Of a stretch of 64,000 nucleotides of DNA, positions 1-64,000 are shown in pieces. Under the pieces are notes generated by a model, which worked only from the letters and a program-made list of their open reading frames with translations, searched no databases and was not told where the DNA came from. Made by a program: the position numbers and the translations under genes. Source of the DNA: Acidimicrobiia bacterium. GTDB taxonomy: Bacteria > Actinomycetota > Acidimicrobiia > Acidimicrobiales > Acidimicrobilacustridaceae. Positions within the stretch are counted from its first letter, which is position 1, and each line of letters starts with the position of its first letter. The stretch covers positions 1 through 64,000 of the forward strand of contig JAFIEP010000054.1 of the NCBI GenBank assembly GCA_020832495.1, given 5' to 3'.

Positions 1-46
1 CGCCGCGGCGGGGGGGGGGCCCCGCCCCGGGGGGGCGCCCGGCCGG
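1..46. other. G/C-only stretch at the window edge
   Basis: Positions 1-46 contain no A or T. They include a run of ten G (10-19) and one of seven G (29-35) separated by C runs, so the strand could fold into a strong C/G hairpin or G-rich structure. No gene is visible here. It could be the tail of a terminator of an upstream gene or poorly resolved sequence. Confidence 0.4.
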
Positions 47-52
47 ACGGGG

Positions 53-98
53 TAGCATGCGAGCGGTGAGCGGTGGCACCGGTGGTGGGGGGAAGTAG
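53..98 (+). promoter_or_regulatory. Leaderless-type -10 box and mini-ORF upstream of the first gene
   Basis: A TAGCAT box (53-58) is followed after 7 bases by a GTG (66) that opens a ten-codon, Gly-rich ORF ending in TAG at 98. The spacing is the same TANNNT-N7-start geometry seen before several real genes in this window. It is probably the promoter for the PH-like gene. Whether the mini-ORF is translated is unknown. Confidence 0.4.
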
Positions 99-143
99 CA
101 AGTTGTGCACGCCGTGCACTCTGACGATGGACTGGAGCCACCA

Positions 144-599
144 GTGAGCAAGCACGCCGAGACGCTCGAGAAACTGGCTGAATCGGTGCTGGCCGACGGC
201 GAACAGGTCTACGAGACCGTCGTGGTCAACTACAACGGCACCGTCCCGCCCGCCAACCTCCAGGCGCCGAGTTCGGTCGGCGGCTTCCAGGCTGCGCCCG
301 ACCCGGACGCGGCAGTCACGTTTCCCTCGGCGCGCCAGATGGCCATCCTGCTGACCAGCACCCGCTTGCTGGTGTGGTCGCTGGGCTTCACCGGCAAGCC
401 GAAGCAGTTCATCGGTGAGGTGCCGCTGCGAGCGATCGTCGAGGCGTCCAAGGACGAGGTGCGCTTCGGTGGGGTCATTCGCCTGCGTCTGTACTCCGGT
501 GCGTTGGTCGACCTCGAGGCCCATCAGGGAGAACCGGCCGAGGCGTTCCTCGAACATCTCACGGCCCACCTCCCCGAGGCGCCGCCAGCGAACTTCTGA
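144..599 (+). CDS. Hypothetical protein with a bacterial PH-like domain
   Basis: Encodes 151 aa from a GTG preceded by GGAG (134-137) with good spacing. An in-frame GTG at 105 would add 13 residues but has no ribosome site. The centre reads MAILLTSTRLLVWSLGF followed by a basic turn and IGEVPLRAIVEA, the pattern of the YokE/PH-like fold in which a strand ending in TxxRL(L/I)VW is followed by an IPL-type strand. No signal peptide or membrane segment is visible, so it is likely cytosolic or peripheral at the membrane. The function is not known, and the domain assignment is by eye. Confidence 0.6.
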   Translation: MSKHAETLEKLAESVLADGEQVYETVVVNYNGTVPPANLQAPSSVGGFQAAPDPDAAVTFPSARQMAILLTSTRLLVWSLGFTGKPKQFIGEVPLRAIVEASKDEVRFGGVIRLRLYSGALVDLEAHQGEPAEAFLEHLTAHLPEAPPANF

Positions 600-623
600 C
601 CGACGAACCTCTGATCAAAGGCG

Positions 624-1478
624 TCAGGTTCGTCGATAGACGTGGATCAGCGTGGTGGCCTCCTCGGTCGCCGGTGAGCAGTCCCAGTCCGACCAGCGGT
701 GTTCGAGCACCAGTCCGACATCGGTGGCCATGGCGTCGAGTTGCTCGGGGTAGAGGTAGCGCAGATGCCACGGCCGCAGGCGCACTCCGGCCTCGGTCAA
801 CTCCACGAAGTGTCCGCTCATGGTCTGGCGACCCAGGTCGCGCACCGACGCGGTCAGCACCAGCGATTCTGCGGTGAGGTGGTGGACACGGACCAGGGAA
901 TCGTCGTGGCCCGCCCGGTCACCGAGTTCGTCCAGCCGCGGTGGGACGAACGCCTCGACCACGAACCATCCCCCGGCGGGCAGCACCTCGGCGATGCGGG
1001 CCATGCACCGCCGCTGTGCGGCCTCGTCGGTGAGGCCGAAGAACGTGTTGTAGGTGCACAGCACGCAGTCCACGGGCGGCGGTCCGTCGTCGGTCGAACG
1101 AAGGGGCACCACCACCTCCGAGAAGTCGCCGCAGTGCACGGCCACCGCCTCGCCCACGGTGGCGGCCAAGCGCTCCAGCATGGCGGCCGAGCCGTCGATG
1201 CCTCGCACGTCGAGACCTGCCGCCACCAGGTGGCGGGCGATCCGACCGGTGCCGACCCCCAACTCGACGACGACCGGTGGCCTCTTGATGGGCGGGTCGG
1301 TGGGCGGGTCGGCGGGCGGGTCGGCGGGCGGGTCGGCTGCGGGGTCGACGCCCGGGGTGTGCTCGACCAGGTCGACCACCGTGCGCGCGCACCCCGCGGC
1401 GTCGGTCACCTGCGCGTACCACTCGTCGTAGACGTCGGCGAAGCTGTCGCCGTAGGTTCGGTGGTCGTAGCCTTCCAT
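624..1478 (-). CDS. SAM-dependent methyltransferase (class I, Methyltransf_11/25-like)
   Basis: Encodes 284 aa from the ATG at 1478. The SAM-binding motif I is VVELGVGTGRIARHL, followed by the acidic end of strand 2 (VRGIDGSAAMLERL) and a motif-II-like VDCVLCTYNTFF. The N-terminus (YGDSFADVYDEWY) is typical of stand-alone small-molecule methyltransferases. A four-unit 12-bp tandem repeat inserts a DPPA/DPPT-rich stretch just before motif I, probably a surface loop. It converges on the PH-like gene and diverges from the membrane-protein operon starting at 1611. The substrate cannot be told from sequence. Confidence 0.8.
   Translation of the reverse strand: MEGYDHRTYGDSFADVYDEWYAQVTDAAGCARTVVDLVEHTPGVDPAADPPADPPADPPTDPPIKRPPVVVELGVGTGRIARHLVAAGLDVRGIDGSAAMLERLAATVGEAVAVHCGDFSEVVVPLRSTDDGPPPVDCVLCTYNTFFGLTDEAAQRRCMARIAEVLPAGGWFVVEAFVPPRLDELGDRAGHDDSLVRVHHLTAESLVLTASVRDLGRQTMSGHFVELTEAGVRLRPWHLRYLYPEQLDAMATDVGLVLEHRWSDWDCSPATEEATTLIHVYRRT
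1290..1337 (+). repeat. 12-bp tandem repeat inside the methyltransferase gene
   Basis: Four units of GGGCGGGTCGGY lie head to tail. On the coding (minus) strand they encode DPPA/DPPT units. The length is a multiple of three, so copy-number change would keep the frame. Confidence 0.85.
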
Positions 1479-1610
1479 CCGACGAGTCTGCCAACCCCAG
1501 GTGCCGCCGACTCGATCGGTGCCCGCCGACCGCCCGACGGCCACCCGTCGAGCGGATCGATCGGCACCGTTCCATCGCCTGGCCCGCCGTACACCGATTC
1601 GAGGAGCATC

Positions 1611-2636
1611 GTGGACCCGAGTGGACCCCCACAGGGGGCGACACCCCCGAGCGGCGGCGAGTCCCCTCGTGCGCGTGGTGGCGAGGGTGCGGGCCCGCAG
1701 CCCTGGGAGGTGCCCGACCTGCCGCCTGATCCCGGTGCAGTGGCGGACCAGCCGACCGCGCTGCGACCGGTGCGGGCCCGTCGGGTGCGGTCGGGGGCCG
1801 GTGCGCCGCCGCTCGTGCTCCAGCCCCTGTCGCCATCGGCCATCCTCGACGCTGCCTTCACCGTCGTGCGGCACCGCTTCGGGGCGCTGGTGGGCATGGC
1901 GGCGTTGCTCACGCTTCCCGCCGTGGCGCTCGGTGCCGCCGGCATGTTCGACGGGTCGGGTCTCGTGTGGTGGGACGTCGTCGCCGACGAGCTCGAACGA
2001 CTCGACCCGTTCGTGGTCGACCCCGGCGAGGACGAACGGGTTGCCCTGGCGTTGTTCTCCTTCGTCGCACAGGTGGTGGCCACCTTCGCAACGGGTGTGG
2101 TCGTGGCCACCGTGGTGTCGAACTGGTACGCCGGTGTCGAGCTGCGCTGGACCGAAGCCCTCCGCCGCACCGGGGCGCGCACCTTGGCCATCCTCGCCGC
2201 TGTGGCCATCGGCGCGGCGCTGCGGGGCGTCGGGCTGCTGGTGTGTGGCATCGGGGTGATCCTCCCCATGGCCTGGTTCCTGGTCACGGCACCGGCGATG
2301 GCAGTCGAACAGCTGGGTCCGGTGGCGGCGACCCGCCGGGCGGCCACACTGTCGGCCCGGCACTTCGTCCACGTGCTGGGCACGGTCCTCGGCGCCAGCC
2401 TGGTGGCCGAACTCCTCCGCGCCTCGTTGGTCCTGCTGCCCTTCGGCCTGCTCAGCGGCATGCCCGACGGCGCCCGACAGGTCAGTCAGTTCCTCCTCGT
2501 GTGGGGGGTGACCGCCCTGCTCACCGCCTACGCTGCAGCTGTGGCCACGGTGACCTATCTCGAGTTGCGCGTGCGGAGCGAAGGCCTCGACCTCGAGCTG
2601 GAAGCCACCGACGTGCTCCCCGTCGATGCACCCTGA
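1611..2636 (+). CDS. Multi-pass membrane protein, first gene of the DUF4129/MoxR operon
   Basis: Encodes 341 aa from a GTG preceded by GAGGAG (1601-1606). The first ~80 residues are Pro/Gly/Arg-rich and probably cytoplasmic. After LQPLSPSAILDAAFTVVRHRFG come about six hydrophobic segments, the layout of the glycerophosphodiester phosphodiesterase membrane-domain-like proteins that precede DUF4129 genes in actinobacteria. It lacks catalytic motifs. Its end overlaps the next ORF by 11 bp, which implies translational coupling. Probable role: a membrane component of the same complex as the MoxR/DUF58 proteins (inference). Confidence 0.7.
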   Translation: MDPSGPPQGATPPSGGESPRARGGEGAGPQPWEVPDLPPDPGAVADQPTALRPVRARRVRSGAGAPPLVLQPLSPSAILDAAFTVVRHRFGALVGMAALLTLPAVALGAAGMFDGSGLVWWDVVADELERLDPFVVDPGEDERVALALFSFVAQVVATFATGVVVATVVSNWYAGVELRWTEALRRTGARTLAILAAVAIGAALRGVGLLVCGIGVILPMAWFLVTAPAMAVEQLGPVAATRRAATLSARHFVHVLGTVLGASLVAELLRASLVLLPFGLLSGMPDGARQVSQFLLVWGVTALLTAYAAAVATVTYLELRVRSEGLDLELEATDVLPVDAP

Positions 2637-3501
2637 CCGCCGGCGACGTCAGCCGCCGTGGCAGGAGCCGCTGGCGGTGGCCGCCGCCCGGTTCGCCATG
2701 GTGCTGGTTGCCGTGGTGGCCGCAACCCTCGTCACAGGCACCGGTGCCGGAGCGCTGAACCTCCAACAGGACGGCGGCGATGCCCTGGTCGATCCCACGG
2801 CGCCGGCGGACGACGTGCGGGACACCGCCCGTCGCATCCTGGCTGAACCCCCGTTCGTCGATCTCGACGTCGACGAGACCACGGGAGTGGATCCTCGGCA
2901 GGGCCAGCGCGAGGGGACGCCGGGTTCGGATCCGCAACCACCGTCGTTCCAGCCGCCGGTGTTCGAAGGATTGGGAGCGCTCGGGCAGGCCATCGTGTGG
3001 GTGGTGGCCGCACTGCTCGCCGGGGCGGCGGTCTGGTTGCTGCTGCGGGTGATCGCCGGATGGCGGCGCCGCACCTCGACCAAGGCCGACACGATCGATG
3101 ACGACGTGGAGCTCCGTCCCGTCACAGTGGACGACGTGGAGCCCGACGGTGATGCCGAGACCTGGCTGCGACGGGCCGAGGAGCACGAACGGGCCGGTCG
3201 GTACCGCCACGCCGTGCGGTGCCGATTCCGGGCACTGGTGGCCACGCTCGAGGACGTCGGCGTGCTGGCCGGTGATGCCACCCGCACCAGCGGCGAACTC
3301 CGGCGCGAACTCGCCGGGCGGGCGCCCGACGTGACCCGGTCGTTCGGCGACGTCGCCGAGCGTTTCGATGCCGCCTGGTACGGCGCTGCCCCCACCACCG
3401 AAGCGGACTGCACCGACGTGGCGGCTGCCGCACAGCAGGTGATGGTGCTCGTCGAGCGTCGACCGTCGACCGATGTATCCGACCCGTCGGAGCCGTCGTG
3501 A
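2626..3501 (+). CDS. DUF4129 domain membrane protein
   Basis: Encodes 291 aa. It has an N-terminal hydrophobic segment (about 18-38), an extracytoplasmic linker, a second membrane segment (about 122-144) and a cytoplasmic C-terminal domain with AEEHERAGRYRHAVRCRFRALVATLE, the helix pair characteristic of DUF4129, ending in the DAAWYG motif. The family is of unknown biochemical activity and is usually found beside MoxR ATPases, DUF58 and, as here, DUF4350. The start overlaps the preceding gene and the stop overlaps the next start (GTGA), so all are translated from one message. Confidence 0.8.
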   Translation: MHPDRRRRQPPWQEPLAVAAARFAMVLVAVVAATLVTGTGAGALNLQQDGGDALVDPTAPADDVRDTARRILAEPPFVDLDVDETTGVDPRQGQREGTPGSDPQPPSFQPPVFEGLGALGQAIVWVVAALLAGAAVWLLLRVIAGWRRRTSTKADTIDDDVELRPVTVDDVEPDGDAETWLRRAEEHERAGRYRHAVRCRFRALVATLEDVGVLAGDATRTSGELRRELAGRAPDVTRSFGDVAERFDAAWYGAAPTTEADCTDVAAAAQQVMVLVERRPSTDVSDPSEPS

Positions 3502-4820
3502 CCGCGGTGACGTCGCCGCCGCTGGTGCCCCCGGGCGCGCCGGAGGCCCCTCGCCGACGGCGTTGGCTGGTCGTGGTGGCCATCGTGGTGGCTGTGGCCG
3601 CCGTCGTCGGCGGTGTCGTGACCTTGCTGGTGGTGTTCAGTGAGGACGGCGCCCGACGCGCCCCGGTGACGCTCGACGAGGCCACCGAGCCCGAAGGACT
3701 GGCTGCCTTCGTGGCCCTGCTGTCGGCGTTCGGTGCCGGCGTCGAGCGTGACACGCTGCCCCTCGACGACGACGTCGATGCCGTCCTGCTGCTGCCCAGC
3801 ATCCATCTCGACGAGGAGGAAGTCACCCTCCTCGACGAGTGGCAGGCCGCGAGCCCGGATCGACTGGTGGTGGGGACTGGATCACAACTCATCGGCTCGA
3901 GCGCCCGAGCCGACGTCGGACCCTTGGGGGACCGGGTCACGCTGCCCGACGGACGTACCGGCGTCGAGCTGGATCGTGGGCCGTGTGGCGTGCGGGCCTT
4001 CGGTGACGTGGCCGACCTCGTGGTACGCCCGTCCGATCCGGCCATCGGCCCGAGAGGTGGACAGCCGGCCGAAGTGTGCTTCGGCGACGACGCCCGTGGG
4101 TTCGTGGTGGTCCCTGCGGTGGACCCCACCTCGGACGTGGTCGGCCCGCAGGTGTGGCTGGGTGGGGTGAGCCCGTTCACCAACGGCCTACTGGCCGAGG
4201 CGGACAACGCAGTGTTGGCCACGACGCTGTTCGCCCCGGTGCCGGGGCGGCGGGTGGTGCTGCTCGAGACCCGGTTGACCGGCCTTCCCCGAGTGGTCGA
4301 CGGGGTGGTGCAATCCGACGCCCCCGACGGGAGTGGGTCACCGGCGACCCCGCCGTCGTTCGAGGAAGTCGACCGGGAGGACGAACCCTCCCTCGGTGAC
4401 CTGATCCCCGTCGGTGCCCGCTTGGCGGTGGTGCAGCTGCTGATCGCCGCCGTGCTCTACGTGTGGTGGAAGGCCCGTCGGTTCGGCGCTCCGGTCGAGG
4501 ACCCACCAGCGGTGGAGATCGAAGGGTCCGAACTCGTCGGCGCAGTGGCCGGTCTGCTGCAACGCACCGGTTCGGTCGATCGAGCAGCCGAACTGCTGGT
4601 GGGTGCGACACGGGCCGAGTTGTCGACCGCACTCGACCTGGGGGCCGATGCCCCGGCGTCGGTGGTGGCCGAGGCCGCCGCCCGCCGATCGGTGCGCACC
4701 GCCGAAGAACTGGGAATGCTGCTCGGCTCGCCTAGCGTGTCCGACGACGAGGGGCTGGTCCGTCTGGCCCGAGAGCTCGACTCGATCCGCTCGGAGGTGC
4801 TCGATGGCGTTGCCCCCTGA
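3498..4820 (+). CDS. DUF4350 domain membrane protein
   Basis: Encodes 440 aa from a GTG overlapping the previous stop. A membrane helix at about 23-48 precedes an extracytoplasmic domain containing LAAFVALLSAFGAGVERDTLP and a VLLLPSIHLDEEEVTLLDEW segment, the usual start of DUF4350 (a ThuA/glutamine-amidotransferase-like fold). A second helix lies at about 310-330 and a helical cytoplasmic tail follows. The family is nearly always encoded between DUF4129 and MoxR genes, as here. Function unknown; a role in a membrane-associated assembly or stress complex is inferred from context. Confidence 0.8.
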   Translation: MTAVTSPPLVPPGAPEAPRRRRWLVVVAIVVAVAAVVGGVVTLLVVFSEDGARRAPVTLDEATEPEGLAAFVALLSAFGAGVERDTLPLDDDVDAVLLLPSIHLDEEEVTLLDEWQAASPDRLVVGTGSQLIGSSARADVGPLGDRVTLPDGRTGVELDRGPCGVRAFGDVADLVVRPSDPAIGPRGGQPAEVCFGDDARGFVVVPAVDPTSDVVGPQVWLGGVSPFTNGLLAEADNAVLATTLFAPVPGRRVVLLETRLTGLPRVVDGVVQSDAPDGSGSPATPPSFEEVDREDEPSLGDLIPVGARLAVVQLLIAAVLYVWWKARRFGAPVEDPPAVEIEGSELVGAVAGLLQRTGSVDRAAELLVGATRAELSTALDLGADAPASVVAEAAARRSVRTAEELGMLLGSPSVSDDEGLVRLARELDSIRSEVLDGVAP

Positions 4821-5949
4821 CCCAGCCGTGCCCGATGGGAGCCCACCGTGGGGGGGTTCGGATCCGGCTGCCCCGCCGCCGCCTCCGCCGCCGCACGGCT
4901 CGGCCTTGCCGGGCGGTGCCGCGCCGGGTGGTGCCGTCCCGGGCGCAGCGCCAGCCGCCGGCCCGCTCCCGCCCCCTGCGCCGGCGGCCGATGACGGGCG
5001 CGACGACGTGCGCGGGCCGATCCTCGAACTGCGCGACGAGGTCGGCAAGGTGGTCGTCGGCCAGGACGGCACGTTGAGCGGCCTGGTGGCTGCGTTGCTG
5101 GTCCGAGGGCACGTGCTGCTCGAAGGGGTGCCGGGCACGGCCAAGACGCTGCTCGTGAAGGCCATCGCCGCTGCGTTGGACCTCGACTTCGCCCGGGTGC
5201 AGTTCACCCCTGACCTCATGCCCTCCGACGTGGTGGGTCAGGTGATCTTCGAGAGCCAGGAAGGGTCCTTCCGCTTCCGCGAAGGACCGGTCTTCACCAA
5301 CCTCCTGCTCGCCGATGAGATCAATCGCACCCCACCCAAGACCCAGGCAGCCCTGCTCGAGTCGATGGAGGAGCGGCAGGTCTCCGTCGAAGGGATCACC
5401 CATCCGCTGCCGGATCCGTTCATCGTGGTGGCCACCCAGAACCCGGTGGAGTACGAGGGCACCTACCCGCTGCCCGAGGCGCAGCTCGACCGCTTCCTTT
5501 TCAAGCTCCACGTCGGGTACCCGACCGCCGAGCAGGAACAAGAGGTCCTGGCCCGTCACCATGCCGGTCTCAACCCCCACGACGTGAGCGGTGCGGGGGT
5601 TCGTCCGGTGGCATCGCCCGCCGAACTCGCAGCGGCCCGACGACAGGTCGACGCCATCGGTGTGGAACCACGTGTCCTGGCCTACATGGTGGCACTGGTG
5701 CGGGCCACCCGAGAGGCACCGTCGGTGGCACTCGGCGTGTCACCCCGTGGCGCCGCCGCGCTGCTGCACGCCAGCAAGGCGTGGGCGTGGCTGGCGGGTC
5801 GGGCGTTCGTCACCCCCGACGAGGTGAAAGCTGTGGCCCGACCGACGCTGCGTCACCGCATCGCCCTGCGCCCCGAGTTGGAGTTGGAGGGCGCCACCAC
5901 CGACGGGGTGCTCGACACGTTGCTCGCCACCGTTCCCGTGCCGCGCTGA
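4804..5949 (+). CDS. MoxR-family AAA+ ATPase
   Basis: Encodes 381 aa from an ATG with GGAGG (4793-4797) and a 17-bp overlap with the DUF4350 gene. A Pro/Ala/Gly-rich N-terminal tail of about 65 residues precedes the AAA+ core. Walker A is GVPGTAKT (about residue 110), Walker B is NLLLADEINRTPPKTQAALLESMEE, and sensor 1 lies in ATQNPVEYEGTYPLPEAQLDRF. MoxR ATPases act as chaperone-like activators of partner proteins, often ones with vWA or DUF58 domains, and the DUF58 gene follows at once. The low-complexity N-terminus is longer than usual for the family. Confidence 0.95.
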   Translation: MALPPDPAVPDGSPPWGGSDPAAPPPPPPPHGSALPGGAAPGGAVPGAAPAAGPLPPPAPAADDGRDDVRGPILELRDEVGKVVVGQDGTLSGLVAALLVRGHVLLEGVPGTAKTLLVKAIAAALDLDFARVQFTPDLMPSDVVGQVIFESQEGSFRFREGPVFTNLLLADEINRTPPKTQAALLESMEERQVSVEGITHPLPDPFIVVATQNPVEYEGTYPLPEAQLDRFLFKLHVGYPTAEQEQEVLARHHAGLNPHDVSGAGVRPVASPAELAAARRQVDAIGVEPRVLAYMVALVRATREAPSVALGVSPRGAAALLHASKAWAWLAGRAFVTPDEVKAVARPTLRHRIALRPELELEGATTDGVLDTLLATVPVPR

Positions 5950-5958
5950 GTCATCGTC

Positions 5959-7260
5959 GTGCCCGTTCCCACCGCTCGACTGGCCGTGGTGGCTGCCGTG
6001 GCCGCGGTGGTGGTGTTCTTGGCCGACTCGCCGGTCGGCCTGCTGCTGGTGAACTCGCTCTTGGTGGCCGCGGTGATGGTCGAGTGGGTCAGGACCGTCC
6101 CACCGGGTCGGCTCGGCGTGCGACGCCACGTGGCCGAAGTGGTGCCGCTGGGTGGCACGGCCACCGTTGCCTGGGAGGTCACCAACCCCACCGGGCACTC
6201 GGTGCGGGTCGACATCGCCGACGAGCTGGCACCCTCGCTGGGCGCGTCCACCCGCCGGGCCAGCTTCGATCTTGCAGCTGCCACCTCGGCCCGGCGGGAG
6301 GCCACGCTGCGACCCACGCGCCGAGGGCGTTTCGATCCCGCCGAGGTGGTGGTGCGCACCACCAGCCCGTGGGGCCTGTTGGCCCGCCAACAGACCTTCG
6401 AGCTGCCGAACACCCTGCGGGTCTATCCGTCGTTCCGCTCACGCCAGGAGGCGGAGCTGCGCATCGACCGGGCTCGCATCCTCGATGTGGGGTTGCGGTC
6501 GGCGAAGGGACGCGGCGGCGGCACCGAGTTCGACCAGCTCCGCGAGTACACCCCCGACGACGAGTTCCGGCGCATCGACTGGGCGGCCACGGCCCGCTCG
6601 ACGTCCACCATCGTCCGCACCTACCGGGCCGAGCGGAACCAGACGGTCATCAATCTGCTCGACAACGGCCGGGTCATGGCATCCACCGTCGGGGGTGCAC
6701 CGCGGGTGGAGCACGCCATGGACGCGGTGATGATGCTGACCACGGTGGCCACCCGGCTGGGGGACCGAGCCGGGTTGGTGGCCTTCGATCACGAGATCAG
6801 GGCGGTGGTGACGCCCGGGCACGGCACCGGTCAGCTGGCCCGGGTCACCGACGCCATGGTGGAACTCGAGCCGTCGCTGGCCGAGAGCGACTACCGCAGC
6901 GCCTTCACCACCACCCTGGCCCGGTTCCGTCGGCGGGCGCTGCTCGTCATCCACACCGACCTCGTGGAACAGGCGGTGAGCGAACTGCTGGTACCCGCAC
7001 TGTCGGTGGTGGCGCGGAGCCATCTGGTGCTGGTGTCGAGCACGGTCGACCCCGATGTGGTGCGGTGGGCCGGCGCCGAGGTCACCGACCGGGAGTCCGC
7101 CTACCGCCGGGCCGCCGCCATTGCGGCGATCGACGAACGTCGCCGGGCCACGGCACGACTGCGGGCGTTGGGGGCGACGGTGGTGGACGCCCCGCCGGCC
7201 ACCATGGCGGCTCGCCTCTCGGACGCGTACCTGCAGCTCAAGGCGGTGGGAGGTCTGTGA
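5959..7260 (+). CDS. DUF58 domain protein, MoxR partner
   Basis: Encodes 433 aa from a GTG 9 bp after the MoxR stop. Two N-terminal hydrophobic segments (about 8-45) are followed by an Ig-like region and the DUF58 signature EYTPDDEFRRIDWAATARS (about 195-213). A vWA-like half follows (INLLDNGRVM ... RALLVIHTDL). Proteins of this type are anchored in the membrane and work with MoxR ATPases. The gene ends the operon and overlaps the 3' end of the convergent SpoIIM-family gene by 23 bp. Confidence 0.9.
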   Translation: MPVPTARLAVVAAVAAVVVFLADSPVGLLLVNSLLVAAVMVEWVRTVPPGRLGVRRHVAEVVPLGGTATVAWEVTNPTGHSVRVDIADELAPSLGASTRRASFDLAAATSARREATLRPTRRGRFDPAEVVVRTTSPWGLLARQQTFELPNTLRVYPSFRSRQEAELRIDRARILDVGLRSAKGRGGGTEFDQLREYTPDDEFRRIDWAATARSTSTIVRTYRAERNQTVINLLDNGRVMASTVGGAPRVEHAMDAVMMLTTVATRLGDRAGLVAFDHEIRAVVTPGHGTGQLARVTDAMVELEPSLAESDYRSAFTTTLARFRRRALLVIHTDLVEQAVSELLVPALSVVARSHLVLVSSTVDPDVVRWAGAEVTDRESAYRRAAAIAAIDERRRATARLRALGATVVDAPPATMAARLSDAYLQLKAVGGL

Positions 7261-8302
7261 CCGGTACCGGCGGACGCGTGGCGGTGTCCACACCGCGTGC
7301 ACGGTCGGCGGTGACCGGGGGCGGCTCCCCCAGCCGGCCGGTGCAACCCTCGGCCTGTGCCGCCCTCCCTCGGCCCACGAAGTAGGCGATGGCTGCCACC
7401 CAGCCGACCGCCCCGATCCCCACGCGCACCCCCACCGGGAAGCCTCGCCCGGTGATGAAGCCCTCCACCACCCCCGCCACGAAGAACATGGCCATGAGCC
7501 CGATGATGATCGCCCCGGTCCGACCCCCTTCTTCGCGCAGCGCGTCAGCCCGGGTGCGATCGCCAGGCGCGACGAGGGTCCACCCCAGGCGCAGCGCGGC
7601 AGCTCCGGCGATCACGATGGCGCTCAACTCCAGCAGCCCGTGCGGAAGGATGAAGCCCCAGAATCGAGCGGTCTCGCCCTCGGAGATCATCCACGCCGCT
7701 GCCTGACCGATGAACAGCCCGTTGACCCCCAACACGACGATGGTCAGGATTCCACCGGTGGCTGCCCCGGCGAAGGTCAGGAACGACACCCAGATGTTGT
7801 TGACCGTGACCTCGGCGAAGAACTGCAGCGGGGACCGGTCGGAGTAGTACTGCTCGAACAGTTCCTCGGTGTACAGGCGCCGGTCGGCGGGCGAGCCGCT
7901 CATCTCGAGCGCCTCGGGGCTGTTGAGCAGCCACAGGCACATGACCAGCGCCGGGATGAAGAAGACGGCGGCGCTGACCGCCACCGCCGTGCGACAGTGC
8001 CACACCGCGGCGGGGAACGTGTGGGTGAAGAAGCGCACGAAGGTGGCCATGCTGGCCTGTTTGCGGCCGTAGATGGCGGCGTTGGCCTGGGCCACGAGCA
8101 CCGAGAGTTGCTGGGTGAGGGCTGGGTCACGGTAGTGCCAGCGAACATGGGACAGCTGGCTGGTGGCTCGTTGGTAGAGCCGCACCAACTCGTCGAGTTC
8201 CCCCGGTGCAGGTCGGGCCCGTCGACGACCCAGGCGTGTGGCCAGGTCCTCGAGACGCTGCCATTCGAGGGTGTGTTCGGCGATGTAGCGGTCGATGTCC
8301 AC
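7238..8302 (-). CDS. Stage II sporulation protein M-family membrane protein
   Basis: Encodes 354 aa with about five to six membrane segments. I chose the GTG at 8302 because the protein then opens VDIDRYIAEHTLEWQRLEDL, the standard N-terminus of this family, and TANNNT boxes lie just upstream. A GTG at 8335 would add 11 residues. The family resembles SpoIIM of the Bacillus engulfment machinery but is widespread in non-sporulating actinobacteria next to RDD and MoxR/DUF58 genes, so sporulation should not be assumed. The C-terminal ~40 residues are Pro/Gly-rich and lie partly over the DUF58 gene on the other strand. Confidence 0.85.
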   Translation of the reverse strand: MDIDRYIAEHTLEWQRLEDLATRLGRRRARPAPGELDELVRLYQRATSQLSHVRWHYRDPALTQQLSVLVAQANAAIYGRKQASMATFVRFFTHTFPAAVWHCRTAVAVSAAVFFIPALVMCLWLLNSPEALEMSGSPADRRLYTEELFEQYYSDRSPLQFFAEVTVNNIWVSFLTFAGAATGGILTIVVLGVNGLFIGQAAAWMISEGETARFWGFILPHGLLELSAIVIAGAAALRLGWTLVAPGDRTRADALREEGGRTGAIIIGLMAMFFVAGVVEGFITGRGFPVGVRVGIGAVGWVAAIAYFVGRGRAAQAEGCTGRLGEPPPVTADRARGVDTATRPPVPVTDLPPP

Positions 8303-8307
8303 CTGCG

Positions 8308-8317
8308 ACGGTACCGT
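8308..8317. promoter_or_regulatory. Palindromic, apparently bidirectional -10 element
   Basis: The palindrome ACGGTACCGT gives a TACCGT hexamer on both strands. On the minus strand it lies 5 bases before the SpoIIM-family GTG (a second TACGGT box lies 5 bases further up). On the plus strand it lies about 42 bases before the RDD start. It is well placed to drive both divergent genes. No clear -35 is seen. Confidence 0.5.
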
Positions 8318-8359
8318 AGCGGCAGCGGACCCCACGAGCGACGGGACAGGACGACGACG

Positions 8360-9508
8360 TTGACCGCCACGGTGTCGAACGGAGGAGCACAGCAGGGCGC
8401 CGAGGCCACATCGGGCGCGCCCCGGCCGCGAACCACCGGCGGCGGCTCGGTCGTGCCGGGTTCGGGACAGCCGATCACCTCACGCACTTCGGTGGCACAG
8501 CGAGGGATCGTCACCCCCGAGGCGGCGCTGCTCGAGTTGGAGCTCGCCGGGCTCGGGTCGCGGATGCTGGCCCGGATCATCGACCTGCTGTTGGTGTTCG
8601 CGCTCCTGTACGTGGTGAGCATCGCCGCCGGCTTCCTGTGGATCGCCTTGCCCCAGGCGGTGGTGGTGACCGGACTGCTGCTGGTCGTCGGGGCGCTCGT
8701 GGGGTATCCGCTGGTGTGCGAGGGTTTCTTCGGCGGACGCACGGTGGGCAAGACGTCGCTGGGCCTGCGGGTGGTGACCGACCAGGGTGCTCCGATCACG
8801 GTTCGTCATGCCGCCATCCGGGCACTGCTCGGCATCGTGGAGGTGTTCGCCACCCTTGGCGCAGTGGCATCGGTGGCCGTGCTGTCGACCCGGCGGAGCC
8901 AACGCTTCGGTGACCTCGCTGCAGGCACCATCGTCGTGCGCGATCGCGGTGCGGTCCGCCCGGCGCGGGCTGTGGCGTTCCGCACTCCCCACGGGTGGGA
9001 GGCCTATGCGGCGTCGCTCGACGTCTCGGCGGTGGATCCCCACCAGTACACGCTGGTGCGGTCGTTCCTCCTGCGGGTGGCGGAGCTGACACCATCCGCT
9101 CGTTACGCCGTGGCGGTCCGGCTGGCCAACCCGTTGGCCGCCCGACTGCACCACACGCCACCGCCGGAGCTCCACCCAGAGTTGTTCCTCGCCTGCGTGG
9201 CCACGGCCTACCAGCGTCGCTACGGCGGACCCACCGTCGTCCCTGACTGGTGGCAGTCGATGGCAGGTGGCGGTCCGGGCGGTGGTCCGGACGGCACCGG
9301 CCTGCCGCCGCCGCCGGGTGCAGGCCAGCGTCCAGGCGGGGTCGCGCCCTCGCCGCCACCGTCGCCGACATGGGGTCCGCCACCGTCCACGTGGGGTCCA
9401 CCGCCGACGTGGGGTCCTCCGCCGCCCGAGGGGACGCCTCCGGGGGGCCCGGCTGCACCACCCCCGCCGGGTCCGCAGGGCGATGGTTGGACGGGCGCCG
9501 GCCGGTAG
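8360..9508 (+). CDS. RDD family membrane protein
   Basis: Encodes 382 aa if it starts at the TTG at 8360 (AGGA 8 bases upstream). GTG codons at 8372 and further in are alternatives. The core LAGLGSRMLARIIDLLLVFALLYV carries the Arg...Asp of the first RDD helix, followed by GRTVGKTSLGLRVV and QRFGDLAAGTIVVRD, all typical of RDD domains with three to four membrane segments. A soluble middle part follows and the last ~80 residues are a Pro/Gly-rich tail with repeated TWGPPP units. RDD proteins are often linked to transport or stress. It diverges from the SpoIIM-family gene, its usual partner. Confidence 0.85.
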   Translation: MTATVSNGGAQQGAEATSGAPRPRTTGGGSVVPGSGQPITSRTSVAQRGIVTPEAALLELELAGLGSRMLARIIDLLLVFALLYVVSIAAGFLWIALPQAVVVTGLLLVVGALVGYPLVCEGFFGGRTVGKTSLGLRVVTDQGAPITVRHAAIRALLGIVEVFATLGAVASVAVLSTRRSQRFGDLAAGTIVVRDRGAVRPARAVAFRTPHGWEAYAASLDVSAVDPHQYTLVRSFLLRVAELTPSARYAVAVRLANPLAARLHHTPPPELHPELFLACVATAYQRRYGGPTVVPDWWQSMAGGGPGGGPDGTGLPPPPGAGQRPGGVAPSPPPSPTWGPPPSTWGPPPTWGPPPPEGTPPGGPAAPPPPGPQGDGWTGAGR

Positions 9509-9511
9509 CCT
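9506..9511 (+). promoter_or_regulatory. Leaderless -10 box of the cysteine desulfurase gene
   Basis: TAGCCT lies exactly 7 bases before the ATG at 9519 and overlaps the RDD stop codon region. There is no Shine-Dalgarno sequence, so the transcript probably begins at or next to the start codon. Confidence 0.55.
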
Positions 9512-9518
9512 CGGGGGC

Positions 9519-10688
9519 ATGGACGCCTATCTGGACCACGCCGCGTCCACACCGCTTCGCCCCGAAGCCCTTGCCGCGGTCACATCGGTGTCCGCCGAAG
9601 TCTGTGGCAACCCGACCGGTGCCCACGGTCCGGCCCGCCGGGCCCGCCGTGTGGTCGACGAGGCGCGCGATGCCGTGGCTGCCCTCTGTGGGGTGGAAGC
9701 CGGGGCGGTGGTCTTCACCTCGGGTGGCACCGAGGCCGACGACCTGGCCGTCAACGGTGTGCTCGACGCAGTGGCCGAACGGACCGGCGGCCACGACCAC
9801 GTGGCGGTGTGCAGCGCCGTCGAGCATCCCGCCGTCCTCGAGCCGGTGCTCCACCGCGGTGGGCACACCGTCAGGGTCGACCACAACGGACGCGTCGACC
9901 TCGACCACCTCGATGCCGTATTGATCGAACATGGCGACCGCGTGGCGGTGGTCTCGGTCATGGCCGCCAACAACGAGGTCGGCGTGGTGCAGCCCCTCGA
10001 GGACGTGGCTCGGATCGTGCGCCGTCGGGCGCCCGATGCCGTGTTGCACACCGACGCCGTCCAGGCCGCGGCCTGGGTGGACCTGGCGCCGATCGTGGCG
10101 TCGGTCGACCTGCTGTCGGTGAGTGCTCACAAGATCGGTGGGCCGAAGGGAGCCGGGGCGCTGATCGTGGGGAGCGGCGTTGCGGTGGCGCCGAGGCTGC
10201 GTGGCGGCGGCCAGGAGCGTGGCCGGCGCAGCGGTACCCACAACGTGGCCGGCATCGCCGGGTTCGGTGCCGCGGCCCAGGCGACGCTGGCGGCGCGTGC
10301 CGACACGGCGGCGCGGGTGGCGGCGCTGCGCGAGCGGTTGGCGGCGGCGGTGACGGCCACGGTGCCAGCAGCGACGGTGACGGTGCCCGCGGAGGTGCCG
10401 CAGCTCCCGTCGATTCTCCACCTGTGCATCGAGGGTGCCGACAGCGAGGTGCTGCTCTTCCTGCTCGACGACGCCGGTGTGGCCGCCTCGGCGGCGTCAT
10501 CGTGCTCGAGCGGTGCGCTCGCCGGCTCCCACGTGTTGGCCGCCATGGGCGTCGCCCCGGAACGAGCAGCGGGGGCGCTTCGCCTGTCGCTGGGTTGGCC
10601 GAGCACCGAGGCCGAGGTGGACCACGCAGCCACCGTGCTCCGCGCTGCAGTGGAACGCACCGCGGCGTTCGGCGCCGCAGCATCGTGA
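9519..10688 (+). CDS. Cysteine desulfurase (IscS/NifS class V aminotransferase)
   Basis: Encodes 389 aa. It converts L-cysteine to L-alanine and passes persulfide sulfur on. The N-terminus MDAYLDHAASTPLRPEA is typical. The PLP lysine is K205 in SAHKIGGPKG, and the catalytic cysteine is C329 in ASSCSSGAL with the flexible-loop form of group I (IscS-like) enzymes. HTDAVQA carries the PLP-ring Asp. The stop overlaps the mnmA start (GTGA), so this desulfurase is the likely sulfur donor for tRNA 2-thiouridine formation, perhaps also for Fe-S clusters. Confidence 0.95.
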   Translation: MDAYLDHAASTPLRPEALAAVTSVSAEVCGNPTGAHGPARRARRVVDEARDAVAALCGVEAGAVVFTSGGTEADDLAVNGVLDAVAERTGGHDHVAVCSAVEHPAVLEPVLHRGGHTVRVDHNGRVDLDHLDAVLIEHGDRVAVVSVMAANNEVGVVQPLEDVARIVRRRAPDAVLHTDAVQAAAWVDLAPIVASVDLLSVSAHKIGGPKGAGALIVGSGVAVAPRLRGGGQERGRRSGTHNVAGIAGFGAAAQATLAARADTAARVAALRERLAAAVTATVPAATVTVPAEVPQLPSILHLCIEGADSEVLLFLLDDAGVAASAASSCSSGALAGSHVLAAMGVAPERAAGALRLSLGWPSTEAEVDHAATVLRAAVERTAAFGAAAS

Positions 10689-11842
10689 GCGTCGAGGAGG
10701 CGACGGCAGCCGCTGCTGTTGGTTCGGGCGCTCCTGCCGGCGGCCGGGTGTTGGTGGCCATGTCCGGTGGTGTCGACTCGTCGGTGGCTGCCGCCTTGCT
10801 GGTGCGTGCCGGCTACGAGGTGGTGGGGGTCACCTTGCGCCTGTGGGGAGGGGAGAGCGACTCGGGCTGTTGCTCGGTGTCCGACGTCGACGACGCCCGT
10901 CGGGTGGCCCAGCAGCTCGACATCGCCCACCACGTGTTCAACTTCGCCGAGGAGTTCGACCGCCAGGTGGTGGACCCCTACGTGGAGGCTCATCTCGCCG
11001 GCAAGGTGCCCAACCCCTGCATCGAGTGCAACCGCCATCTGAAGTTCGACCACCTGCTCCGCCGTGCCCGGTTGTTGGGCTTCGACCGGTTGGCCACCGG
11101 TCACCACGCCCGGGTGGTGACCCGCCCCGACGGCCGCCGTCGCATCGCCCGCGGGGCCGACGCAGCGAAGGACCAGTCCTATGTGCTGTACATGGTGGGT
11201 GCCGAGGTGCTCGCCGGCCTGATGTTGCCGGTCGGGTCGCTCGACAAGGACGACGTGCGGGCGTTGGCCGCCGAGCTGGGGCTGCGGACCGCAGCCAAGC
11301 CTGACAGCCAGGACGTCTGCTTCATCCGCTCCGACGAGGGACGGCGAGGCTTCCTGTCGGCGCGTGCGGAACTGCACCCCGGCGTGCTCGTCGACGCCGC
11401 CGGGGACGAGGTCGGCAGCGTCCCGGCGGTTGAGTTGGTCACGCCCGGTCAGCGCCGGGGCCTCGGCCTGGCGGGTGGGGGTACCCATCGGTACGCCGTC
11501 GAGGTCGACGTGCCCGCCCGGCGGGTGCGGGTCGGCACGGCGGAGGAACTGCTCGTCGCGCACACCGACGTGGCGGACTGTGTGTGGACCGACGGCACAC
11601 CCCCTGCGGCGTCGTTGCCGGTGCTGGTCCAGGCCAGCGCCCACGGTCCGGTGCACCCCGCCGAGGTGCTCGTCGGCGTGGTCGCTGCGGACGAGGCGGC
11701 CACGGGGGTTGGGGACGCGTCGCCGTCAGCAGTCGTCCGCTGGCGCGAACCGCAGCGCCGGGTGGCTCCTGGCCAGAGCGTCGTGTTCTACGACCCCGCG
11801 GCCCCAGCAGAGGTGCTCGGCGGCGCAGTGGTGGCGCGCTGA
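10685..11842 (+). CDS. mnmA: tRNA-specific 2-thiouridylase MnmA
   Basis: Encodes 385 aa from a GTG that overlaps the desulfurase stop. The enzyme adenylates and thiolates U34 of Lys, Glu and Gln tRNAs. The PP-loop is SGGVDSSVAA (about 24-33). The catalytic cysteine lies in NPCIECNRHLKF and the partner cysteine in DSQDVCFIRSD. ATGHHAR and KDQSYVLY are further family signatures. The C-terminal beta-barrel is complete. About 16 extra residues precede the core. Coupling with the desulfurase explains the sulfur supply. Confidence 0.97.
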   Translation: MSVEEATAAAAVGSGAPAGGRVLVAMSGGVDSSVAAALLVRAGYEVVGVTLRLWGGESDSGCCSVSDVDDARRVAQQLDIAHHVFNFAEEFDRQVVDPYVEAHLAGKVPNPCIECNRHLKFDHLLRRARLLGFDRLATGHHARVVTRPDGRRRIARGADAAKDQSYVLYMVGAEVLAGLMLPVGSLDKDDVRALAAELGLRTAAKPDSQDVCFIRSDEGRRGFLSARAELHPGVLVDAAGDEVGSVPAVELVTPGQRRGLGLAGGGTHRYAVEVDVPARRVRVGTAEELLVAHTDVADCVWTDGTPPAASLPVLVQASAHGPVHPAEVLVGVVAADEAATGVGDASPSAVVRWREPQRRVAPGQSVVFYDPAAPAEVLGGAVVAR

Positions 11843-11879
11843 CGCTTCGCGGGCGGGTCGGCCGGTTCACCGTCGGAGT

Positions 11880-11898
11880 GGAACCGGTTTCGCGAAAC
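11880..11898 (+). promoter_or_regulatory. Possible ECF-type -35 element and palindrome before the sigma gene
   Basis: GGAACC (11880-11885) matches the GGAAC core of extracytoplasmic-function promoters and is followed by the 12-bp palindrome GTTTCGCGAAAC (11887-11898). This would fit autoregulation by the sigma factor starting about 50 bp downstream. A matching -10 is not evident. Confidence 0.3.
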
Positions 11899-11948
11899 TT
11901 CGGGCGCGGCTAAGCGAAGTGGGTGGGGTTGTGCGTGTAGTACCAGTG

Positions 11949-12548
11949 ATGACCGCCTCCGAGACCTGGTTCGTTCCCGACCCGGTTCCCAACTCTCCCA
12001 CCATCGATGCCGAGGTGGTGGCAGCGCCCGACCTCGACGTCGTCTACCGACGCGAGTACCCGAAGCTGGTGGCACTGGCCCACGGCCTCACCGGCCGCCG
12101 GGCAGTGGCCGAGGAACTCGTCCAAGAGGCGTTCGTGCGGGCACACCAGCGCTGGGACGAGGTCGCAGCGATGGACCAGCCATCGGCGTGGATCCGCCGG
12201 GTGCTGGTGAACCTGGCCACCTCCCGGGCGCGTCGACTCGTGGTGGAGGCACGGTACCTGGCCGGTATGCGGTCGTCGCCGGAACCGCCGCTCGACGCCA
12301 ACACCGTGGAGTTCTGGCGCCTCCTGCGGCGGCTACCGACCCAGCAACGGGTGGTGGCCGCGCTGTACTACGCCGACGACCTCGACACGGCCAGCATCGC
12401 TCAGATCCTCGACCGGGCTCCTGGGACGGTGAGAGCGCAACTGCACGCGGCACGGCAACGTCTCGCCGAGGAGTTGGCACTCGAGGGAGACGGCGACCGA
12501 CCTGACAGCACCCGACCCGACAGCGATCAAGAGGACGAGGACCGATGA
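11949..12548 (+). CDS. RNA polymerase sigma factor, SigE-like ECF family
   Basis: Encodes 199 aa from the ATG at 11949; an in-frame GTG at 11931 would add six residues, and neither has a strong ribosome site. Region 2 is YRREYPKLVALAHGLTGRRAVAEELVQEAF with the -10-binding helix (WDEVAAMDQPSAWIRRV). Region 4 is RLPTQQRVVAALYYADDL followed by the helix-turn-helix IAQILDRAPGTVRAQLHAAR. It directs polymerase to a small regulon. The ATGA overlap with the next gene, a membrane protein with a short cytoplasmic head, suggests that partner may regulate it, as anti-sigma factors do. Confidence 0.9.
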   Translation: MTASETWFVPDPVPNSPTIDAEVVAAPDLDVVYRREYPKLVALAHGLTGRRAVAEELVQEAFVRAHQRWDEVAAMDQPSAWIRRVLVNLATSRARRLVVEARYLAGMRSSPEPPLDANTVEFWRLLRRLPTQQRVVAALYYADDLDTASIAQILDRAPGTVRAQLHAARQRLAEELALEGDGDRPDSTRPDSDQEDEDR

Positions 12549-13585
12549 CGTCGATTGACGACCGTGGACGACGAGCAGGTGCGGATCTGCGCCGTGCGGC
12601 GGATCACACTGCAGGACCCCCGCTCGGCCAGCTGGCCGACCGCCGCCGCCGTAGCGCACAGCGTCTCACCGCTGTCGGCGTGGTCGTGGTGCTGATGGCT
12701 GCGGGGGCCGTGGTCCTGGCGCAGCCCGACAGTTCGGGACAGGCACTCGACGTCGGCACCCCCGAGCTCGACGCCGGTCTGGCCGACGCACCGGAGGTCG
12801 ACCCTCAACCCGGCGACGTTGCCTCCCCCGATGGCGGGGACAGCGGACGTGATGCTGTCGGCAATGGCGGTGGTGGTGACCGACCGCAGGGAACGACGAC
12901 GCCCGTTGCCGAAGGTGGCTCGTCGGCGACGACGCCGGGTCGCACTGTGGACGGCCGATCGGTGCCGTCGACCACGCTCCGATCCGGCTCGCCGACTTCG
13001 ACCGCACCTGCGTCGGACTCGTCGCTGTCCACCTCCCCGGGCACCACGCCCGGTGACTCGTCGTCGCCGCCCACCACCGCGCCCCCGGGCAGCACGCCTG
13101 GCGAGCCGTCCCCTCCCACCACCGTGCCGCCTACCACCGTGCCGCCTCCCACCGTGCCGCCCACCACCGTGCCTCCCACCACCGTGCCTCCCACCACCGC
13201 GCCGCCGACGACGGTGCCGCCGACGACGGTGCCGCCCTCGGCCTGGGTTGCGAGCTGCGCCGCAGCGGAGCGGCTGCTGGCCGCCGCCTCTGCTGTCGAC
13301 CAAGGGACGTCGAACGACATTGTCGGCGTGGCGCTGCTGTTCCTGGAGGCGTCGGCGAGTCTGCCGACCGGGGTCGCCGCCGCCGAGGTGGCGTACACGG
13401 CCCAGTTGGTCTCGGCCATCGAGAACGGGACAAGCGTCGCACCGCTGGCTGGTGACTTCACCGCCAACGCCGAGACGCTGGCCTTCGAGCTCGGTGTGGG
13501 CTGTGGGTACCCCGGCGGGCTGCCGTTGCCGGCCAGCACCATTCCGCAGATCTTCACGCTGGTGTTCGAACTCGGCCTCTTTTGA
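12545..13585 (+). CDS. Single-pass membrane protein with Pro/Thr-rich stalk, putative sigma-factor partner
   Basis: Encodes 346 aa. Residues 1-40 are charged and cytoplasmic, a single membrane segment lies at about 42-60, and a long Ser/Thr/Pro/Gly-rich outer stalk follows. The stalk includes a run of PPTTV repeats (about 190-230), then a folded-looking C-terminal domain with two cysteines (VASCAAAERLL ... GVGCGYPGG). No zinc-binding anti-sigma motif is present in the short head, so a direct anti-sigma role is only inferred from the ATGA overlap with the sigma gene. The stalk is of a kind that is often O-glycosylated. Confidence 0.7.
   Translation: MTSIDDRGRRAGADLRRAADHTAGPPLGQLADRRRRSAQRLTAVGVVVVLMAAGAVVLAQPDSSGQALDVGTPELDAGLADAPEVDPQPGDVASPDGGDSGRDAVGNGGGGDRPQGTTTPVAEGGSSATTPGRTVDGRSVPSTTLRSGSPTSTAPASDSSLSTSPGTTPGDSSSPPTTAPPGSTPGEPSPPTTVPPTTVPPPTVPPTTVPPTTVPPTTAPPTTVPPTTVPPSAWVASCAAAERLLAAASAVDQGTSNDIVGVALLFLEASASLPTGVAAAEVAYTAQLVSAIENGTSVAPLAGDFTANAETLAFELGVGCGYPGGLPLPASTIPQIFTLVFELGLF
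13113..13235 (+). repeat. 15-bp tandem repeats encoding PPTTV
   Basis: About eight 15-bp units encode PPTTV with PPPTV and PPTTA variants. Third-base variation between units is modest, with the later units switching from ACCACC to ACGACG, which suggests step-wise expansion. Confidence 0.8.
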
Positions 13586-13643
13586 GCGGCCCAACGGGTG
13601 GCGCTCGACCCGGTTCACTGGGCGAGGTAGGCGACTCGCTGCG

Positions 13644-14558
13644 CTAGGCGATGGGGAGGCGACGTTCGGCGACGCTTCGCAGGACGGCCCCTGGCCGGCT
13701 GGGCATGACCAGCACCGCAGCGACCTTTCGGGTGGCGGCCAACGAACCTCCGGCGGAGCGCCGGTCGGCCTGGGTGAGGATCGTCTGTGGTTCGACCAGT
13801 GTCACCTCGAGCGCCAGGCCGGTGGCTCCCATGGTGAGGTCGAACGCCTCGCTGTCGACGGGTGCCGGCCGCACATGGACGAGGTTGGTGCGGGTGGCCA
13901 GCAGCGAATCAGCCATGGCCAGCGGATCGTGGACCACCAGGCCCGCCGGCACCAGCACCAGCCATCGCCGGGCGAGCTGGTGGGCGGTGCGGGTGGCGAA
14001 CCAGGCAGCAGGCCAGCCCACGACGGTGGCGACGACTGCTGCCCACCACACCCCTCCGGCCAACAGGAGCGGCCCGGCAGCCACGCCGGCGGTGACGACC
14101 AGCCAGGTGAGCGGCAGCGGGCCGAGGAGCAGTCCGATCGGTGGGCGAAGGGGATAGCGCGCCTCGGCACCGTAGGCCGACCCGTTGGCGAACCGGTGCC
14201 CGATCGGGGCGGTGAGCACCACGGCGGTGGCCACCACCGAGGCGGTCAGTCCGACGGCGGTGGGGATCCCGACGTCGCCGGTGGCGGCCACCGCCCCGGC
14301 GATGGCCACCGGCGCGGCGGGCACGCCGATCCGCGCCAGCGTCAGCGAAACCGTTCGAGGGACCAGCAGGGCCAACAGCGTCGCACCCCACCAGGCCCAC
14401 AGGAACACCGCCGCGGCCACTGGCAGGGCGAGGTCGGCGTCAGCCACAGCATCGGCCACGGCCTCCCCGCCAGTGATCGGGAGCACCGCCCACGACAGCA
14501 CCACCACGGCATGCACAGCGAGCTCGGATCGGGATCGCACGGGTGGAGATTTGCGCAT
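13644..14558 (-). CDS. Hypothetical multi-pass membrane protein
   Basis: Encodes 304 aa from the ATG at 14558. About six hydrophobic segments occupy residues 12-200. A soluble C-terminal part of about 100 residues (RWLVLVPAGLVVHDPLAMADSLL ... LRSVAERRLPIA) has a PH-like alternation of strands. I do not recognise a named family with certainty. Its start codon overlaps, on the opposite strand, the start codon of the MetE-like gene. There is no Shine-Dalgarno site upstream on this strand. Confidence 0.65.
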   Translation of the reverse strand: MRKSPPVRSRSELAVHAVVVLSWAVLPITGGEAVADAVADADLALPVAAAVFLWAWWGATLLALLVPRTVSLTLARIGVPAAPVAIAGAVAATGDVGIPTAVGLTASVVATAVVLTAPIGHRFANGSAYGAEARYPLRPPIGLLLGPLPLTWLVVTAGVAAGPLLLAGGVWWAAVVATVVGWPAAWFATRTAHQLARRWLVLVPAGLVVHDPLAMADSLLATRTNLVHVRPAPVDSEAFDLTMGATGLALEVTLVEPQTILTQADRRSAGGSLAATRKVAAVLVMPSRPGAVLRSVAERRLPIA

Positions 14559-15696
14559 GTGGCGGTCGCGTCGCTATTCCGATGGGGTGATGGGTGACGG
14601 GGGACAGGGTGACGAGCCCGGTGAGAACGTCGCCGGCGACGGGTCCTCGGGTCCGCCCGCGGCGGTGGACGCTGCGGCGCGCGACCGTCGGATCCGCCTG
14701 CCGGTGGGCCTGGCCACGGCGATCGGCAGCGTGCCCCACCACGACCCCAGCGAGGCGGTCGACTTCGTCCTGCGCAACTGTCCGCGCCTGCCCGCTGCGC
14801 CGTCGCTGCCGGGTCGCTCTCGACGGGAGGGGATGATCGCCCAGGCAGCATGGGGCGTGCGCGGCATCACTGTCGACGCAGGAGGTTCGCTGATCATCGA
14901 CGACGCTGCGCTCGATCCCGAGGCACCACTCGAGGACCCGGGGTTCTCCTCTGATGCCTTCGTCGGGCTCCGCGCCTTCCTCTCGGCGGTGGCCGACCGA
15001 CGAGGACCGGTGAAGGTGTCGCTCACCGGTCCGGTCACCTTCGGCATCGCCTTGCACGCCGCGGGCGTGGATCCCTCGGTGGCGTTCCGTCTGGCCAGTG
15101 CGGCGGTGAACGAGCGGGCGGTCCATCTCGTCGACTACGTACGCTCCTGGGTGCCGCAGTCACAGGTGGTGGCCTTCATCGACGAGCCGGCCCTGGGTGC
15201 GGCGATGTTCCGTGAGTTCCCCGTCGATCCCGAGACGGCGGTGGATCTGGCCTCCGGTGCCCTGGCCGCCCTGGAGCCGGGGGCGATCACCGGCTTGCAC
15301 TGCTGCGCGCTCGACGCCGACTGGCGTCTACTCATGCAGGCCGGGCCGCAGGTGCTGTCCTTGCCGACCGATGCCGCGTTGCAACCGGCGGCCGGTGCGC
15401 TGGCCAACTACCTCGAGCGAGGCGGTTGGGTGGCGTGGGGAGCGGTGCCCACCGACCGGCCGATCGGCACCACCGTGGAGCGGATGTGGCGAGCGCTGCA
15501 GGTGCTGTGGTGCGACCTGGTGGCCGACGGGGGGTGCGATCCGGTGTTGCTGCGCACTCAGGCCATGATCACCCCGGCGTGCGGCCTGGTGAACCACGGC
15601 GTGACCCAAGCGGAGCAGGTGCTGTGGTTCACCAACCGGTTGGCCGAACGGCTGCACGACCAGGCGGTGTCGACCCGCCTCATCGCCGGCGCCTGA
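14557..15696 (+). CDS. Cobalamin-independent methionine synthase-like (MetE C-terminal/UroD-fold) protein
   Basis: Encodes 379 aa from an ATG with GGTGGAG (14542-14548). The family-like core begins at about residue 47 (RLPVGLATAIGSVPHHDPSEA). Putative zinc ligands are visible: His and Cys in GLHCCALDADW and Cys in TPACGLVNHG, as in the MetE catalytic domain. It lacks the N-terminal half of full MetE, so it belongs to the short archaeal/actinobacterial MetE-like group whose methyl donor is uncertain. In-frame starts at 14587/14590 are alternatives. It may transfer methyl groups to homocysteine or a related thiol. Confidence 0.75.
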   Translation: MWRSRRYSDGVMGDGGQGDEPGENVAGDGSSGPPAAVDAAARDRRIRLPVGLATAIGSVPHHDPSEAVDFVLRNCPRLPAAPSLPGRSRREGMIAQAAWGVRGITVDAGGSLIIDDAALDPEAPLEDPGFSSDAFVGLRAFLSAVADRRGPVKVSLTGPVTFGIALHAAGVDPSVAFRLASAAVNERAVHLVDYVRSWVPQSQVVAFIDEPALGAAMFREFPVDPETAVDLASGALAALEPGAITGLHCCALDADWRLLMQAGPQVLSLPTDAALQPAAGALANYLERGGWVAWGAVPTDRPIGTTVERMWRALQVLWCDLVADGGCDPVLLRTQAMITPACGLVNHGVTQAEQVLWFTNRLAERLHDQAVSTRLIAGA

Positions 15697-17901
<2,205 letters not shown>

Positions 17902-17931
17902 CCAGCCCACTGCAGTGCACCATCCGCCGCC

Positions 17932-18002
17932 ACCCCACACCCACCCGCGACTCCTCACCGACCTGCCACCTCACCCCGACCTGCGACCCCACACCCACCC
18001 GC
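17932..18002 (+). repeat. C-rich direct repeat after ligA
   Basis: A 17-bp sequence, ACCCCACACCCACCCGC, occurs at 17932-17948 and again at 17986-18002 within a C/A-rich spacer between ligA and the HAD gene. No gene lies here. Confidence 0.7.
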
Positions 18003-18043
18003 CACCCGCCACCGACCGGCCCGAGTAGCCAGGAGCACGCCCC

Positions 18044-18700
18044 GTGACCACCGACGTCGCCTTCGAGGCGGTCATCTTCGACTTCGGCGGGGTGTTCACT
18101 GCGTCGCCGTTCGCCGCTGCAGCGCTGATGGGCGCCGAGCGCGACATCGACGCCGACACCGCCGTACTGCTCCTGTTCGGGGCCTACGATCACGACACCG
18201 ACCACCCTTGGCACCGCGCAGAGCGAGGCGAGCTCGACATCACCACTTGCCGAGAGGAGATTCGCCGCCTGTCCGCAGCCGAAGGCACCGAGCTCGATCT
18301 CTTCGACCTGCTGCGGTACATGGGCCAAGTGGAGCGAGGGGTGCGCGAGGACATGGTGGCGCGGGTCAGGCGCGCCCGGGCGGACGGACTGCGCACCGGG
18401 TTGTTGACCAACAACGTGGCCGAGTTCCGCGAGGTGTGGCGGCCGCTGCTGCCCCTCGACGAGATCTTCGACGACGTCGTCGACTCCTCCGAGGTGGGGC
18501 TGCGCAAGCCGGATCCGGCCATCTACCGGTTGGCTGCCGAACGGCTGGCGGTCGACGACCTCAGCCGGGCGGTCTTCGTGGATGACCACCCGTCGAACGT
18601 GGCCGCCGCGCAGGCCCTGGGGATGGCCGGAGTGGTCATCGACGATCCGTGGACCGTCGCAGCCGAACGGCTCGACACCCTCTTGGGTTGGACCCGCTGA
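18044..18700 (+). CDS. HAD-superfamily hydrolase (subfamily IA)
   Basis: Encodes 218 aa from a GTG with AGGAG 8 bases upstream. Motif I is VIFDFGGV with nucleophile D13, motif II is TGLLTNNV, motif III is the Lys in GLRKPDPAIY, and motif IV is VFVDDHPSNV. The FDFGGV form and helical cap resemble the epoxide-hydrolase N-terminal-domain-like phosphatases. It likely hydrolyses a small phosphorylated metabolite; the substrate is unknown. It stands 143 bp after ligA with its own ribosome site. Confidence 0.88.
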   Translation: MTTDVAFEAVIFDFGGVFTASPFAAAALMGAERDIDADTAVLLLFGAYDHDTDHPWHRAERGELDITTCREEIRRLSAAEGTELDLFDLLRYMGQVERGVREDMVARVRRARADGLRTGLLTNNVAEFREVWRPLLPLDEIFDDVVDSSEVGLRKPDPAIYRLAAERLAVDDLSRAVFVDDHPSNVAAAQALGMAGVVIDDPWTVAAERLDTLLGWTR

Positions 18701-18729
18701 GGCGGCTCGCAGCAGGGTGACCGACATCC

Positions 18730-18806
18730 GAGCTGCCTTCGCCGTCTGAGCTGCCTGCCTTCTGAGCTGCCTGCCGTCTGAGCTGCCTGCCTCGCCCGAG
18801 CTGCGC
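18730..18806 (+). repeat. 16-18-bp tandem repeats after the HAD gene
   Basis: Five units beginning GAGCTGC start at 18730, 18748, 18764, 18780 and 18798 (spacings 18, 16, 16, 18). They fill the gap between the HAD stop and the end of the convergent small secreted protein. No function is evident. Confidence 0.8.
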
Positions 18807-18813
18807 GGCTCGC

Positions 18814-19221
18814 TCAGTTGGCGTTGAAGCACCACGAGCGCACGAACGACTGTTCCGGCCCGGTGGCCAACTGCCAGTAGGTGGCGCTGATGCAGTTGTT
18901 GCCCGGGGGCAATGCCTCCACCGCTCGGCCCTCGCCGGGCTGGAACATGATCTCACCCAGGTCGAGGTTCCGGTTGAGCTGGTCCCGGGGGATGTCGACG
19001 CCGTTGACCCGAAGATCGGCGTCCCAGCCCGGGATGAGCACGATGCCCAGGCGTGACTGGCGGAGCACGTTGCTCTCCTCCTCGGGTTGCAGTTCGACGA
19101 TCACTTGGCTCTCGGGCGAGCCACCGCCGGAACCGAGCCCGGAGGCCATGACCGCTGCCACCGTGGCCACTGACAACAAAACGGGGATGAGGACGTACTT
19201 CACCTTCTTGGGCACCCTCAC
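18814..19221 (-). CDS. Small membrane-anchored or secreted hypothetical protein
   Basis: Encodes 135 aa from a GTG at 19221; a GTG at 19215 is equally possible and has a CACACT box 6 bases upstream. A basic head (VPKKVKY) and one hydrophobic segment (about 9-27) form a signal anchor. The outer part has a stretch VIVELQPEEESN and ends with two cysteines (NNCISATYW, RSWCFNAN) that could form a disulfide. I recognise no family. It diverges from the PASTA kinase gene 68 bp away, so they may share control. Confidence 0.6.
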   Translation of the reverse strand: MRVPKKVKYVLIPVLLSVATVAAVMASGLGSGGGSPESQVIVELQPEEESNVLRQSRLGIVLIPGWDADLRVNGVDIPRDQLNRNLDLGEIMFQPGEGRAVEALPPGNNCISATYWQLATGPEQSFVRSWCFNAN

Positions 19222-19275
19222 AGTGTGCCGTGTCGGCCGACCGATGCCGTCCGCGAATCACACCGGTGCAAGCTG

Positions 19276-19281
19276 TAGCCT
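19276..19281 (+). promoter_or_regulatory. Leaderless -10 box of the PASTA kinase gene
   Basis: TAGCCT lies exactly 7 bases before the ATG at 19289, and no Shine-Dalgarno sequence is visible. Confidence 0.55.
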
Positions 19282-19288
19282 CCAATCG

Positions 19289-21574
19289 ATGGCCACATCC
19301 CGCACGATCGATCAGGTCGGTCAGGTGCTGGGAGGGCGCTACCGGTTGATCGCACCCATCGGTACCGGGGCGTCGGCGTCGGTCTACCTGTCCGACGACG
19401 TCGTCCTCCGCCGACGGGTCGCCGTGAAGGTCCTCCATGCCGCCCTGGCTGACGACGAAGCCTTCCTGCGTCGCTTCCGAGCCGAGGCGCAGGCGGCTGC
19501 CGCGCTCAACCACCCTCACGTGTTGGCCGTCCACGACTGGGGTGAGGATGGCGACATCCCGTACCTGGTGAGCGAGTTCCTCGGGGGTGGCAGCCTGCGT
19601 GCCCTGCTCGACGCCGATCGCCGTCTCAGCCCGTCGCAGGCCTTGTTGGTCGGCCTCGAGGCGGCTCGCGGCCTCGAGTACGCCCACCGGCGGGGGTTCG
19701 TCCACCGTGACGTCAAGCCGGCGAACCTGATCTTCGACGAGGAGGCGCGGCTGCGCATCGCCGACTTCGGCCTGGCCCGAGCGTTGGCCGAAGCTGCCTG
19801 GACCGAACCGATGGGGGCGGTCCTCGGGACTGCCCGCTATGCCTCACCCGAGCAGGCTCGCGGCGAACAACTCGACGGCCGCAGCGACGTCTACTCGCTG
19901 GCCCTCGTGCTCGTCGAGGCCGTCACCGGCGATGTGCCCTTCGCTGCCGACACAGCACTCGGCACGCTCATGGCCCGCGTCGACAAGCCCCTGGTGGTGC
20001 CCGATGAGTTGGGTCCCCTCGTGCCGGCGCTCGAAGCGGCGGGTAACCCCGACCCTGCGGCCCGACCGGACGCGGCGACGTTCGGGGTGGCGTTGGTCGA
20101 CGTGGCCAACGACCTGCCGCGGCCGGCACCCCTGCCGCTGGTGGGCACCCGGAGTCTCGACGGCGCCGACGACCGGGATCCCACCGCCGTTGCCGGGCTG
20201 TCCACGACGTCGAACGATGCCGGCCGGCGTCAGGACAGCGGCGGTGACGGCGGCAGCGATCCGACGGGTGGAGCGGAGCCCCCGGCCGACCAGACCGACG
20301 TCGTCGGTCGGGTCCCGGTGGTCGCCGACCTGTCGCGGTCGGATGCGGCGCCCGACGAACCGGGCAACACCGACGACACACCCGACGTCCCGGCGTGGGT
20401 GCACAACCCAGCGCTGCGAACCACCGGACCCGATGCAGCGGACGACACCACGGCCGACACCGCAGCCGCCACAGCGCCCGTGGTCGACCCCATCGCTGGC
20501 GTCGGTGGGGCGGACACCCTGACCGTCGACCTGGGCGAGGCCGGCGCCGCCGCGGCCGGGGCGCCGGTCGATGGAGCCACACTCGATGCCGTCACAGACG
20601 ACGGGGCCCGGGACAATGGCGCCGAGGCTACGGAGGCGCAGGCGACCAAGGCCCGTCGCCGGTGGCGTTGGGTTCCGGTCGCGCTCCTCGTGGCACTCCT
20701 CGCCGGGGGCGCCGCCTGGCTCCTCGCCGGTCCGCTGAGCGGGAGCGGGCCGTCCACCCCGCCCACCACGATCGCCGTGGTGCCCACCGTTCCGGACCTG
20801 GTCGGCGCTGACGTGGCGGCGCTCGAAGCAGCCGCTGCCGAGCACGACTGGGTGCTCGAGACCGACACCGCGCACTCCGAGGACGTCCCTGAGGGCATCG
20901 TCATGTCCACCGACCCGGCGGCCGGGGCCGAGTTGGCGGCCGGCGGTGTGCTCTCGGCGGTCGTGTCGGCCGGGCTACCACCGGTGCCGCTCCCCGACGA
21001 CCTGGTGGGCCAGACGCTGGCCGAAGCCACCGAGGCGCTCGAGAACCTCGGCCTGTCCGTTCGCGAGGCCGCCGACCGTTTCGACGAGGACGTGCCGACC
21101 GGGATCGTGCTGGCCGTGGATCCCGAGCCCCCCGTCGAGGTGCCGGCCGGATCGGCGGTCGGCCTCGTCGTGTCGGCCGGCCCCGAACCGCGCACGATCC
21201 CCGGCGGGCTGCCGGGTCGGGCGGCCGACGAAGTGCGCGGCGAGCTCGAGGCGCTGGGCCTCGAGGTGGTGCGCGCCGAGGACTTCAGCGACTCGGTGGC
21301 GGCAGGCAACGTCCTGTGGGTGTCACCTGAGGCCGGACTCCAGGTCGAACGAGGTGGGCAGGTCACCATGGCCGTGTCCCTCGGCCCGCCGGTGGTCGCC
21401 GTGCCCGACGTGTCGGGAATGTCGGTGGTCGACGCCGCCACCGAGCTCGAAAGGGTGGGGCTGGTGGTGTCATCGACGCAGGGGTCGCCCACCCGGCCGG
21501 TGAGCTGGACCGATCCGGCACCCGGCGACGTGGTGCGCATCGGTACCAGCGTCACCCTCGTCACCGGGGGCTGA
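19289..21574 (+). CDS. PASTA-domain Ser/Thr protein kinase (PknB-like)
   Basis: Encodes 761 aa. The N-terminal kinase has a Gly loop GTGASASVY, ATP lysine K47 (VAVKVL), catalytic D141 in HRDVKPANL, DFG D159 and GTARYASPEQA, so it should be active. An acidic, disordered juxtamembrane region of about 170 residues follows, then one membrane helix (about 460-480) and roughly four PASTA repeats (e.g. VPDLVGADVAALEAAAAEH, VPDVSGMSVVDAATELE) outside the cell. PASTA kinases sense muropeptides or lipid II and control growth and division. No cell-division genes lie beside it here. Confidence 0.95.
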   Translation: MATSRTIDQVGQVLGGRYRLIAPIGTGASASVYLSDDVVLRRRVAVKVLHAALADDEAFLRRFRAEAQAAAALNHPHVLAVHDWGEDGDIPYLVSEFLGGGSLRALLDADRRLSPSQALLVGLEAARGLEYAHRRGFVHRDVKPANLIFDEEARLRIADFGLARALAEAAWTEPMGAVLGTARYASPEQARGEQLDGRSDVYSLALVLVEAVTGDVPFAADTALGTLMARVDKPLVVPDELGPLVPALEAAGNPDPAARPDAATFGVALVDVANDLPRPAPLPLVGTRSLDGADDRDPTAVAGLSTTSNDAGRRQDSGGDGGSDPTGGAEPPADQTDVVGRVPVVADLSRSDAAPDEPGNTDDTPDVPAWVHNPALRTTGPDAADDTTADTAAATAPVVDPIAGVGGADTLTVDLGEAGAAAAGAPVDGATLDAVTDDGARDNGAEATEAQATKARRRWRWVPVALLVALLAGGAAWLLAGPLSGSGPSTPPTTIAVVPTVPDLVGADVAALEAAAAEHDWVLETDTAHSEDVPEGIVMSTDPAAGAELAAGGVLSAVVSAGLPPVPLPDDLVGQTLAEATEALENLGLSVREAADRFDEDVPTGIVLAVDPEPPVEVPAGSAVGLVVSAGPEPRTIPGGLPGRAADEVRGELEALGLEVVRAEDFSDSVAAGNVLWVSPEAGLQVERGGQVTMAVSLGPPVVAVPDVSGMSVVDAATELERVGLVVSSTQGSPTRPVSWTDPAPGDVVRIGTSVTLVTGG

Positions 21575-21671
21575 GCCCCGCAGCGGGACCGGCGAGCATC
21601 ACACTCCGGAGAACGCCGCGCTCGGCACTGTGACCGATGACGCAGCTCTGCGGGGTGATCTCCCTACAGAG

Positions 21672-21687
21672 TTGACCGCGCGGTCAA
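21672..21687. promoter_or_regulatory. Palindromic operator (TetR-type) in the MFS promoter
   Basis: A perfect 16-bp palindrome, TTGACCGCGCGGTCAA, ends one base before the -10 box of the MFS gene, so a bound repressor would block polymerase. The same half-sites recur at 23729-23744 before the SCP2-like gene. The length and form fit TetR-family operators. The regulator is not encoded in this window. Confidence 0.7.
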
Positions 21688-21688
21688 G

Positions 21689-21694
21689 TACCCT
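21689..21694 (+). promoter_or_regulatory. Leaderless -10 box of the MFS gene
   Basis: TACCCT ends exactly 7 bases before the ATG at 21702, directly after the palindromic operator. Confidence 0.55.
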
Positions 21695-21701
21695 GCGGCT
21701 C

Positions 21702-23207
21702 ATGTCCGTCCGTTCGCGCCTGCAGCTCCGTCTGTCGGGCAGCGAGCGCTACCGGTGGATCGTGCTGGCCGTCGGTCTGGTGGGGCTCTTCTCCGTGGGC
21801 TTCTCGATCACCGTGCTGGCGGTGTCGGTCAAGTCGATCGCCGCCGACCTCGATGCGTCCATCTCGCTCATCACCTGGGTGGTCACCGGCCCCATCCTGG
21901 CCTACGCCGTGTTCGGCCCGTCGTCGGGCAAGTTGGCCGACATCCTCGGTGCACGCACCGTGTATCTGTGGTCGCTCGTGGCGGTGGCCGTGTTCGCCGC
22001 GCTCAGCGCGGTGGCCGCCACCGGCGGGGCGCTGGTGGGGTTCCGGGTGGCTGGTGCGGCGGTCGGGGCGGCTGTGGGACCGGCGTCGTTGGCCATCATC
22101 AACCGCTTGTTCCCCCCGGTGGAGCGGGCCAAGGCCCTCGGCTTCTGGGCCATGGTGGCCGCCGGCGGCCCGGTGTTGGGTGTCGTGGTCGGTGGACCGG
22201 TGGTCGAGGCCTTCTCGTGGCGATGGATCTTCGTCGGTCAGGTGCCGATCACCGTCCTCGCCCTGGTGTTGGGTTGGCTGATCCTGCCCCACGTCCCGCG
22301 CCAGCGCGGAGTGCGCTTCGACATCGCCGGATCCGCCGTACTCGCCGTTGGTGTGTCGGGGCTGCTACTGGCGCTCAACCGTGGACCCGAGATCGGCTGG
22401 GAGCATCCGTTCGTCATCGGCTCAGCCGTGGTGGGCGTCGCCATGCTCGTGGCCTTCGTGCTCGTGGAACGCCGCGTCACCCAGCCGCTGTTGCCGATGC
22501 GCTACATGGTGAACCGGAACTTCGCCTTCCCGGTGGCCAACCAGTTCTTCTTGAACTTCGCCTACATGGGCGGATTCATCATCACCCCGCTGCTGCTCCA
22601 GGACGTGCTCGGCTACGGCGAGGCGCGCACCGGCCTCATCTCCATCTTCCGACCCATTGCGTTCACCATCGCCGGCCCGGTGGCGGGCTACCTGACCGTG
22701 CGGGTGGGGGAGCGCTTCAACGCCACCCTCGGTGGGGTGTTCCTGTTCGTGTCGATGCTCGGCCTGGCGTCGGTGACGACCTCGAGCGGCGACCTGTTGA
22801 TCATCGGGGCCTTGGTGGCCTCAGGCCTGGGCATGGGCACCGCCGCGCCCGCCATGGCGTCCTCGGTGGCCAACGCCGTGTCCGAGTCCGACCTTGGCGT
22901 GGCCACGGCGTTCCAACAGATGTGCGCCCACATCGGCACCGTCATCGGCACCCAGGTGCTGCTCACCACCCAGGCCTCGCTGGCCCCGGTGGTGTCCGAC
23001 CCGCCGACCCCCGCGCAGCTCAGTGAACTCACGACGTCGTATCGGGTGGCGTACCTGGTGGGCGGGCTGGCCGCCATTGCCGGCATCATCGCCGCGCTGT
23101 TCGTGCGGCGCACCCGCCGGGTCGATCACACCCGGGCGCCGGGCGAGGCACTCGACGAGATCGAGGTGCTCGACGGCGAGGTGGCACCGGCCGGCGCCCG
23201 CCCCTGA
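21702..23207 (+). CDS. MFS drug:H+ antiporter, DHA2-like (about 14 membrane segments)
   Basis: Encodes 501 aa from the ATG at 21702. A GTG at 21630 lies upstream of the operator and promoter and is unlikely. Hydrophobic segments are spread over nearly the whole length. The DHA2 pattern is visible: LAYAVFGPSSGKLADILGAR (motif A), then GFRVAGAAVGAAVGPASLAIINRLFP and GFWAMVAAGGPVLGVVVGGPV (motif C type). Such pumps expel toxic or lipid-like compounds. It is convergent with the SCP2-like gene, and the two share an operator sequence, which points to one regulon. The tail after the last helix is acidic. Confidence 0.9.
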   Translation: MSVRSRLQLRLSGSERYRWIVLAVGLVGLFSVGFSITVLAVSVKSIAADLDASISLITWVVTGPILAYAVFGPSSGKLADILGARTVYLWSLVAVAVFAALSAVAATGGALVGFRVAGAAVGAAVGPASLAIINRLFPPVERAKALGFWAMVAAGGPVLGVVVGGPVVEAFSWRWIFVGQVPITVLALVLGWLILPHVPRQRGVRFDIAGSAVLAVGVSGLLLALNRGPEIGWEHPFVIGSAVVGVAMLVAFVLVERRVTQPLLPMRYMVNRNFAFPVANQFFLNFAYMGGFIITPLLLQDVLGYGEARTGLISIFRPIAFTIAGPVAGYLTVRVGERFNATLGGVFLFVSMLGLASVTTSSGDLLIIGALVASGLGMGTAAPAMASSVANAVSESDLGVATAFQQMCAHIGTVIGTQVLLTTQASLAPVVSDPPTPAQLSELTTSYRVAYLVGGLAAIAGIIAALFVRRTRRVDHTRAPGEALDEIEVLDGEVAPAGARP

Positions 23208-23223
23208 CGTCAGCGCCGCCACA

Positions 23224-23646
23224 TCAGGCGGTGATCTCCTGCACCTTGGTGGCGATCGCTGCCGCGTTGGGATCCGGCGGCGCGCTCTGCATGGCCATCA
23301 GCTTGGTGATGTCGCCGGTGACCTTGATCTTGCCGGACATGAAGGCCTGCATGCCGGCCTGCGGGTCCTGGTCCACGAAGATCTGCTTGGCGATGTCGTA
23401 GTCGACCGTCACCGTGAGCTGAGGTGCATCGACGTGACCCTTGTCCATGCTGATGGTGCCCTCGGTGGTGTCGATGTGGCCGTGGAAGACGCCATCGGCG
23501 AAGTCGTCGTGATCGGGGCAGGCCTCGATGACCATGTTCATACGGATCTCGGGACCCGGGCCGCTCGCTGCTTCAGGCATGCCTTCGCGGATCTTCTTGG
23601 CCTCTGTGATCCACTCGTCAGTGAGGAAGATGTACTGATCAGCCAC
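23224..23646 (-). CDS. SCP2 sterol-binding domain-like protein
   Basis: Encodes 140 aa from a GTG at 23646 preceded by AAGGAG with 6-base spacing; upstream in-frame codons lack such a site. The sequence has the SCP2 pattern: strands VTVDYDIAKQIFVDQDPQAGMQAFMSGKIKVTGDITKLMAMQ near the end, where F(M)SGKIKVTGD is the family signature. SCP2 folds bind fatty acyl or sterol-like ligands. No signal peptide is visible. The gene is preceded on its strand by the 16-bp palindrome also found before the MFS gene, suggesting co-regulation in lipid handling or efflux. Confidence 0.85.
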   Translation of the reverse strand: MADQYIFLTDEWITEAKKIREGMPEAASGPGPEIRMNMVIEACPDHDDFADGVFHGHIDTTEGTISMDKGHVDAPQLTVTVDYDIAKQIFVDQDPQAGMQAFMSGKIKVTGDITKLMAMQSAPPDPNAAAIATKVQEITA

Positions 23647-23706
23647 CGTGACTCCTTGGGTGTTCTCCCGGGGTGCCGTGCCACGTCGGCACGATGAACG
23701 GAACCT

Positions 23707-23712
23707 AGCGTA
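23707..23712 (-). promoter_or_regulatory. Candidate -10 box of the SCP2-like gene
   Basis: On the minus strand TACGCT (23712 to 23707) overlaps TAGGTT (23707 to 23702). Either would start a transcript about 50 bases before the GTG at 23646, leaving room for the AAGGAG site. The palindrome 23729-23744 covers the expected -35 region. Confidence 0.45.
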
Positions 23713-23728
23713 CGTCGGCCCACCCCGC

Positions 23729-23744
23729 TTGACCGTCCGGTCAA
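23729..23744. promoter_or_regulatory. Second copy of the palindromic TetR-type operator
   Basis: TTGACCGTCCGGTCAA has perfect half-sites TTGACCG/CGGTCAA with two different central bases from the copy at 21672-21687. It sits between the SCP2-like gene and gatC, over the likely -35 of the former. The gatC -10 is 36 bp away on the other side. Confidence 0.7.
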
Positions 23745-23780
23745 GCGGCGCCCGCTGGCGGCGCAACCCGGCCGGTCACG

Positions 23781-23786
23781 TAGCAT
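23781..23786 (+). promoter_or_regulatory. Leaderless -10 box of gatC
   Basis: TAGCAT ends 8 bases before the gatC ATG at 23795, and no ribosome-binding site is visible. Confidence 0.5.
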
Positions 23787-23794
23787 CGCACGCC

Positions 23795-24097
23795 ATGGCC
23801 TCTCCACTCACCCGTGACGACGTGGCCCACGTGGCTCGCCTCGCCCGGCTGCACTGCACCGACGAGGAGTTGGATCGCTTCACCGCACAGCTCGGCGCGG
23901 TGCTCGACCATGCCGAGGACGTGGCGTCGCTCGACATCGACGACGTCGAGCCCATGGTGCACCCCTATCCGCTGGTCAACGTGTTGCGCGACGACGAACC
24001 TGGTGTCACGAGCGACCGTGACGAGGTACTGGCCGCCGCCCCGCTCAGCGAGGACCGCCAGTTCCGGGTGCCGGCCATCCTGGGGGAAGAGGCGTGA
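23795..24097 (+). CDS. gatC: Asp-tRNA(Asn)/Glu-tRNA(Gln) amidotransferase subunit C
   Basis: Encodes 100 aa. GatC wraps around GatA and GatB and stabilises the amidotransferase. The N-terminal pattern [25 protein letters not shown] and the [19 protein letters not shown] segment are standard, and the tail [14 protein letters not shown] is typical. Length is normal. It is the first gene of a gatCAB operon in which stops and starts overlap. Presence of gatCAB usually means Gln-tRNA and/or Asn-tRNA are made by transamidation. Confidence 0.95.
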
Positions 24098-25596
24098 TGA
24101 CGGCGCTCGCCCTTGCCGCGGCGGTCCGTTCGGGCGCACGCACCGCCACCGACGTCCTCGAGGAGCACCTTGCCGTCATCGACCGCCTCGACGGCGAGGT
24201 GGCGGCCTTCAACCTGGTGACCGCCGAGCTGGCTCGGGCCCAGGCCGAGGCCGTGGACGCCGCGGTAGCTCGTGGTGAGGATCCCGGACCGCTCGCCGGT
24301 GTGCCGGTGGCGCTGAAGGACAACCTCTGCACCCGGGGGATCCCGACGACGTGTTCGTCGCGCATCCTCGAGGGCTGGCGTCCGCCCTACGACGCCACCG
24401 TGGTCACCCGCCTGGTCGCTGCCGGGGCGTTGGTGGTGGGCAAGACCAACCTCGACGAGTTCGCCAGGGGGGCCTCCACGGAGAACTCGGCCTTCGGTCC
24501 GACCCGCAACCCCCACGACCCCAGCCGGGTCCCGGGCGGCTCCTCCGGAGGCAGTGCGGCGGCCGTGGCGGCAGGGTTCGTGCCGATCGCCGTCGGGTCC
24601 GACACCGGCGGGTCCATCCGACAGCCGGCCGCCCTGTGCGGCGTGGTGGGCCTCAAGCCCACCTACGGTCTGGTGTCCCGCTACGGCCTGGTCGCCTTCG
24701 CGTCGTCGCTCGACCAGATCGGACCGTTCGCCACCACCGTTGCGGATGCCGTGGCGTGCCTCGAGGTGATGGCCGGTCACGACCCGCTGGACTCGACCTC
24801 CATCCCCGAGGCCTCGCCGGCACTGCAGGGAGTTCTCGCCGACGGCGTTGACGGACTACGGGTCGGTGTGGTGAGCGAGCTCCTCGGTGAGGGGGTCGCA
24901 CCCGAGGTGGCCACCCGCACCCGCCAGGCGGCCGAGGCCCTGGCCGCGGCGGGCGCCACCGTCGAGGAGGTCTCGGTGCCGGCCACCCGGCTGGGACTGT
25001 CGGCGTACTACCTCATTGCCCCGGCCGAGGCCTCGAGCAACCTGTCCCGCTACGACGGCGTGCGGTTCGGTCTGCGGGTGGATGCGCCCACCACCGGCGA
25101 GATGATGGAACGCACCCGCACCGAAGGGTTCGGCGAGGAGGTGAAGCGCCGCATCATGTTGGGCACCTACGCCTTGTCGGCCGGCTACTACGACGCCTAC
25201 TACGGCAAGGCGCAGCGGGTGCGCACCCTCATCGCCCGGGCGTTCGCCGAGACCTACGCCGACCACGACGTCCTGTTGTCACCGACCTCGCCCACCACGG
25301 CGTTCGCCTTCGGCGCCAAGACCGATGACCCCATGGCCATGTACCTCAACGACGTGTGCACCATCCCCACCAACCTGGCCGGCCACGCCGCGGTGTCGGT
25401 GCCCTACGGCGTCGGCGACGACGGCCTGCCCATCGGCGTGCAGGTGCTGGCGCCGGCGCTCGGTGAAGCGGTCATGGGTCGGGTGGCCGCCGCCCTCGAA
25501 CGCTCGGCGCCCACCACCCCGCCACCCACGCTGGGGAGCCGACCAGCGGACGCAACCACCTCGGGCACCGACACCAGCGCGGAGGGGGTCCGATGA
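24094..25596 (+). CDS. gatA: Asp-tRNA(Asn)/Glu-tRNA(Gln) amidotransferase subunit A
   Basis: Encodes 500 aa from GTG (24094) or ATG (24097), overlapping the gatC stop. It is the amidase subunit that releases ammonia from glutamine. The Ser-cisSer-Lys triad is visible: Lys in VALKDNLC, then [14 protein letters not shown] and [16 protein letters not shown]. The C-terminal [21 protein letters not shown] and [13 protein letters not shown] are also typical. The last ~25 residues are a Thr/Pro-rich tail beyond the usual end. A GGAGG-rich site for gatB lies inside the gene end. Confidence 0.97.
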
Positions 25597-27092
25597 GCGC
25601 CGAGCAGACGGCCGGCAACGGCGCCGACGGCGCCGGCATCGTCGTGTCGGACACCACCGGCGATCGCTGGGAGACGGTGGTGGGCCTCGAAGTGCACGCC
25701 GAGTTGGCCACCGCCACCAAGCTGTTCTCGTCGGCCCCCAACGCCTTCGGGGACGAGCCCAACACCAACATCGACCCCACCAGCTTGGGTCTGCCCGGTT
25801 CGCTCCCCGTGCTGAACCGCCGGGCGGTGGAGTTGGCCATGGCCGTTGGGTTGGCGCTCAACTGCGACGTTCGCCCGTGCGTGTTCGCTAGGAAGAACTA
25901 CTTCTACCCGGACATGCCGAAGAACTACCAGATCTCCCAGTTCGACCAGCCGCTGAACGTGGACGGCTACCTCGAACTGCCTGACGGTCGACGGATTGGC
26001 ATCGAACGGGCTCATGTCGAGGAGGACACCGGCAAGAACAGCCACGTCGGTGGTGACGGCCGTATCCACGGCGCCGAGCACTCGCTCATCGACTACAACC
26101 GCGCCGGCGTGCCCCTCATCGAGATCGTGGGCCGACCGGACCTGCGCTCGGCCGACGACGCCCGGGCATACGTGAGCGAGCTGCGCGCCGTGCTGGTGGC
26201 CATCGGTGCCTCCGACGGCAAGATGGAAGAGGGTTCGCTGCGCATCGACGCCAACGTGTCGGTGCGACCCGTCGGCTCCGACGAGCTGGGGCTGCGGTGC
26301 GAGATCAAGAACGTCAACTCGTTGCGGTCGCTGGGTCGGGCCATCGAGTACGAGGCCCGTCGGCAGGTGGACGTCATCGAGGGCGGCGAGCGGGTACGTC
26401 AGGAAACTCGCCACTGGGACGAGGAAGCGGGCCGTACCCGACCCGGGCGTTCCAAGGAAGAGGCGGAGGACTACCGCTACTTCCCCGAACCGGACCTGGT
26501 GCCGTTGGTGCCCGATCCCGACTGGATCGCCAAGGTGGCCGAGGGTCTGCCCCCGCTGCCGGCCGAGCGGCGGCGTCGGTTGGCCGAGGCGGCCGGGGTC
26601 TTGCCCGCTCAGGTGGCGTTGCACGTCGAGCGGGACCTCGATCACCTGGCGCTGGCTGCAATCGAGCGAGGCGGCGATCCGGCGCGGGTGGTGAACCACG
26701 TGGAGCACAACCTGGCCGTCGACGGCGCAGAGGCGCTCGACCCGGGCTACTTCGCCGCGTTGGTCACCATGGAGGTGTCGGGCGAGCTGACCGCCACCCA
26801 GGCCAAGGCGGTGCTGGCCGAGATGGTGACCAGTGGCCGGGCACCGGCGGAGATCGCCGCCGAGCGCGGCTACGAGGCCATGGACACCGCGGCGCTCGAC
26901 GTGGCCCTCGACGAGGTGATCGCCGAGCACCCCGACGACTGGGCGGCCTACGTGGCAGCCGACGATCCCAAGAAGGCCAAGAAGCTGGCCGGGTTCTTCG
27001 TCGGCAAGGTGATGAAGGCCACCGCCGGCCAAGCCGATGGCAAGGCAGTCAACCAGGCACTGGCTGCCCGGCGCGCCGCCAGTGGTGGCTGA
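25593..27092 (+). CDS. gatB: Asp-tRNA(Asn)/Glu-tRNA(Gln) amidotransferase subunit B
   Basis: Encodes 499 aa from an ATG overlapping the gatA stop, with GGAGGGGG (25581-25588) upstream. GatB binds the misacylated tRNA, phosphorylates it and receives ammonia. [13 protein letters not shown], the [20 protein letters not shown] block and [19 protein letters not shown] are family hallmarks. The C-terminal tail domain ([15 protein letters not shown] ... [17 protein letters not shown]) is complete. About 25 extra residues precede the core. Confidence 0.97.
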
Positions 27093-27117
27093 CCTGTCGG
27101 CTCGACGAACCCTCAGC

Positions 27118-27123
27118 TACGCT
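27118..27123 (+). promoter_or_regulatory. Candidate -10 box of the lipoprotein gene
   Basis: TACGCT lies about 47 bases before the ATG at 27171. The hexamer and the following GCGGGC match the ilvD -10 region exactly, but here the start codon is further down and has its own GGAAAGGA site. Confidence 0.4.
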
Positions 27124-27170
27124 GCGGGCGGTCCACCCCTCCCGCCGCGGTGTCGTCGGAAAGGATTCTG

Positions 27171-27773
27171 ATGACCTCCACTCGCCGTGTCCTGGCGTTC
27201 TTCCTCACGTTCGCTCTCGTCGGTGCGCTCGCCGCCTGTGGCGGTGACGATGGGGGTGGCACCACAGAGACCGGCGCCGACCGCGACCGGAGCGCCCAGG
27301 GTGGCGTGCCCGTCGAGCGCGTCGACGACGTGGATGGGGACGACAGCGGCAACGACGTCGGCGAGTCGGGGAGCAACGGCGGATCGGGCAGCGGCTCGGG
27401 TCCGGGCATCGGTTCGCTCAGCGACCTCGAGCGCTGCCTCGAGCTGAGCGGGCTGCTCGGCGGCCTGGCCTTCGTGCCCATGATGATCGCCGGCGGGGGT
27501 GATCCCGAGGAACTCGCCGAGTTGCGGGAGCAGATCAGCGCGTCGGAGGCCCTCCTCCCGAACGACCTGCGTGACGACTACCAACTCGTGCAGGATGCCT
27601 ACACCGAGTTCTTCGAGGCGCTGCTCGAACTCGACCTCGAGAACAACCCTGCGGCGCTCTTCGATCCGGCCACAGCCCAGATCATGGAGGAGGCCTCGGC
27701 AGGGATCGACGATGCCGAGGTGCAAGCGGCACTCGAGCGGATCACGCAGTACATCGACGCCGAGTGCAGCTGA
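27171..27773 (+). CDS. Putative lipoprotein
   Basis: Encodes 200 aa from an ATG with GGAAAGGA (27158-27165). A signal peptide ends in the lipobox LVGALAAC, giving a lipidated cysteine at about residue 24. A Gly/Asp/Ser-rich linker of about 60 residues follows, then a helical domain with acidic helices (DLERCLELSGLLGGLAF ... AQIMEEASAGIDDAEVQAALERI) and two cysteines. I do not recognise the domain. It would be anchored on the outer face of the membrane. It stands alone after gatB with its own promoter-like sequence. Confidence 0.75.
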   Translation: MTSTRRVLAFFLTFALVGALAACGGDDGGGTTETGADRDRSAQGGVPVERVDDVDGDDSGNDVGESGSNGGSGSGSGPGIGSLSDLERCLELSGLLGGLAFVPMMIAGGGDPEELAELREQISASEALLPNDLRDDYQLVQDAYTEFFEALLELDLENNPAALFDPATAQIMEEASAGIDDAEVQAALERITQYIDAECS

Positions 27774-27873
27774 CCGCACCGGGCTGATCAGCCATTGCAC
27801 GGTGGCGGTGGCTCCACCGAGCCCGAGCCGCAAGTCGGTGGCGCACCGGCTGGTGCAGCGGTAGACACGGCTC

Positions 27874-29148
27874 ATGACGTTTCCCGTCCGTACCGCCACC
27901 GACGCCGACTGGGACGAGGTCTGGCGCATCGACCGTACCGTGTTCGGCGGGTCCTCCGACCCGGCACACAGCGATGCCGAACAACGGGTGCTGCCCATCG
28001 AGCGGGTGCTCGTGGCCGAGGATCCGCACGACGGGATCGTGGGCACCGCCGGGGACTATCCGTTCGAACTCACTCTCCCGGGAGGGGTGGCGGCGTCGGC
28101 GGCCGGAGTGACCAACGTGGGTGTGCTGCCCACACATCGCCGCCGCGGCATCCTGCGCTCGCTCATGGACCGCCAGCTCGACGACATCGCCGCACGAGGC
28201 GAACCGTTGGCCATGCTGAATGCCTCCGAAGCGCCCATCTACGGCCGGTTCGGCTACGGGCTGGCCACCCGCTACGCCGTGTGGCGTCTCGACAACCGGG
28301 CCGTCGGGGCAGCGTTGCGCGCCGGTGCTGACACGCACCGGCTGCGGCTGGTCGACCGTTCGGTGGCAGCGGAACCGCTGGCCGACATCTACGAACGGGC
28401 ACGCCTGCGGCGGCCCGGCACCGTGGCACGGACCGATGAGTGGTGGACCATGCTCCTCGGGGACGCCGAGATGTGGAAGGGCGGTGGCGAGCACACCGTG
28501 GTGGTGAGCCATCCGCTCGATGCCGGCGATGCCGGCGATGGCGGCGATGCCACGGCCGGTAGCCGAGCCCCCGACGGCTACGCCCTCTACCGCCTGCACC
28601 ACGACGGGCCGAACGGCTGGTTCCGCTTGGTGGTGCGCGAGCTGGTGGCCACCAACGCCGACGCTGCCCGAGCGCTGTGGTGCTACCTGTGCGAGGTGGA
28701 TCTCGTCGGGGCCGTCGACGCCGAGGTAGCGGTCGACGAGCCGCTCTACTGGCAGGTGCCTGACCCGCGCCGCATCCGCACCAGGGAGTTGCGCGACTTT
28801 CTGTTCGTCCGGGTGCTCGACGCCCCCGCTGCTCTTGCCGCCCGGCGGTACGCTCGGCCGGTCGAGTTGGTCCTCGACGTCGAGGACCGGTCCCGCCCGA
28901 CGGGTGCGGCCGCCGGGCGCTTCCGACTCGGCGGAGCGCCCGACGGTGCCGAGTGCCAGGCCGTCGGCGACGAGGTCGCTCCCGACCTCCGCCTCGACGT
29001 CACCGCACTCGGCTCGCTGCTGCTGGGCGGGGTGCGGCCGTCATGGTTGGCCGCGGCGGGCACGCTGGTCGAGCTGCGCCCCGGCGCGTTGGTCGCCGCC
29101 GAGGCGTTCTGCTCCGACCCCGAGCCATTCTGCGTCACCCGCTTCTGA
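27874..29148 (+). CDS. Eis-like GNAT N-acetyltransferase
   Basis: Encodes 424 aa, close to the ~400 of mycobacterial Eis. The N-terminal GNAT fold has VTNVGVLPTHRRRGILRSLM, the acetyl-CoA pyrophosphate loop, and APIYGRFGYGLAT. A second GNAT-like half follows, then an SCP2-like C-terminal domain after LRDFLFVRVLDAPAALAARRY. The protein ends in a free Phe (FCVTRF), as in Eis, where the C-terminal carboxylate takes part in catalysis. Eis enzymes acetylate several amines of aminoglycosides or other substrates. A physiological substrate cannot be named here. Confidence 0.88.
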   Translation: MTFPVRTATDADWDEVWRIDRTVFGGSSDPAHSDAEQRVLPIERVLVAEDPHDGIVGTAGDYPFELTLPGGVAASAAGVTNVGVLPTHRRRGILRSLMDRQLDDIAARGEPLAMLNASEAPIYGRFGYGLATRYAVWRLDNRAVGAALRAGADTHRLRLVDRSVAAEPLADIYERARLRRPGTVARTDEWWTMLLGDAEMWKGGGEHTVVVSHPLDAGDAGDGGDATAGSRAPDGYALYRLHHDGPNGWFRLVVRELVATNADAARALWCYLCEVDLVGAVDAEVAVDEPLYWQVPDPRRIRTRELRDFLFVRVLDAPAALAARRYARPVELVLDVEDRSRPTGAAAGRFRLGGAPDGAECQAVGDEVAPDLRLDVTALGSLLLGGVRPSWLAAAGTLVELRPGALVAAEAFCSDPEPFCVTRF

Positions 29149-29183
29149 GCAGCGGTTGGCGATCACCGTCGCTGCGTCGCCGG

Positions 29184-32100
29184 TCAGGCGCCGGTGAGTT
29201 GTGTGTCGAGGTCACCGATGGTGGTGCTGTCGGTGAAGGTGAGTGGTGTGGCCAGGGCGGCGGTGGTGGCGCCGTTCCACCATTGGTTGGTGAGGCCGCT
29301 GCCTGCTGGTGGGATGAAACGGAGGCGGTAGGTGTCGTCGGGGAAGCCTTCGAGGGTCCAGGTGCCGTCGGCTGCGGTGCTGGTGAGGGCGACGGGGACG
29401 AGTTGGCCGGTCCGGTAGAGGGCGACGGTCGTGCCTTCGACGGGTGTGGTGTCGGGTCCGGTGACGGTGCCGCTGGCCGTGTTGGCGCCGACGAGTTGGG
29501 CGTCGATGTCAGAGATGGCGTCGCCGGCGGTGAGGGTGAGGGGGGTGGCGGTGGTGCGGGTGGCGGCGCCGTCCCACCATTGGGGGGCGAGGCCGCTGCC
29601 GGGGGGTGGGAGGACCTGGATGGTGAGTTCGCCGCTGGGGAGGTTGGTCAGGGTGTAGGTGCCGTCGGGGCCGGTGGTGGCGGTGGCGGCGGGGAACCAG
29701 AGGGCGCCGGTGGGCCAGGCGCGGACGGTGGCACCGTCGACGGGGGTGGTGTCGGGGCCGGTGACCGTGCCGGTGACCGTGGTGACGGCGGGGAGCTCGA
29801 GGTCGATGTCGGCCAGTGCGGTGTCGGCGTCAACGATGACGAGCGGTGTGGCGGTGCTGCGCAGGATGGCGCCGTCCCACCAGCGCACCTGCAGGCCGTT
29901 GGTGGAGGTGGCGATGGCGGCCAGGCGGTAGGTGCCGTCGGGCAGACCGCCCAACAGGTAGCTGCCGTCGGGTCCGGTGCTCGTGTAGGCAGTGGGTGAC
30001 CATCCGTCGCTGTCGGACCACACCGCCACCAACGCGTCGGCCAGGGGATCGCCGGCCGTGTCGGTGATCGACCCAGCGACGGTGCCACCGGGAGCCACCA
30101 CGTGGAGTTGGAAGCTGGAACTGGCCGTGAAGCCCCACGGGTCAGTGGTGGTGGCCGTCACCGTCGTCGACCCGAACTCACCAGGTGCTGGGGTGACGGA
30201 CAGGGTGGAGAAAAGCCCGCTGTCGCTGAGCGAGATGTTGCCATCGGGGAGCAGCGCCTGGTTCGACGAGGTGGCGGTCAACGCCACATCGGTGCCGGCG
30301 AGGTCACTCCAGGCGAACACCGTTTGGGGCACGAAGTCGTTGTCGGCCAGGGTCTGGTCGGGAAGGGCCGTAATGGTCGGGCCGCCGGTGACGACGACAT
30401 CGACCTCGAGTGTCTCTTCGGTGATCCCGGGCATGCTGGTGTCCGCACCACTGGGGTTGGAGCCCCAGCACTCGGTCCCACCGGTGTCGACACGAATCCC
30501 GCACCCGTGGCCGGCGTCCTCGGAGAAGGTGCTGAACGGGCCGGCGAGCGGTTGGCCGCTGCCGGCGGTGTCGCCCCAGCACTCGACTGAGCGGTCGGTG
30601 GCCAACAGGCCGCACGAGCCGTTGAACCCCGACCGCAGCTCGAGGAACGGCCCGGCCTGGTCGGTCGACTGTCCGACGTTGTCGGCCCCCCAGCACTGCG
30701 CCGAGTTGTCGGCACGCAGCGCGCAGGTGTGAAACCCACCGACAGCGACCGCGGTGAACGGCCCGGTCTGGGGGTTGGCCTCGCCGAAGTCACTACGACC
30801 CCAGCACTGCACGTCGCCGTCGGCGCGTACACCGCACGAGTGTCCGTTGCCGACGTTCACCGAAACGAACGCCACGTCCTCCGGTGGGCTGGCCTTGCCG
30901 AAGTCGTCGTCGCCCCAGCAGTCGACGTGACCGTTGTCAGCGCGGACGGCGCACGCATGGGTGGGCCCCACATCGAGATCGACAAACGGTCCGGGGTGGA
31001 CTTCGGTGCTCGACGGAAAGAACCAGTAACAGACGGCGCTGTCGTCGCTGGCTCGGATGCCGCAGGCGACGTTCTCATCGATCTCGAAGAGGCGATACGG
31101 TCCCGGTGCTTGGAACTCCGACCCGTCGGTGACGCCGACGCAGGCGACGTCACCGACGGCTTGCAGAGCACAGGTGGCAGGGAAGCTGGCCGACACCATG
31201 CCCAGCGGGGCCTCGTAGGTGAGGGTCGGGTCGAGGGGAGCGATGAAGGAGGCGGCATCGCTGGGGGTTCCGGTGAGGGTGGTGCCGTCGAAGGTGACGC
31301 CGTCGGGGAGTGCGGTTTCGTCGATGGTGAGCGTGGCGTCTGGCCGTTCGGCGAGCTGCGGTGCGAACGAGTAGTTGAAGGGCACCCCGTGCCGCATGAT
31401 CATCTCCGATGGCGGGGCATCGAGCGGGGCCAGCGGGTCGACGGTGAGGTGGACCACTTCGTGTGCGAGGTTCGGCGGCACGTCGGTGCGACCGTCGCTG
31501 GGGTTGCCGAAGCAGGCGGGGGTGGCGTCAGCAGCGATGGTGCAGGTGTGGGTGTAGCCGGCGGCGATGTGGGTGACAGCGCCGGCTGGCGGGCTGCTCT
31601 GCCCTGAGCTGTTGGTGCCCCAGCAGGTGGCGGTCTGGTCGGTGGCGATGGCGCAGCTGTGCAGGTTGCCGGCGGTGACGGCGGTGTAGGCGCCGGCGGG
31701 TGCTTCGACTTGGCCTGCGCTGTCGAAGCCCCAGCAGGTGGCGGACTGGTCAGTGGCGATGGCGCAGCCGTGGAACGCTCCGGCGGCGATTGCTGTGTGG
31801 GTGCCTGGGGGTGGGATGGTTTGTCCGCCGCTGTCGGTGCCCCAGCAGGCGATGGTCTGGTCGGTGGCAACCGCGCAACTGTGGAGTACTCCGACGGCCA
31901 CGGCGGTGTAGGTGCCTGGGGGTGGGATGGTTTGTCCGCCGCTGTCGGTGCCCCAGCAGGCGATGGTCTGGTCGGTTGCGATGGCGCAGAAGTGCTCGCT
32001 GTAGCCGGAGATGGCGGTGTAGGTGCCCGCCGGTGGGGTGGCTTGGTCGAGGTCGTCGCGACCCCAGCAGGCGAGGGTGGCGTCGGTGGCGATGGCGCAC

Positions 32101-32606
32101 GACGTGCCGTCGGCGGCGGCCACGGCGGTGTAGGTGCCCGCCGGTGGGGTGGCTTCGTTGTTGTCGTTGTGGCCCCAGCACAGCAGGGCGTTGTCGGTGT
32201 CGACGGCGCAGGTGTGGCGGGCGCCGGCGTCGATGTCGACCACCTGCAGGTCGCTGGTGGCGGTGACGGTGAACTGGCGGGTGCCGAGCACCAGCGGGGT
32301 GCCAGACAGTTCACCGGTGTCGGCGTCGAGTTCCAACCCGGCGGGCAGCGACCCGGCGGTCACCGACCAGGTGACGTCGGGCCGCTCGTCGGTGAAGGTG
32401 TGGCTGTAGGGGGTGGTCACCGTGGCCGGCGGCGGCGGGTCGGAGGTGATGTTCGCCGGGCCGTCGAGCGATGCCGGGGCGGCCGGAACGCCCGGCTGGG
32501 GCGCGTCGGTCGCACCGGACGCGGCGGGTGCGCCGATGGGGCTCACCAGTGCAGCGAGCAGCAACACCACGGTTGCCACCACGAGACGGTCTCGGACTCG
32601 GGTCAT
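29184..32606 (-). CDS. Large secreted RCC1-repeat protein with Ig-like and carboxypeptidase-regulatory-like repeats
   Basis: Encodes 1140 aa from an ATG at 32606 (GGAGG 9 bases upstream). After a signal peptide (about 1-32) comes a putative-Ig domain, then about seven RCC1-like units of ~37 aa (HTCAVDTDNALLCWGHNDNNEA type). A second Ig-like domain and another block of about six such units follow. A cadherin-like segment and three CarboxypepD_reg-like repeats (SITDTAGDPLADALVAVW, VTGPDTTPVDGATVRAW, VTGPDTTPVEGTTVALY) end the chain. Each RCC1 unit has a CAI/CAV and a CWG motif, so disulfides are likely. No sortase or SLH anchor is seen. Probably a secreted adhesive or scaffold protein. Confidence 0.8.
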   Translation of the reverse strand: MTRVRDRLVVATVVLLLAALVSPIGAPAASGATDAPQPGVPAAPASLDGPANITSDPPPPATVTTPYSHTFTDERPDVTWSVTAGSLPAGLELDADTGELSGTPLVLGTRQFTVTATSDLQVVDIDAGARHTCAVDTDNALLCWGHNDNNEATPPAGTYTAVAAADGTSCAIATDATLACWGRDDLDQATPPAGTYTAISGYSEHFCAIATDQTIACWGTDSGGQTIPPPGTYTAVAVGVLHSCAVATDQTIACWGTDSGGQTIPPPGTHTAIAAGAFHGCAIATDQSATCWGFDSAGQVEAPAGAYTAVTAGNLHSCAIATDQTATCWGTNSSGQSSPPAGAVTHIAAGYTHTCTIAADATPACFGNPSDGRTDVPPNLAHEVVHLTVDPLAPLDAPPSEMIMRHGVPFNYSFAPQLAERPDATLTIDETALPDGVTFDGTTLTGTPSDAASFIAPLDPTLTYEAPLGMVSASFPATCALQAVGDVACVGVTDGSEFQAPGPYRLFEIDENVACGIRASDDSAVCYWFFPSSTEVHPGPFVDLDVGPTHACAVRADNGHVDCWGDDDFGKASPPEDVAFVSVNVGNGHSCGVRADGDVQCWGRSDFGEANPQTGPFTAVAVGGFHTCALRADNSAQCWGADNVGQSTDQAGPFLELRSGFNGSCGLLATDRSVECWGDTAGSGQPLAGPFSTFSEDAGHGCGIRVDTGGTECWGSNPSGADTSMPGITEETLEVDVVVTGGPTITALPDQTLADNDFVPQTVFAWSDLAGTDVALTATSSNQALLPDGNISLSDSGLFSTLSVTPAPGEFGSTTVTATTTDPWGFTASSSFQLHVVAPGGTVAGSITDTAGDPLADALVAVWSDSDGWSPTAYTSTGPDGSYLLGGLPDGTYRLAAIATSTNGLQVRWWDGAILRSTATPLVIVDADTALADIDLELPAVTTVTGTVTGPDTTPVDGATVRAWPTGALWFPAATATTGPDGTYTLTNLPSGELTIQVLPPPGSGLAPQWWDGAATRTTATPLTLTAGDAISDIDAQLVGANTASGTVTGPDTTPVEGTTVALYRTGQLVPVALTSTAADGTWTLEGFPDDTYRLRFIPPAGSGLTNQWWNGATTAALATPLTFTDSTTIGDLDTQLTGA
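31801..31976 (-). repeat. Near-identical 111-bp repeat units in the RCC1-like gene
   Basis: A 65-bp stretch at 31801-31865 recurs without visible change at 31912-31976, an offset of 111 bp, which equals one 37-codon RCC1-like unit. Synonymous sites match too, so the duplication is recent or maintained by gene conversion. Confidence 0.85.
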
Positions 32607-32760
32607 GACGTCGTTCCTCCGCACCATTCGACGAGGCAGGCCTCACCGCAGGCCTGCGCACCGGGCCGCCAGCCGACGCACGAAGAGTTCAGCCGACCCC
32701 TGAACGATAGGGCCGATTCCCAAGCTTGTCCACCAATGTCACCGGTGTCATTCGAAGCGG

Positions 32761-32782
32761 GACATCGGCGTCCGCCGATGTC
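32761..32782. other. Strong inverted repeat between the MATE gene and the RCC1-repeat gene
   Basis: GACATCGGC and GCCGATGTC flank a four-base loop, a perfect 9-bp stem. It lies in the 251-bp spacer downstream of the MATE stop and upstream of the RCC1-repeat gene, both on the minus strand. There is no T run after it, so it is either a weak terminator or a protein site. Confidence 0.5.
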
Positions 32783-32857
32783 GAGGTGATCGTCGGCCAC
32801 TCGACGGTTGTCGGTGAAACGAACGTCCACGAGGGCATCTCACCCGCCGGAGCGGCC

Positions 32858-34171
32858 CTACGCGCCGGCGCCGACCACCGCCCAGCGGCCCGACCGCCAG
32901 CGGAGTCCGAGGGTGACGAGGCGTAGTGTCATGAACCACACCAGGCCGGCCCAGACCCAGCTCACCGACGCGCCGCTCGCCGCCACCAGGGCCAGCACCG
33001 GCAGGTAGCCGCCGGCCGAGATGGCCATGGCCACGGCCAACCAGCGCATGTCACCGGCGCCGATCAGGAGGCCGTCGAGGGCGAACACGACGCCGTTGAT
33101 CGGCTGGGCCAACCCGGCCACCACCAGCAGCACCGCGGTGACCGCCACCACCTCGGCGTCGGGGGTGAACACCCGCCCGAGGCTGCTGTGGCCTGCCAGG
33201 AACACCGCAGCGAGGATCACCCCGGCGGCGCCGCCCCACTGCAGGATCCGTCGTCCGATGGCCCGGGCTGCATCGGCATCCCCCGCCCCGAGGGCGCGGG
33301 CCACCATGGCCTGTCCGGCGATGGCCAGCGCATCGAGTGTCATGGCCCCCAGGCTCCACAGCTCGAACACGATCTGGTGCGCCGCCAGTGGCGTCGGGCC
33401 GAGCCTGGCGATGACCGCAGTGGTGGCCACAAAGGCGATGCGCAGCGCCACCGTGCGCACGAACAGGTCGCGCCCGACCAACCCGAGGCGACCGACGGTG
33501 CGAGCGTGGGGGCGGAGCGGCACGCCGTGGCGGCGGACGGCCCGGCCGATCACGGCCACATAGGTCAGCGCCGCCCCGCTCTGGGCCACCACCGTGGCCA
33601 GTGCCGAGGCACCGATGCCGAACCCCAACCCGAAGATCCAGACCACCTCGAGCACCAGGTTGCCGAGCGCGCTGACCGCGGCGACCACCAGCGGTGTGCG
33701 GGTGTCCTGCAACCCCCGCAGGTACCCCGTGCCGGCCAGAACGACCAGCATGGCCGGCACGCCGACCAGGCTGATGCGCAGGTAGATGAGCGCCTGGTCG
33801 GCCACGGCGCCAGTGGCCCCCATGGCCGCCACCAACGGTTCGGCCACCGCGAGCCCGACGCCCACGAGGACCACCCCGATGCCGGCGGCCAACCACAGGC
33901 TTTGCACGGCCTGGTGCGCCGCGCCCCGGTGGTCGCCGGCGCCGAGCAGGCGCCCGACGGCGGCGGTGGTGCCGTAGGCGAGGAAGATGAACACCGAGTA
34001 GCCCACCAGCAGGATGGTGGAGGCCACGGCCAACCCGGCCAGGGAGTCGGTGCCGAGGCGACCGACGACGGCTGTGTCGGCCAACAGGTAGAGCGGCTCG
34101 GCCACCAGTGCCCCGAGCGCCGGGACGGCCAGTCGGAGGATCTGGCGGTCGAGAGGGTTGCGGAGCCGCAC
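32858..34171 (-). CDS. MATE-family (DinF-like) efflux transporter
   Basis: Encodes 437 aa from a GTG at 34171 with a leaderless -10 box. About twelve hydrophobic segments form the two MATE halves. VPALGALVAEPLYLLADTAVVGRLG and the second-half LRIAFVATTAVIARLGPTPLAAHQIVFELW are typical of the DinF branch. DinF-like proteins export organic compounds using ion gradients. The gene diverges from the SLH-protein gene across 117 bp. Confidence 0.9.
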   Translation of the reverse strand: MRLRNPLDRQILRLAVPALGALVAEPLYLLADTAVVGRLGTDSLAGLAVASTILLVGYSVFIFLAYGTTAAVGRLLGAGDHRGAAHQAVQSLWLAAGIGVVLVGVGLAVAEPLVAAMGATGAVADQALIYLRISLVGVPAMLVVLAGTGYLRGLQDTRTPLVVAAVSALGNLVLEVVWIFGLGFGIGASALATVVAQSGAALTYVAVIGRAVRRHGVPLRPHARTVGRLGLVGRDLFVRTVALRIAFVATTAVIARLGPTPLAAHQIVFELWSLGAMTLDALAIAGQAMVARALGAGDADAARAIGRRILQWGGAAGVILAAVFLAGHSSLGRVFTPDAEVVAVTAVLLVVAGLAQPINGVVFALDGLLIGAGDMRWLAVAMAISAGGYLPVLALVAASGASVSWVWAGLVWFMTLRLVTLGLRWRSGRWAVVGAGA

Positions 34172-34177
34172 CGGCGG

Positions 34178-34183
34178 AGGGTA
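34178..34183 (-). promoter_or_regulatory. Leaderless -10 box of the MATE gene
   Basis: On the minus strand TACCCT (34183 to 34178) ends 6 bases before the GTG at 34171. No ribosome site is visible. Confidence 0.5.
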
Positions 34184-34221
34184 TCGGTTCGTCGCGAGGC
34201 CGACGAGCGTGTCCTGTCGGC

Positions 34222-34227
34222 TACGAT
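34222..34227 (+). promoter_or_regulatory. Candidate -10 box of the SLH-protein gene
   Basis: TACGAT lies about 60 bases before the ATG at 34289. The intervening leader holds GGTGGAGG and GAGG ribosome-binding sequences. No clear -35 is seen. Confidence 0.35.
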
Positions 34228-34288
34228 CCGAGCGCGGTGTCCGTCGGGCGAGGCGGTGCCACGGCGAGGAGGGGTGGAGGCGAGGCCA

Positions 34289-36541
34289 ATGGCGCGTGCG
34301 ACGACGAGTGACGCCGGGGCGTGGCAGGTGCCCCGACGTCGACGAACCGCAACGGTGCTCCTGCTCGCCGCCGCGCTGGTTGTGACCAGCGTGCAGGGCT
34401 CCGCCGCCCAACCGGTAGGTTCGGCCGACGGTCCAGCGGCCGAGACCTCGGCCAATGCTCGTGCAGAGCCCTCAGGCGTCATCGTCTCACCCGGCCGCGG
34501 CACCGAGCCGGCTCCGATCGGCCGGACCACCGCCGTCGAGGCGCCGGACTTCGCCAGCGAGGTCTACATGGACCCCTGGGACTTCGAGAACCCCGGCGAC
34601 ACCCCGCTCGTCATTCAGAACAACCCGGGGCTCCCCATCAACCCCAACTACCTGCGACCGGCTCCCAACAGCGGGCAGGTCAGCTATTCGTCGCCGGATG
34701 GCACCCAGCTCTGGCTGGTGCGCAACTGGGGCACGGGTGCGCTGGCCACCAACCGGGACGGCCCGCTCTACCCGATCGACGCGAACCGCTACACGCGGCT
34801 GGCCATGCGCGTCCACGTGTCGGGTGCCAGCCCCATCGGGGCCGGCGCCTTCTGGTGGACGTGCGTCGAGCAGACCGTCGCCTGCCGGGGCGGCATGCCC
34901 TTCAGCCTGCAACCCGGCTGGCAGGTGGTCGACCTGCCGCTGCAGAACACTGGTGCGTTCGCCAACCATCCGGCGCCCTGGGCCGGCGAGGTCAGCACCT
35001 TCCTCGTCACCACCAACGGGGGCCCGCCGGCCAGCGCCGTGACCATCACCCTCGATTGGGTGCGCCTCTTCGCCCCCGCCGGTGCGGGGGCCAGCGATGC
35101 CTACCCGGCCGGTTCGGTGGTCGGCGGGACCACCGTGCTACCTCGTCCGCTGCCGCTGATCGTCACGCCCAGCCGCGAAGGCGGCCAAGACTACGCCACC
35201 ACCGTGCGGGGCAAGGGGTGGGACATGGACACGCTGGCTGACGTGGCCGAGCACTACAACACCACGCTCTCGGTGGACGGGTCGCGCATCGTCGGGACCA
35301 CGGCCGGGCCCACCCCCAACGACCCGGTGATCCGCCTGGCCAACCCGGGCCCCTTCAATCCGCGTCGCTGGCGACACCTCACCTTCCGGGTGGGCTACGG
35401 CGGCACCTTCGGACTCCAGGACGCCCCTGGTGGCGGGATGATGTCGCGCTTCGTGTGGCGCAACCCGAACGCCGTGACGCCCACCAACTCGGCGGGCTTC
35501 CAGGAGTCGAACGACATCGTCATCTTCCCTGGTGAGAACCGCATCGTGGTCGATCTGCACACCGACCCGCCGGGCCTGGTGAACGACGACGAGATCGAGC
35601 GGCGTCTCGGTTGGGGCGGTCCCGCCTCGCGGTGGGTCAACCATCCGGAGTTCCACCCCCACGAGGATCCGGGCTCGCGCACCTGGTGGATCTGGGAGCT
35701 GCGTATCCGCCGTAACCACCTGGCACAGCCGACGTTCCCCATCCGCTTCCGGGACGACCAGTGGGTGGCCGGCACCACCGCGGACGTCGAGTTGGCGACC
35801 ACCCGCGGTGGTCCCGTCGAGCACACGGTGGCCACCGGGGTGCCGGTGGTGGCGGGTGAGAACACCTACACCCTCGACAGTGCCACGTTGCCCTACCAGC
35901 ACGTGTACTGGGTGAAGCTGACGCTGCGCAGCCCCAACGGCGCCGCATCGAGCGCCTGGTCGCTGGGGCCGGTGGAGACCGGCACGCCGGTCGAGTTCGT
36001 CGACGTCGTCCCCGGCGACACCTTCTTCGACGACATCTTCTGGCTGGTGAAGGCCGACATCGCCGCCGGCTACTCACCGGACTTCTACGGCCCGACGCTG
36101 CCCATCAGCCGCCAGGCCATGGCGGCGTTCCTCTACCGACTCTTCCACGACGGCGGTAACCCCCCGGCGTGTGCATCTGCGCCCTTCTCCGACGTGGGGA
36201 CCACCCACCCGTTCTGCGGTCACATCGCCTGGCTGGCGTCGTCGGGCATCACCGGTGGCTACCCCGACGGCACCTTCCGTCCGGCGGAGTCCATCAGCCG
36301 TCAGGCGATGGCGGCCTTCCTCTACCGGGCGGCCAACGGGTCGACACCCCCGCCGGGGTGCACCGGGACAGCCCATCCCGACGTGCCGGCCCACCACGTG
36401 TTCTGCCCGCACATCGCCTGGATGGGCCAGCAGGCCATCACGTCCATACCGTCGTCGAACGGGTACGCCCCCGGGGCATCGGTCAGCCGTCAGGCCATGG
36501 CGGCCTTCGTGCACCGCTACCACGACAACGTGGGGGTCTGA
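34289..36541 (+). CDS. Secreted protein with three C-terminal SLH domains
   Basis: Encodes 750 aa from an ATG with GGAGG (34276-34280). A signal peptide covers about residues 18-41. The large middle part (about 90-570) is strand-rich with no family I recognise; it resembles carbohydrate-binding beta-sandwich folds (RRWRHLTFRVGYGG, SRTWWIWELRIRRNH). The C-terminus carries three S-layer homology units, each ending in SRQAMAAFLYR or SRQAMAAFVHR. The middle unit has GGYPDGTFRPAESI. SLH domains bind secondary cell-wall polymers, so the protein is probably surface-attached. The spacing of its Cys pairs in the SLH units (e.g. CASAPFSDVGTTHPFC) suggests disulfides. Confidence 0.85.
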   Translation: MARATTSDAGAWQVPRRRRTATVLLLAAALVVTSVQGSAAQPVGSADGPAAETSANARAEPSGVIVSPGRGTEPAPIGRTTAVEAPDFASEVYMDPWDFENPGDTPLVIQNNPGLPINPNYLRPAPNSGQVSYSSPDGTQLWLVRNWGTGALATNRDGPLYPIDANRYTRLAMRVHVSGASPIGAGAFWWTCVEQTVACRGGMPFSLQPGWQVVDLPLQNTGAFANHPAPWAGEVSTFLVTTNGGPPASAVTITLDWVRLFAPAGAGASDAYPAGSVVGGTTVLPRPLPLIVTPSREGGQDYATTVRGKGWDMDTLADVAEHYNTTLSVDGSRIVGTTAGPTPNDPVIRLANPGPFNPRRWRHLTFRVGYGGTFGLQDAPGGGMMSRFVWRNPNAVTPTNSAGFQESNDIVIFPGENRIVVDLHTDPPGLVNDDEIERRLGWGGPASRWVNHPEFHPHEDPGSRTWWIWELRIRRNHLAQPTFPIRFRDDQWVAGTTADVELATTRGGPVEHTVATGVPVVAGENTYTLDSATLPYQHVYWVKLTLRSPNGAASSAWSLGPVETGTPVEFVDVVPGDTFFDDIFWLVKADIAAGYSPDFYGPTLPISRQAMAAFLYRLFHDGGNPPACASAPFSDVGTTHPFCGHIAWLASSGITGGYPDGTFRPAESISRQAMAAFLYRAANGSTPPPGCTGTAHPDVPAHHVFCPHIAWMGQQAITSIPSSNGYAPGASVSRQAMAAFVHRYHDNVGV

Positions 36542-36557
36542 GCCGATCCGGTCGGCT

Positions 36558-36601
36558 GCTGACCGGCCGCTGACCGGTCGCTGACCGGCAGCTGACCGGC
36601 T
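36558..36601 (+). repeat. 11-bp tandem repeat (4 units) after the SLH-protein gene
   Basis: Four head-to-tail units of GCTGACCGGNN start 17 bases after the stop codon. Because GACCGG and CCGGTC are partly complementary, the RNA could form several alternative hairpins. It ends about 46 bp before the ilvD -10 box. Confidence 0.85.
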
Positions 36602-36646
36602 GCGGCGCCCTGTGACAACGCGCTGGGGCGGGGTCGGCGGCGCGCC

Positions 36647-36652
36647 TACGCT
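36647..36652 (+). promoter_or_regulatory. Leaderless -10 box of ilvD
   Basis: TACGCT ends 6 bases before the ATG at 36659; there is no leader peptide or ribosome site, unlike ilvB and leuA in this window. Confidence 0.5.
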
Positions 36653-36658
36653 GCGGGC

Positions 36659-38338
36659 ATGAGCAACCCGATGAAGCCCCGCTCCCACGAGGTCACCGAC
36701 GGTCCCGAGCGCGCCCCGGCCCGCGCCATGTTGCGCGCTATCGGCATGACCGACGACGACTGGGACAAGGCCCAGATCGGCGTGTGCACCTCGTGGAACG
36801 AGGTCACGCCGTGCAACATGCCGCTCGACCGCCTGGCCAAGCGGGCGAAGGTCGGCGTGCGCGACGCCGGTGGGTTCCCCATCGAGTTCGTCACCATCGC
36901 GGTGAGCGACGGCATCTCCATGGGGCACGAAGGCATGCGGGCATCGCTCGTGAGCCGTGAGGTGATCGCCGACTCGGTCGAGACGGTGATGCACGCCGAA
37001 CGGCTCGACGCCATGGTCACCTTCGCCGGGTGCGACAAGAGCCTGCCGGGCATGCTCATGGCGGCGGCTCGGCTCAACGTGCCCAGCGTGTTCGTCTACG
37101 GTGGCTCGATCCTGCCCGGCCACCACAACGGCCAGACCCTCGACATCGTCAGCGTGTTCGAAGCGGTGGGTGCGCACGCCACCGGTGCGATCAGCGACGA
37201 GGAACTGCGGGCCATCGAATGCAACGCCTGCCCGACCGAGGGGTCGTGTGCGGGGATGTTCACCGCCAACACCATGGCGTCGGTGGCGGAGGCGCTCGGC
37301 ATGGCGCTGCCCGGTTCGTCGTCCGCGCCGGCGGTCGACCGCCGCCGCGACGACCTGGCCTATGAGAGTGGCAAGGCGGTCATCCGTCTCGTGCGTGAGG
37401 GCATCCGCCCACGACAGATTCTCACCCCCGCTGCCTTCCGCAACGCCATCGCCGTGGTCATGGCCCTCGGTGGTTCCACCAACGCCGTGCTCCACCTGTT
37501 GGCCATCGCCGCCGAGGCCGAGGTGGAACTCCACCTGGAGGACTTCAACGAGGTGGCGGCGCGGGTGCCGCACATCGCCGACACCAAGCCCCACGGCGCC
37601 TACCACATGAACGACATCGACCGGGTGGGCGGCATCCCCATGGTGCTGCGCACCCTCCTCGACGCCGGGTTGATCGATGGGGACTGCATCACGGTGACCG
37701 GCCGCACCATGGCCGAGAACCTCGAGGCCATCGACCCACCCGGCCCCGACGGTGAGGTGGTGCACCCCTTGTCGGATCCGATCCATCCCGTTGGTGGCAT
37801 CGCCGTGCTGACCGGTTCGCTCGCACCCAAGGGCGCGGTGGTGAAGGTGGCCGGCATCGACGTCGACCGCTTCGAGGGCACCGCCCGGGTCTTCGACGGG
37901 GAGCAGGCCGCCATGGAGGCCATCCTGGCCGGCAGCATCGAGGCGGGTGACATCGTCGTCATCCGCTACGAGGGCCCCAAGGGCGGCCCCGGCATGCGGG
38001 AGATGCTGGCCGTGACGGGCGCCATGAAGGGGGCCGGTCGCGGTGCCGACGCTGCGCTCGTCACCGATGGGCGGTTCTCGGGCGGCACCCACGGTTTCTG
38101 CATCGGCCACGTCGCCCCTGAAGCCGTTGACGGGGGCCCCATCGCCTTCGTGGCCGACGGGGATCGGATCGTGGTCGACGTGGGTACCCACGCCATCGAC
38201 CTGCTGGTGGACGACGACGAACTCGAGCGTCGGCGCGCCCAGTGGAAGCTCCCCGAACCCCGCTACACCAAGGGCGTGCTGGCCAAGTACGGGAAGCTGG
38301 CCCAGGGTGCCGAACGCGGCGCCATCACCTCGGCGTGA
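36659..38338 (+). CDS. ilvD: Dihydroxy-acid dehydratase
   Basis: Encodes 559 aa, the usual length. It dehydrates 2,3-dihydroxy-isovalerate and 2,3-dihydroxy-3-methylvalerate in Val, Ile and Leu synthesis. Cluster cysteines lie in [17 protein letters not shown] and [19 protein letters not shown]. Further signatures are [16 protein letters not shown], the KGAVVKVAG strand and [21 protein letters not shown]. The pattern fits the [2Fe-2S] or [4Fe-4S] IlvD family and not sugar-acid dehydratases specifically. It is transcribed alone, about 5 kb before ilvBNC. Confidence 0.97.
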
Positions 38339-38423
38339 GGCGAGCCGCCGGCCCGACAACCAGATCGGACGACCACATCGGTCGCCCACCTCGGGGAGCC
38401 CGGTGCCATACTGGCGTGGTGCC

Positions 38424-38858
38424 GTGCCTGACGAGCAGCGGTCCACGCTGCCTCCCAACCGCACCGCTGTGCGGCAGCGAATCGGTCGAGTGGACGGGTC
38501 CGTGAGACGTCAGCGCCGCCAGAGCCCCCCGCCGGCCGACGTGCTGGTGCCGATGCCGCCCCACGAGCGGTTCCCGGCGGCGGAGCTTCCTGGCGGAGAA
38601 CCCGATCTCCGACCCCTGGTCGAGTTGGCGTCGCTCGACACCGAGGTGCAGTGCCCGCGCTGTGGATGGGTCGGTCGCTGGTTGGCGGTCGACGACGACG
38701 TGCCCACGATTGCCGGCGTTCGCTGCAGTGCCTGTGGGGAGCAGTGGGACCTGGCCGAGGGCGATCCGCCACGGATCGTCGTGGATGTACAGCTCTCGAC
38801 GCTTGATGCTCCGGGGGGAGAGTCCACTCCGGAGGCGATGACAGAGGCGGAGCGCTGA
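38424..38858 (+). CDS. Small zinc-ribbon protein, first gene of the vWA/PP2C/kinase operon
   Basis: Encodes about 144 aa if it starts at the GTG at 38424; in-frame GTG codons at 38490 and 38502 are alternatives and none has a good ribosome site. Two CxxC pairs are visible, CPRCGWVGRWLAVDD and VRCSACGEQWDL, spaced as in a zinc ribbon. The N-terminus is basic. The stop overlaps the vWA gene start (TGATG), so they are co-translated. Zinc-ribbon elements are known to accompany TerY-type vWA, PP2C and kinase sets, which gives the only hint of function. Confidence 0.65.
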   Translation: MPDEQRSTLPPNRTAVRQRIGRVDGSVRRQRRQSPPPADVLVPMPPHERFPAAELPGGEPDLRPLVELASLDTEVQCPRCGWVGRWLAVDDDVPTIAGVRCSACGEQWDLAEGDPPRIVVDVQLSTLDAPGGESTPEAMTEAER

Positions 38859-39709
38859 TGTACAGCCAACAGATCGATCGCACCAACCCGGGATGTCTCG
38901 TGCTGCTGCTCGACCAATCGGGCTCGATGCGCGAACCCATCGCCAACGGTGGTGGCATCTCGAAGGCCGACGCGCTGGCCCGCGCCGTGAACGACCTGCT
39001 GTACGAGCTGGTGCTCCGCTGCATCAAGAACCCCAACGAGGGTCCTCGCCACTACTACGACGTGGCCGTGCTCGGCTACGGCGACGACGAGGCCCGCTCC
39101 GCGCTGAGTGGACCCCTCGCAGCACAGGATCTGGTGTCGATCGTCGACGTGGCCAACCAGCCGGCGCGCGTCGAGGAGCAGTCTTCCGACGTGGCTGACG
39201 TCGGTGGCGACCTGTCGACGATCTCATCCAAGGTGCGCAAGCCCATCTGGGTGGACCCGGTCGCCGCCGGACGGACACCGATGGGGACTGGCCTGAACCG
39301 CGCTGGTGAGGTGGTCGCCCCGTGGGTGGCCGCCCACCCGAACTCCTTCCCGCCCATCGTGCTGAACGTCAGCGACGGCGCGGCCACCGACGGGGATCCC
39401 AGGGTGTGGGCCGAGCGCATCCGGAGCCTGGCCACCTCCGACGGCAACGTCTTGTTCTTCAACCTCAACCTGTCGGCCATCGGCGGCGAGGTCCTCTACT
39501 TCCCGGCGCACGAGGATCGGCTCAGCAACGACTACGCGCGGGTGCTGTTCGAGATGTCGAGCCCCCTCCCACCACACATGGCCCAGATCGCCGCGTCGCA
39601 GGGACTGCCGATCGAGTCGGGCTCGAGGGGTTATGTGTTCAACGCCGACATGAGCGCGGTCGTGCGCTTCCTGCAGATCGGCACGGCCACCGCCCACGCG
39701 ATGGCCTGA
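38858..39709 (+). CDS. TerY-like von Willebrand factor A domain protein
   Basis: Encodes 283 aa from an ATG with GGAG 6 bases upstream. It is almost entirely one vWA domain. The metal site (MIDAS) is complete: D19, S21 and S23 in LLLDQSGSM, the Thr in TPMGTGLNRA and the Asp in VLNVSDGAATD. No signal peptide is present, so it is cytosolic. TerY-type vWA proteins are known to work with a PP2C phosphatase and a kinase in the TerY-P triad described around tellurite-resistance-like systems, and those two genes follow directly. Confidence 0.88.
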   Translation: MYSQQIDRTNPGCLVLLLDQSGSMREPIANGGGISKADALARAVNDLLYELVLRCIKNPNEGPRHYYDVAVLGYGDDEARSALSGPLAAQDLVSIVDVANQPARVEEQSSDVADVGGDLSTISSKVRKPIWVDPVAAGRTPMGTGLNRAGEVVAPWVAAHPNSFPPIVLNVSDGAATDGDPRVWAERIRSLATSDGNVLFFNLNLSAIGGEVLYFPAHEDRLSNDYARVLFEMSSPLPPHMAQIAASQGLPIESGSRGYVFNADMSAVVRFLQIGTATAHAMA

Positions 39710-39723
39710 GCGGTCCGACGCAG

Positions 39724-40464
39724 ATGGGGGCTGTCTGCTACTGGACGCCACGTTCCTCGGCGTCGGTGCACGAGTGGGAGGACGCGTGCGGGTTCGACCT
39801 CGCCGCCGGACGGGCGGCGGTGGCCGATGGCGCCTCGTCGTCGTTCGCCGCCCAACGCTGGGCGCGGGCGCTGGTCGAGGCCTTCCTCGACGAGCCGCCC
39901 CGCACCCTCGACCCCGAGGCCTTCGCCGAGTGGGTGGGCGCGGTGGCCGAGACGTGGAGCGGCACCTTCGATGCCGAGGCCATCGACGGGGACGAGTGGT
40001 ACGTCGGTGAAGCGGCCGCCCGGGGGAGCTTCGCCACCTTCTGTGGGGTGCAGTGGAACGACCTCGGCGACGGGGAGGTCCGATGGCGTTGTTTCGCTGT
40101 CGGCGACGCCTGCCTGTTCCACGTGCGGCGCGGCCGGCTGCTGGTGTCCTTCCCGCACTCGCACCCCGACAGCTTCGACGACGAGCCGGATCTGCTGAGC
40201 ACCAATCGCTACGGCACCGAACGAGGGGCGCGCCATCTCCGGGTGGTCACCGGGACGGCCCGCGTCGGTGACCAGCTGTTGCTGGCCAGCGACGCCTTGG
40301 CGGCGTGGGTGCTGCGGCGTGCTGCACTGGTGGGCGATGGATGGGAGGTGCTCGGTGCACTCGACCACCAGGGCTTCCGCTGGCTGGTCGACACCGAGCG
40401 GGCTCGCGGCGCCATGGCCGACGACGACACCACGCTGGTGCGCTGGGTGGTGGGAGCGTCGTGA
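39724..40464 (+). CDS. PP2C-family Ser/Thr phosphatase
   Basis: Encodes 246 aa from an ATG 14 bp after the vWA gene. Metal-binding signatures of PP2C are present in divergent form: AAVADGASSSF (D35, G36), RCFAVGDACLF (VGDS-like), LLLASDALAAW (D190) and MADDDTTLVRW (D233-D235). Most metal-binding acids are kept, so it is probably active. It likely removes phosphate from substrates of the kinase encoded next, whose GTG start overlaps its stop. The acid-rich loops and short length fit stand-alone PP2C domains of TerY-P triads. Confidence 0.82.
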   Translation: MGAVCYWTPRSSASVHEWEDACGFDLAAGRAAVADGASSSFAAQRWARALVEAFLDEPPRTLDPEAFAEWVGAVAETWSGTFDAEAIDGDEWYVGEAAARGSFATFCGVQWNDLGDGEVRWRCFAVGDACLFHVRRGRLLVSFPHSHPDSFDDEPDLLSTNRYGTERGARHLRVVTGTARVGDQLLLASDALAAWVLRRAALVGDGWEVLGALDHQGFRWLVDTERARGAMADDDTTLVRWVVGAS

Positions 40465-41567
40465 GTCCTGCGCTGTGGCCCTCGGCACGGCAGTACGTCG
40501 ACGCCATCGGGATTCCCGGGTGCCGGGGACCGACCGATCTGCGGGAGGCCTCGCTGCGCGAGGGGCTGTTCGGTCTGCCGAGCTCTGCATCGGGCCAGCA
40601 CGCCATCGTGTTCCCGCTCGACACCGCCGACGGGCCCGAAGCCGTGAAGTGCTTCACCTCCCCACCCGCCGACGCTCTCCGCCAGCGCTACCTCCTGTTG
40701 GGGACCTACCTCCGTCCGCTGACCGGCGCCCCGCTGGTGCGTGCCGAATGGTGTGATCGTGGTGTGCAGGTCGACGGACAGTGGTGGCCCGCCGTGCGGA
40801 TGCCGTGGCTGCCGGGCGACACCCTCGACGTGGCGGTGGAACAACGGCTCGAGGAGCCCGAGCGGCTGGTGGCCCTCGCCGACACGATGCGCCGGGCCAT
40901 CCAGCGCCTGCGGGCCTGCCGGCTGGCGCACGGCGATCTCCAACACGGCAACGCCCTGGTACCCGACGACGACGTCGTGCACCTGGTGGACTACGACGTC
41001 GTGTGGTTCCCCGGGGGTGAGACGTTGGTGCCCGACGAGGTGGGGCACCGCAACTATCAGCACCCCGAACGCATCCGGACAGGCGCGTGGGGCCCGGCCG
41101 TTGATGCCTTCAGCGCCTTGGTCATCCACACGAGCCTCCACGCCTTGGCCAACGACCCCTCCCTGTGGCAGCGCCACAACCGGGGGGAGAACCTCGTGTT
41201 CGCCGAGGAGGACCTGCGGTCGCCCGCCTCCAGCGCGGTGTTTGCCGAGTTGGCGGGGTGCGGTGACGAGTGGGTGCGGACCCTGGCGTCGGCGACGGCC
41301 ACCTGCGCGACGGCTCCGCTGCGGACCGTCCCTGACCTCGAGGAGCTCCTGCGTTCACTGCGGGAGGACGGCTCGGTACCGTTGCGCGACGACGTCGACG
41401 CGCCGGGCAAGCACCCCGACTGGCTGCGGCCACCGGAACTCGTCGCACAGGACGTCGGCCGCTACGCGGACGTGGGCGACGACTGGGCCGCGGCCGAGAT
41501 GCCCCCCGAGGCGGAGTTCGTGAGCGGCGGCGGCGCCGGTCGTCGCTGGTTCCGACGTCGCCGCTGA
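40461..41567 (+). CDS. Divergent Ser/Thr protein kinase of the vWA/PP2C set
   Basis: Encodes 368 aa from a GTG overlapping the phosphatase stop. The kinase core is short but has key residues: K63 in AVKCF, catalytic D159 and N164 in HGDLQHGN, and metal Asp D177 in LVDYDVVWF. HGD in place of HRD and DYD in place of DFG are seen in RIO-, lipopolysaccharide- and Ter-type kinases. A glycine-rich loop is not obvious. A C-terminal extension of about 100 residues (DLEELLRSLREDG ... RRWFRRRR) ends in a strongly basic tail. With the preceding genes it would form a phosphorylation switch. Confidence 0.8.
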   Translation: MSPALWPSARQYVDAIGIPGCRGPTDLREASLREGLFGLPSSASGQHAIVFPLDTADGPEAVKCFTSPPADALRQRYLLLGTYLRPLTGAPLVRAEWCDRGVQVDGQWWPAVRMPWLPGDTLDVAVEQRLEEPERLVALADTMRRAIQRLRACRLAHGDLQHGNALVPDDDVVHLVDYDVVWFPGGETLVPDEVGHRNYQHPERIRTGAWGPAVDAFSALVIHTSLHALANDPSLWQRHNRGENLVFAEEDLRSPASSAVFAELAGCGDEWVRTLASATATCATAPLRTVPDLEELLRSLREDGSVPLRDDVDAPGKHPDWLRPPELVAQDVGRYADVGDDWAAAEMPPEAEFVSGGGAGRRWFRRRR

Positions 41568-41653
41568 GGGGTGCGGCGGTCACCCACCCCGGGCTGTCCG
41601 ACGCGTTCGCGTCGCCATCGGGCATGCTGGAGGAAGCGGTCCCGATCCGCTGC

Positions 41654-41696
41654 CGAGGTCTGCGGGATCGCCCGAGGTCTGCGGGCTTGCCCGAGG
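41654..41696 (+). repeat. 19-bp tandem duplication after the kinase gene
   Basis: Two 19-bp units beginning CGAGGTCTGCGGG follow each other, with the start of a third, ending at the ribosome site of the small membrane-protein gene at 41709. Confidence 0.75.
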
Positions 41697-41708
41697 AAGA
41701 GGTGTGCC

Positions 41709-41963
41709 ATGCGTTCCGACGACCAGTACCCCAACCACGGTTCCGGTGCTGAACCGCCGGACGGCCAGTCTCACGTGTGGCGGGAAGGAGGCGGTCCGAT
41801 GCCCGGTGCTGCTCGACAGCGTCGCTTCGGATGGGGTCGTGCGTATCACCTGCTGCCAGAGGACGGCTCGGCGCCCGATCGGCCACCCTTGCAGGGCGTC
41901 GCCGCCCTCGGCCTCGGCATTGCCGTGCTGTGTGTGCTCATCCTGATCTTCGTGGCGACCTGA
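41709..41963 (+). CDS. Small single-pass membrane protein
   Basis: Encodes 84 aa from an ATG with AGAGGTG close upstream. The first 60 residues are polar and Gly/Pro-rich, with no family I recognise. Residues about 62-82 (GVAALGLGIAVLCVLILIFVA) form one membrane helix at the very C-terminus, as in tail-anchored proteins. It lies 141 bp after the kinase gene on the same strand and may be its last operon member. It converges on the nucleotidyltransferase gene. Confidence 0.6.
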   Translation: MRSDDQYPNHGSGAEPPDGQSHVWREGGGPMPGAARQRRFGWGRAYHLLPEDGSAPDRPPLQGVAALGLGIAVLCVLILIFVAT

Positions 41964-41996
41964 CAGGCCGGCGTCGCCGGCGGGCGTACCCGTCGG

Positions 41997-42518
41997 TCAG
42001 TCCGACAGCCCCGAGCGGCGCATCGGGTCGGCGGCCCACTCGCTCCGGCCGGCACGCACCGCCGTGGCGGACACCTCGGCCACCCACGGCGGCACGGCCA
42101 AGCGCAGTTCCGGCGGCACGGGGTGAGGCGGTCGTGGCGCCACCGCCATGCGCGGGAGCCGGGCGAGGGCGGCATCTCGGCGCGCCGGGTCGCCGTCGTA
42201 GAAGCGCGGGTCGTGCACCTGCGCCAACTTGTCGGCGCCGAGCACCACGGCGTCGTAGCCATCGGCGATGTCGGCCAGCAGTTGGTGGGGCGTCACCACC
42301 ACCTCCAGCCAGGCGTGTCGGCGGGTGGCCCGTTCGAGGCGATCGGCGCGCTCGTTCACCGGCGGCAGGTCGGGGTGGTGTTCCTTTCCCAGGGTGACCT
42401 CGGACAGGACCAGGTGGACGACCGTGACGTCGAGGTGACGGCGCGCCGCGTCGGCGATGGTGAGATGCGCCACGGTGAGCGGGTTGAACGATCCGGGGAA
42501 AGCGGCTCGACCGGCCAC
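41997..42518 (-). CDS. NadD-like nucleotidyltransferase
   Basis: Encodes 173 aa from a GTG at 42518 with a leaderless -10 box. The HIGH-type motif is FPGSFNPLTVAHLTIAD, and the C-terminal ISSTxVR equivalent is EVSATAVRAG. YDAVVLGADKLAQVHDPRFY resembles the substrate loop of nicotinate-mononucleotide adenylyltransferases. It is shorter than typical NadD (about 190-220) and has Asn-Pro-Leu-Thr-Val-Ala-His where NadD usually has PxHxGH. It could instead act on another nucleotide-linked substrate. Confidence 0.7.
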   Translation of the reverse strand: MAGRAAFPGSFNPLTVAHLTIADAARRHLDVTVVHLVLSEVTLGKEHHPDLPPVNERADRLERATRRHAWLEVVVTPHQLLADIADGYDAVVLGADKLAQVHDPRFYDGDPARRDAALARLPRMAVAPRPPHPVPPELRLAVPPWVAEVSATAVRAGRSEWAADPMRRSGLSD

Positions 42519-42524
42519 CTGTCC

Positions 42525-42530
42525 AGCGTA
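42525..42530 (-). promoter_or_regulatory. Leaderless -10 box of the nucleotidyltransferase gene
   Basis: On the minus strand TACGCT (42530 to 42525) ends 6 bases before the GTG at 42518. Confidence 0.5.
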
Positions 42531-42644
42531 GGTCGCCGGCTCTCGCGGGACTGTGTGCTGTGCGATACCGATGCGGTCGCTGGTTGCGCGCCGTCGTCGG
42601 GGGCGCGGGCTGCGGCAGCCGAGAGGCGTCAGCGGAGCCCGTGG

Positions 42645-42650
42645 TACCGT
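42645..42650 (+). promoter_or_regulatory. Candidate -10 box of the pseudokinase gene
   Basis: TACCGT lies 34 bases before the ATG at 42685. A transcript from here would carry the GGAG site at 42676-42679. Confidence 0.4.
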
Positions 42651-42684
42651 GCGGCGCCGGTACATCCAGCCGTCTGGAGTTGGG

Positions 42685-43563
42685 ATGCAGATCGACGGGT
42701 ACGGAGACCTCACGCGCCTCGCTTCGGACGAGGGCGCCGCTGTCTACCGCGGCGTCGACGAGCAGTCCGACCGGACCGTGACGGTCAAGGTGCTCGACCG
42801 AGCCATTGACGATTCGTCGGTGCAGCGTTCGTTCCGCCGTGAGTGTGAGGCGTTGGTTCGACTCGGCGGCCACCCCAACATCATCGCCGTGCTCGACGCC
42901 GGCTTCCTCGACGACGACCGGCCCTACCTGGTGACAGAGTACGACACCGAGGGTTCGCTGGCGGCGAAGGCGAACCGGCACGGGCCACTGCCGGTCGACG
43001 AAGTGGTGCAGATCGGGGTGAAGTGCGCTGGTGCCATGGCCACGGCGCACGTCGCCGGCGTCATCCACCGGGCCATCACGCCAGCGCACCTCCTGGTGTT
43101 GTCGTCCGGCGAGGTCGGCATCACCGGGTTCGACCTGGCGGCGCTGTCGTCGGCGAGTCGCACGTCCGACCACACCGCCCCCGAGGTGATCGAGGGCCAC
43201 CCGGCTGACGCCCGTTCGGACATCTACTCGCTGTGCTCGACGCTGTGGTACCTGCTCGTCGGCGACGCCTCCGACACGCCCGACGTCCCTACGTCCCTCG
43301 AGCGGTTGCTCGCCGAGGGGTTGGCCGCGGACCCCACCGATCGACCATTGACGATGACGGCATTGGCTGGCCGCCTGCAAGGCATCGAGCGGGAACGCCA
43401 TGTTGCGGTCACCATGCCGGTGGTGCAGCGCCTGCCTGGTGGCAGCAACGAGAGGACTCCTGCGGCTCCCTCGCCGGCGGCGCCCGAGCCGGTGGCAGTG
43501 GGGGGCGGTGAGCAGCAGGAACCACCGTGGTGGATGGACGCGTTCACCCACGGTTCTGTGTGA
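42685..43563 (+). CDS. Protein kinase-fold protein lacking catalytic residues (pseudokinase)
   Basis: Encodes 292 aa from an ATG with GGAG 5 bases upstream. The fold is clear: K35 in VTVKVL, E53 in the C-helix, HPNIIAVLDAGF, TAPEVIEG and SDIYSLCSTLWYLL. The catalytic loop reads HRAITPAHLL where active kinases have HRDIKPANLL, so the catalytic Asp (A130), Lys (T132) and Asn (H135) are all replaced. The DFG motif reads GFD (148-150). It should not transfer phosphate. It has no membrane helix or PASTA domains, and the tail is Pro/Ala-rich ending in PPWWMDAF. A scaffold or allosteric role, perhaps with an active kinase, is inferred. Confidence 0.85.
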   Translation: MQIDGYGDLTRLASDEGAAVYRGVDEQSDRTVTVKVLDRAIDDSSVQRSFRRECEALVRLGGHPNIIAVLDAGFLDDDRPYLVTEYDTEGSLAAKANRHGPLPVDEVVQIGVKCAGAMATAHVAGVIHRAITPAHLLVLSSGEVGITGFDLAALSSASRTSDHTAPEVIEGHPADARSDIYSLCSTLWYLLVGDASDTPDVPTSLERLLAEGLAADPTDRPLTMTALAGRLQGIERERHVAVTMPVVQRLPGGSNERTPAAPSPAAPEPVAVGGGEQQEPPWWMDAFTHGSV

Positions 43564-43582
43564 GCGAGGGCTGGCAAACGCT

Positions 43583-43646
43583 ACAGATCTGGTGCAGGTC
43601 TGGTGCAGGTCTGGTGCCGACCTGGTACCGACCTGGTGCCGATGCC
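43583..43646 (+). repeat. 11-bp tandem repeat (5-6 units) after the pseudokinase gene
   Basis: Five consecutive 11-bp units of the form RCMGRYCTGGT (43583-43637) and a decayed sixth start 19 bases after the stop codon. They lie upstream of the ilv promoter, about 75 bp from its -35. Confidence 0.85.
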
Positions 43647-43722
43647 TCGGTCGACACCGGCCGACGGGGCCCGTCGTTGCCACCATCGCGCTGGGCGGCT
43701 CCGAGGCGTCTGTGACGTTGCG

Positions 43723-43752
43723 TTGGCATCTGGTGCCGCGGGGTGGCACACT
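43723..43752 (+). promoter_or_regulatory. Promoter of the ilvBNC leader
   Basis: TTGGCA (43723-43728) and CACACT (43747-43752) are separated by 18 bp, and the second ends 7 bases before the leader-peptide GTG at 43760. This is a good -35/-10 pair with leaderless spacing for the leader peptide. Confidence 0.6.
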
Positions 43753-43759
43753 TGAGCCC

Positions 43760-43819
43760 GTGACCGGAGATCTGACCCGTACCGCGGCCAGCGCCGCCGT
43801 CGTGGTAGTACTCCGCTAG
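43760..43819 (+). CDS. ilv leader peptide (attenuation)
   Basis: A 19-residue ORF, GTG to TAG, ending AAVVVVLR. Four consecutive Val codons (GTC GTG GTA GTA, 43799-43810) and a Leu codon (CTC) lie just before the stop. GTA is a rare choice in such G+C-rich DNA. It starts 7 bases after a -10 box and is followed 35 bases later by a terminator hairpin, then by ilvB. This is the standard layout of ribosome-mediated attenuation, in which Val (and Leu) shortage stalls the ribosome and allows read-through. Confidence 0.8.
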   Translation: MTGDLTRTAASAAVVVVLR

Positions 43820-43853
43820 CGCGCGCCGGCCGACCTGCCCTGCGTGCGCTGTT

Positions 43854-43884
43854 CGACCTCCCACGGGGAGGTCGTTTGCGTTTT
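43854..43884 (+). terminator. Attenuator terminator before ilvB
   Basis: CGACCTCCC pairs perfectly with GGGAGGTCG around a three-base loop (43854-43874), followed by the T-rich GTTTGCGTTTT. An upstream CGACCT (43831-43836) could compete for the AGGTCG arm, giving a possible antiterminator. The remaining ~130 bases to ilvB hold only its ribosome-binding site. Confidence 0.7.
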
Positions 43885-44012
43885 CGCAAGGGGGTCGCCG
43901 ACCGTGGTGCACCTGCACCGGCTCGATCCGATCCCTGAGCACCCCGCCCGAAGCACAGCACGCCGAACCCACACTGACTCCCAGACCGAACCGCAAAACC
44001 CGAGGAACCCAG

Positions 44013-45746
44013 ATGCAGACCAACGGTGGTGAAGCCCTCATCCGCTCCCTCGAGCTGGAAGGGGTGGAGGTGATCTTCGGACTCCCGGGCGGGGCCATCC
44101 TCCCCGTCTACGACCCGATCATCGACTCGCCCATCCGCCATATCCTGGTGCGCCACGAACAGGGCGCCGGCCACATGGCCGAGGGCTACGCCCACGCCAC
44201 CGGGCGCCCCGGTGTGGCCATGGTGACGTCCGGTCCAGCGGCCACGAACATCGTCACCCCGTTGTGCGACGCCTACATGGACTCGGTGCCGATGGTGGTC
44301 ATCACCGGGCAGGTGCCGACCGCGGCGCTCGGCACCGACGCCTTCCAGGAGTGCGACACCACCGGCATCACCCAACCGGTGACCAAGCACAACTTCCTGG
44401 TCACCGAGGCCGCCGACATTCCGCGCACCATCCGTGAGGCATTCCACATCGCCACCACCGGTCGTCCCGGTCCGGTGCTGGTCGACATCCCCAAGGACAT
44501 CGTCGACCCGCGCAACCCTCGCTCGGCGCTCGAGTGGTACTGGCCCGAGTCAGTGGACCTGCCGGGCTACCAGCCCCTCGGTGCCGGTGACCCCGAAGCG
44601 ATCCGGCGCGCTGCCGAGCTGATCCTCGAAGCCCGCCAGCCGGTCATCTACGCCGGCGGCGGCATCCTCAAGGCTCGTGCCGCCGAGGTGCTGCGCGAAC
44701 TGGCCGAGCTGACGGACATCCCCGTGGTCACCACGCTCATGGCCCGGGGCGCCTTCCCCGACAGTCACCCCCTGGCCCTGGGTATGCCTGGCATGCATGG
44801 CAACTACACGGCCGTCACCTCCATGCAGGAGAGCGACCTGCTCATCGCGCTGGGTAGCCGGTTCGACGACCGGGTGACCGGCAAGGTGCCGTCGTTCGCC
44901 CCGAACGCCAAAATCATCCACGTCGACATCGACCGGGCCGAACTCGGCAAGGTGCGTCGACCCGACGTAGGTATCGCCGGCGACTGCCGCCTGGTCATCG
45001 AGGAGATGGTGCGGGCCATCGGCGAACTGGGCGGCGCCGATGCCCAGCCCGACCGTTCGGCCTGGCGCAGCACCATCTCCGGGTGGCAGGAGCGTTACCC
45101 GTTGTCCTACCTCCCGTCGGAGCCCGGTGAGCTGCTCAAGCCCCAGTTCGTGCTCGAACAGCTCCGGGACCTCACGCCCTCTGACACCATCGTGGCCTCA
45201 GGTGTGGGCCAGCACCAGATGTGGACCAGCCAGTACTGGCAGTTCGACCACCCCTACACCTGGATCAACTCCGGCGGTCTCGGCACCATGGGCTTCTCGG
45301 TGCCTGCGGCCATCGGCGCCAAGGTGGGGCGTCCCGACCGGATGGTGTGGGCCGTCGACGGCGACGGCTGTTTCCAGATGACCGCCCAGGAGCTGGTCAC
45401 CGCCGCTGCAGAACGTATCCCGGTGAAGGTGGCGGTCCTGAACAACGCCTATCTCGGCATGGTGCGTCAGTGGCAGGAGATGTTCTACGAGGAGCGCTAC
45501 TCCGAGGTCTACCTCTCGCCCGACCTGCCCGACTACAAGATGTGGGCCGAGGCCATGGGCTGTGTCGGCATCCGCGTCGAGTCGCCCGAAGAGGTGGCCC
45601 CCGCCATCGAGAAGGCCAACGCCATCAACGACAAGCCCGTGGTCATCGAGTTCCGCACCGACAGCCGCGAGAAGGTGTTCCCCATGGTGCCCGCCGGCGC
45701 CTCGAACGACGAGATCATGGTCGAACCGCACCAGGAGGAAGCGTGA
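44013..45746 (+). CDS. ilvB: Acetolactate synthase large subunit
   Basis: Encodes 577 aa from an ATG with a GAGGAA site upstream. It condenses pyruvate with pyruvate or 2-oxobutyrate using thiamine diphosphate and FAD. The catalytic Glu lies in VRHEQGAGHMAEGYA. The central domain has SRFDDRVTGK, and the ThDP-metal motif runs from GDGCFQMTAQEL to NNAYLGMVRQWQ. The protein is complete. It is preceded by the Val-rich leader and followed by ilvN, whose ATG overlaps its stop by one base. Confidence 0.98.
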   Translation: MQTNGGEALIRSLELEGVEVIFGLPGGAILPVYDPIIDSPIRHILVRHEQGAGHMAEGYAHATGRPGVAMVTSGPAATNIVTPLCDAYMDSVPMVVITGQVPTAALGTDAFQECDTTGITQPVTKHNFLVTEAADIPRTIREAFHIATTGRPGPVLVDIPKDIVDPRNPRSALEWYWPESVDLPGYQPLGAGDPEAIRRAAELILEARQPVIYAGGGILKARAAEVLRELAELTDIPVVTTLMARGAFPDSHPLALGMPGMHGNYTAVTSMQESDLLIALGSRFDDRVTGKVPSFAPNAKIIHVDIDRAELGKVRRPDVGIAGDCRLVIEEMVRAIGELGGADAQPDRSAWRSTISGWQERYPLSYLPSEPGELLKPQFVLEQLRDLTPSDTIVASGVGQHQMWTSQYWQFDHPYTWINSGGLGTMGFSVPAAIGAKVGRPDRMVWAVDGDGCFQMTAQELVTAAAERIPVKVAVLNNAYLGMVRQWQEMFYEERYSEVYLSPDLPDYKMWAEAMGCVGIRVESPEEVAPAIEKANAINDKPVVIEFRTDSREKVFPMVPAGASNDEIMVEPHQEEA

Positions 45747-46312
45747 TGGTGGCCACCACCGACGGCGTCCCGGCCAACGACCCCACCCCCGGCGTGCAGC
45801 ACCACATCCTGTCGGTGCTCGTGGAGAACCGCCCCGGCGTGCTGACCCGCATCGCCGGGTTGTTCGCCCGCCGCGGCTACAACATCCACTCGCTGGCCGT
45901 GGCGCCCACCGAGGACGAGCGCTTCAGCCGCATCACCATGGTGGTGGACGTGCTCAGCTCGCCGCTGCCGCAGATGATCCTGCAGCTCGACAAGCTGGTG
46001 AACGTCATCGAGATCACCGAGCTGGCCCCCTCCGAGGCCGTCGAGCGCGAGTTGCTGATGGTCACCGTCAGTGCCACGCCCGACATCCGCGGCCAGGTCA
46101 TCGAGCTCGTCGGTGTGTTCGACGCCCGCATCCTCAACGTGGGTCACGACGCCCTCACGATCTCGCTCGAAGGCCACCCCTCCAAGCTCGACGACTTCGA
46201 GCAACTCATGCGGTCCTACGGCATCCTCGCCGTGCAACGCACCGGCCGTGTGGCCCTCCCCAAGCTCACCCATGCAGAATCTGAGGACCGGCGACCGCTG
46301 CGCTCCGCCTGA
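45746..46312 (+). CDS. ilvN: Acetolactate synthase small (regulatory) subunit
   Basis: Encodes 188 aa from an ATG with AGGAGGAA 5 bases upstream. It binds Val and tunes IlvB activity. The N-terminal ACT domain reads [34 protein letters not shown], and the C-terminal half ends with the [11 protein letters not shown] motif typical of the family. About 17 residues precede the core. Its start overlaps the ilvB stop, so the two subunits are made in step. Confidence 0.97.
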
Positions 46313-46391
46313 GCGTTGCGCCGTCCGACCTCGCAGCATCCCCACATCACGTTCGCATCATCGGAACATCACCAGCACCCAAGGAGCCATC

Positions 46392-47423
46392 GTGGCCAAC
46401 ATCTACTACGAAGCCGACGCCGACCGTTCGGTCATTGCCGACCGTAAGGTGGCCGTGATCGGTTACGGCAGCCAGGGCCACGCCCATGCGCTCAACCTGA
46501 AGGACTCCGGCATCGACGTCCGTATCGGGCTGCGTGACGGGTCCGGTTCGAAGGCCAAGGCCGAGGCCGCCGGCCTGCGGGTGCTGTCCATCGCCGACGC
46601 CGCCGCCGAGGCCGACGTCATCATGATCCTGGCCCCCGACACCGAGCAGCGGGCCCTCTACACCGACCACATCGCCCCCGGGCTGAACGACGGCGACGCC
46701 CTGTTCTTCGCCCACGGCTTCAACATCCGCTTCGACCTCGTCCAGCCGCCCGCCGGCGTGGACGTGTGCATGGTGGCCCCCAAGGGCCCCGGCCACCTGG
46801 TACGCCGCACCTACAGCGAGGGTGGCGGCACCCCGTGTCTCATCGCCGTGGAGCAGGACGCCACCGGCAAGGCCAAGGACCTGGCCCTGGCCTACGCCGA
46901 TGCCATCGGCGGCACGCGTGCCGGGGTCATCGAGACGACCTTCACCGAGGAGACCGAGACCGATCTCTTCGGCGAGCAGGTGGTGCTCTGCGGCGGGACC
47001 ACGGCCCTGGTACAGGCCGGCTTCGAGACGCTGGTGAACGCCGGCTACCAGCCCGAGGTGGCCTACTTCGAGTGCCTCCACGAGCTGAAGCTCATCGTGG
47101 ACCTCATGTACGAACAGGGCATTGCGGGGATGCGCTACTCGATCTCCGACACGGCCGAGTACGGCGACCTCACCCGCGGCCCGCGCATCATCAACGATGC
47201 GACTCGCGCCGAGATGTCGACCATCCTCGACGAGATCCGCTCCGGCGCCTTCGCCAGCGAGTGGGTGGCCGAGTCCGAGGCCGGCCGGCCGAAGTTCACC
47301 GAGCTCGAGGACGCCGGCAAGCAGCACCCCATCGAAGAGGTGGGTGGCAAGCTGCGGGCAATGATGCCGTGGATCTCCGAGGGCAAGACCAAGGTCCAGG
47401 ACGCCTCGGGCGGGCAGGGCTGA
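46392..47423 (+). CDS. ilvC: Ketol-acid reductoisomerase (class I)
   Basis: Encodes 343 aa from a GTG with AAGGAG (46381-46386). It isomerises and reduces acetolactate or acetohydroxybutyrate. The nucleotide loop is [19 protein letters not shown] and the loop that selects cofactor reads [18 protein letters not shown], Ser-rich as in NADPH users. The metal-binding acidic residues lie in ETDLFGEQ and [19 protein letters not shown]. Length is that of short-form enzymes. It closes the biosynthetic ilvBNC set under the upstream attenuator. Confidence 0.97.
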
Positions 47424-47436
47424 CCGAGTACCCCAC

Positions 47437-48456
47437 GTGACACGACCGGAGATCGACGCCTTCTGGCGGTGGTGGGCCGACGCCCGCCACCGTATCGAGG
47501 AGGCGATCGACTCCGGCGTGTGGGGCACCCTGCCCGACGAACTCACCGAGGTCACCCTCGACATCCACCCCGACCTCGAGTGGGAGCTGTCGAGCGGGAC
47601 GGCCTCGCGTCATGCCCTGTGCGTGACCTCGGGCGGGGTGCGCGAGCTCCGCAGCCTGGCCGAACGGTGGCGGCAGGCCGGGCCGCCGGCCGACGCCACC
47701 TGGGAGTACCACGCCGCCCGACCTCCCGACCTCAACGCCTTCGAGGGCGGCACGACCCTGCAGCTCGCCGGACAGTTCGTGGATCCCGCCGCGGCGCGCC
47801 TGGTCATCGACGTGGACGCCGAACGGCAGCTCATCGACGTCACCCTGCACCACCCCGCCTTCGCCGACATGCCCCGCCCGGCGCAGGCCCAAGTGGGATT
47901 CCTGGTGCTCGACTGGTTGCTGGGCGAGGACGGGGTGGACCGCTGGCTGGGGGCGGTCGACGTGGCCGAGCAGCTACCCGACGGGGCCGTGGCGCCGCTG
48001 GCGTTGCCCGAAGCGGTGGCCGAACTCGATCGGGTCAGCGAACCCCATGGGGCGTGGGCGCTGCTGCAGGGGACCGACCCGGACGGGTGGCCGGTGCTCA
48101 TCACCGCCCGCCAACCGTTGCCGCGCAGCGCCTTCCCGCTGTTCGACCTGCGCGGCTCGGTGACCGTCGCCTACCGCCAGCAGCCCGAGACCGGGTTCCC
48201 CGAGCCCGAGGAGCTCGACCGGCTGGCGGCGTTGGAGGACGAGTTGGTCGAGGCCGTTGGGCCGGAGGCCGTCCTGGCGGCGGTGGTCAGTCGGCGGGGC
48301 GAGCGCACGTTCCACTTCTACGCCGATGCCGACGGGCCGGCCCCGACGCTGGTGGAGGCCTGGTCCACCCTGGCCGCCGGGGGCGAGTCACAGGAGGGCG
48401 TCGTCGTGGTGTGGGAACCCGACCCCGCCTGGTCCGAGGTCCGGCGCTTCGCCTGA
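47437..48456 (+). CDS. Hypothetical protein with a DUF695-like C-terminal region
   Basis: Encodes 339 aa from a GTG 13 bp after ilvC. The N-terminal half begins IDAFWRWWADARHRIEEAI and has the HPDLEWELSSG motif. The C-terminal part (about 200-339), with FPLFDLRGSVTVAYRQQPETGFPEPEELDRLAALEDELVEAV and RTFHFYADAD, resembles DUF695. No signal peptide or membrane helix. The tight spacing suggests it is co-transcribed with ilvBNC, but no link to branched-chain metabolism is known. Confidence 0.65.
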   Translation: MTRPEIDAFWRWWADARHRIEEAIDSGVWGTLPDELTEVTLDIHPDLEWELSSGTASRHALCVTSGGVRELRSLAERWRQAGPPADATWEYHAARPPDLNAFEGGTTLQLAGQFVDPAAARLVIDVDAERQLIDVTLHHPAFADMPRPAQAQVGFLVLDWLLGEDGVDRWLGAVDVAEQLPDGAVAPLALPEAVAELDRVSEPHGAWALLQGTDPDGWPVLITARQPLPRSAFPLFDLRGSVTVAYRQQPETGFPEPEELDRLAALEDELVEAVGPEAVLAAVVSRRGERTFHFYADADGPAPTLVEAWSTLAAGGESQEGVVVVWEPDPAWSEVRRFA

Positions 48457-48550
48457 GGGCGCCCGAAGGACCGGCGGCAATCGCTGCGCACACGGTGGCG
48501 GGGGCCAGCGGCGTCGCTGACGAGTTCCGTTCCCCTTTGGCCGAGCTCTG

Positions 48551-48569
48551 CTGAGGCGACCCGCCTCGG
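48551..48569. terminator. Hairpin between convergent genes
   Basis: CTGAGGCG and CGCCTCGG flank a three-base loop just before the stop of the minus-strand SLH/FN3 gene and about 95 bp after the DUF695 gene. There is no strong T run. It could terminate transcription from either side. Confidence 0.4.
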
Positions 48570-48570
48570 C

Positions 48571-51500
48571 TCAGTCGGAGGCCTGTGTCGCCATGCGGTG
48601 AACGAAAGCGCTCAATGCCTGGCGCGAGATCGGCGTGTCGGGCCGGAACGTGCCGTCGTCGTACCCGGTGGCGATGCCGCTGTTCACCATCCACTCGATC
48701 TCGGTGTGGAACGGGTGGGTGGGCGGCACGTCACTGAAGCTCGGCCCGCTCGGCGGTGAGGTGGCGGGGTTCCCGGACAGGCGGTAGAGCATGGCCGCGA
48801 GCGACTGGCGCGTCACCACCTCGGTGGGGCGGAACGTGCCGTCGGCGTAGCCGCGGGCGAGACCGCTCTCGACGAGCCATTCGATCTGGGTGACGAACGG
48901 ATGGTGCACGCTCACGTCGAAGAAGGACGGGAACGGCGGCAGCTGCACTGGTGGGGCGCCCTCGAGACGGTGGAGGTAGGCGGCGAGCGCTTGGCGGCTG
49001 GCCCCAGCGGTGGGGCGGAAGCTGCCGTCCTCGTAGCCCGTCGTGATGTCGTGCGCGGCGACCCATTCGATGGCGGTGCAGAAGGCGTGCCCAGAGCCGA
49101 CGTCCCCGAACGGTCCGGCGCCGTCGTCGAGACACGACGAGGGGACGATGGGCCCGACGGGGTCGCTGGCCGGACCGGAGCCGACGGCGTTCGTGGCGGT
49201 GACGGTGACGCTGTGGGCCTTGCCGTTCTCGACCCCGGAGATCACGCACGCCGTGTCGTCGGTCGAGCAGGATGCCCCGCCCGGCTGTGCCGTGGCCACG
49301 TAGCCGGCGATGTCAGCACCACCGTCGTCGGCCGGCAGCGACCACGACACCTCCAGGGTGCCGTCGCCTGGTTCGACTTCGATCGCCAGGGGTGCAGTCG
49401 GCGGCCCCACGGGCGTCACGGGGTCGCTCGGTGCCGACGGATCGCTCCGGCCGATGTCGCTCGATGCGGTCACCGAGAAGCTGTAGGCGACACCGTTGTC
49501 GAGGCCGGTCACGGTGCAGGAGGTCGCCGACGTCGTGCAGGTGGCCCCGCCGGGATCCGCCGTCACCTCATAGGACCCGACGGGTGCGCCGCCGTCACTC
49601 GAGGGTGGGTCCCACAAGACGTGTGCCGCGCCGTCGGCCGGTGTGGCCACGACGCCGCTGGGTGGGTCGGGCACCGTGCGCGGGTCGTCGCCGAGCGGGA
49701 CCACCAGCAACTGGCCGGCGGTGGTGGAGACGACGAGGTGATCGCCGGCGAGTACGGCATGGCGTGCGGACCCGCTCGGCAGCGGGGAGGAGCCGACGGG
49801 CCAGTGCTCGTCGAGGTGGAACTCCGCCACGCTGGACCCCGAGACGACGAGCAGCCGTTCGTGGTCGGCGACGGGTACCGGTCGGCCCGCAGTGGTCATC
49901 CCGACACGAGCAGGAATGGTGGGATCCACGATCGAGCCGTCGGTGGCGTAGACCAGCTCGTCGTCGCCGATCAGTTCGATGTTGAAGCCCCTCACGATCC
50001 GAGAGGCGCTTGACTGGTGCGACAGACCGGTGTCAGTGACGGCCAGCGTGTGGAAGGTGAACCCGGTCGTCACGTTGTTGTAGCCGTAGAGGACGTCGGG
50101 ATCGGCGGTGAAGGCGATGGTCCTGGCGTTGCTGTGACCAGGTGAGCGGTCGGGCAGGATCTCGCCGTCGCGCACCAGGACCCCACCGCGCAGGTCGGGA
50201 GACCAGCCTGGTCGGGTGAGGGTCACAGCGAAGGAGTTGCTGGCACCGGGTCGGGCCTCGATGTCGTGGGCCCACTCGGTGGCCTCCAGCGTGAGTGTGT
50301 CAACCGGATCGAACTCGTCGACGTCGACCTCGGTCAGCAGATTGGCGGCGGCGTGACCGACCAGGATGGTCGAACCGTCGTCGCTGATGCCGAGGTGATG
50401 TGGGTCGCTGCCGACGAACGTCGACCGGGTGATCTCGCCGGCTTCGGTATCGACCTCGACGAGGTGGTTGGCGTACTCGGTGGCCGAGGCGCGGATGACG
50501 ACGTACACATGTCGACCGTCGGGCCCGACCACGATCTCGGCGGCATCGAGCGCAACGGAGGTCGCCGCCCAACTCTGGGAGATCACGGCAGGTGGCTCGG
50601 GCAGGACGAACGCGTCGGCGGACACACCGACGCCGAACAGCCGGATGTTCGAGTTGCCGGCGACGACGAGGATGTCGCCGGCGTCGACCACTTCCCGGAC
50701 CTGCATCGACGGCATTGCCAGCTCCCACTCCGAGGCTCGGGTGGTGGCGTCGTGGCGGGCCAGGACGGTCGAGGTGGCGATGAAGGTGGCGTTCTGGTCC
50801 ACGTCGACGGTGAGGGCACCGGAGCGGCCGTAGTTGTCGATGAGCGCTGGAAGGCTCGGGTCGACGACCTGGCCACTCGTTGCGTGGACCAACCCGTCGG
50901 CGTAGGTGATGCCCACCCCGAAGCCGGACACGTACGTGCCGAGGTGGTCCATCGTGACGCCGTCCTCGTCGACGGTCAGCTCGTAGAAGCCGAAACCCGT
51001 GTGGAGGTCGTTGTAGCCGTAGAGGGTTTCCGGATCGTCGCTCCAGGTGATCCGGTTCGCTCCGGTGTGACCAGCGGTGACGTTGGGTCGGGGCACACCG
51101 TTGTCGTAGATGACGACGCCGGCGTGGCCTGGGCTGAACCCTGGAACGTAGCGACTGACGGCGATCACGTGCGGTGCGCCGGGTTGGACGCGGATCTCTC
51201 TGGCGTGCGCCGGGCCGAGCCCGCCGCTGCCGAGGGACACGCGGCGGGTCAGCTCGAAGGCGTCCAGGTCCACCTCGAAGACCTCGGGGAGCTGCGCCGA
51301 GCCGACGTAGGCACGCGAGCCGTCTTCGGCCACCACCACCGGCCCGAGACCTGCCGCGAGGGGCAGGGAGCGACCCAGCTCGCCGGTGGCGGGGTCGAGC
51401 TCGACGAGGCGGCCGCCGAGCACGGGAACGTCGCGGGCGACGGCCACGAGGAGTACGTCGCGGGATGCGTCATGGGCGACGCCGCCGTTCGGCAGCGGCA

Positions 51501-51639
51501 CGTCCGCCATGTCCCAGTGGGTGCCCGGCTGCTCCGGCGCTCGGCTGTGGGTCTCCGAGGCTGCTGTCGACACCGTCGACGCAGCGATCACACAGATTAC
51601 AATCGACAAGGAGATGGCAAGTCTGCCGAGCCTATACAT
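48571..51639 (-). CDS. Secreted protein: duplicated propeller-like region, two FN3 domains, three SLH domains
   Basis: Encodes 1022 aa from an ATG at 51639 (GGTGGGGG upstream; a GTG at 51651 adds four residues). After a signal peptide come two homologous ~300-residue blocks resembling YVTN/beta-propeller repeats; compare PETLYGYNDLHTGFGFYELTV with PDVLYGYNNVTTGFTFHTLAV. Two fibronectin type III domains follow (PDPPSGVVATPADGAAHVLW; APLAIEVEPGDGTLEVSW). Each has a Cys pair (GGATCTTSATSCTV). Three SLH units end the chain (TTGYEDGSFRPTAGASRQALAAYLHR and two more). It is probably attached to the cell wall. It shares the SLH design with the protein at 34289-36541. Confidence 0.85.
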   Translation of the reverse strand: MYRLGRLAISLSIVICVIAASTVSTAASETHSRAPEQPGTHWDMADVPLPNGGVAHDASRDVLLVAVARDVPVLGGRLVELDPATGELGRSLPLAAGLGPVVVAEDGSRAYVGSAQLPEVFEVDLDAFELTRRVSLGSGGLGPAHAREIRVQPGAPHVIAVSRYVPGFSPGHAGVVIYDNGVPRPNVTAGHTGANRITWSDDPETLYGYNDLHTGFGFYELTVDEDGVTMDHLGTYVSGFGVGITYADGLVHATSGQVVDPSLPALIDNYGRSGALTVDVDQNATFIATSTVLARHDATTRASEWELAMPSMQVREVVDAGDILVVAGNSNIRLFGVGVSADAFVLPEPPAVISQSWAATSVALDAAEIVVGPDGRHVYVVIRASATEYANHLVEVDTEAGEITRSTFVGSDPHHLGISDDGSTILVGHAAANLLTEVDVDEFDPVDTLTLEATEWAHDIEARPGASNSFAVTLTRPGWSPDLRGGVLVRDGEILPDRSPGHSNARTIAFTADPDVLYGYNNVTTGFTFHTLAVTDTGLSHQSSASRIVRGFNIELIGDDELVYATDGSIVDPTIPARVGMTTAGRPVPVADHERLLVVSGSSVAEFHLDEHWPVGSSPLPSGSARHAVLAGDHLVVSTTAGQLLVVPLGDDPRTVPDPPSGVVATPADGAAHVLWDPPSSDGGAPVGSYEVTADPGGATCTTSATSCTVTGLDNGVAYSFSVTASSDIGRSDPSAPSDPVTPVGPPTAPLAIEVEPGDGTLEVSWSLPADDGGADIAGYVATAQPGGASCSTDDTACVISGVENGKAHSVTVTATNAVGSGPASDPVGPIVPSSCLDDGAGPFGDVGSGHAFCTAIEWVAAHDITTGYEDGSFRPTAGASRQALAAYLHRLEGAPPVQLPPFPSFFDVSVHHPFVTQIEWLVESGLARGYADGTFRPTEVVTRQSLAAMLYRLSGNPATSPPSGPSFSDVPPTHPFHTEIEWMVNSGIATGYDDGTFRPDTPISRQALSAFVHRMATQASD

Positions 51640-51784
51640 GGTTACCCCCACCAGGTGACGTCCGACCGAAGGACCATAGCGTCTCGCCGGGCAGCACCGT
51701 CGTCGAGGGCCTTCGGTCGGGGTGGTGAACGGGTGCGTCGGCGAGCGTCGCCCCCGACCGTGCGACCGACCGGGACGGGCCGCC

Positions 51785-51790
51785 TATGCT
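51785..51790 (+). promoter_or_regulatory. Candidate -10 box of the metY-like gene
   Basis: TATGCT would start a transcript near 51797. The ~40-base leader holds a 12-codon ORF (51804-51842) whose TGA overlaps the main ATG at 51839, and an AAGGGG ribosome site. Confidence 0.45.
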
Positions 51791-51838
51791 CGGCCCGCAC
51801 CAGATGACGACACGACCACGGGGACAAGGGGTAACGCA

Positions 51839-53152
51839 ATGAGCGACGAGTGGGGTTTCGACACCCGTCAGATCCACGCCGGCCAGGAGCCGGACCCGAC
51901 GACGGGGGCACGGGCCGTCCCCATCTACCAGACCACCTCGTACCAGTTCCGTGACACCGAGCACGCGGCCAACCTCTTCGGCCTCGCCGAGGTCGGGAAC
52001 ATCTACACCCGCATCATGAACCCCACCCAGGCGGTGTTCGAAGCCCGGGTCAACAGCCTCGAGGGTGGCTGCACCACGGCCATCGGCATTCCCGGCACCC
52101 TGGCGGTGGCTTCGGGTCAGGCTGCGGCCACGCTGGCCATCCTGAACCTGTGCGAATCCGGTGGTCACGTGGTGTCCTCCGCTGCCCTCTACGGCGGCAC
52201 CTACAACCTCTTCCACTACACGCTGCCCAAGATGGGCATCGAGGTGTCGTTCATCGACGACCCCGACGACCTCGATGCCTGGCGTGCCGCGCTGCGTCCC
52301 GAGACCAAGGCGCTGTTCGGTGAGACCATCGGCAACCCGCGCAACGACGTGCTCGACCTCGAAGGCGTGAGCGGCGTGGCCCACGACCACGGCGTGCCGC
52401 TCATCGTGGACAACACGGTGGCCACCCCGTGGTTGCTGCGCCCCCTCGAGCACGGCGCCGATGTCGTGGTGCACTCGGCCACCAAGTTCATCGGCGGCCA
52501 CGGCACCTCCATCGGTGGCCTCATCGTGGACGGCGGTGGTTTCGACTTCGGGGCCAGCGGCAACCACCCGATGTTCACCGAGCCCGACCCCTCCTACCAC
52601 GGCCTCACCTACTGGCCGGCGCTGGGCGCGGGCTCGTACGCCCTCAAGGCTCGGGTGCAGCTCCTGCGGGACATGGGCCCGGCCATCACCCCGTTCAACT
52701 CGTTCCTGTTCCTCCAAGGCCTCGAGACGTTGAGCCTCCGCATGGAGCGTCACAACGACAACGCCCGGGCCGTGGCCGAGTACCTCGACGCCCACGAGCA
52801 GGTGCTCAGCGTGCAGTACGCCGGGCTGGCCGGGTCGCGCTGGCACGAGCGTTGCATGCGCTACACCGACGGCAAGGGGGCCGGCTCGGTGCCGGCGTTC
52901 ATCATTGACGGCGGCGCCGAGGCCGGTCGCCGGTTCGTGGAAGCGCTCGAGCTGCACAGCCATGTGGCCAACATCGGCGACGTGCGCAGCCTGGCCATCC
53001 ACCCGGCCACCACCACGCACAGCCAGCTCACCGCCGAGGAGCAGGTGGCCACCGGCGTCGACCCGGGCCTGGTGCGCCTGTCGGTGGGCCTCGAGTCGAT
53101 CGAGGACATCCTGGCCGACCTCGACCGTGGCTTCGCCGCCGCGCGGGGCTGA
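51839..53152 (+). CDS. metY: O-acetylhomoserine (thiol)-lyase, PLP-dependent
   Basis: Encodes 437 aa from an ATG with AAGGGG upstream. It likely makes homocysteine from O-acetylhomoserine and sulfide. The opening GFDTRQIHAGQEPDPTTGARAVPIYQTTSY is the family hallmark. The PLP lysine is K216 in VVHSATKFIGGHGTSIGG. The ~430 aa length and the FDF...SYHGL insert fit the MetY/CysD type, not the shorter MetB. A cysteine-forming or methanethiol-using role is possible. It stands alone. Confidence 0.92.
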   Translation: MSDEWGFDTRQIHAGQEPDPTTGARAVPIYQTTSYQFRDTEHAANLFGLAEVGNIYTRIMNPTQAVFEARVNSLEGGCTTAIGIPGTLAVASGQAAATLAILNLCESGGHVVSSAALYGGTYNLFHYTLPKMGIEVSFIDDPDDLDAWRAALRPETKALFGETIGNPRNDVLDLEGVSGVAHDHGVPLIVDNTVATPWLLRPLEHGADVVVHSATKFIGGHGTSIGGLIVDGGGFDFGASGNHPMFTEPDPSYHGLTYWPALGAGSYALKARVQLLRDMGPAITPFNSFLFLQGLETLSLRMERHNDNARAVAEYLDAHEQVLSVQYAGLAGSRWHERCMRYTDGKGAGSVPAFIIDGGAEAGRRFVEALELHSHVANIGDVRSLAIHPATTTHSQLTAEEQVATGVDPGLVRLSVGLESIEDILADLDRGFAAARG

Positions 53153-53203
53153 CCACGGCCTGAGCGCTCGACACCTGCTCCTGGGGCGCCTGGCCAGGGT
53201 GCC

Positions 53204-53764
53204 TCAGGAGCCGTCGTCGACCGTGATGGCCAGTTCCTCGCCGGTCTCGGTGAGCAGTGTGGCCACGATGACGATCGGCTCCTCGGTGTCGTTGGCGCCG
53301 AAGTGCACCATGTCGGCCAGCTCGATGACGGCATCGCCCGGGCCCAGCTCGATGGTGGTGGGTCCCGCCACGTCCTCGTCGACGTGCTCAGTGCCACGGC
53401 GAACCTGCGCAGTGCCCTCGATGATGGTGTACGAGAGGGTCCCCGACTCGATGGCGGCCATCTGGACCCCGGGGTGGATGTGGGCGGGGAGTTGCGCACC
53501 GGGAGCGATGGTGTAACGGACCAGGCTGAGGGTGCGGCCCTCGGCGCCGGGAGGGTCGACCAGCTCGGCCAGGGTCTCGCGCACCACTGGTTCGTCGGTC
53601 GACGCCGCCGACGCATCGATGTCAGCGACCGCAGCGGCGGTGGTGGTGCCGGTCGTACCGGCGTCCTGTTCCCCGTTGCCGGTGTCCGATCCGCAGGCGG
53701 CCAGCACGGGCGCGGTACAGAGCAGCGCGGTGCAGAGCACGGACAGGAGCCGACGGTGCGTCAT
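53204..53764 (-). CDS. Cupin-domain lipoprotein
   Basis: Encodes 186 aa from an ATG at 53764. The signal peptide ends in the lipobox LAAC (Cys at about residue 24). After a Thr/Ala-rich linker comes a cupin barrel with IAPGAQLPAHIHPGVQMAAIESGTLSYTI (His residues of motif 1) and LGPGDAVIELADMVHFGAND (motif 2). It therefore probably binds a metal on the outer face of the membrane. The ligand or reaction is unknown. Confidence 0.8.
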   Translation of the reverse strand: MTHRRLLSVLCTALLCTAPVLAACGSDTGNGEQDAGTTGTTTAAAVADIDASAASTDEPVVRETLAELVDPPGAEGRTLSLVRYTIAPGAQLPAHIHPGVQMAAIESGTLSYTIIEGTAQVRRGTEHVDEDVAGPTTIELGPGDAVIELADMVHFGANDTEEPIVIVATLLTETGEELAITVDDGS

Positions 53765-53771
53765 GGGCGAG

Positions 53772-53777
53772 ACGCTA
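53772..53777 (-). promoter_or_regulatory. Leaderless -10 box of the cupin lipoprotein gene
   Basis: On the minus strand TAGCGT (53777 to 53772) ends exactly 7 bases before the ATG at 53764. Confidence 0.5.
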
Positions 53778-53847
53778 CTCGGGCCTCTCGACGGCATCGG
53801 TAGGCGACCGGGAGAGAGCAGCATGTGCTCGAGCGAGCTGCGCCTGC

Positions 53848-55599
53848 TCAGCGCCGGCTGTCGGCTGGGGGAAGCTGGTAGAGGAACACCGCTCTGGTGC
53901 CGTTGCTCTGGCTCCACCCCTCGGCCCCGGTGGTCGTGCCGCTGAAGGTGAATGGCCAAGTGGTGACCACCTGGGTCCGTTCGGCCACCTCGGGGTTCCA
54001 GAAGCGCGTGACAGCCGGTTCGATGGCGGGATCCTCGCCGTCGATGTCCACGCCGTGGTTCACGATGTAGCCGACGCCCTGCGCGTCGAGGAACGGCCCG
54101 ACTCGTCCGCTGCGGACTGCTTCGACGAAGGCGGGGCTGTTGGCCACGCCGTCGATGTTCACCACCGGGCGGTCGGCGAAGTAGCCGACGACACCGGCGT
54201 CCCACGAGGCCAGGATGGCATCGTCGTCGAGGTTGTCGGCAATCCACGCGCCGGCGTCCCGATTGGCCACCTGGATCGATCGTAGGTCGGGGTCCACGAA
54301 CCTCGACATCTGCAAGGCGCCGGCCACGAGCAGTGGGACGACGACGATGGCGGCGGCCGGGGCCACGAGTTTCGTCGTGCTGTCCGTGCGCCGCGCCGTG
54401 CGCAGCGACTGGTCGAGAAGGTCCGCGGTGAAGAGCGGGACGACGAGCAGCAAGAGCACGCCGAGGGGAGCGAAGTACCAGAGCCATTGCTGCACCGACA
54501 GGATGCTGTAGTAGCCGACCAGGAGAATGCAGAAGGCACTGAACCAGCCGAGCTGGGCCAGCGCCGACGAGGTGCGGTGCAGACCGTTCGTGCGGGGTCG
54601 TTGCTCACCGTGGGAGCGTTGCCAGGCCTTCGCCCCGACGAGGGCTGCCAAGCCGACGACCACGGCGACGGCGATGATCCGCGCCGGGGTGAGGTCCGCC
54701 CGCTTCAGTTCGCCCGAGACCTGCAGGGCGGAGCCGAACCGCACCTCGTTGAGCACCAGGTACGACAACAGACCGACCCCAGCGGGGGCGAAGAGCTCCA
54801 CCATGGCGCCCATGCCGTGGCGTCGACGATCAGCTGGGAGGGAACGGAGCTCGGCCAGGCACCACAGGCCCAGGCAGCCCAGCAGCAGCACCGCGTCAGT
54901 GCGGGTGAGCACGATCAACAGGAGCAGCAGGCCCGTGAACGCCCGCCAACGACTGTTCGCGTGCGTGAGGAGCGGCTGCTCGACAGACAGCAGGCGGGTC
55001 AGCAGCAGCGCGTAGAACAGCACGGCGATGCCCGACTCCAAGCCGTTGGCGAACATCCTCACGATGAACGGGTTGGCCACCAACAGAGCGAAGGTTCCCA
55101 CGATGGCCGCGGCCACCGGTGGAGCCATACGAGCGCCTTCTCCGGCGCGGCTCGGCAGGGGACGGCGTTCGAGGACGGCGCAGACGGCGCGACCCAGGGT
55201 GGCGACGGCGAGGGCGTAGCAGCCGAGCTGGGCCATGACGAGCACCCGGGCGGCATCGAGGCCGTCGAGACCGGCCATGAAGGCGGGGACCGACAGCAGC
55301 AGCCACATGGGGTGGTAACCGTTGGTGGGGTTGATGCCGTCGAACGTTGAGCCGGCACCCTCGGCCAGGTTGCGGGCGATGCCGAAGTAGTAGAAGGCGT
55401 CGTCGAAGGTGAAGGCGAACACTGCGTCGGGCCAGATGGCGATACTGGCGGCGTAGCCCACCCCGGTGGCCACTGCGACCGCGGTGAACAAGGGCTGGAG
55501 GTGCACGAGACGCGGCGGGGTCGTGGCATCGGTCGCCGCAGGCTCCGCCTCGGCGGGCGGGGCGTCACCGGACGCGCTGGAACCCTGGCGTGCCGTCAC
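53848..55599 (-). CDS. GT-C-like multi-pass membrane glycosyltransferase candidate
   Basis: Encodes 583 aa from a GTG at 55599 (AAGGA about 7 bases upstream). About ten to twelve hydrophobic segments follow a short polar head. The first outer loop reads FTFDDAFYYFGIARNLAEGAGSTF then NPTNGYHPMWLLL; the paired Asp after the first helix is the catalytic-loop pattern of GT-C transferases that use lipid-linked sugars. A soluble C-terminal domain of about 150 residues (AWIADNLDDDAILASWDAGVVGYFADRPVVNIDG) resembles those of PMT/ArnT-like proteins. It may modify a cell-wall glycan or protein; the donor and acceptor are unknown. Confidence 0.7.
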   Translation of the reverse strand: MTARQGSSASGDAPPAEAEPAATDATTPPRLVHLQPLFTAVAVATGVGYAASIAIWPDAVFAFTFDDAFYYFGIARNLAEGAGSTFDGINPTNGYHPMWLLLSVPAFMAGLDGLDAARVLVMAQLGCYALAVATLGRAVCAVLERRPLPSRAGEGARMAPPVAAAIVGTFALLVANPFIVRMFANGLESGIAVLFYALLLTRLLSVEQPLLTHANSRWRAFTGLLLLLIVLTRTDAVLLLGCLGLWCLAELRSLPADRRRHGMGAMVELFAPAGVGLLSYLVLNEVRFGSALQVSGELKRADLTPARIIAVAVVVGLAALVGAKAWQRSHGEQRPRTNGLHRTSSALAQLGWFSAFCILLVGYYSILSVQQWLWYFAPLGVLLLLVVPLFTADLLDQSLRTARRTDSTTKLVAPAAAIVVVPLLVAGALQMSRFVDPDLRSIQVANRDAGAWIADNLDDDAILASWDAGVVGYFADRPVVNIDGVANSPAFVEAVRSGRVGPFLDAQGVGYIVNHGVDIDGEDPAIEPAVTRFWNPEVAERTQVVTTWPFTFSGTTTGAEGWSQSNGTRAVFLYQLPPADSRR

Positions 55600-55720
55600 C
55601 CTGTTTCCTTCGGTCGATCCGGGGTTCCGGTACAGCCTTTCAGGAAGATTTCCTCCTACCGAGCGGTGAGTGGACCGGGGTGGGTGAGCCGCCGTCCGGC
55701 GGTGCCCACCCGACGCCGGT

Positions 55721-56866
55721 TCAGTCGGTGGCGTCGATGACGTGGTCGATGACGTGGTCGATGCAGCGCGTCAGCGCGACCACGTCGGCGGGGTCGATGG
55801 CCGGGAAGAGCGCCACCCGGAGCTGGTTGCGGCCCAGCTTTCGGTAGGGCTCGGTGTCCACGATGCCGTTGGCCCGCAGCGTTGCCGCCACGACAGTGGC
55901 GTCGACGCGCTCGTCGACGTCGATGGTGGCCACCACGTGGCTCCGCAGCGCCGGGTCGCTGACGAACGGTGTGGTGAGCTCACCGGCGTCGGCCCACTCG
56001 TAGATGGTGGCGGCGGAGGTGTCGCAGCGCCCGGCCGCCCACTCGAGGCCCCCGTTGGCGAGGATCCACTCCACCTGCTCGACAGCGAGCAGCACGGTGG
56101 CCAACGACGGCGTGTTGTAGGTCTGGTTCTTGCGGCTGTTGTCGAGCGCCGTGGCCAGATCCAGCGAGGCCGGGATCCAGCGGTCACTCGCCGCGATCCG
56201 TTCGATTCGTTCGATCGCCACCGGCGACAGCGCCGCCAACCACAGGCCACCGTCGCTGGCCAGGCACTTCTGCGGCGCGAAGTAATAGGCATCGACCTGG
56301 TGGGGGTCGAAGCGCAGTCCGCCTGCGGCGCTGGTGGCGTCGACCGCCACCAGGGCGTCGGCGGTGGCGCCGTCGGGTCGGGTCGGCGTGGCGGCCACAC
56401 CGGTGGAGGTCTCGTTGTGGGTCAGCGCGTACACGTCGATGCCCTCACGTGCGATCGGCGTCGGCGCGCTGCCCACCGGAGCCTCGATCACCTCGGGATC
56501 GTCGAGGTGCGGTGCCTGGCGAGCACAGGTGGCGAACTTCGAGGAGAACTCGCCGAACGTCAGGTGCTGGCTCCGTCGCTCGATCAACCCGAAGGTGAGA
56601 GCGTCCCACAACACGGTGGTGCCACCGTTGCCGAGGGCCACCTCGTACCCGTCGGGCAGGCCGAACAGTTCGGTGAGGCCCTCACGGAGACGGCCGACCA
56701 TCGACCGGACGGTGGCCTGACGGTGGCTGGTGCCCAGGTAGGTGCGGCCGGCGGCGGCGAGGGCGTCCACAGCGGAGGGACGGACCTTGGAGGGGCCGCA
56801 GCCGAAACGACCGTCGGCCGGCAGCAGTTCGGAGGGGATGGTGATGGAGGTCGTCTCGGTGGTCAC
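55721..56866 (-). CDS. serC: Phosphoserine aminotransferase (mycobacterial type)
   Basis: Encodes 381 aa from a GTG at 56866. It transaminates 3-phosphohydroxypyruvate to phosphoserine. IPSELLPADGRFGCGPSKVRPSAV opens the family as in mycobacteria. The PLP lysine is in YYFAPQKCLASDGG, and SHRQATVRSMVGRLREGL and LRVALFPAIDPADVV are typical. The C-terminus carries a small 12-bp duplication giving HVIDHVID. It diverges from the S9 peptidase gene. With serA 2.7 kb away, two of three serine-pathway enzymes are encoded here. Confidence 0.95.
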   Translation of the reverse strand: MTTETTSITIPSELLPADGRFGCGPSKVRPSAVDALAAAGRTYLGTSHRQATVRSMVGRLREGLTELFGLPDGYEVALGNGGTTVLWDALTFGLIERRSQHLTFGEFSSKFATCARQAPHLDDPEVIEAPVGSAPTPIAREGIDVYALTHNETSTGVAATPTRPDGATADALVAVDATSAAGGLRFDPHQVDAYYFAPQKCLASDGGLWLAALSPVAIERIERIAASDRWIPASLDLATALDNSRKNQTYNTPSLATVLLAVEQVEWILANGGLEWAAGRCDTSAATIYEWADAGELTTPFVSDPALRSHVVATIDVDERVDATVVAATLRANGIVDTEPYRKLGRNQLRVALFPAIDPADVVALTRCIDHVIDHVIDATD

Positions 56867-57008
56867 GTGCTGAGTCTCGCGACTGGCCCGGGTGGACACC
56901 AGCCGATACCGCTGTTCGGGATCAGCGGCGACGAACGTGGTGCCCCCGGCGTCTCGCTGCCGTAGGGTCGAGGGGGACTGATCGCCGGTCAGCTGTGTTG
57001 GAGGACCC

Positions 57009-59021
57009 ATGAGCAACGTCGCCCCCTACGGATCGTGGAGCTCACCGTTCACCACGGAGATGTTGGCGCAGTCCACCGTGCGCCTCGGCGGGCCCTTCCT
57101 GGCCGCCGGCGACATCTGGTGGTCCGAGTTGCGTCCCACCGAGGGTGGTCGGGTGCAGGTGGTGCGGCGAGGCGCTCACGGTCGGGCGGTGGATCAGTTG
57201 CCCGAGGGCTTCTCGGCCCGCTCCCGCGTGCACGAGTACGGCGGTGGTGCCTGGTGGTTGCACGGCGACCTGCTGTTCATCGTCAACTGGGAGGACCAGC
57301 GCATCTGGCGTCTCGACCCCGACGGCAGCACCCACCCGCTCACGCCGGACATCGAACCGGCTGGCTCGCACCGCTACGCCGACGGTCGGGTCACCGCCGA
57401 CGGTCGCTGGTTGATCTGCGTGCGGGAGCGCCACGAGGGTGGCGAGGTCTACAACGAGTTGGTGGCGGTGCGCGCCGATCTCGGTGACGACGACACCGGT
57501 CAGCCGCTCGAGCCGGCTGAGCCGACCGTGCTGTGGTTCGACGCCGACTTCGTGTCACACCCGCGGGTGGACAAGACCGACGGACACCTGGCGTGGATCC
57601 AGTGGAACCACCCCGACATGCCGTGGGACGCCTCGCAACTGTGGGTGGCCGGACTCGACACCATTGGGGAGTCGGTCACCCTCGAGAAGCCAGAGCGCGT
57701 GATGGGCGGCGGCAACGAGTCGCTCACGCAACCGGAGTGGAGCCCGACCGGTCACCTCCATGTGGTCTCCGATGCCGACGGATGGTGGAACCTGTGGGCT
57801 TTCTCGCGACCGGGTCGGCCTGCTGCGGGGACGGCCACCCAGGTCACGAAGGTCGAAGGCGAGCTCGCTGCGCCGCAGTGGGTGTTCGGCCAGTCCACCT
57901 ACTGCTTCACGGCCACCACCCACATGGTGGGCATCTGGCGCTTCGACGGCATCGACCACCTCGGCGTGATGCGTCGCGACGACTGGGGCGACGTGACGTG
58001 GATCGACACCCCCTATACAGCGCTTGAAGGGATCTGCGCCGGCGACGGCAGCGAGGTGGCCATGCTGGCCGGTTCGTTCACCGCCGAGCACGAGGTGGTG
58101 TCGGTCGACGCTGACCTGTTGCGCCCCGGGCGAATCCCGCCGTTCGCCGTGCGTCGGCCGGCCCACGACCTCGAGGTGGACCCGGCCTGGGTCTCGATTC
58201 CCCGGCCGGTCACGTTCCCCTCCGACGAGGGCCGCGAAGCCCACGCGCTCTACTACCCGCCGCACAACCCCGAGTTCGACGGCCCCTCCGAGGAGCGCCC
58301 ACCGCTGTTGGTGCTCAGTCATGGCGGGCCGACCGCCTCGGCCCGTCCGGTGCTGCAGCGGGCAGTGCAGGCGTTCACCAGCCGAGGTTGGGCGGTGGTG
58401 GACGTCAACTACGGCGGGTCGACCGGTTTCGGGCGTCCCTACCGCCGGCTGTTGGACGGACGGTGGGGTGAGGTCGACGTGGCCGACTGCGCCAACGCCG
58501 CCCACTGGTTGGCCGAGCAGGGTTTGGCAGACGGCGACCGGCTCGTGATCAAGGGCGGTTCCGCAGGCGGCTTCACCACCCTGGCGGCGCTGACCTTCCG
58601 TGGTGGCTTCGCTGCAGGATCGAGTCACTACGGCGTGGCCGACCTCGAGGCACTTGCGCGCGACACCCACAAGTTCGAGTCCCGGTACCTCGACCGCTTG
58701 GTCGGCCCCTATCCCGAGGCGGCCGAGCTGTACCGTCAGCGCTCGCCCATCCACCACGTGGACCGTCTGGCCTGCCCCATCATCCTGCTGCAAGGGGCCG
58801 AGGACGCCATCGTGCCGCCCGAGCAGGCCCGGGCCATGGCCGATGCCGTGGCCTCGAAGGGTCTGCCGGTGGCCATGGTCGTGTTCGACGGAGAGCAGCA
58901 CGGATTCCGCAAGGCGGACACCATCAAGCGCGCCCTCGAGGCAGAGTTGTACTTTTTTGCCAAGGTGCTGGGCTTCGAGCCCGCCGACGAACTGGCTCCC
59001 GTGGAGGTGCGTAACCTCTGA
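57009..59021 (+). CDS. S9-family prolyl oligopeptidase-like serine peptidase
   Basis: Encodes 670 aa from an ATG with GGAGGA upstream. The N-terminal ~400 residues form a beta-propeller (GNESLTQPEWSPTGHLHVVSDADGWWNLW). The C-terminal alpha/beta hydrolase domain has the triad Ser518 in KGGSAGGFTT, Asp599 in AEDAIVPPEQA and His631 in GEQHGF. The lead-in PPLLVLSHGGPTASARPVLQ gives the oxyanion loop. No signal peptide is visible, so it is probably cytosolic and trims short peptides, perhaps acyl-aminoacyl or dipeptidyl type. Confidence 0.92.
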   Translation: MSNVAPYGSWSSPFTTEMLAQSTVRLGGPFLAAGDIWWSELRPTEGGRVQVVRRGAHGRAVDQLPEGFSARSRVHEYGGGAWWLHGDLLFIVNWEDQRIWRLDPDGSTHPLTPDIEPAGSHRYADGRVTADGRWLICVRERHEGGEVYNELVAVRADLGDDDTGQPLEPAEPTVLWFDADFVSHPRVDKTDGHLAWIQWNHPDMPWDASQLWVAGLDTIGESVTLEKPERVMGGGNESLTQPEWSPTGHLHVVSDADGWWNLWAFSRPGRPAAGTATQVTKVEGELAAPQWVFGQSTYCFTATTHMVGIWRFDGIDHLGVMRRDDWGDVTWIDTPYTALEGICAGDGSEVAMLAGSFTAEHEVVSVDADLLRPGRIPPFAVRRPAHDLEVDPAWVSIPRPVTFPSDEGREAHALYYPPHNPEFDGPSEERPPLLVLSHGGPTASARPVLQRAVQAFTSRGWAVVDVNYGGSTGFGRPYRRLLDGRWGEVDVADCANAAHWLAEQGLADGDRLVIKGGSAGGFTTLAALTFRGGFAAGSSHYGVADLEALARDTHKFESRYLDRLVGPYPEAAELYRQRSPIHHVDRLACPIILLQGAEDAIVPPEQARAMADAVASKGLPVAMVVFDGEQHGFRKADTIKRALEAELYFFAKVLGFEPADELAPVEVRNL

Positions 59022-59060
59022 TGATCCGATCCGCATGCCACGGCCCCGCGGGGTGCTGCC

Positions 59061-59507
59061 GTGGCTGACTCCCCGATGTTCGTACCCGTCGGCACCTTCA
59101 CCGACGCCGAGTCGGCCACCGACGCCGCCCGCTCGCTGGTGGGGCAGGGCATCGGCGCCCAGCCCGAGAGGGTCGAGGTGGCTGCCGCCGAACCCGCAGC
59201 CAGTGCCGCCGATGACCTGCCCGAACCAGCCGAGCCGGCCGAGCCGACCGAACCAGCCGAGCCGACCGAACCAGCCGAGCCGACCGAACCAGCCGAGCCG
59301 ACCGAACCAGGCGAGCGGTGGGTGCTGAATGTCCTCGCCGAGGACGCGCTTCGGGCGTGTGAGGTGTTGGGCATCGACCCACCCGAAGAAGTGCCCGAAC
59401 CGGAGCCGCCGCAGGTGCCCTGGAAGGCGGTGCTGCTCATCTGGTTGGCGGCGCTCATCATCATCCCGCTGTTGGCCTTCTTCATCACCATCAACATCGC
59501 CGACTGA
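59061..59507 (+). CDS. DUF2007-like protein with Glu-Pro repeats and a C-terminal membrane helix
   Basis: Encodes 148 aa from a GTG. The N-terminal segment (FVPVGTFTDAESATDAARSLVGQGIGAQ) and the later RWVLNVLAEDALRACEVLGI look like two halves of a DUF2007 (putative signal-transducing) domain. They are split by an insert of repeated PAEPTE units (about residues 54-84). A single helix (VLLIWLAALIIIPLLAFFI) ends the protein. The role is unknown. It sits between the S9 peptidase and serA genes on the same strand. Confidence 0.65.
   Translation: MADSPMFVPVGTFTDAESATDAARSLVGQGIGAQPERVEVAAAEPAASAADDLPEPAEPAEPTEPAEPTEPAEPTEPAEPTEPGERWVLNVLAEDALRACEVLGIDPPEEVPEPEPPQVPWKAVLLIWLAALIIIPLLAFFITINIAD
59223..59315 (+). 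repeat. 18-bp tandem repeat encoding EPAEPT
   Basis: At least three exact head-to-tail copies of GAACCAGCCGAGCCGACC (59250-59303) plus partial copies at both sides. All keep the reading frame. Confidence 0.85.
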
Positions 59508-59562
59508 CACAGAGTGGCTGCTTCATTGGCTCCGCGCCGCACCACTGGTGAAGGATGGGCAC

Positions 59563-61134
59563 ATGGCTCGCATCCTCGTGACCGAGAAGATCGCTGACGG
59601 TGGGTTGGAGCGGCTCCGCGCCGCCGGCCACGAGGTCGACCTGCAGCTCTCGTTGTCGCCCGAGGAGCTGATCTCCGCTGTCGATGGCGCTTCTGCGCTC
59701 ATCATCCGGTCGGCCACCCAGGTCACCCCCGAGGTGCTCGAAGCAGGTGCCGATCTGACCGTGGTCGGTCGGGCGGGCATCGGGCTCGACAACGTGGCGG
59801 TCGACATCGCCACCGAGCGCGGCGTCATGGTGGTCAACGCGCCGCAGTCGAACACGCTGTCAGCCGCCGAACACACCATGGCGCTCCTGCTGGCCCAGGC
59901 CCGCAACGTGCCCCAGGCGCATGCTGCGCTGGTCGACGGTCGCTGGGAGCGGTCGCGCTGGGAAGGCGTGGAGTTGTCCGACAAGATCCTCGGCATCGTC
60001 GGGCTGGGGCGCATCGGAAAGCTGGTGGCGCAGCGGGCCAGCGCCTTCGGTATGCGGCTGGTGGCTTACGACCCGTTCGTGGCGCCCGAGCGGGCACGCC
60101 AGATCAACGTCGAGATGCTCGAGCTCGACGAGTTGCTGGCCACCGCCGACTTCGTCACCCTGCATCTGGCCAAGACCCCCGAGACGGTCGGACTGCTCGA
60201 TGCCGATCGCCTGGCCAAGGCCAAGCCGGGGCTGCGCATCATCAACGTCGCTCGCGGTGGCATCGTGGTGGAGGCCGACCTGGCCGACGCCATCCGCTCG
60301 GGTCACATCGGCGGTGCCGCCATCGACGTCTTCGCCACTGAGCCGACCACCGAGTCGCCGCTGTTCGGCCTGCCCGAGGTTGTGGTCACCCCGCACCTCG
60401 GCGCCAGCACCCGCGAAGCGCAGGACAAGGCCGGCGACACCATCGCCGAGATGGTGGGCCTGGCGCTCGCCGGTGAGTTCGTGCCCTTCGCCGTGAACGT
60501 CTCGGCCGCCGAGGCCAACGAGACGGTCCGTCCGTTCCTCCCGCTGGCCGAGCGGCTCGGTGCGCTCTTCGCCGGACTGTCGGGCGGGGCCGAGGGCGCC
60601 CTCGAGATCGAGTACCACGGCCAACTTGCCGAGTACGACACCCGCATCCTCACGCTGTCCGCCCTGAAGGGCTTCTTCGGGCGCATCTCCGACGAGCCGG
60701 TGTCCTACGTGAACGCCCCGAAGATGGCCGAGGACCACGGTATCGAGGTGCGCGAATCGGCCACCACCACGTCGCACGACTTCGTGAACCTCATCACCCT
60801 CCGCCGCGGCGGGCACACCATGGCGGCCACGCTCGTCGGCCTGCGCGGCGAGCCCCGCCTGGTGCTGGTGGACGACCACGGAGTCGACCTCCCGCCGTCG
60901 TCGCACATGCTGGTGGTCCGCAACGACGACCGCCCCGGCATGATCGGTCGGGTGGGCACCATCTTGGGTGACGCCGGGGTGAACATCGCCGACATGGACG
61001 TCGGACAGTCGCCGTCGGGGGAGAAAGCGCTCATGGTGGTGGCCACCAGCGATGCGGTGCCGGCCGAGGTGGCGGACGCGCTGCGGGCCGCCGACGGCAT
61101 CCTGTCGGTGCACGTGGTCGACATCGGCGACTGA
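59563..61134 (+). CDS. serA: D-3-phosphoglycerate dehydrogenase, long form with ACT domain
   Basis: Encodes 523 aa from an ATG with AAGGA about 7 bases upstream. It oxidises 3-phosphoglycerate, the first step to serine. NAD-binding motif: GIVGLGRIGKLVAQRASAFGMRLVAYDPF. Catalytic Arg lies in NVARGGIV, Glu in DVFATEPTTESPLF and His in TPHLGASTREAQ. An intervening substrate-binding domain and a C-terminal ACT domain (DRPGMIGRVGTILGDAGVNIADMDVGQ) match the mycobacterial type, which is inhibited by serine. Confidence 0.97.
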   Translation: MARILVTEKIADGGLERLRAAGHEVDLQLSLSPEELISAVDGASALIIRSATQVTPEVLEAGADLTVVGRAGIGLDNVAVDIATERGVMVVNAPQSNTLSAAEHTMALLLAQARNVPQAHAALVDGRWERSRWEGVELSDKILGIVGLGRIGKLVAQRASAFGMRLVAYDPFVAPERARQINVEMLELDELLATADFVTLHLAKTPETVGLLDADRLAKAKPGLRIINVARGGIVVEADLADAIRSGHIGGAAIDVFATEPTTESPLFGLPEVVVTPHLGASTREAQDKAGDTIAEMVGLALAGEFVPFAVNVSAAEANETVRPFLPLAERLGALFAGLSGGAEGALEIEYHGQLAEYDTRILTLSALKGFFGRISDEPVSYVNAPKMAEDHGIEVRESATTTSHDFVNLITLRRGGHTMAATLVGLRGEPRLVLVDDHGVDLPPSSHMLVVRNDDRPGMIGRVGTILGDAGVNIADMDVGQSPSGEKALMVVATSDAVPAEVADALRAADGILSVHVVDIGD

Positions 61135-61159
61135 GGACCGACCAGCTGCTCCCGCCGGG

Positions 61160-61188
61160 CCAGCCCGGGGCCAGTCCGGGGCCAGTCG
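61160..61188 (+). repeat. 11-bp tandem repeat after serA
   Basis: Two full units of CCAGYCCGGGG and a partial third begin 26 bases after the serA stop, in the 58-bp gap before the convergent DUF1697 gene. Confidence 0.7.
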
Positions 61189-61192
61189 CTAC

Positions 61193-61744
61193 TCAGAGGA
61201 ACTTGGCCGCCAGCCGGGCGACCGTGCCGTGGGTGCGGATGGTCGTACCACCGGTGAGCGCGTCCAGTCGACGTAGGTCGAGGTCTGTGTCGGCCAACCC
61301 GGTGGCGGGAAGCCAGTGGAGGTGGCGGCCGTCGGCCACGAGGTGGTCTGCCACGGGGACGAGGGCCTCGATCTCTGCGAGCTGCGTCGAACTGGGGGTG
61401 TGGCGGAGGAAGATCACCTGCGGCTTGCCATCGCTCGCCGCCTGCTCGGCCGCCGAGAAGGGTGTCGCGGCGGCCAGGCGTCGGACATCGGCCGCAGTGC
61501 GAACGAACACCGGCACCGGGTACCCGAGCGCGGCGGCGAGGCCGTGCTCGAGCACGTCGAGCACGGCGTCCTCGGTACGGGTGTCGTCGATGATGGCGTT
61601 GCCGCTCGCTTGGTAGAGATCGACGTGCGCGTAACCGCACGAGGCGAACGCCGCCGCCAGCTCCTCGTTGGTGAGGCGCCGCTCGCCGAGGTTCATCCCG
61701 CGTAGGAAGGCGACCTGGCGATGCCCGATGCCTGCGTCCTGCAC
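61193..61744 (-). CDS. DUF1697 family protein
   Basis: Encodes 183 aa from a GTG at 61744. The opening HRQVAFLRGMNLGERRLTNEELAAAFASCGYAHVDLYQASGNAII is the DUF1697 hallmark (usually VAFLRGINVG), and the length fits. Later segments include YPVPVFVRTAADVRRLAAATPF and QVIFLRHTPS. No catalytic motif is known for the family. There is no Shine-Dalgarno site; a CACGAT box lies 6 bases before the GTG. It converges on serA and diverges from the leuA leader. Confidence 0.85.
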   Translation of the reverse strand: MQDAGIGHRQVAFLRGMNLGERRLTNEELAAAFASCGYAHVDLYQASGNAIIDDTRTEDAVLDVLEHGLAAALGYPVPVFVRTAADVRRLAAATPFSAAEQAASDGKPQVIFLRHTPSSTQLAEIEALVPVADHLVADGRHLHWLPATGLADTDLDLRRLDALTGGTTIRTHGTVARLAAKFL

Positions 61745-61852
61745 GAGGGGATCGTGGCAGGTCCCCGCGACGGCGTCGAGCGGCCTTGGGTGGTGACACC
61801 TGTTCGTCTGTCGTCGTCGGGTCGGACGGGGGCGGGTGGGAGCTGAACTCGG

Positions 61853-61881
61853 TTGGCGATCGATGCCGGCTGCGATACCAT
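61853..61881 (+). promoter_or_regulatory. Promoter of the leuA leader
   Basis: TTGGCG (61853-61858) and TACCAT (61876-61881) are 17 bp apart. The -10 ends 8 bases before the leader-peptide ATG at 61890 (5 before an in-frame GTG at 61887). It is the best -35/-10 pair in the window. Confidence 0.65.
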
Positions 61882-61889
61882 CAGAGGTG

Positions 61890-61949
61890 ATGTCAACGTT
61901 CGCCGATTCCACCGCTACACCGGATACACCGGAACTTCTCCTTACGTAG
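61890..61949 (+). CDS. leu leader peptide (attenuation)
   Basis: A 19-residue ORF, ATG to TAG, ending TPELLLT. Three consecutive Leu codons (CTT CTC CTT, 61935-61943) lie just before the stop; CTT is uncommon in this G+C-rich DNA. It is followed at once by a perfect hairpin and a T-tailed terminator, then by leuA 147 bp downstream. This is the layout of leucine-dependent attenuation, as known for leuA in other bacteria. Confidence 0.8.
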   Translation: MSTFADSTATPDTPELLLT

Positions 61950-61975
61950 GGCGAGCACCCCTTCAGGTGCTCGCC
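61950..61975 (+). other. Perfect 10-bp hairpin in the leuA leader
   Basis: GGCGAGCACC and GGTGCTCGCC flank a six-base loop and begin right after the leader-peptide stop. A ribosome at the stop codon would cover its 5' arm. It may be the pause or the alternate structure of the attenuator. Confidence 0.75.
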
Positions 61976-61976
61976 G

Positions 61977-62012
61977 AACCCCCTGTGCCCGAGGGCCGGG
62001 GGGTTTTCTCTT
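61977..62012 (+). terminator. Attenuator terminator before leuA
   Basis: AACCCCC pairs with GGGGGTT (61977-61983 with 61999-62005). An inner GCC/GGC stem is possible, and TTTTCTCTT follows. This is the clearest intrinsic terminator in the window and sits upstream of the leuA start. Confidence 0.8.
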
Positions 62013-62045
62013 GCCCCGACCCACATCCCCGCCACATAGCCCGGC

Positions 62046-62081
62046 CACACAGCCCACACAGCCCACACAGCCCGCACAGCC
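62046..62081 (+). repeat. 9-bp tandem repeat just before leuA
   Basis: Four head-to-tail units of CACACAGCC (the last CGCACAGCC) lie between the attenuator and the AAAGG ribosome site of leuA. The tract is free of G runs and likely unstructured in RNA. Confidence 0.8.
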
Positions 62082-62096
62082 AAGAAAGGCACTCCG

Positions 62097-63680
62097 ATGG
62101 ACACCGATGCCAGCCCCGAGAACGACCGGGTGGTGATCTTCGACACCACCCTGCGCGACGGCGAGCAGTCGCCGGGTATCTCCCTGGATCAGGGAGAGAA
62201 GCTCGAGATCGCCGAGCAGCTGGCCCGCCTCGGAGTGGACGTCATCGAGGCCGGGTTCCCCGTCGCCAGCCAGGGCGACTTCGAGTCGGTGCAGGTCATC
62301 GCCAAGGCCGTGCACGGCCCCACCATCTGTGGCCTGTCGCGCACCGCGCTGGCCGACATCGACCGCTGTTGGGAGGCCATCGAGTCGGCGGAGCACACCC
62401 GCATCCACACCTTCATCGCCACCAGCGAGATCCACATGCGCAACAAGCTGCGCATGACCCCTGACCAGGTGAAGGCCGAGGCCGCTCGCGCCGTGGCCCA
62501 CGCCCGCAGCTACACCGACGACGTCGAGTTCTCGCCCGAGGACGCCTCGCGGTCCGACTTCGACTTCATGTGCGAGGTGCTGCAGGTGGCAGTCGACAAC
62601 GGTGCCACCACCCTCAACATTCCCGATACCGTGGGCTACGCCATCCCCGAGGAGTGGGCCGAGCGCATCCGTTCGGTGCGCCAACGGGTGAAGGGCGACT
62701 ACGTCATCTCCTCGCACTGCCACAACGACCTGGGCCTCGCCGTGGCCAACTCGCTGGCCGCTGTGCAGGCCGGCGCCCGCCAGGTGGAGTGCACGGTGAA
62801 CGGCATCGGCGAACGGGCCGGCAACGCCGCCATGGAGGAGATCGTCATGGCGCTGCGCACCCGAGCCGACTTCTTCGGCGGCATCGACTGCCGCGTTCGC
62901 TCCGAGGAACTGGCCCGCTCCAGCCGCCTGATCTCCCGCCTCACCGGTTACCCGGTGCAGTTCAACAAGGCGGTGGTGGGCCGCAACGCCTTCGCCCACG
63001 AGTCGGGTATCCACCAGCACGGCGTGCTCACCGAACGCACCACCTACGAGATCATGGACCCCTCCGTCGTGGGCGCCGCCGGCTCGGAGATCGTGCTGGG
63101 CAAGCACTCGGGTCGTCACGCCTTCGCCGACACCCTGCGCAAGATGGGTTTCGACCTGCACGGCGACGCGCTGAACCAGGCGTTCACCCGCTTCAAGGAA
63201 CTGGCCGACCGCAAGGTGCAGCTGACCGAGGAGGACCTCGAGGCTCTGGTGGCCGAAGAGGTGGGCGACACCGTGCGCTACCGCTTCCAACTGGTCTCGG
63301 TGGCCGCTCGGGTCGAGCCCGGCGAGACCGCCCAGGCCACCGTCACCCTGGAGGTGGATGGCGAGCACCGCACCGCCGAGGCCACCGGCGACGGCATGGT
63401 GGAAGCAGCCTGCGCGGCCATCAAGGACATCACGGGCGTCGAGGGGCGGCTGACCGACTACTCGGTCACCTCGGTGACCGGTGGGGTCGATGCCCTCGCT
63501 GACGTGGCCCTGCGCTTCGACGTGGGTGGTCGGGCGGTGCCCGGCCGAGGGCTCTCCACCGACGTGGTCGAGGCGTCCGCCCGGGCGTTCCTCAACGCCA
63601 TCAACCGGGCCGTGCGCATCGACGAGACCGGCGTGGCCGACCCTGCCGTCGACCGGCCGGGCTCGCTCGACGGGGTCTGA
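62097..63680 (+). CDS. leuA: 2-isopropylmalate synthase
   Basis: Encodes 527 aa from an ATG with AAAGG upstream. It condenses acetyl-CoA and 2-oxoisovalerate, the committed step to leucine. The TIM barrel opens [20 protein letters not shown] with the metal Asp and catalytic Arg. [41 protein letters not shown] carries the metal histidines. The C-terminal LeuA dimer domain (regulatory, leucine-binding) is present up to [19 protein letters not shown]. The length fits the bacterial short type, not the mycobacterial ~600-aa type. Controlled by the upstream attenuator. Confidence 0.96.
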
Positions 63681-63700
63681 GCGCTCGTACGTCCGGGCAC

Positions 63701-63706
63701 TACGGT
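63701..63706 (+). promoter_or_regulatory. Leaderless -10 box of the hotdog gene
   Basis: TACGGT ends exactly 7 bases before the ATG at 63714. Confidence 0.5.
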
Positions 63707-63713
63707 GCCCCAG

Positions 63714-64000
63714 ATGTCAACCAACTGGATGGACCGGTACGACGAGACGGTGGCCGAGGGCTTCCTCGGGGCGAACGACGCCCATGTCGGGTTGTCGAGT
63801 CTGTTGGGCATCGCCATCGACCACGTCGAGCCGGGCCGGTTGCGGGCCGGCCTGGAGGTCACCCCGGCGTTGGTGACGCCCATCGGCAACCTCCACGGAG
63901 GTGCCGTGGCGGCGCTCGTGGACCACGTGCTCGGTTCGGTGTGCTACCCGCACATGGAACGGGGCCAGTGGGCGGCCACCACCGAGTTCAAGGTGAACTA
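63714..64000 (+). CDS. PaaI-like hotdog-fold thioesterase (partial, runs off the window)
   Basis: The first 95 codons are present and the ORF is open at the window end. The hotdog signature TPIGNLHGGAVAALVDHVLGSV, with the HGG(A)xxxLxD helix of PaaI/YdiI-type thioesterases, lies at about residues 56-77, followed by the strand WAATTEFKVN. Such enzymes hydrolyse acyl-CoA thioesters. It begins 33 bp after leuA, with its own promoter-like box. Confidence 0.85.
   Translation, partial: MSTNWMDRYDETVAEGFLGANDAHVGLSSLLGIAIDHVEPGRLRAGLEVTPALVTPIGNLHGGAVAALVDHVLGSVCYPHMERGQWAATTEFKVN

What the first reader, a model, noticed from the sequence alone, without database searches (positions are those of the whole stretch)
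38424..41567. Compact zinc-ribbon / TerY-like vWA / PP2C / kinase operon
Four tightly spaced genes (overlaps of 1 and 4 bp, one gap of 14 bp) encode a two-CxxC zinc ribbon, a complete-MIDAS vWA protein, a PP2C-like phosphatase and a divergent kinase with HGD and DYD motifs. Published comparative work (Anantharaman, Iyer and Aravind on Ter systems) describes a TerY-P triad of vWA, PP2C and kinase. This set fits that scheme, but no TerD/TerC genes are visible within the window, and the ribbon is a separate protein. It may be a stand-alone phosphorylation switch for stress or defence.
Basis: partly seen in the sequence, partly recalled or inferred. Interest (0 to 1): 0.75.

Follow-up and report, generated by a model that had tools for sequence, protein, structure and literature searches.

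The report
TerY-P kinase–phosphatase–vWA switch
Three adjacent bacterial genes encode a metal-site adaptor protein, a phosphatase and a kinase of the known TerY-P type, a protein on/off switch tied elsewhere to defence against viruses; the unusual points are a kinase stripped of its usual extra domain and a separate small zinc protein placed in front.

Summary
The vWA, PP2C and kinase proteins match the three PADLOC profiles of the TerY-P anti-phage system (TerY E=8.6e-81, PP2C 5.4e-38, STK_OB 2.5e-50, kinase part only). Catalytic and MIDAS residues are kept, and the order vWA-PP2C-kinase holds in 15 of 22 related loci from several phyla. The own genome has no TerD or TerC, so this is not a tellurite island. 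The set is a sporadic insertion after ilvD; its nearest kin lie in other lineages of the phylum. What differs: the kinase ends in a tail predicted to be disordered, where published TerY-P kinases carry an OB fold or zinc ribbon and its relatives carry membrane, coiled-coil, FHA or zinc-ribbon parts. A short zinc-ribbon gene overlaps the vWA start, but no relative of the triad has it and its coding signal is weak, so its membership is unproven. Best reading: a stand-alone TerY-P phosphorylation switch, probably for phage defence or stress; target unknown. Side finding: in the two closest relatives the triad follows contractile injection system genes, resembling T6SS control by PpkA/PppA.

The parts
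38424..38858 (+). small zinc-ribbon protein, 144 aa (118 aa if started at GTG 38502); CPRC...CSAC; membership in the system unproven
   Evidence: sub-threshold Zn_ribbon hits, no TerY_C; no close relative; best 44% over the ribbon in an unrelated context; weak coding signal
38858..39709 (+). TerY-like vWA protein, 283 aa, complete MIDAS
   Evidence: PADLOC TerY 8.6e-81, profile 3-274/277; AF2 pLDDT 93; vWA/integrin I-domain folds
39724..40464 (+). PP2C phosphatase, 246 aa, metal-site Asp residues intact
   Evidence: PF13672 26.0 bits, over cut-off 24; PADLOC PP2C 5.4e-38, 10-237/242
40461..41567 (+). TerY-P-type protein kinase, 368 aa: kinase core 1-302, then a tail predicted to be disordered; no OB fold, zinc ribbon or TM helix
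   Evidence: STK_OB 2.5e-50, profile 3-295 of 562; no TM; AF2 pLDDT >90 over most of 10-300, <50 for 310-368; protein kinase fold

Best explanation
A stand-alone TerY-P triad acquired horizontally between ilvD and the nadD-like/ilvB genes. Shown: three proteins of the TerY-P families, with kinase, PP2C and MIDAS residues intact, in the conserved gene order and tightly coupled. Inferred: the kinase phosphorylates the vWA protein and/or a bound partner on Ser/Thr, the PP2C protein removes the phosphate, and the vWA protein is the metal-dependent adaptor that brings kinase and phosphatase to the target. A phage or stress signal shifts the balance and so switches an effector response on. The target and the signal are unknown. 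The separate zinc ribbon may stand in for the nucleic-acid- or metal-sensing module that is fused to the kinase in other TerY-P systems; this last step is speculative.
For: PADLOC profiles for all three proteins, and STK_OB matched by all 16 aligned kinases. Catalytic residues conserved. Confident AF2 models with kinase and vWA folds. Order vWA-PP2C-kinase in 15 of 22 loci in Actinomycetota, Chloroflexota, Bacteroidota and Cyanobacteria. Sporadic presence: 1 of 37 genomes of the own family; 10 of 397 genomes sampled in the order, one of them a 24-residue match only. Nearest kin lie in other lineages while other triads of the same order form a separate clade. Insertion between ilvD and genes that are syntenic without it in relatives. 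Published: TerY-P protects against T7-like phages (PMC7699616) and against Autographiviridae in P. aeruginosa (PMC10889362).
Against: No defence genes are evident around it; the neighbours are amino-acid biosynthesis and housekeeping genes. The kinase lacks the OB fold of the TerY-P system tested by Gao et al. Most relatives have Arg in place of the ATP-site Lys (15 of 17 by reading; the window keeps Lys63), so strong catalysis is not certain for the family. No activity or phage data exist for this branch.
Confidence: 0.6

Rival explanations
1. A regulatory switch for a non-defence machine or stress response, as in the T6SS threonine-phosphorylation pathway (PpkA/PppA/Fha) or the archaeal Arn system (vWA ArnB, FHA ArnA, kinase ArnC, PP2A), not phage immunity.
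For: The nearest clade contains triads next to an extracellular contractile injection cluster (G270, and G122 as far as read: CIS tube, gp25, baseplate J, spike, AAA+WHD) and kinases or membrane proteins with FHA domains (L008, L057). PpkA carries a vWA domain (PMC3224232); ArnA/B/C/PP2A is a vWA-FHA-kinase-phosphatase module (PMC7472852).
Against: The own genome has no sheath (PF04984) or CIS ATPase domain (PF22977), and no FHA protein is encoded in the triad. Sporadic distribution fits an accessory cassette.
Confidence: 0.27
2. The four genes are a true four-part system, with the zinc ribbon replacing in trans the ribbon/OB domain missing from the kinase. (Compatible with the best explanation; its confidence is given on its own.)
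For: 1 bp overlap with the vWA start; the kinase tail is predicted to be disordered and has no domain; ribbon-fused TerY-P kinases exist (PMC11090510; L010 second kinase).
Against: No ribbon gene next to any other triad of the clade; ribbon relatives in the order are generic small proteins in other contexts; weak coding signal; no relative in the own genus to test.
Confidence: 0.3
3. Decayed or housekeeping-recruited cassette: a kinase stripped of its effector tail, maintained for some unrelated signalling role.
For: Tail-less kinase; core-metabolic location; degenerate kinase-like gene 1 kb downstream (42685-43563).
Against: All catalytic residues and strong coding signal kept in the three proteins; no frameshift or stop.
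Confidence: 0.1

Closest known systems
TerY-P anti-phage system (PADLOC TerY + PP2C + STK_OB; Gao et al. 2020)
   Same: All three profiles matched; TerY and PP2C over full length, kinase over the catalytic part; the three genes adjacent
   Different: Kinase is 368 aa against a 562-position profile and lacks the C-terminal OB-fold half; extra zinc-ribbon ORF upstream
TerY-P triad of type II/III-A CoCoNuT restriction loci (PMC11090510)
   Same: vWA with full MIDAS, PP2C, kinase
   Different: Kinase not fused to a zinc ribbon; no McrBC/CoCoNuT genes seen near it
Ter tellurite/stress islands (TerD, TerC, TerY)
   Same: TerY-like vWA
   Different: No TerD or TerC found in the genome
T6SS threonine-phosphorylation pathway PpkA/PppA/Fha
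   Same: Kinase, PP2C and vWA parts; near kin sit beside a contractile injection system or carry FHA domains
   Different: vWA is a separate protein without a signal for export noted; no contractile machine found in this genome by PF04984/PF22977

Membership tests
TerY-P triad | TerY-like vWA with complete MIDAS | tested here: met
   8.6e-81; D19, S21, S23, T140, D173 invariant
TerY-P triad | PP2C phosphatase with metal-site residues | tested here: met
TerY-P triad | TerY-P-type Ser/Thr kinase catalytic domain | tested here: met
   (STK_OB 2.5e-50), (fold)
TerY-P triad | The three genes adjacent in one operon, order kept in relatives | tested here: met
   15 of 22 loci vWA-PP2C-kinase
TerY-P anti-phage system of Gao et al. 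(STK-OB) | Kinase fused at its C-terminus to an OB fold | tested here: not met
   profile matched only 3-295 of 562; residues 310-368 predicted disordered
CoCoNuT-associated TerY-P | Kinase fused to a zinc ribbon | tested here: not met
   no CxxC pair in the kinase; the ribbon is a separate ORF
TerY-P anti-phage system of Gao et al. (STK-OB) | Protection against phages | not testable with these tools
   needs a plaque assay
Ter tellurite-resistance system | TerD-family and TerC proteins in the genome | tested here: not met
   PF02342 and PF03741: no match in G000 (97% complete), controls positive
TerY with TerY-C metal-binding domain | TerY_C-type Pfam domain in vWA or ribbon protein | tested here: not met
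   no such hit up to E=1 for either protein

The most novel reading that the evidence does not exclude
A four-part TerY-P variant in which sensing (a free zinc-ribbon protein) and catalysis (a bare kinase core) are split, belonging to a branch of triads whose other members plug into contractile injection systems or FHA membrane proteins; TerY-P would then be a general phospho-switch cassette for machines that must be triggered, not only an anti-phage add-on.
Probability: 0.15. Interest if true: 0.6.

Novelty: new variant of a known kind. Interest (0 to 1): 0.35.

Why it matters
How TerY-P works is unknown. A member with the kinase reduced to its catalytic core is a good minimal system for biochemistry, and the range of C-terminal modules in its relatives (membrane stretches with coiled coil, FHA, zinc ribbon, OB) suggests that the triad is a switch that can be wired to different outputs. 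Its presence beside contractile injection genes in the closest relatives would link anti-phage TerY-P to the phospho-control of T6SS.

Tried and rejected
Tellurite/Ter island: rejected, no TerD/TerC in the genome. Ribbon as conserved partner: sought by CxxC scan of all related loci and by protein search of 397 genomes of the order; only generic ribbon proteins in unrelated contexts. Small TM gene 41709-41963 as a detached membrane anchor of the kinase: rejected, because a look-alike (by eye, not by BLAST) sits beside the nadD-like gene in G010, which has no triad. Frameshifted kinase tail: no TM or conserved domain seen in the downstream sequence; the tail shows by-eye similarity to the juxtamembrane stretch of L031/L032. 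Sigma-70 promoter scan: nothing found; the one terminator-like site, at 43854, is no more than shuffles give. A viral-library fold search was submitted but not collected.

Full report
Observation. The four ORFs, spacings and motifs are as described. Coding signal is strong for vWA, PP2C and kinase and weak for the ribbon ORF, although its frame is the best of six. The ribbon start is uncertain (GTG 38424, GTG 38502, or ATG 38553).

Identity. PADLOC places the three main proteins in exactly the three TerY-P families: TerY 8.6e-81 (3-274 of 277), PP2C 5.4e-38 (10-237 of 242), STK_OB 2.5e-50 (3-295 of 562). Pfam is less sensitive: PP2C_2 over its cut-off, Pkinase just under (31.0 against 31.7 bits), VWA_2 under. 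Alignments with relatives show invariant MIDAS (D19, S21, S23, T140, D173), PP2C acidic residues (D20, D35, D190, D234, D235) and kinase residues (H157, D159, N164, D177). AF2 models are confident: vWA mean pLDDT 93; kinase mostly above 90 over residues 10-300. They match vWA/integrin I domains and protein kinases in the PDB.

Kinase architecture. The kinase of the window stops soon after its catalytic core; residues 310-368 are predicted disordered and end in a basic run. Relatives carry varied tails: two hydrophobic stretches plus a long coiled coil and an HHH-like segment in most triads of the same order, and a similar tail in L007; a TM stretch with an outer domain in L031/L032; several TM stretches plus FHA in L008; a double zinc ribbon in the second kinase of L010. 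The coiled-coil and HHH labels are by eye. In 15 of 17 aligned kinases the ATP-site Lys is Arg; the window keeps Lys63 (read).

Order and distribution. vWA-PP2C-kinase order holds in 15 of 22 loci; L008 has kinase-vWA-PP2C; in L006, L009, L011, L012, L013 and L057 one or two partners were not found, some contigs being short. Of the 37 genomes of the own family searched, only the own one has it. In 397 genomes of the order ten match, one of them a 24-residue fragment. In the phylum sample 16 match, six of them strongly. In trees of vWA and kinase the window groups with L008 and with G270/G122 of another lineage of the phylum (98/98 for a five-row vWA set with L057; 100/99 for four kinases), apart from the other triads of its order. 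This points to horizontal gain.

Insertion site. Relatives keep ilvD-ilvB-ilvN-ilvC. In G005 only 246 bp separate ilvD and ilvB. In G010 a nadD-like gene, and by eye a look-alike of the small TM gene at 41709-41963, lie between them without a triad; other relatives carry unrelated genes in this interval. So the small TM gene and the nadD-like gene are probably ancestral, and the block 38424-41567 is the insertion.

Ribbon. No triad-bearing locus of the clade has a comparable ORF beside vWA; L009 has a CxxC pair in a long ORF upstream and L010 has ribbons fused or downstream. The best relative in 397 genomes is a 126-codon ORF in G553 (44% over the ribbon, E 4e-6), not next to any triad. The own genome and others carry similar generic ribbons. 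Its role rests on the 1 bp overlap alone.

Function. Published work: TerY-P is active against T7-like phages (PMC7699616) and Autographiviridae (PMC10889362); the triad is seen as a metal-sensing phospho-switch, with OB or zinc-ribbon fusions suggesting nucleic-acid binding (PMC11090510). The most likely reading is a stand-alone TerY-P switch for defence or stress. Kinase, phosphatase and vWA roles are inferred from family; target and trigger are unknown.

Side finding. In G270 the triad follows, on the same strand, a contractile injection cluster: CIS tube PF19266, spike PF04717, gp25 PF04965, baseplate J PF04865, P2 tail I PF09684, AAA+WHD PF22977, then TPR, a 91-aa ORF, a coiled-coil protein, vWA, PP2C and kinase with 4 bp overlaps. 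G122 has an AAA+WHD gene and the same small ORF, coiled-coil protein and triad in the stretch read. No paper in the library held both 'contractile injection system' and 'TerY', which is weak evidence of novelty. The own genome has no sheath or WHD match.

Noticed in passing
L031 / L094 (G270) and L032 (G122): TerY-P triads sit directly downstream of extracellular contractile injection system genes, with a kinase that has a TM stretch and outer domain; resembles T6SS PpkA/PppA control and may be unreported.
   Followed up: partly
window 42685-43563 (+): PknB-like kinase gene with degenerate catalytic motifs (HRD to HRA, catalytic-loop Asn to His, DFG to GFD): likely pseudokinase, absent from the ilvD-ilvB interval of relatives; L008 has an intact kinase of this type overlapping its TerY-P kinase gene.
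   Followed up: partly
kinase alignment A2, residue 63 of the window kinase: Most TerY-P-type kinases here have Arg in place of the ATP-site Lys (15 of 17), while the window protein and L033 keep Lys.
   Followed up: partly
L008 2547-4625 and L057 275-1378: FHA domains on multi-TM proteins next to vWA/PP2C genes; in L057 no TerY-P kinase was found in the stretch read, so an FHA membrane protein takes its place.
   Followed up: partly
interval ilvD-ilvB in relatives (L076-L083): Variable cargo between ilvD and ilvB (246 bp to 3.6 kb), including large membrane proteins; looks like a tolerant insertion spot.
   Followed up: partly
window 29184-32627 (-): Large protein with RCC1 repeats and carboxypeptidase-regulatory-like/SdrD_B domains.
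   Followed up: no
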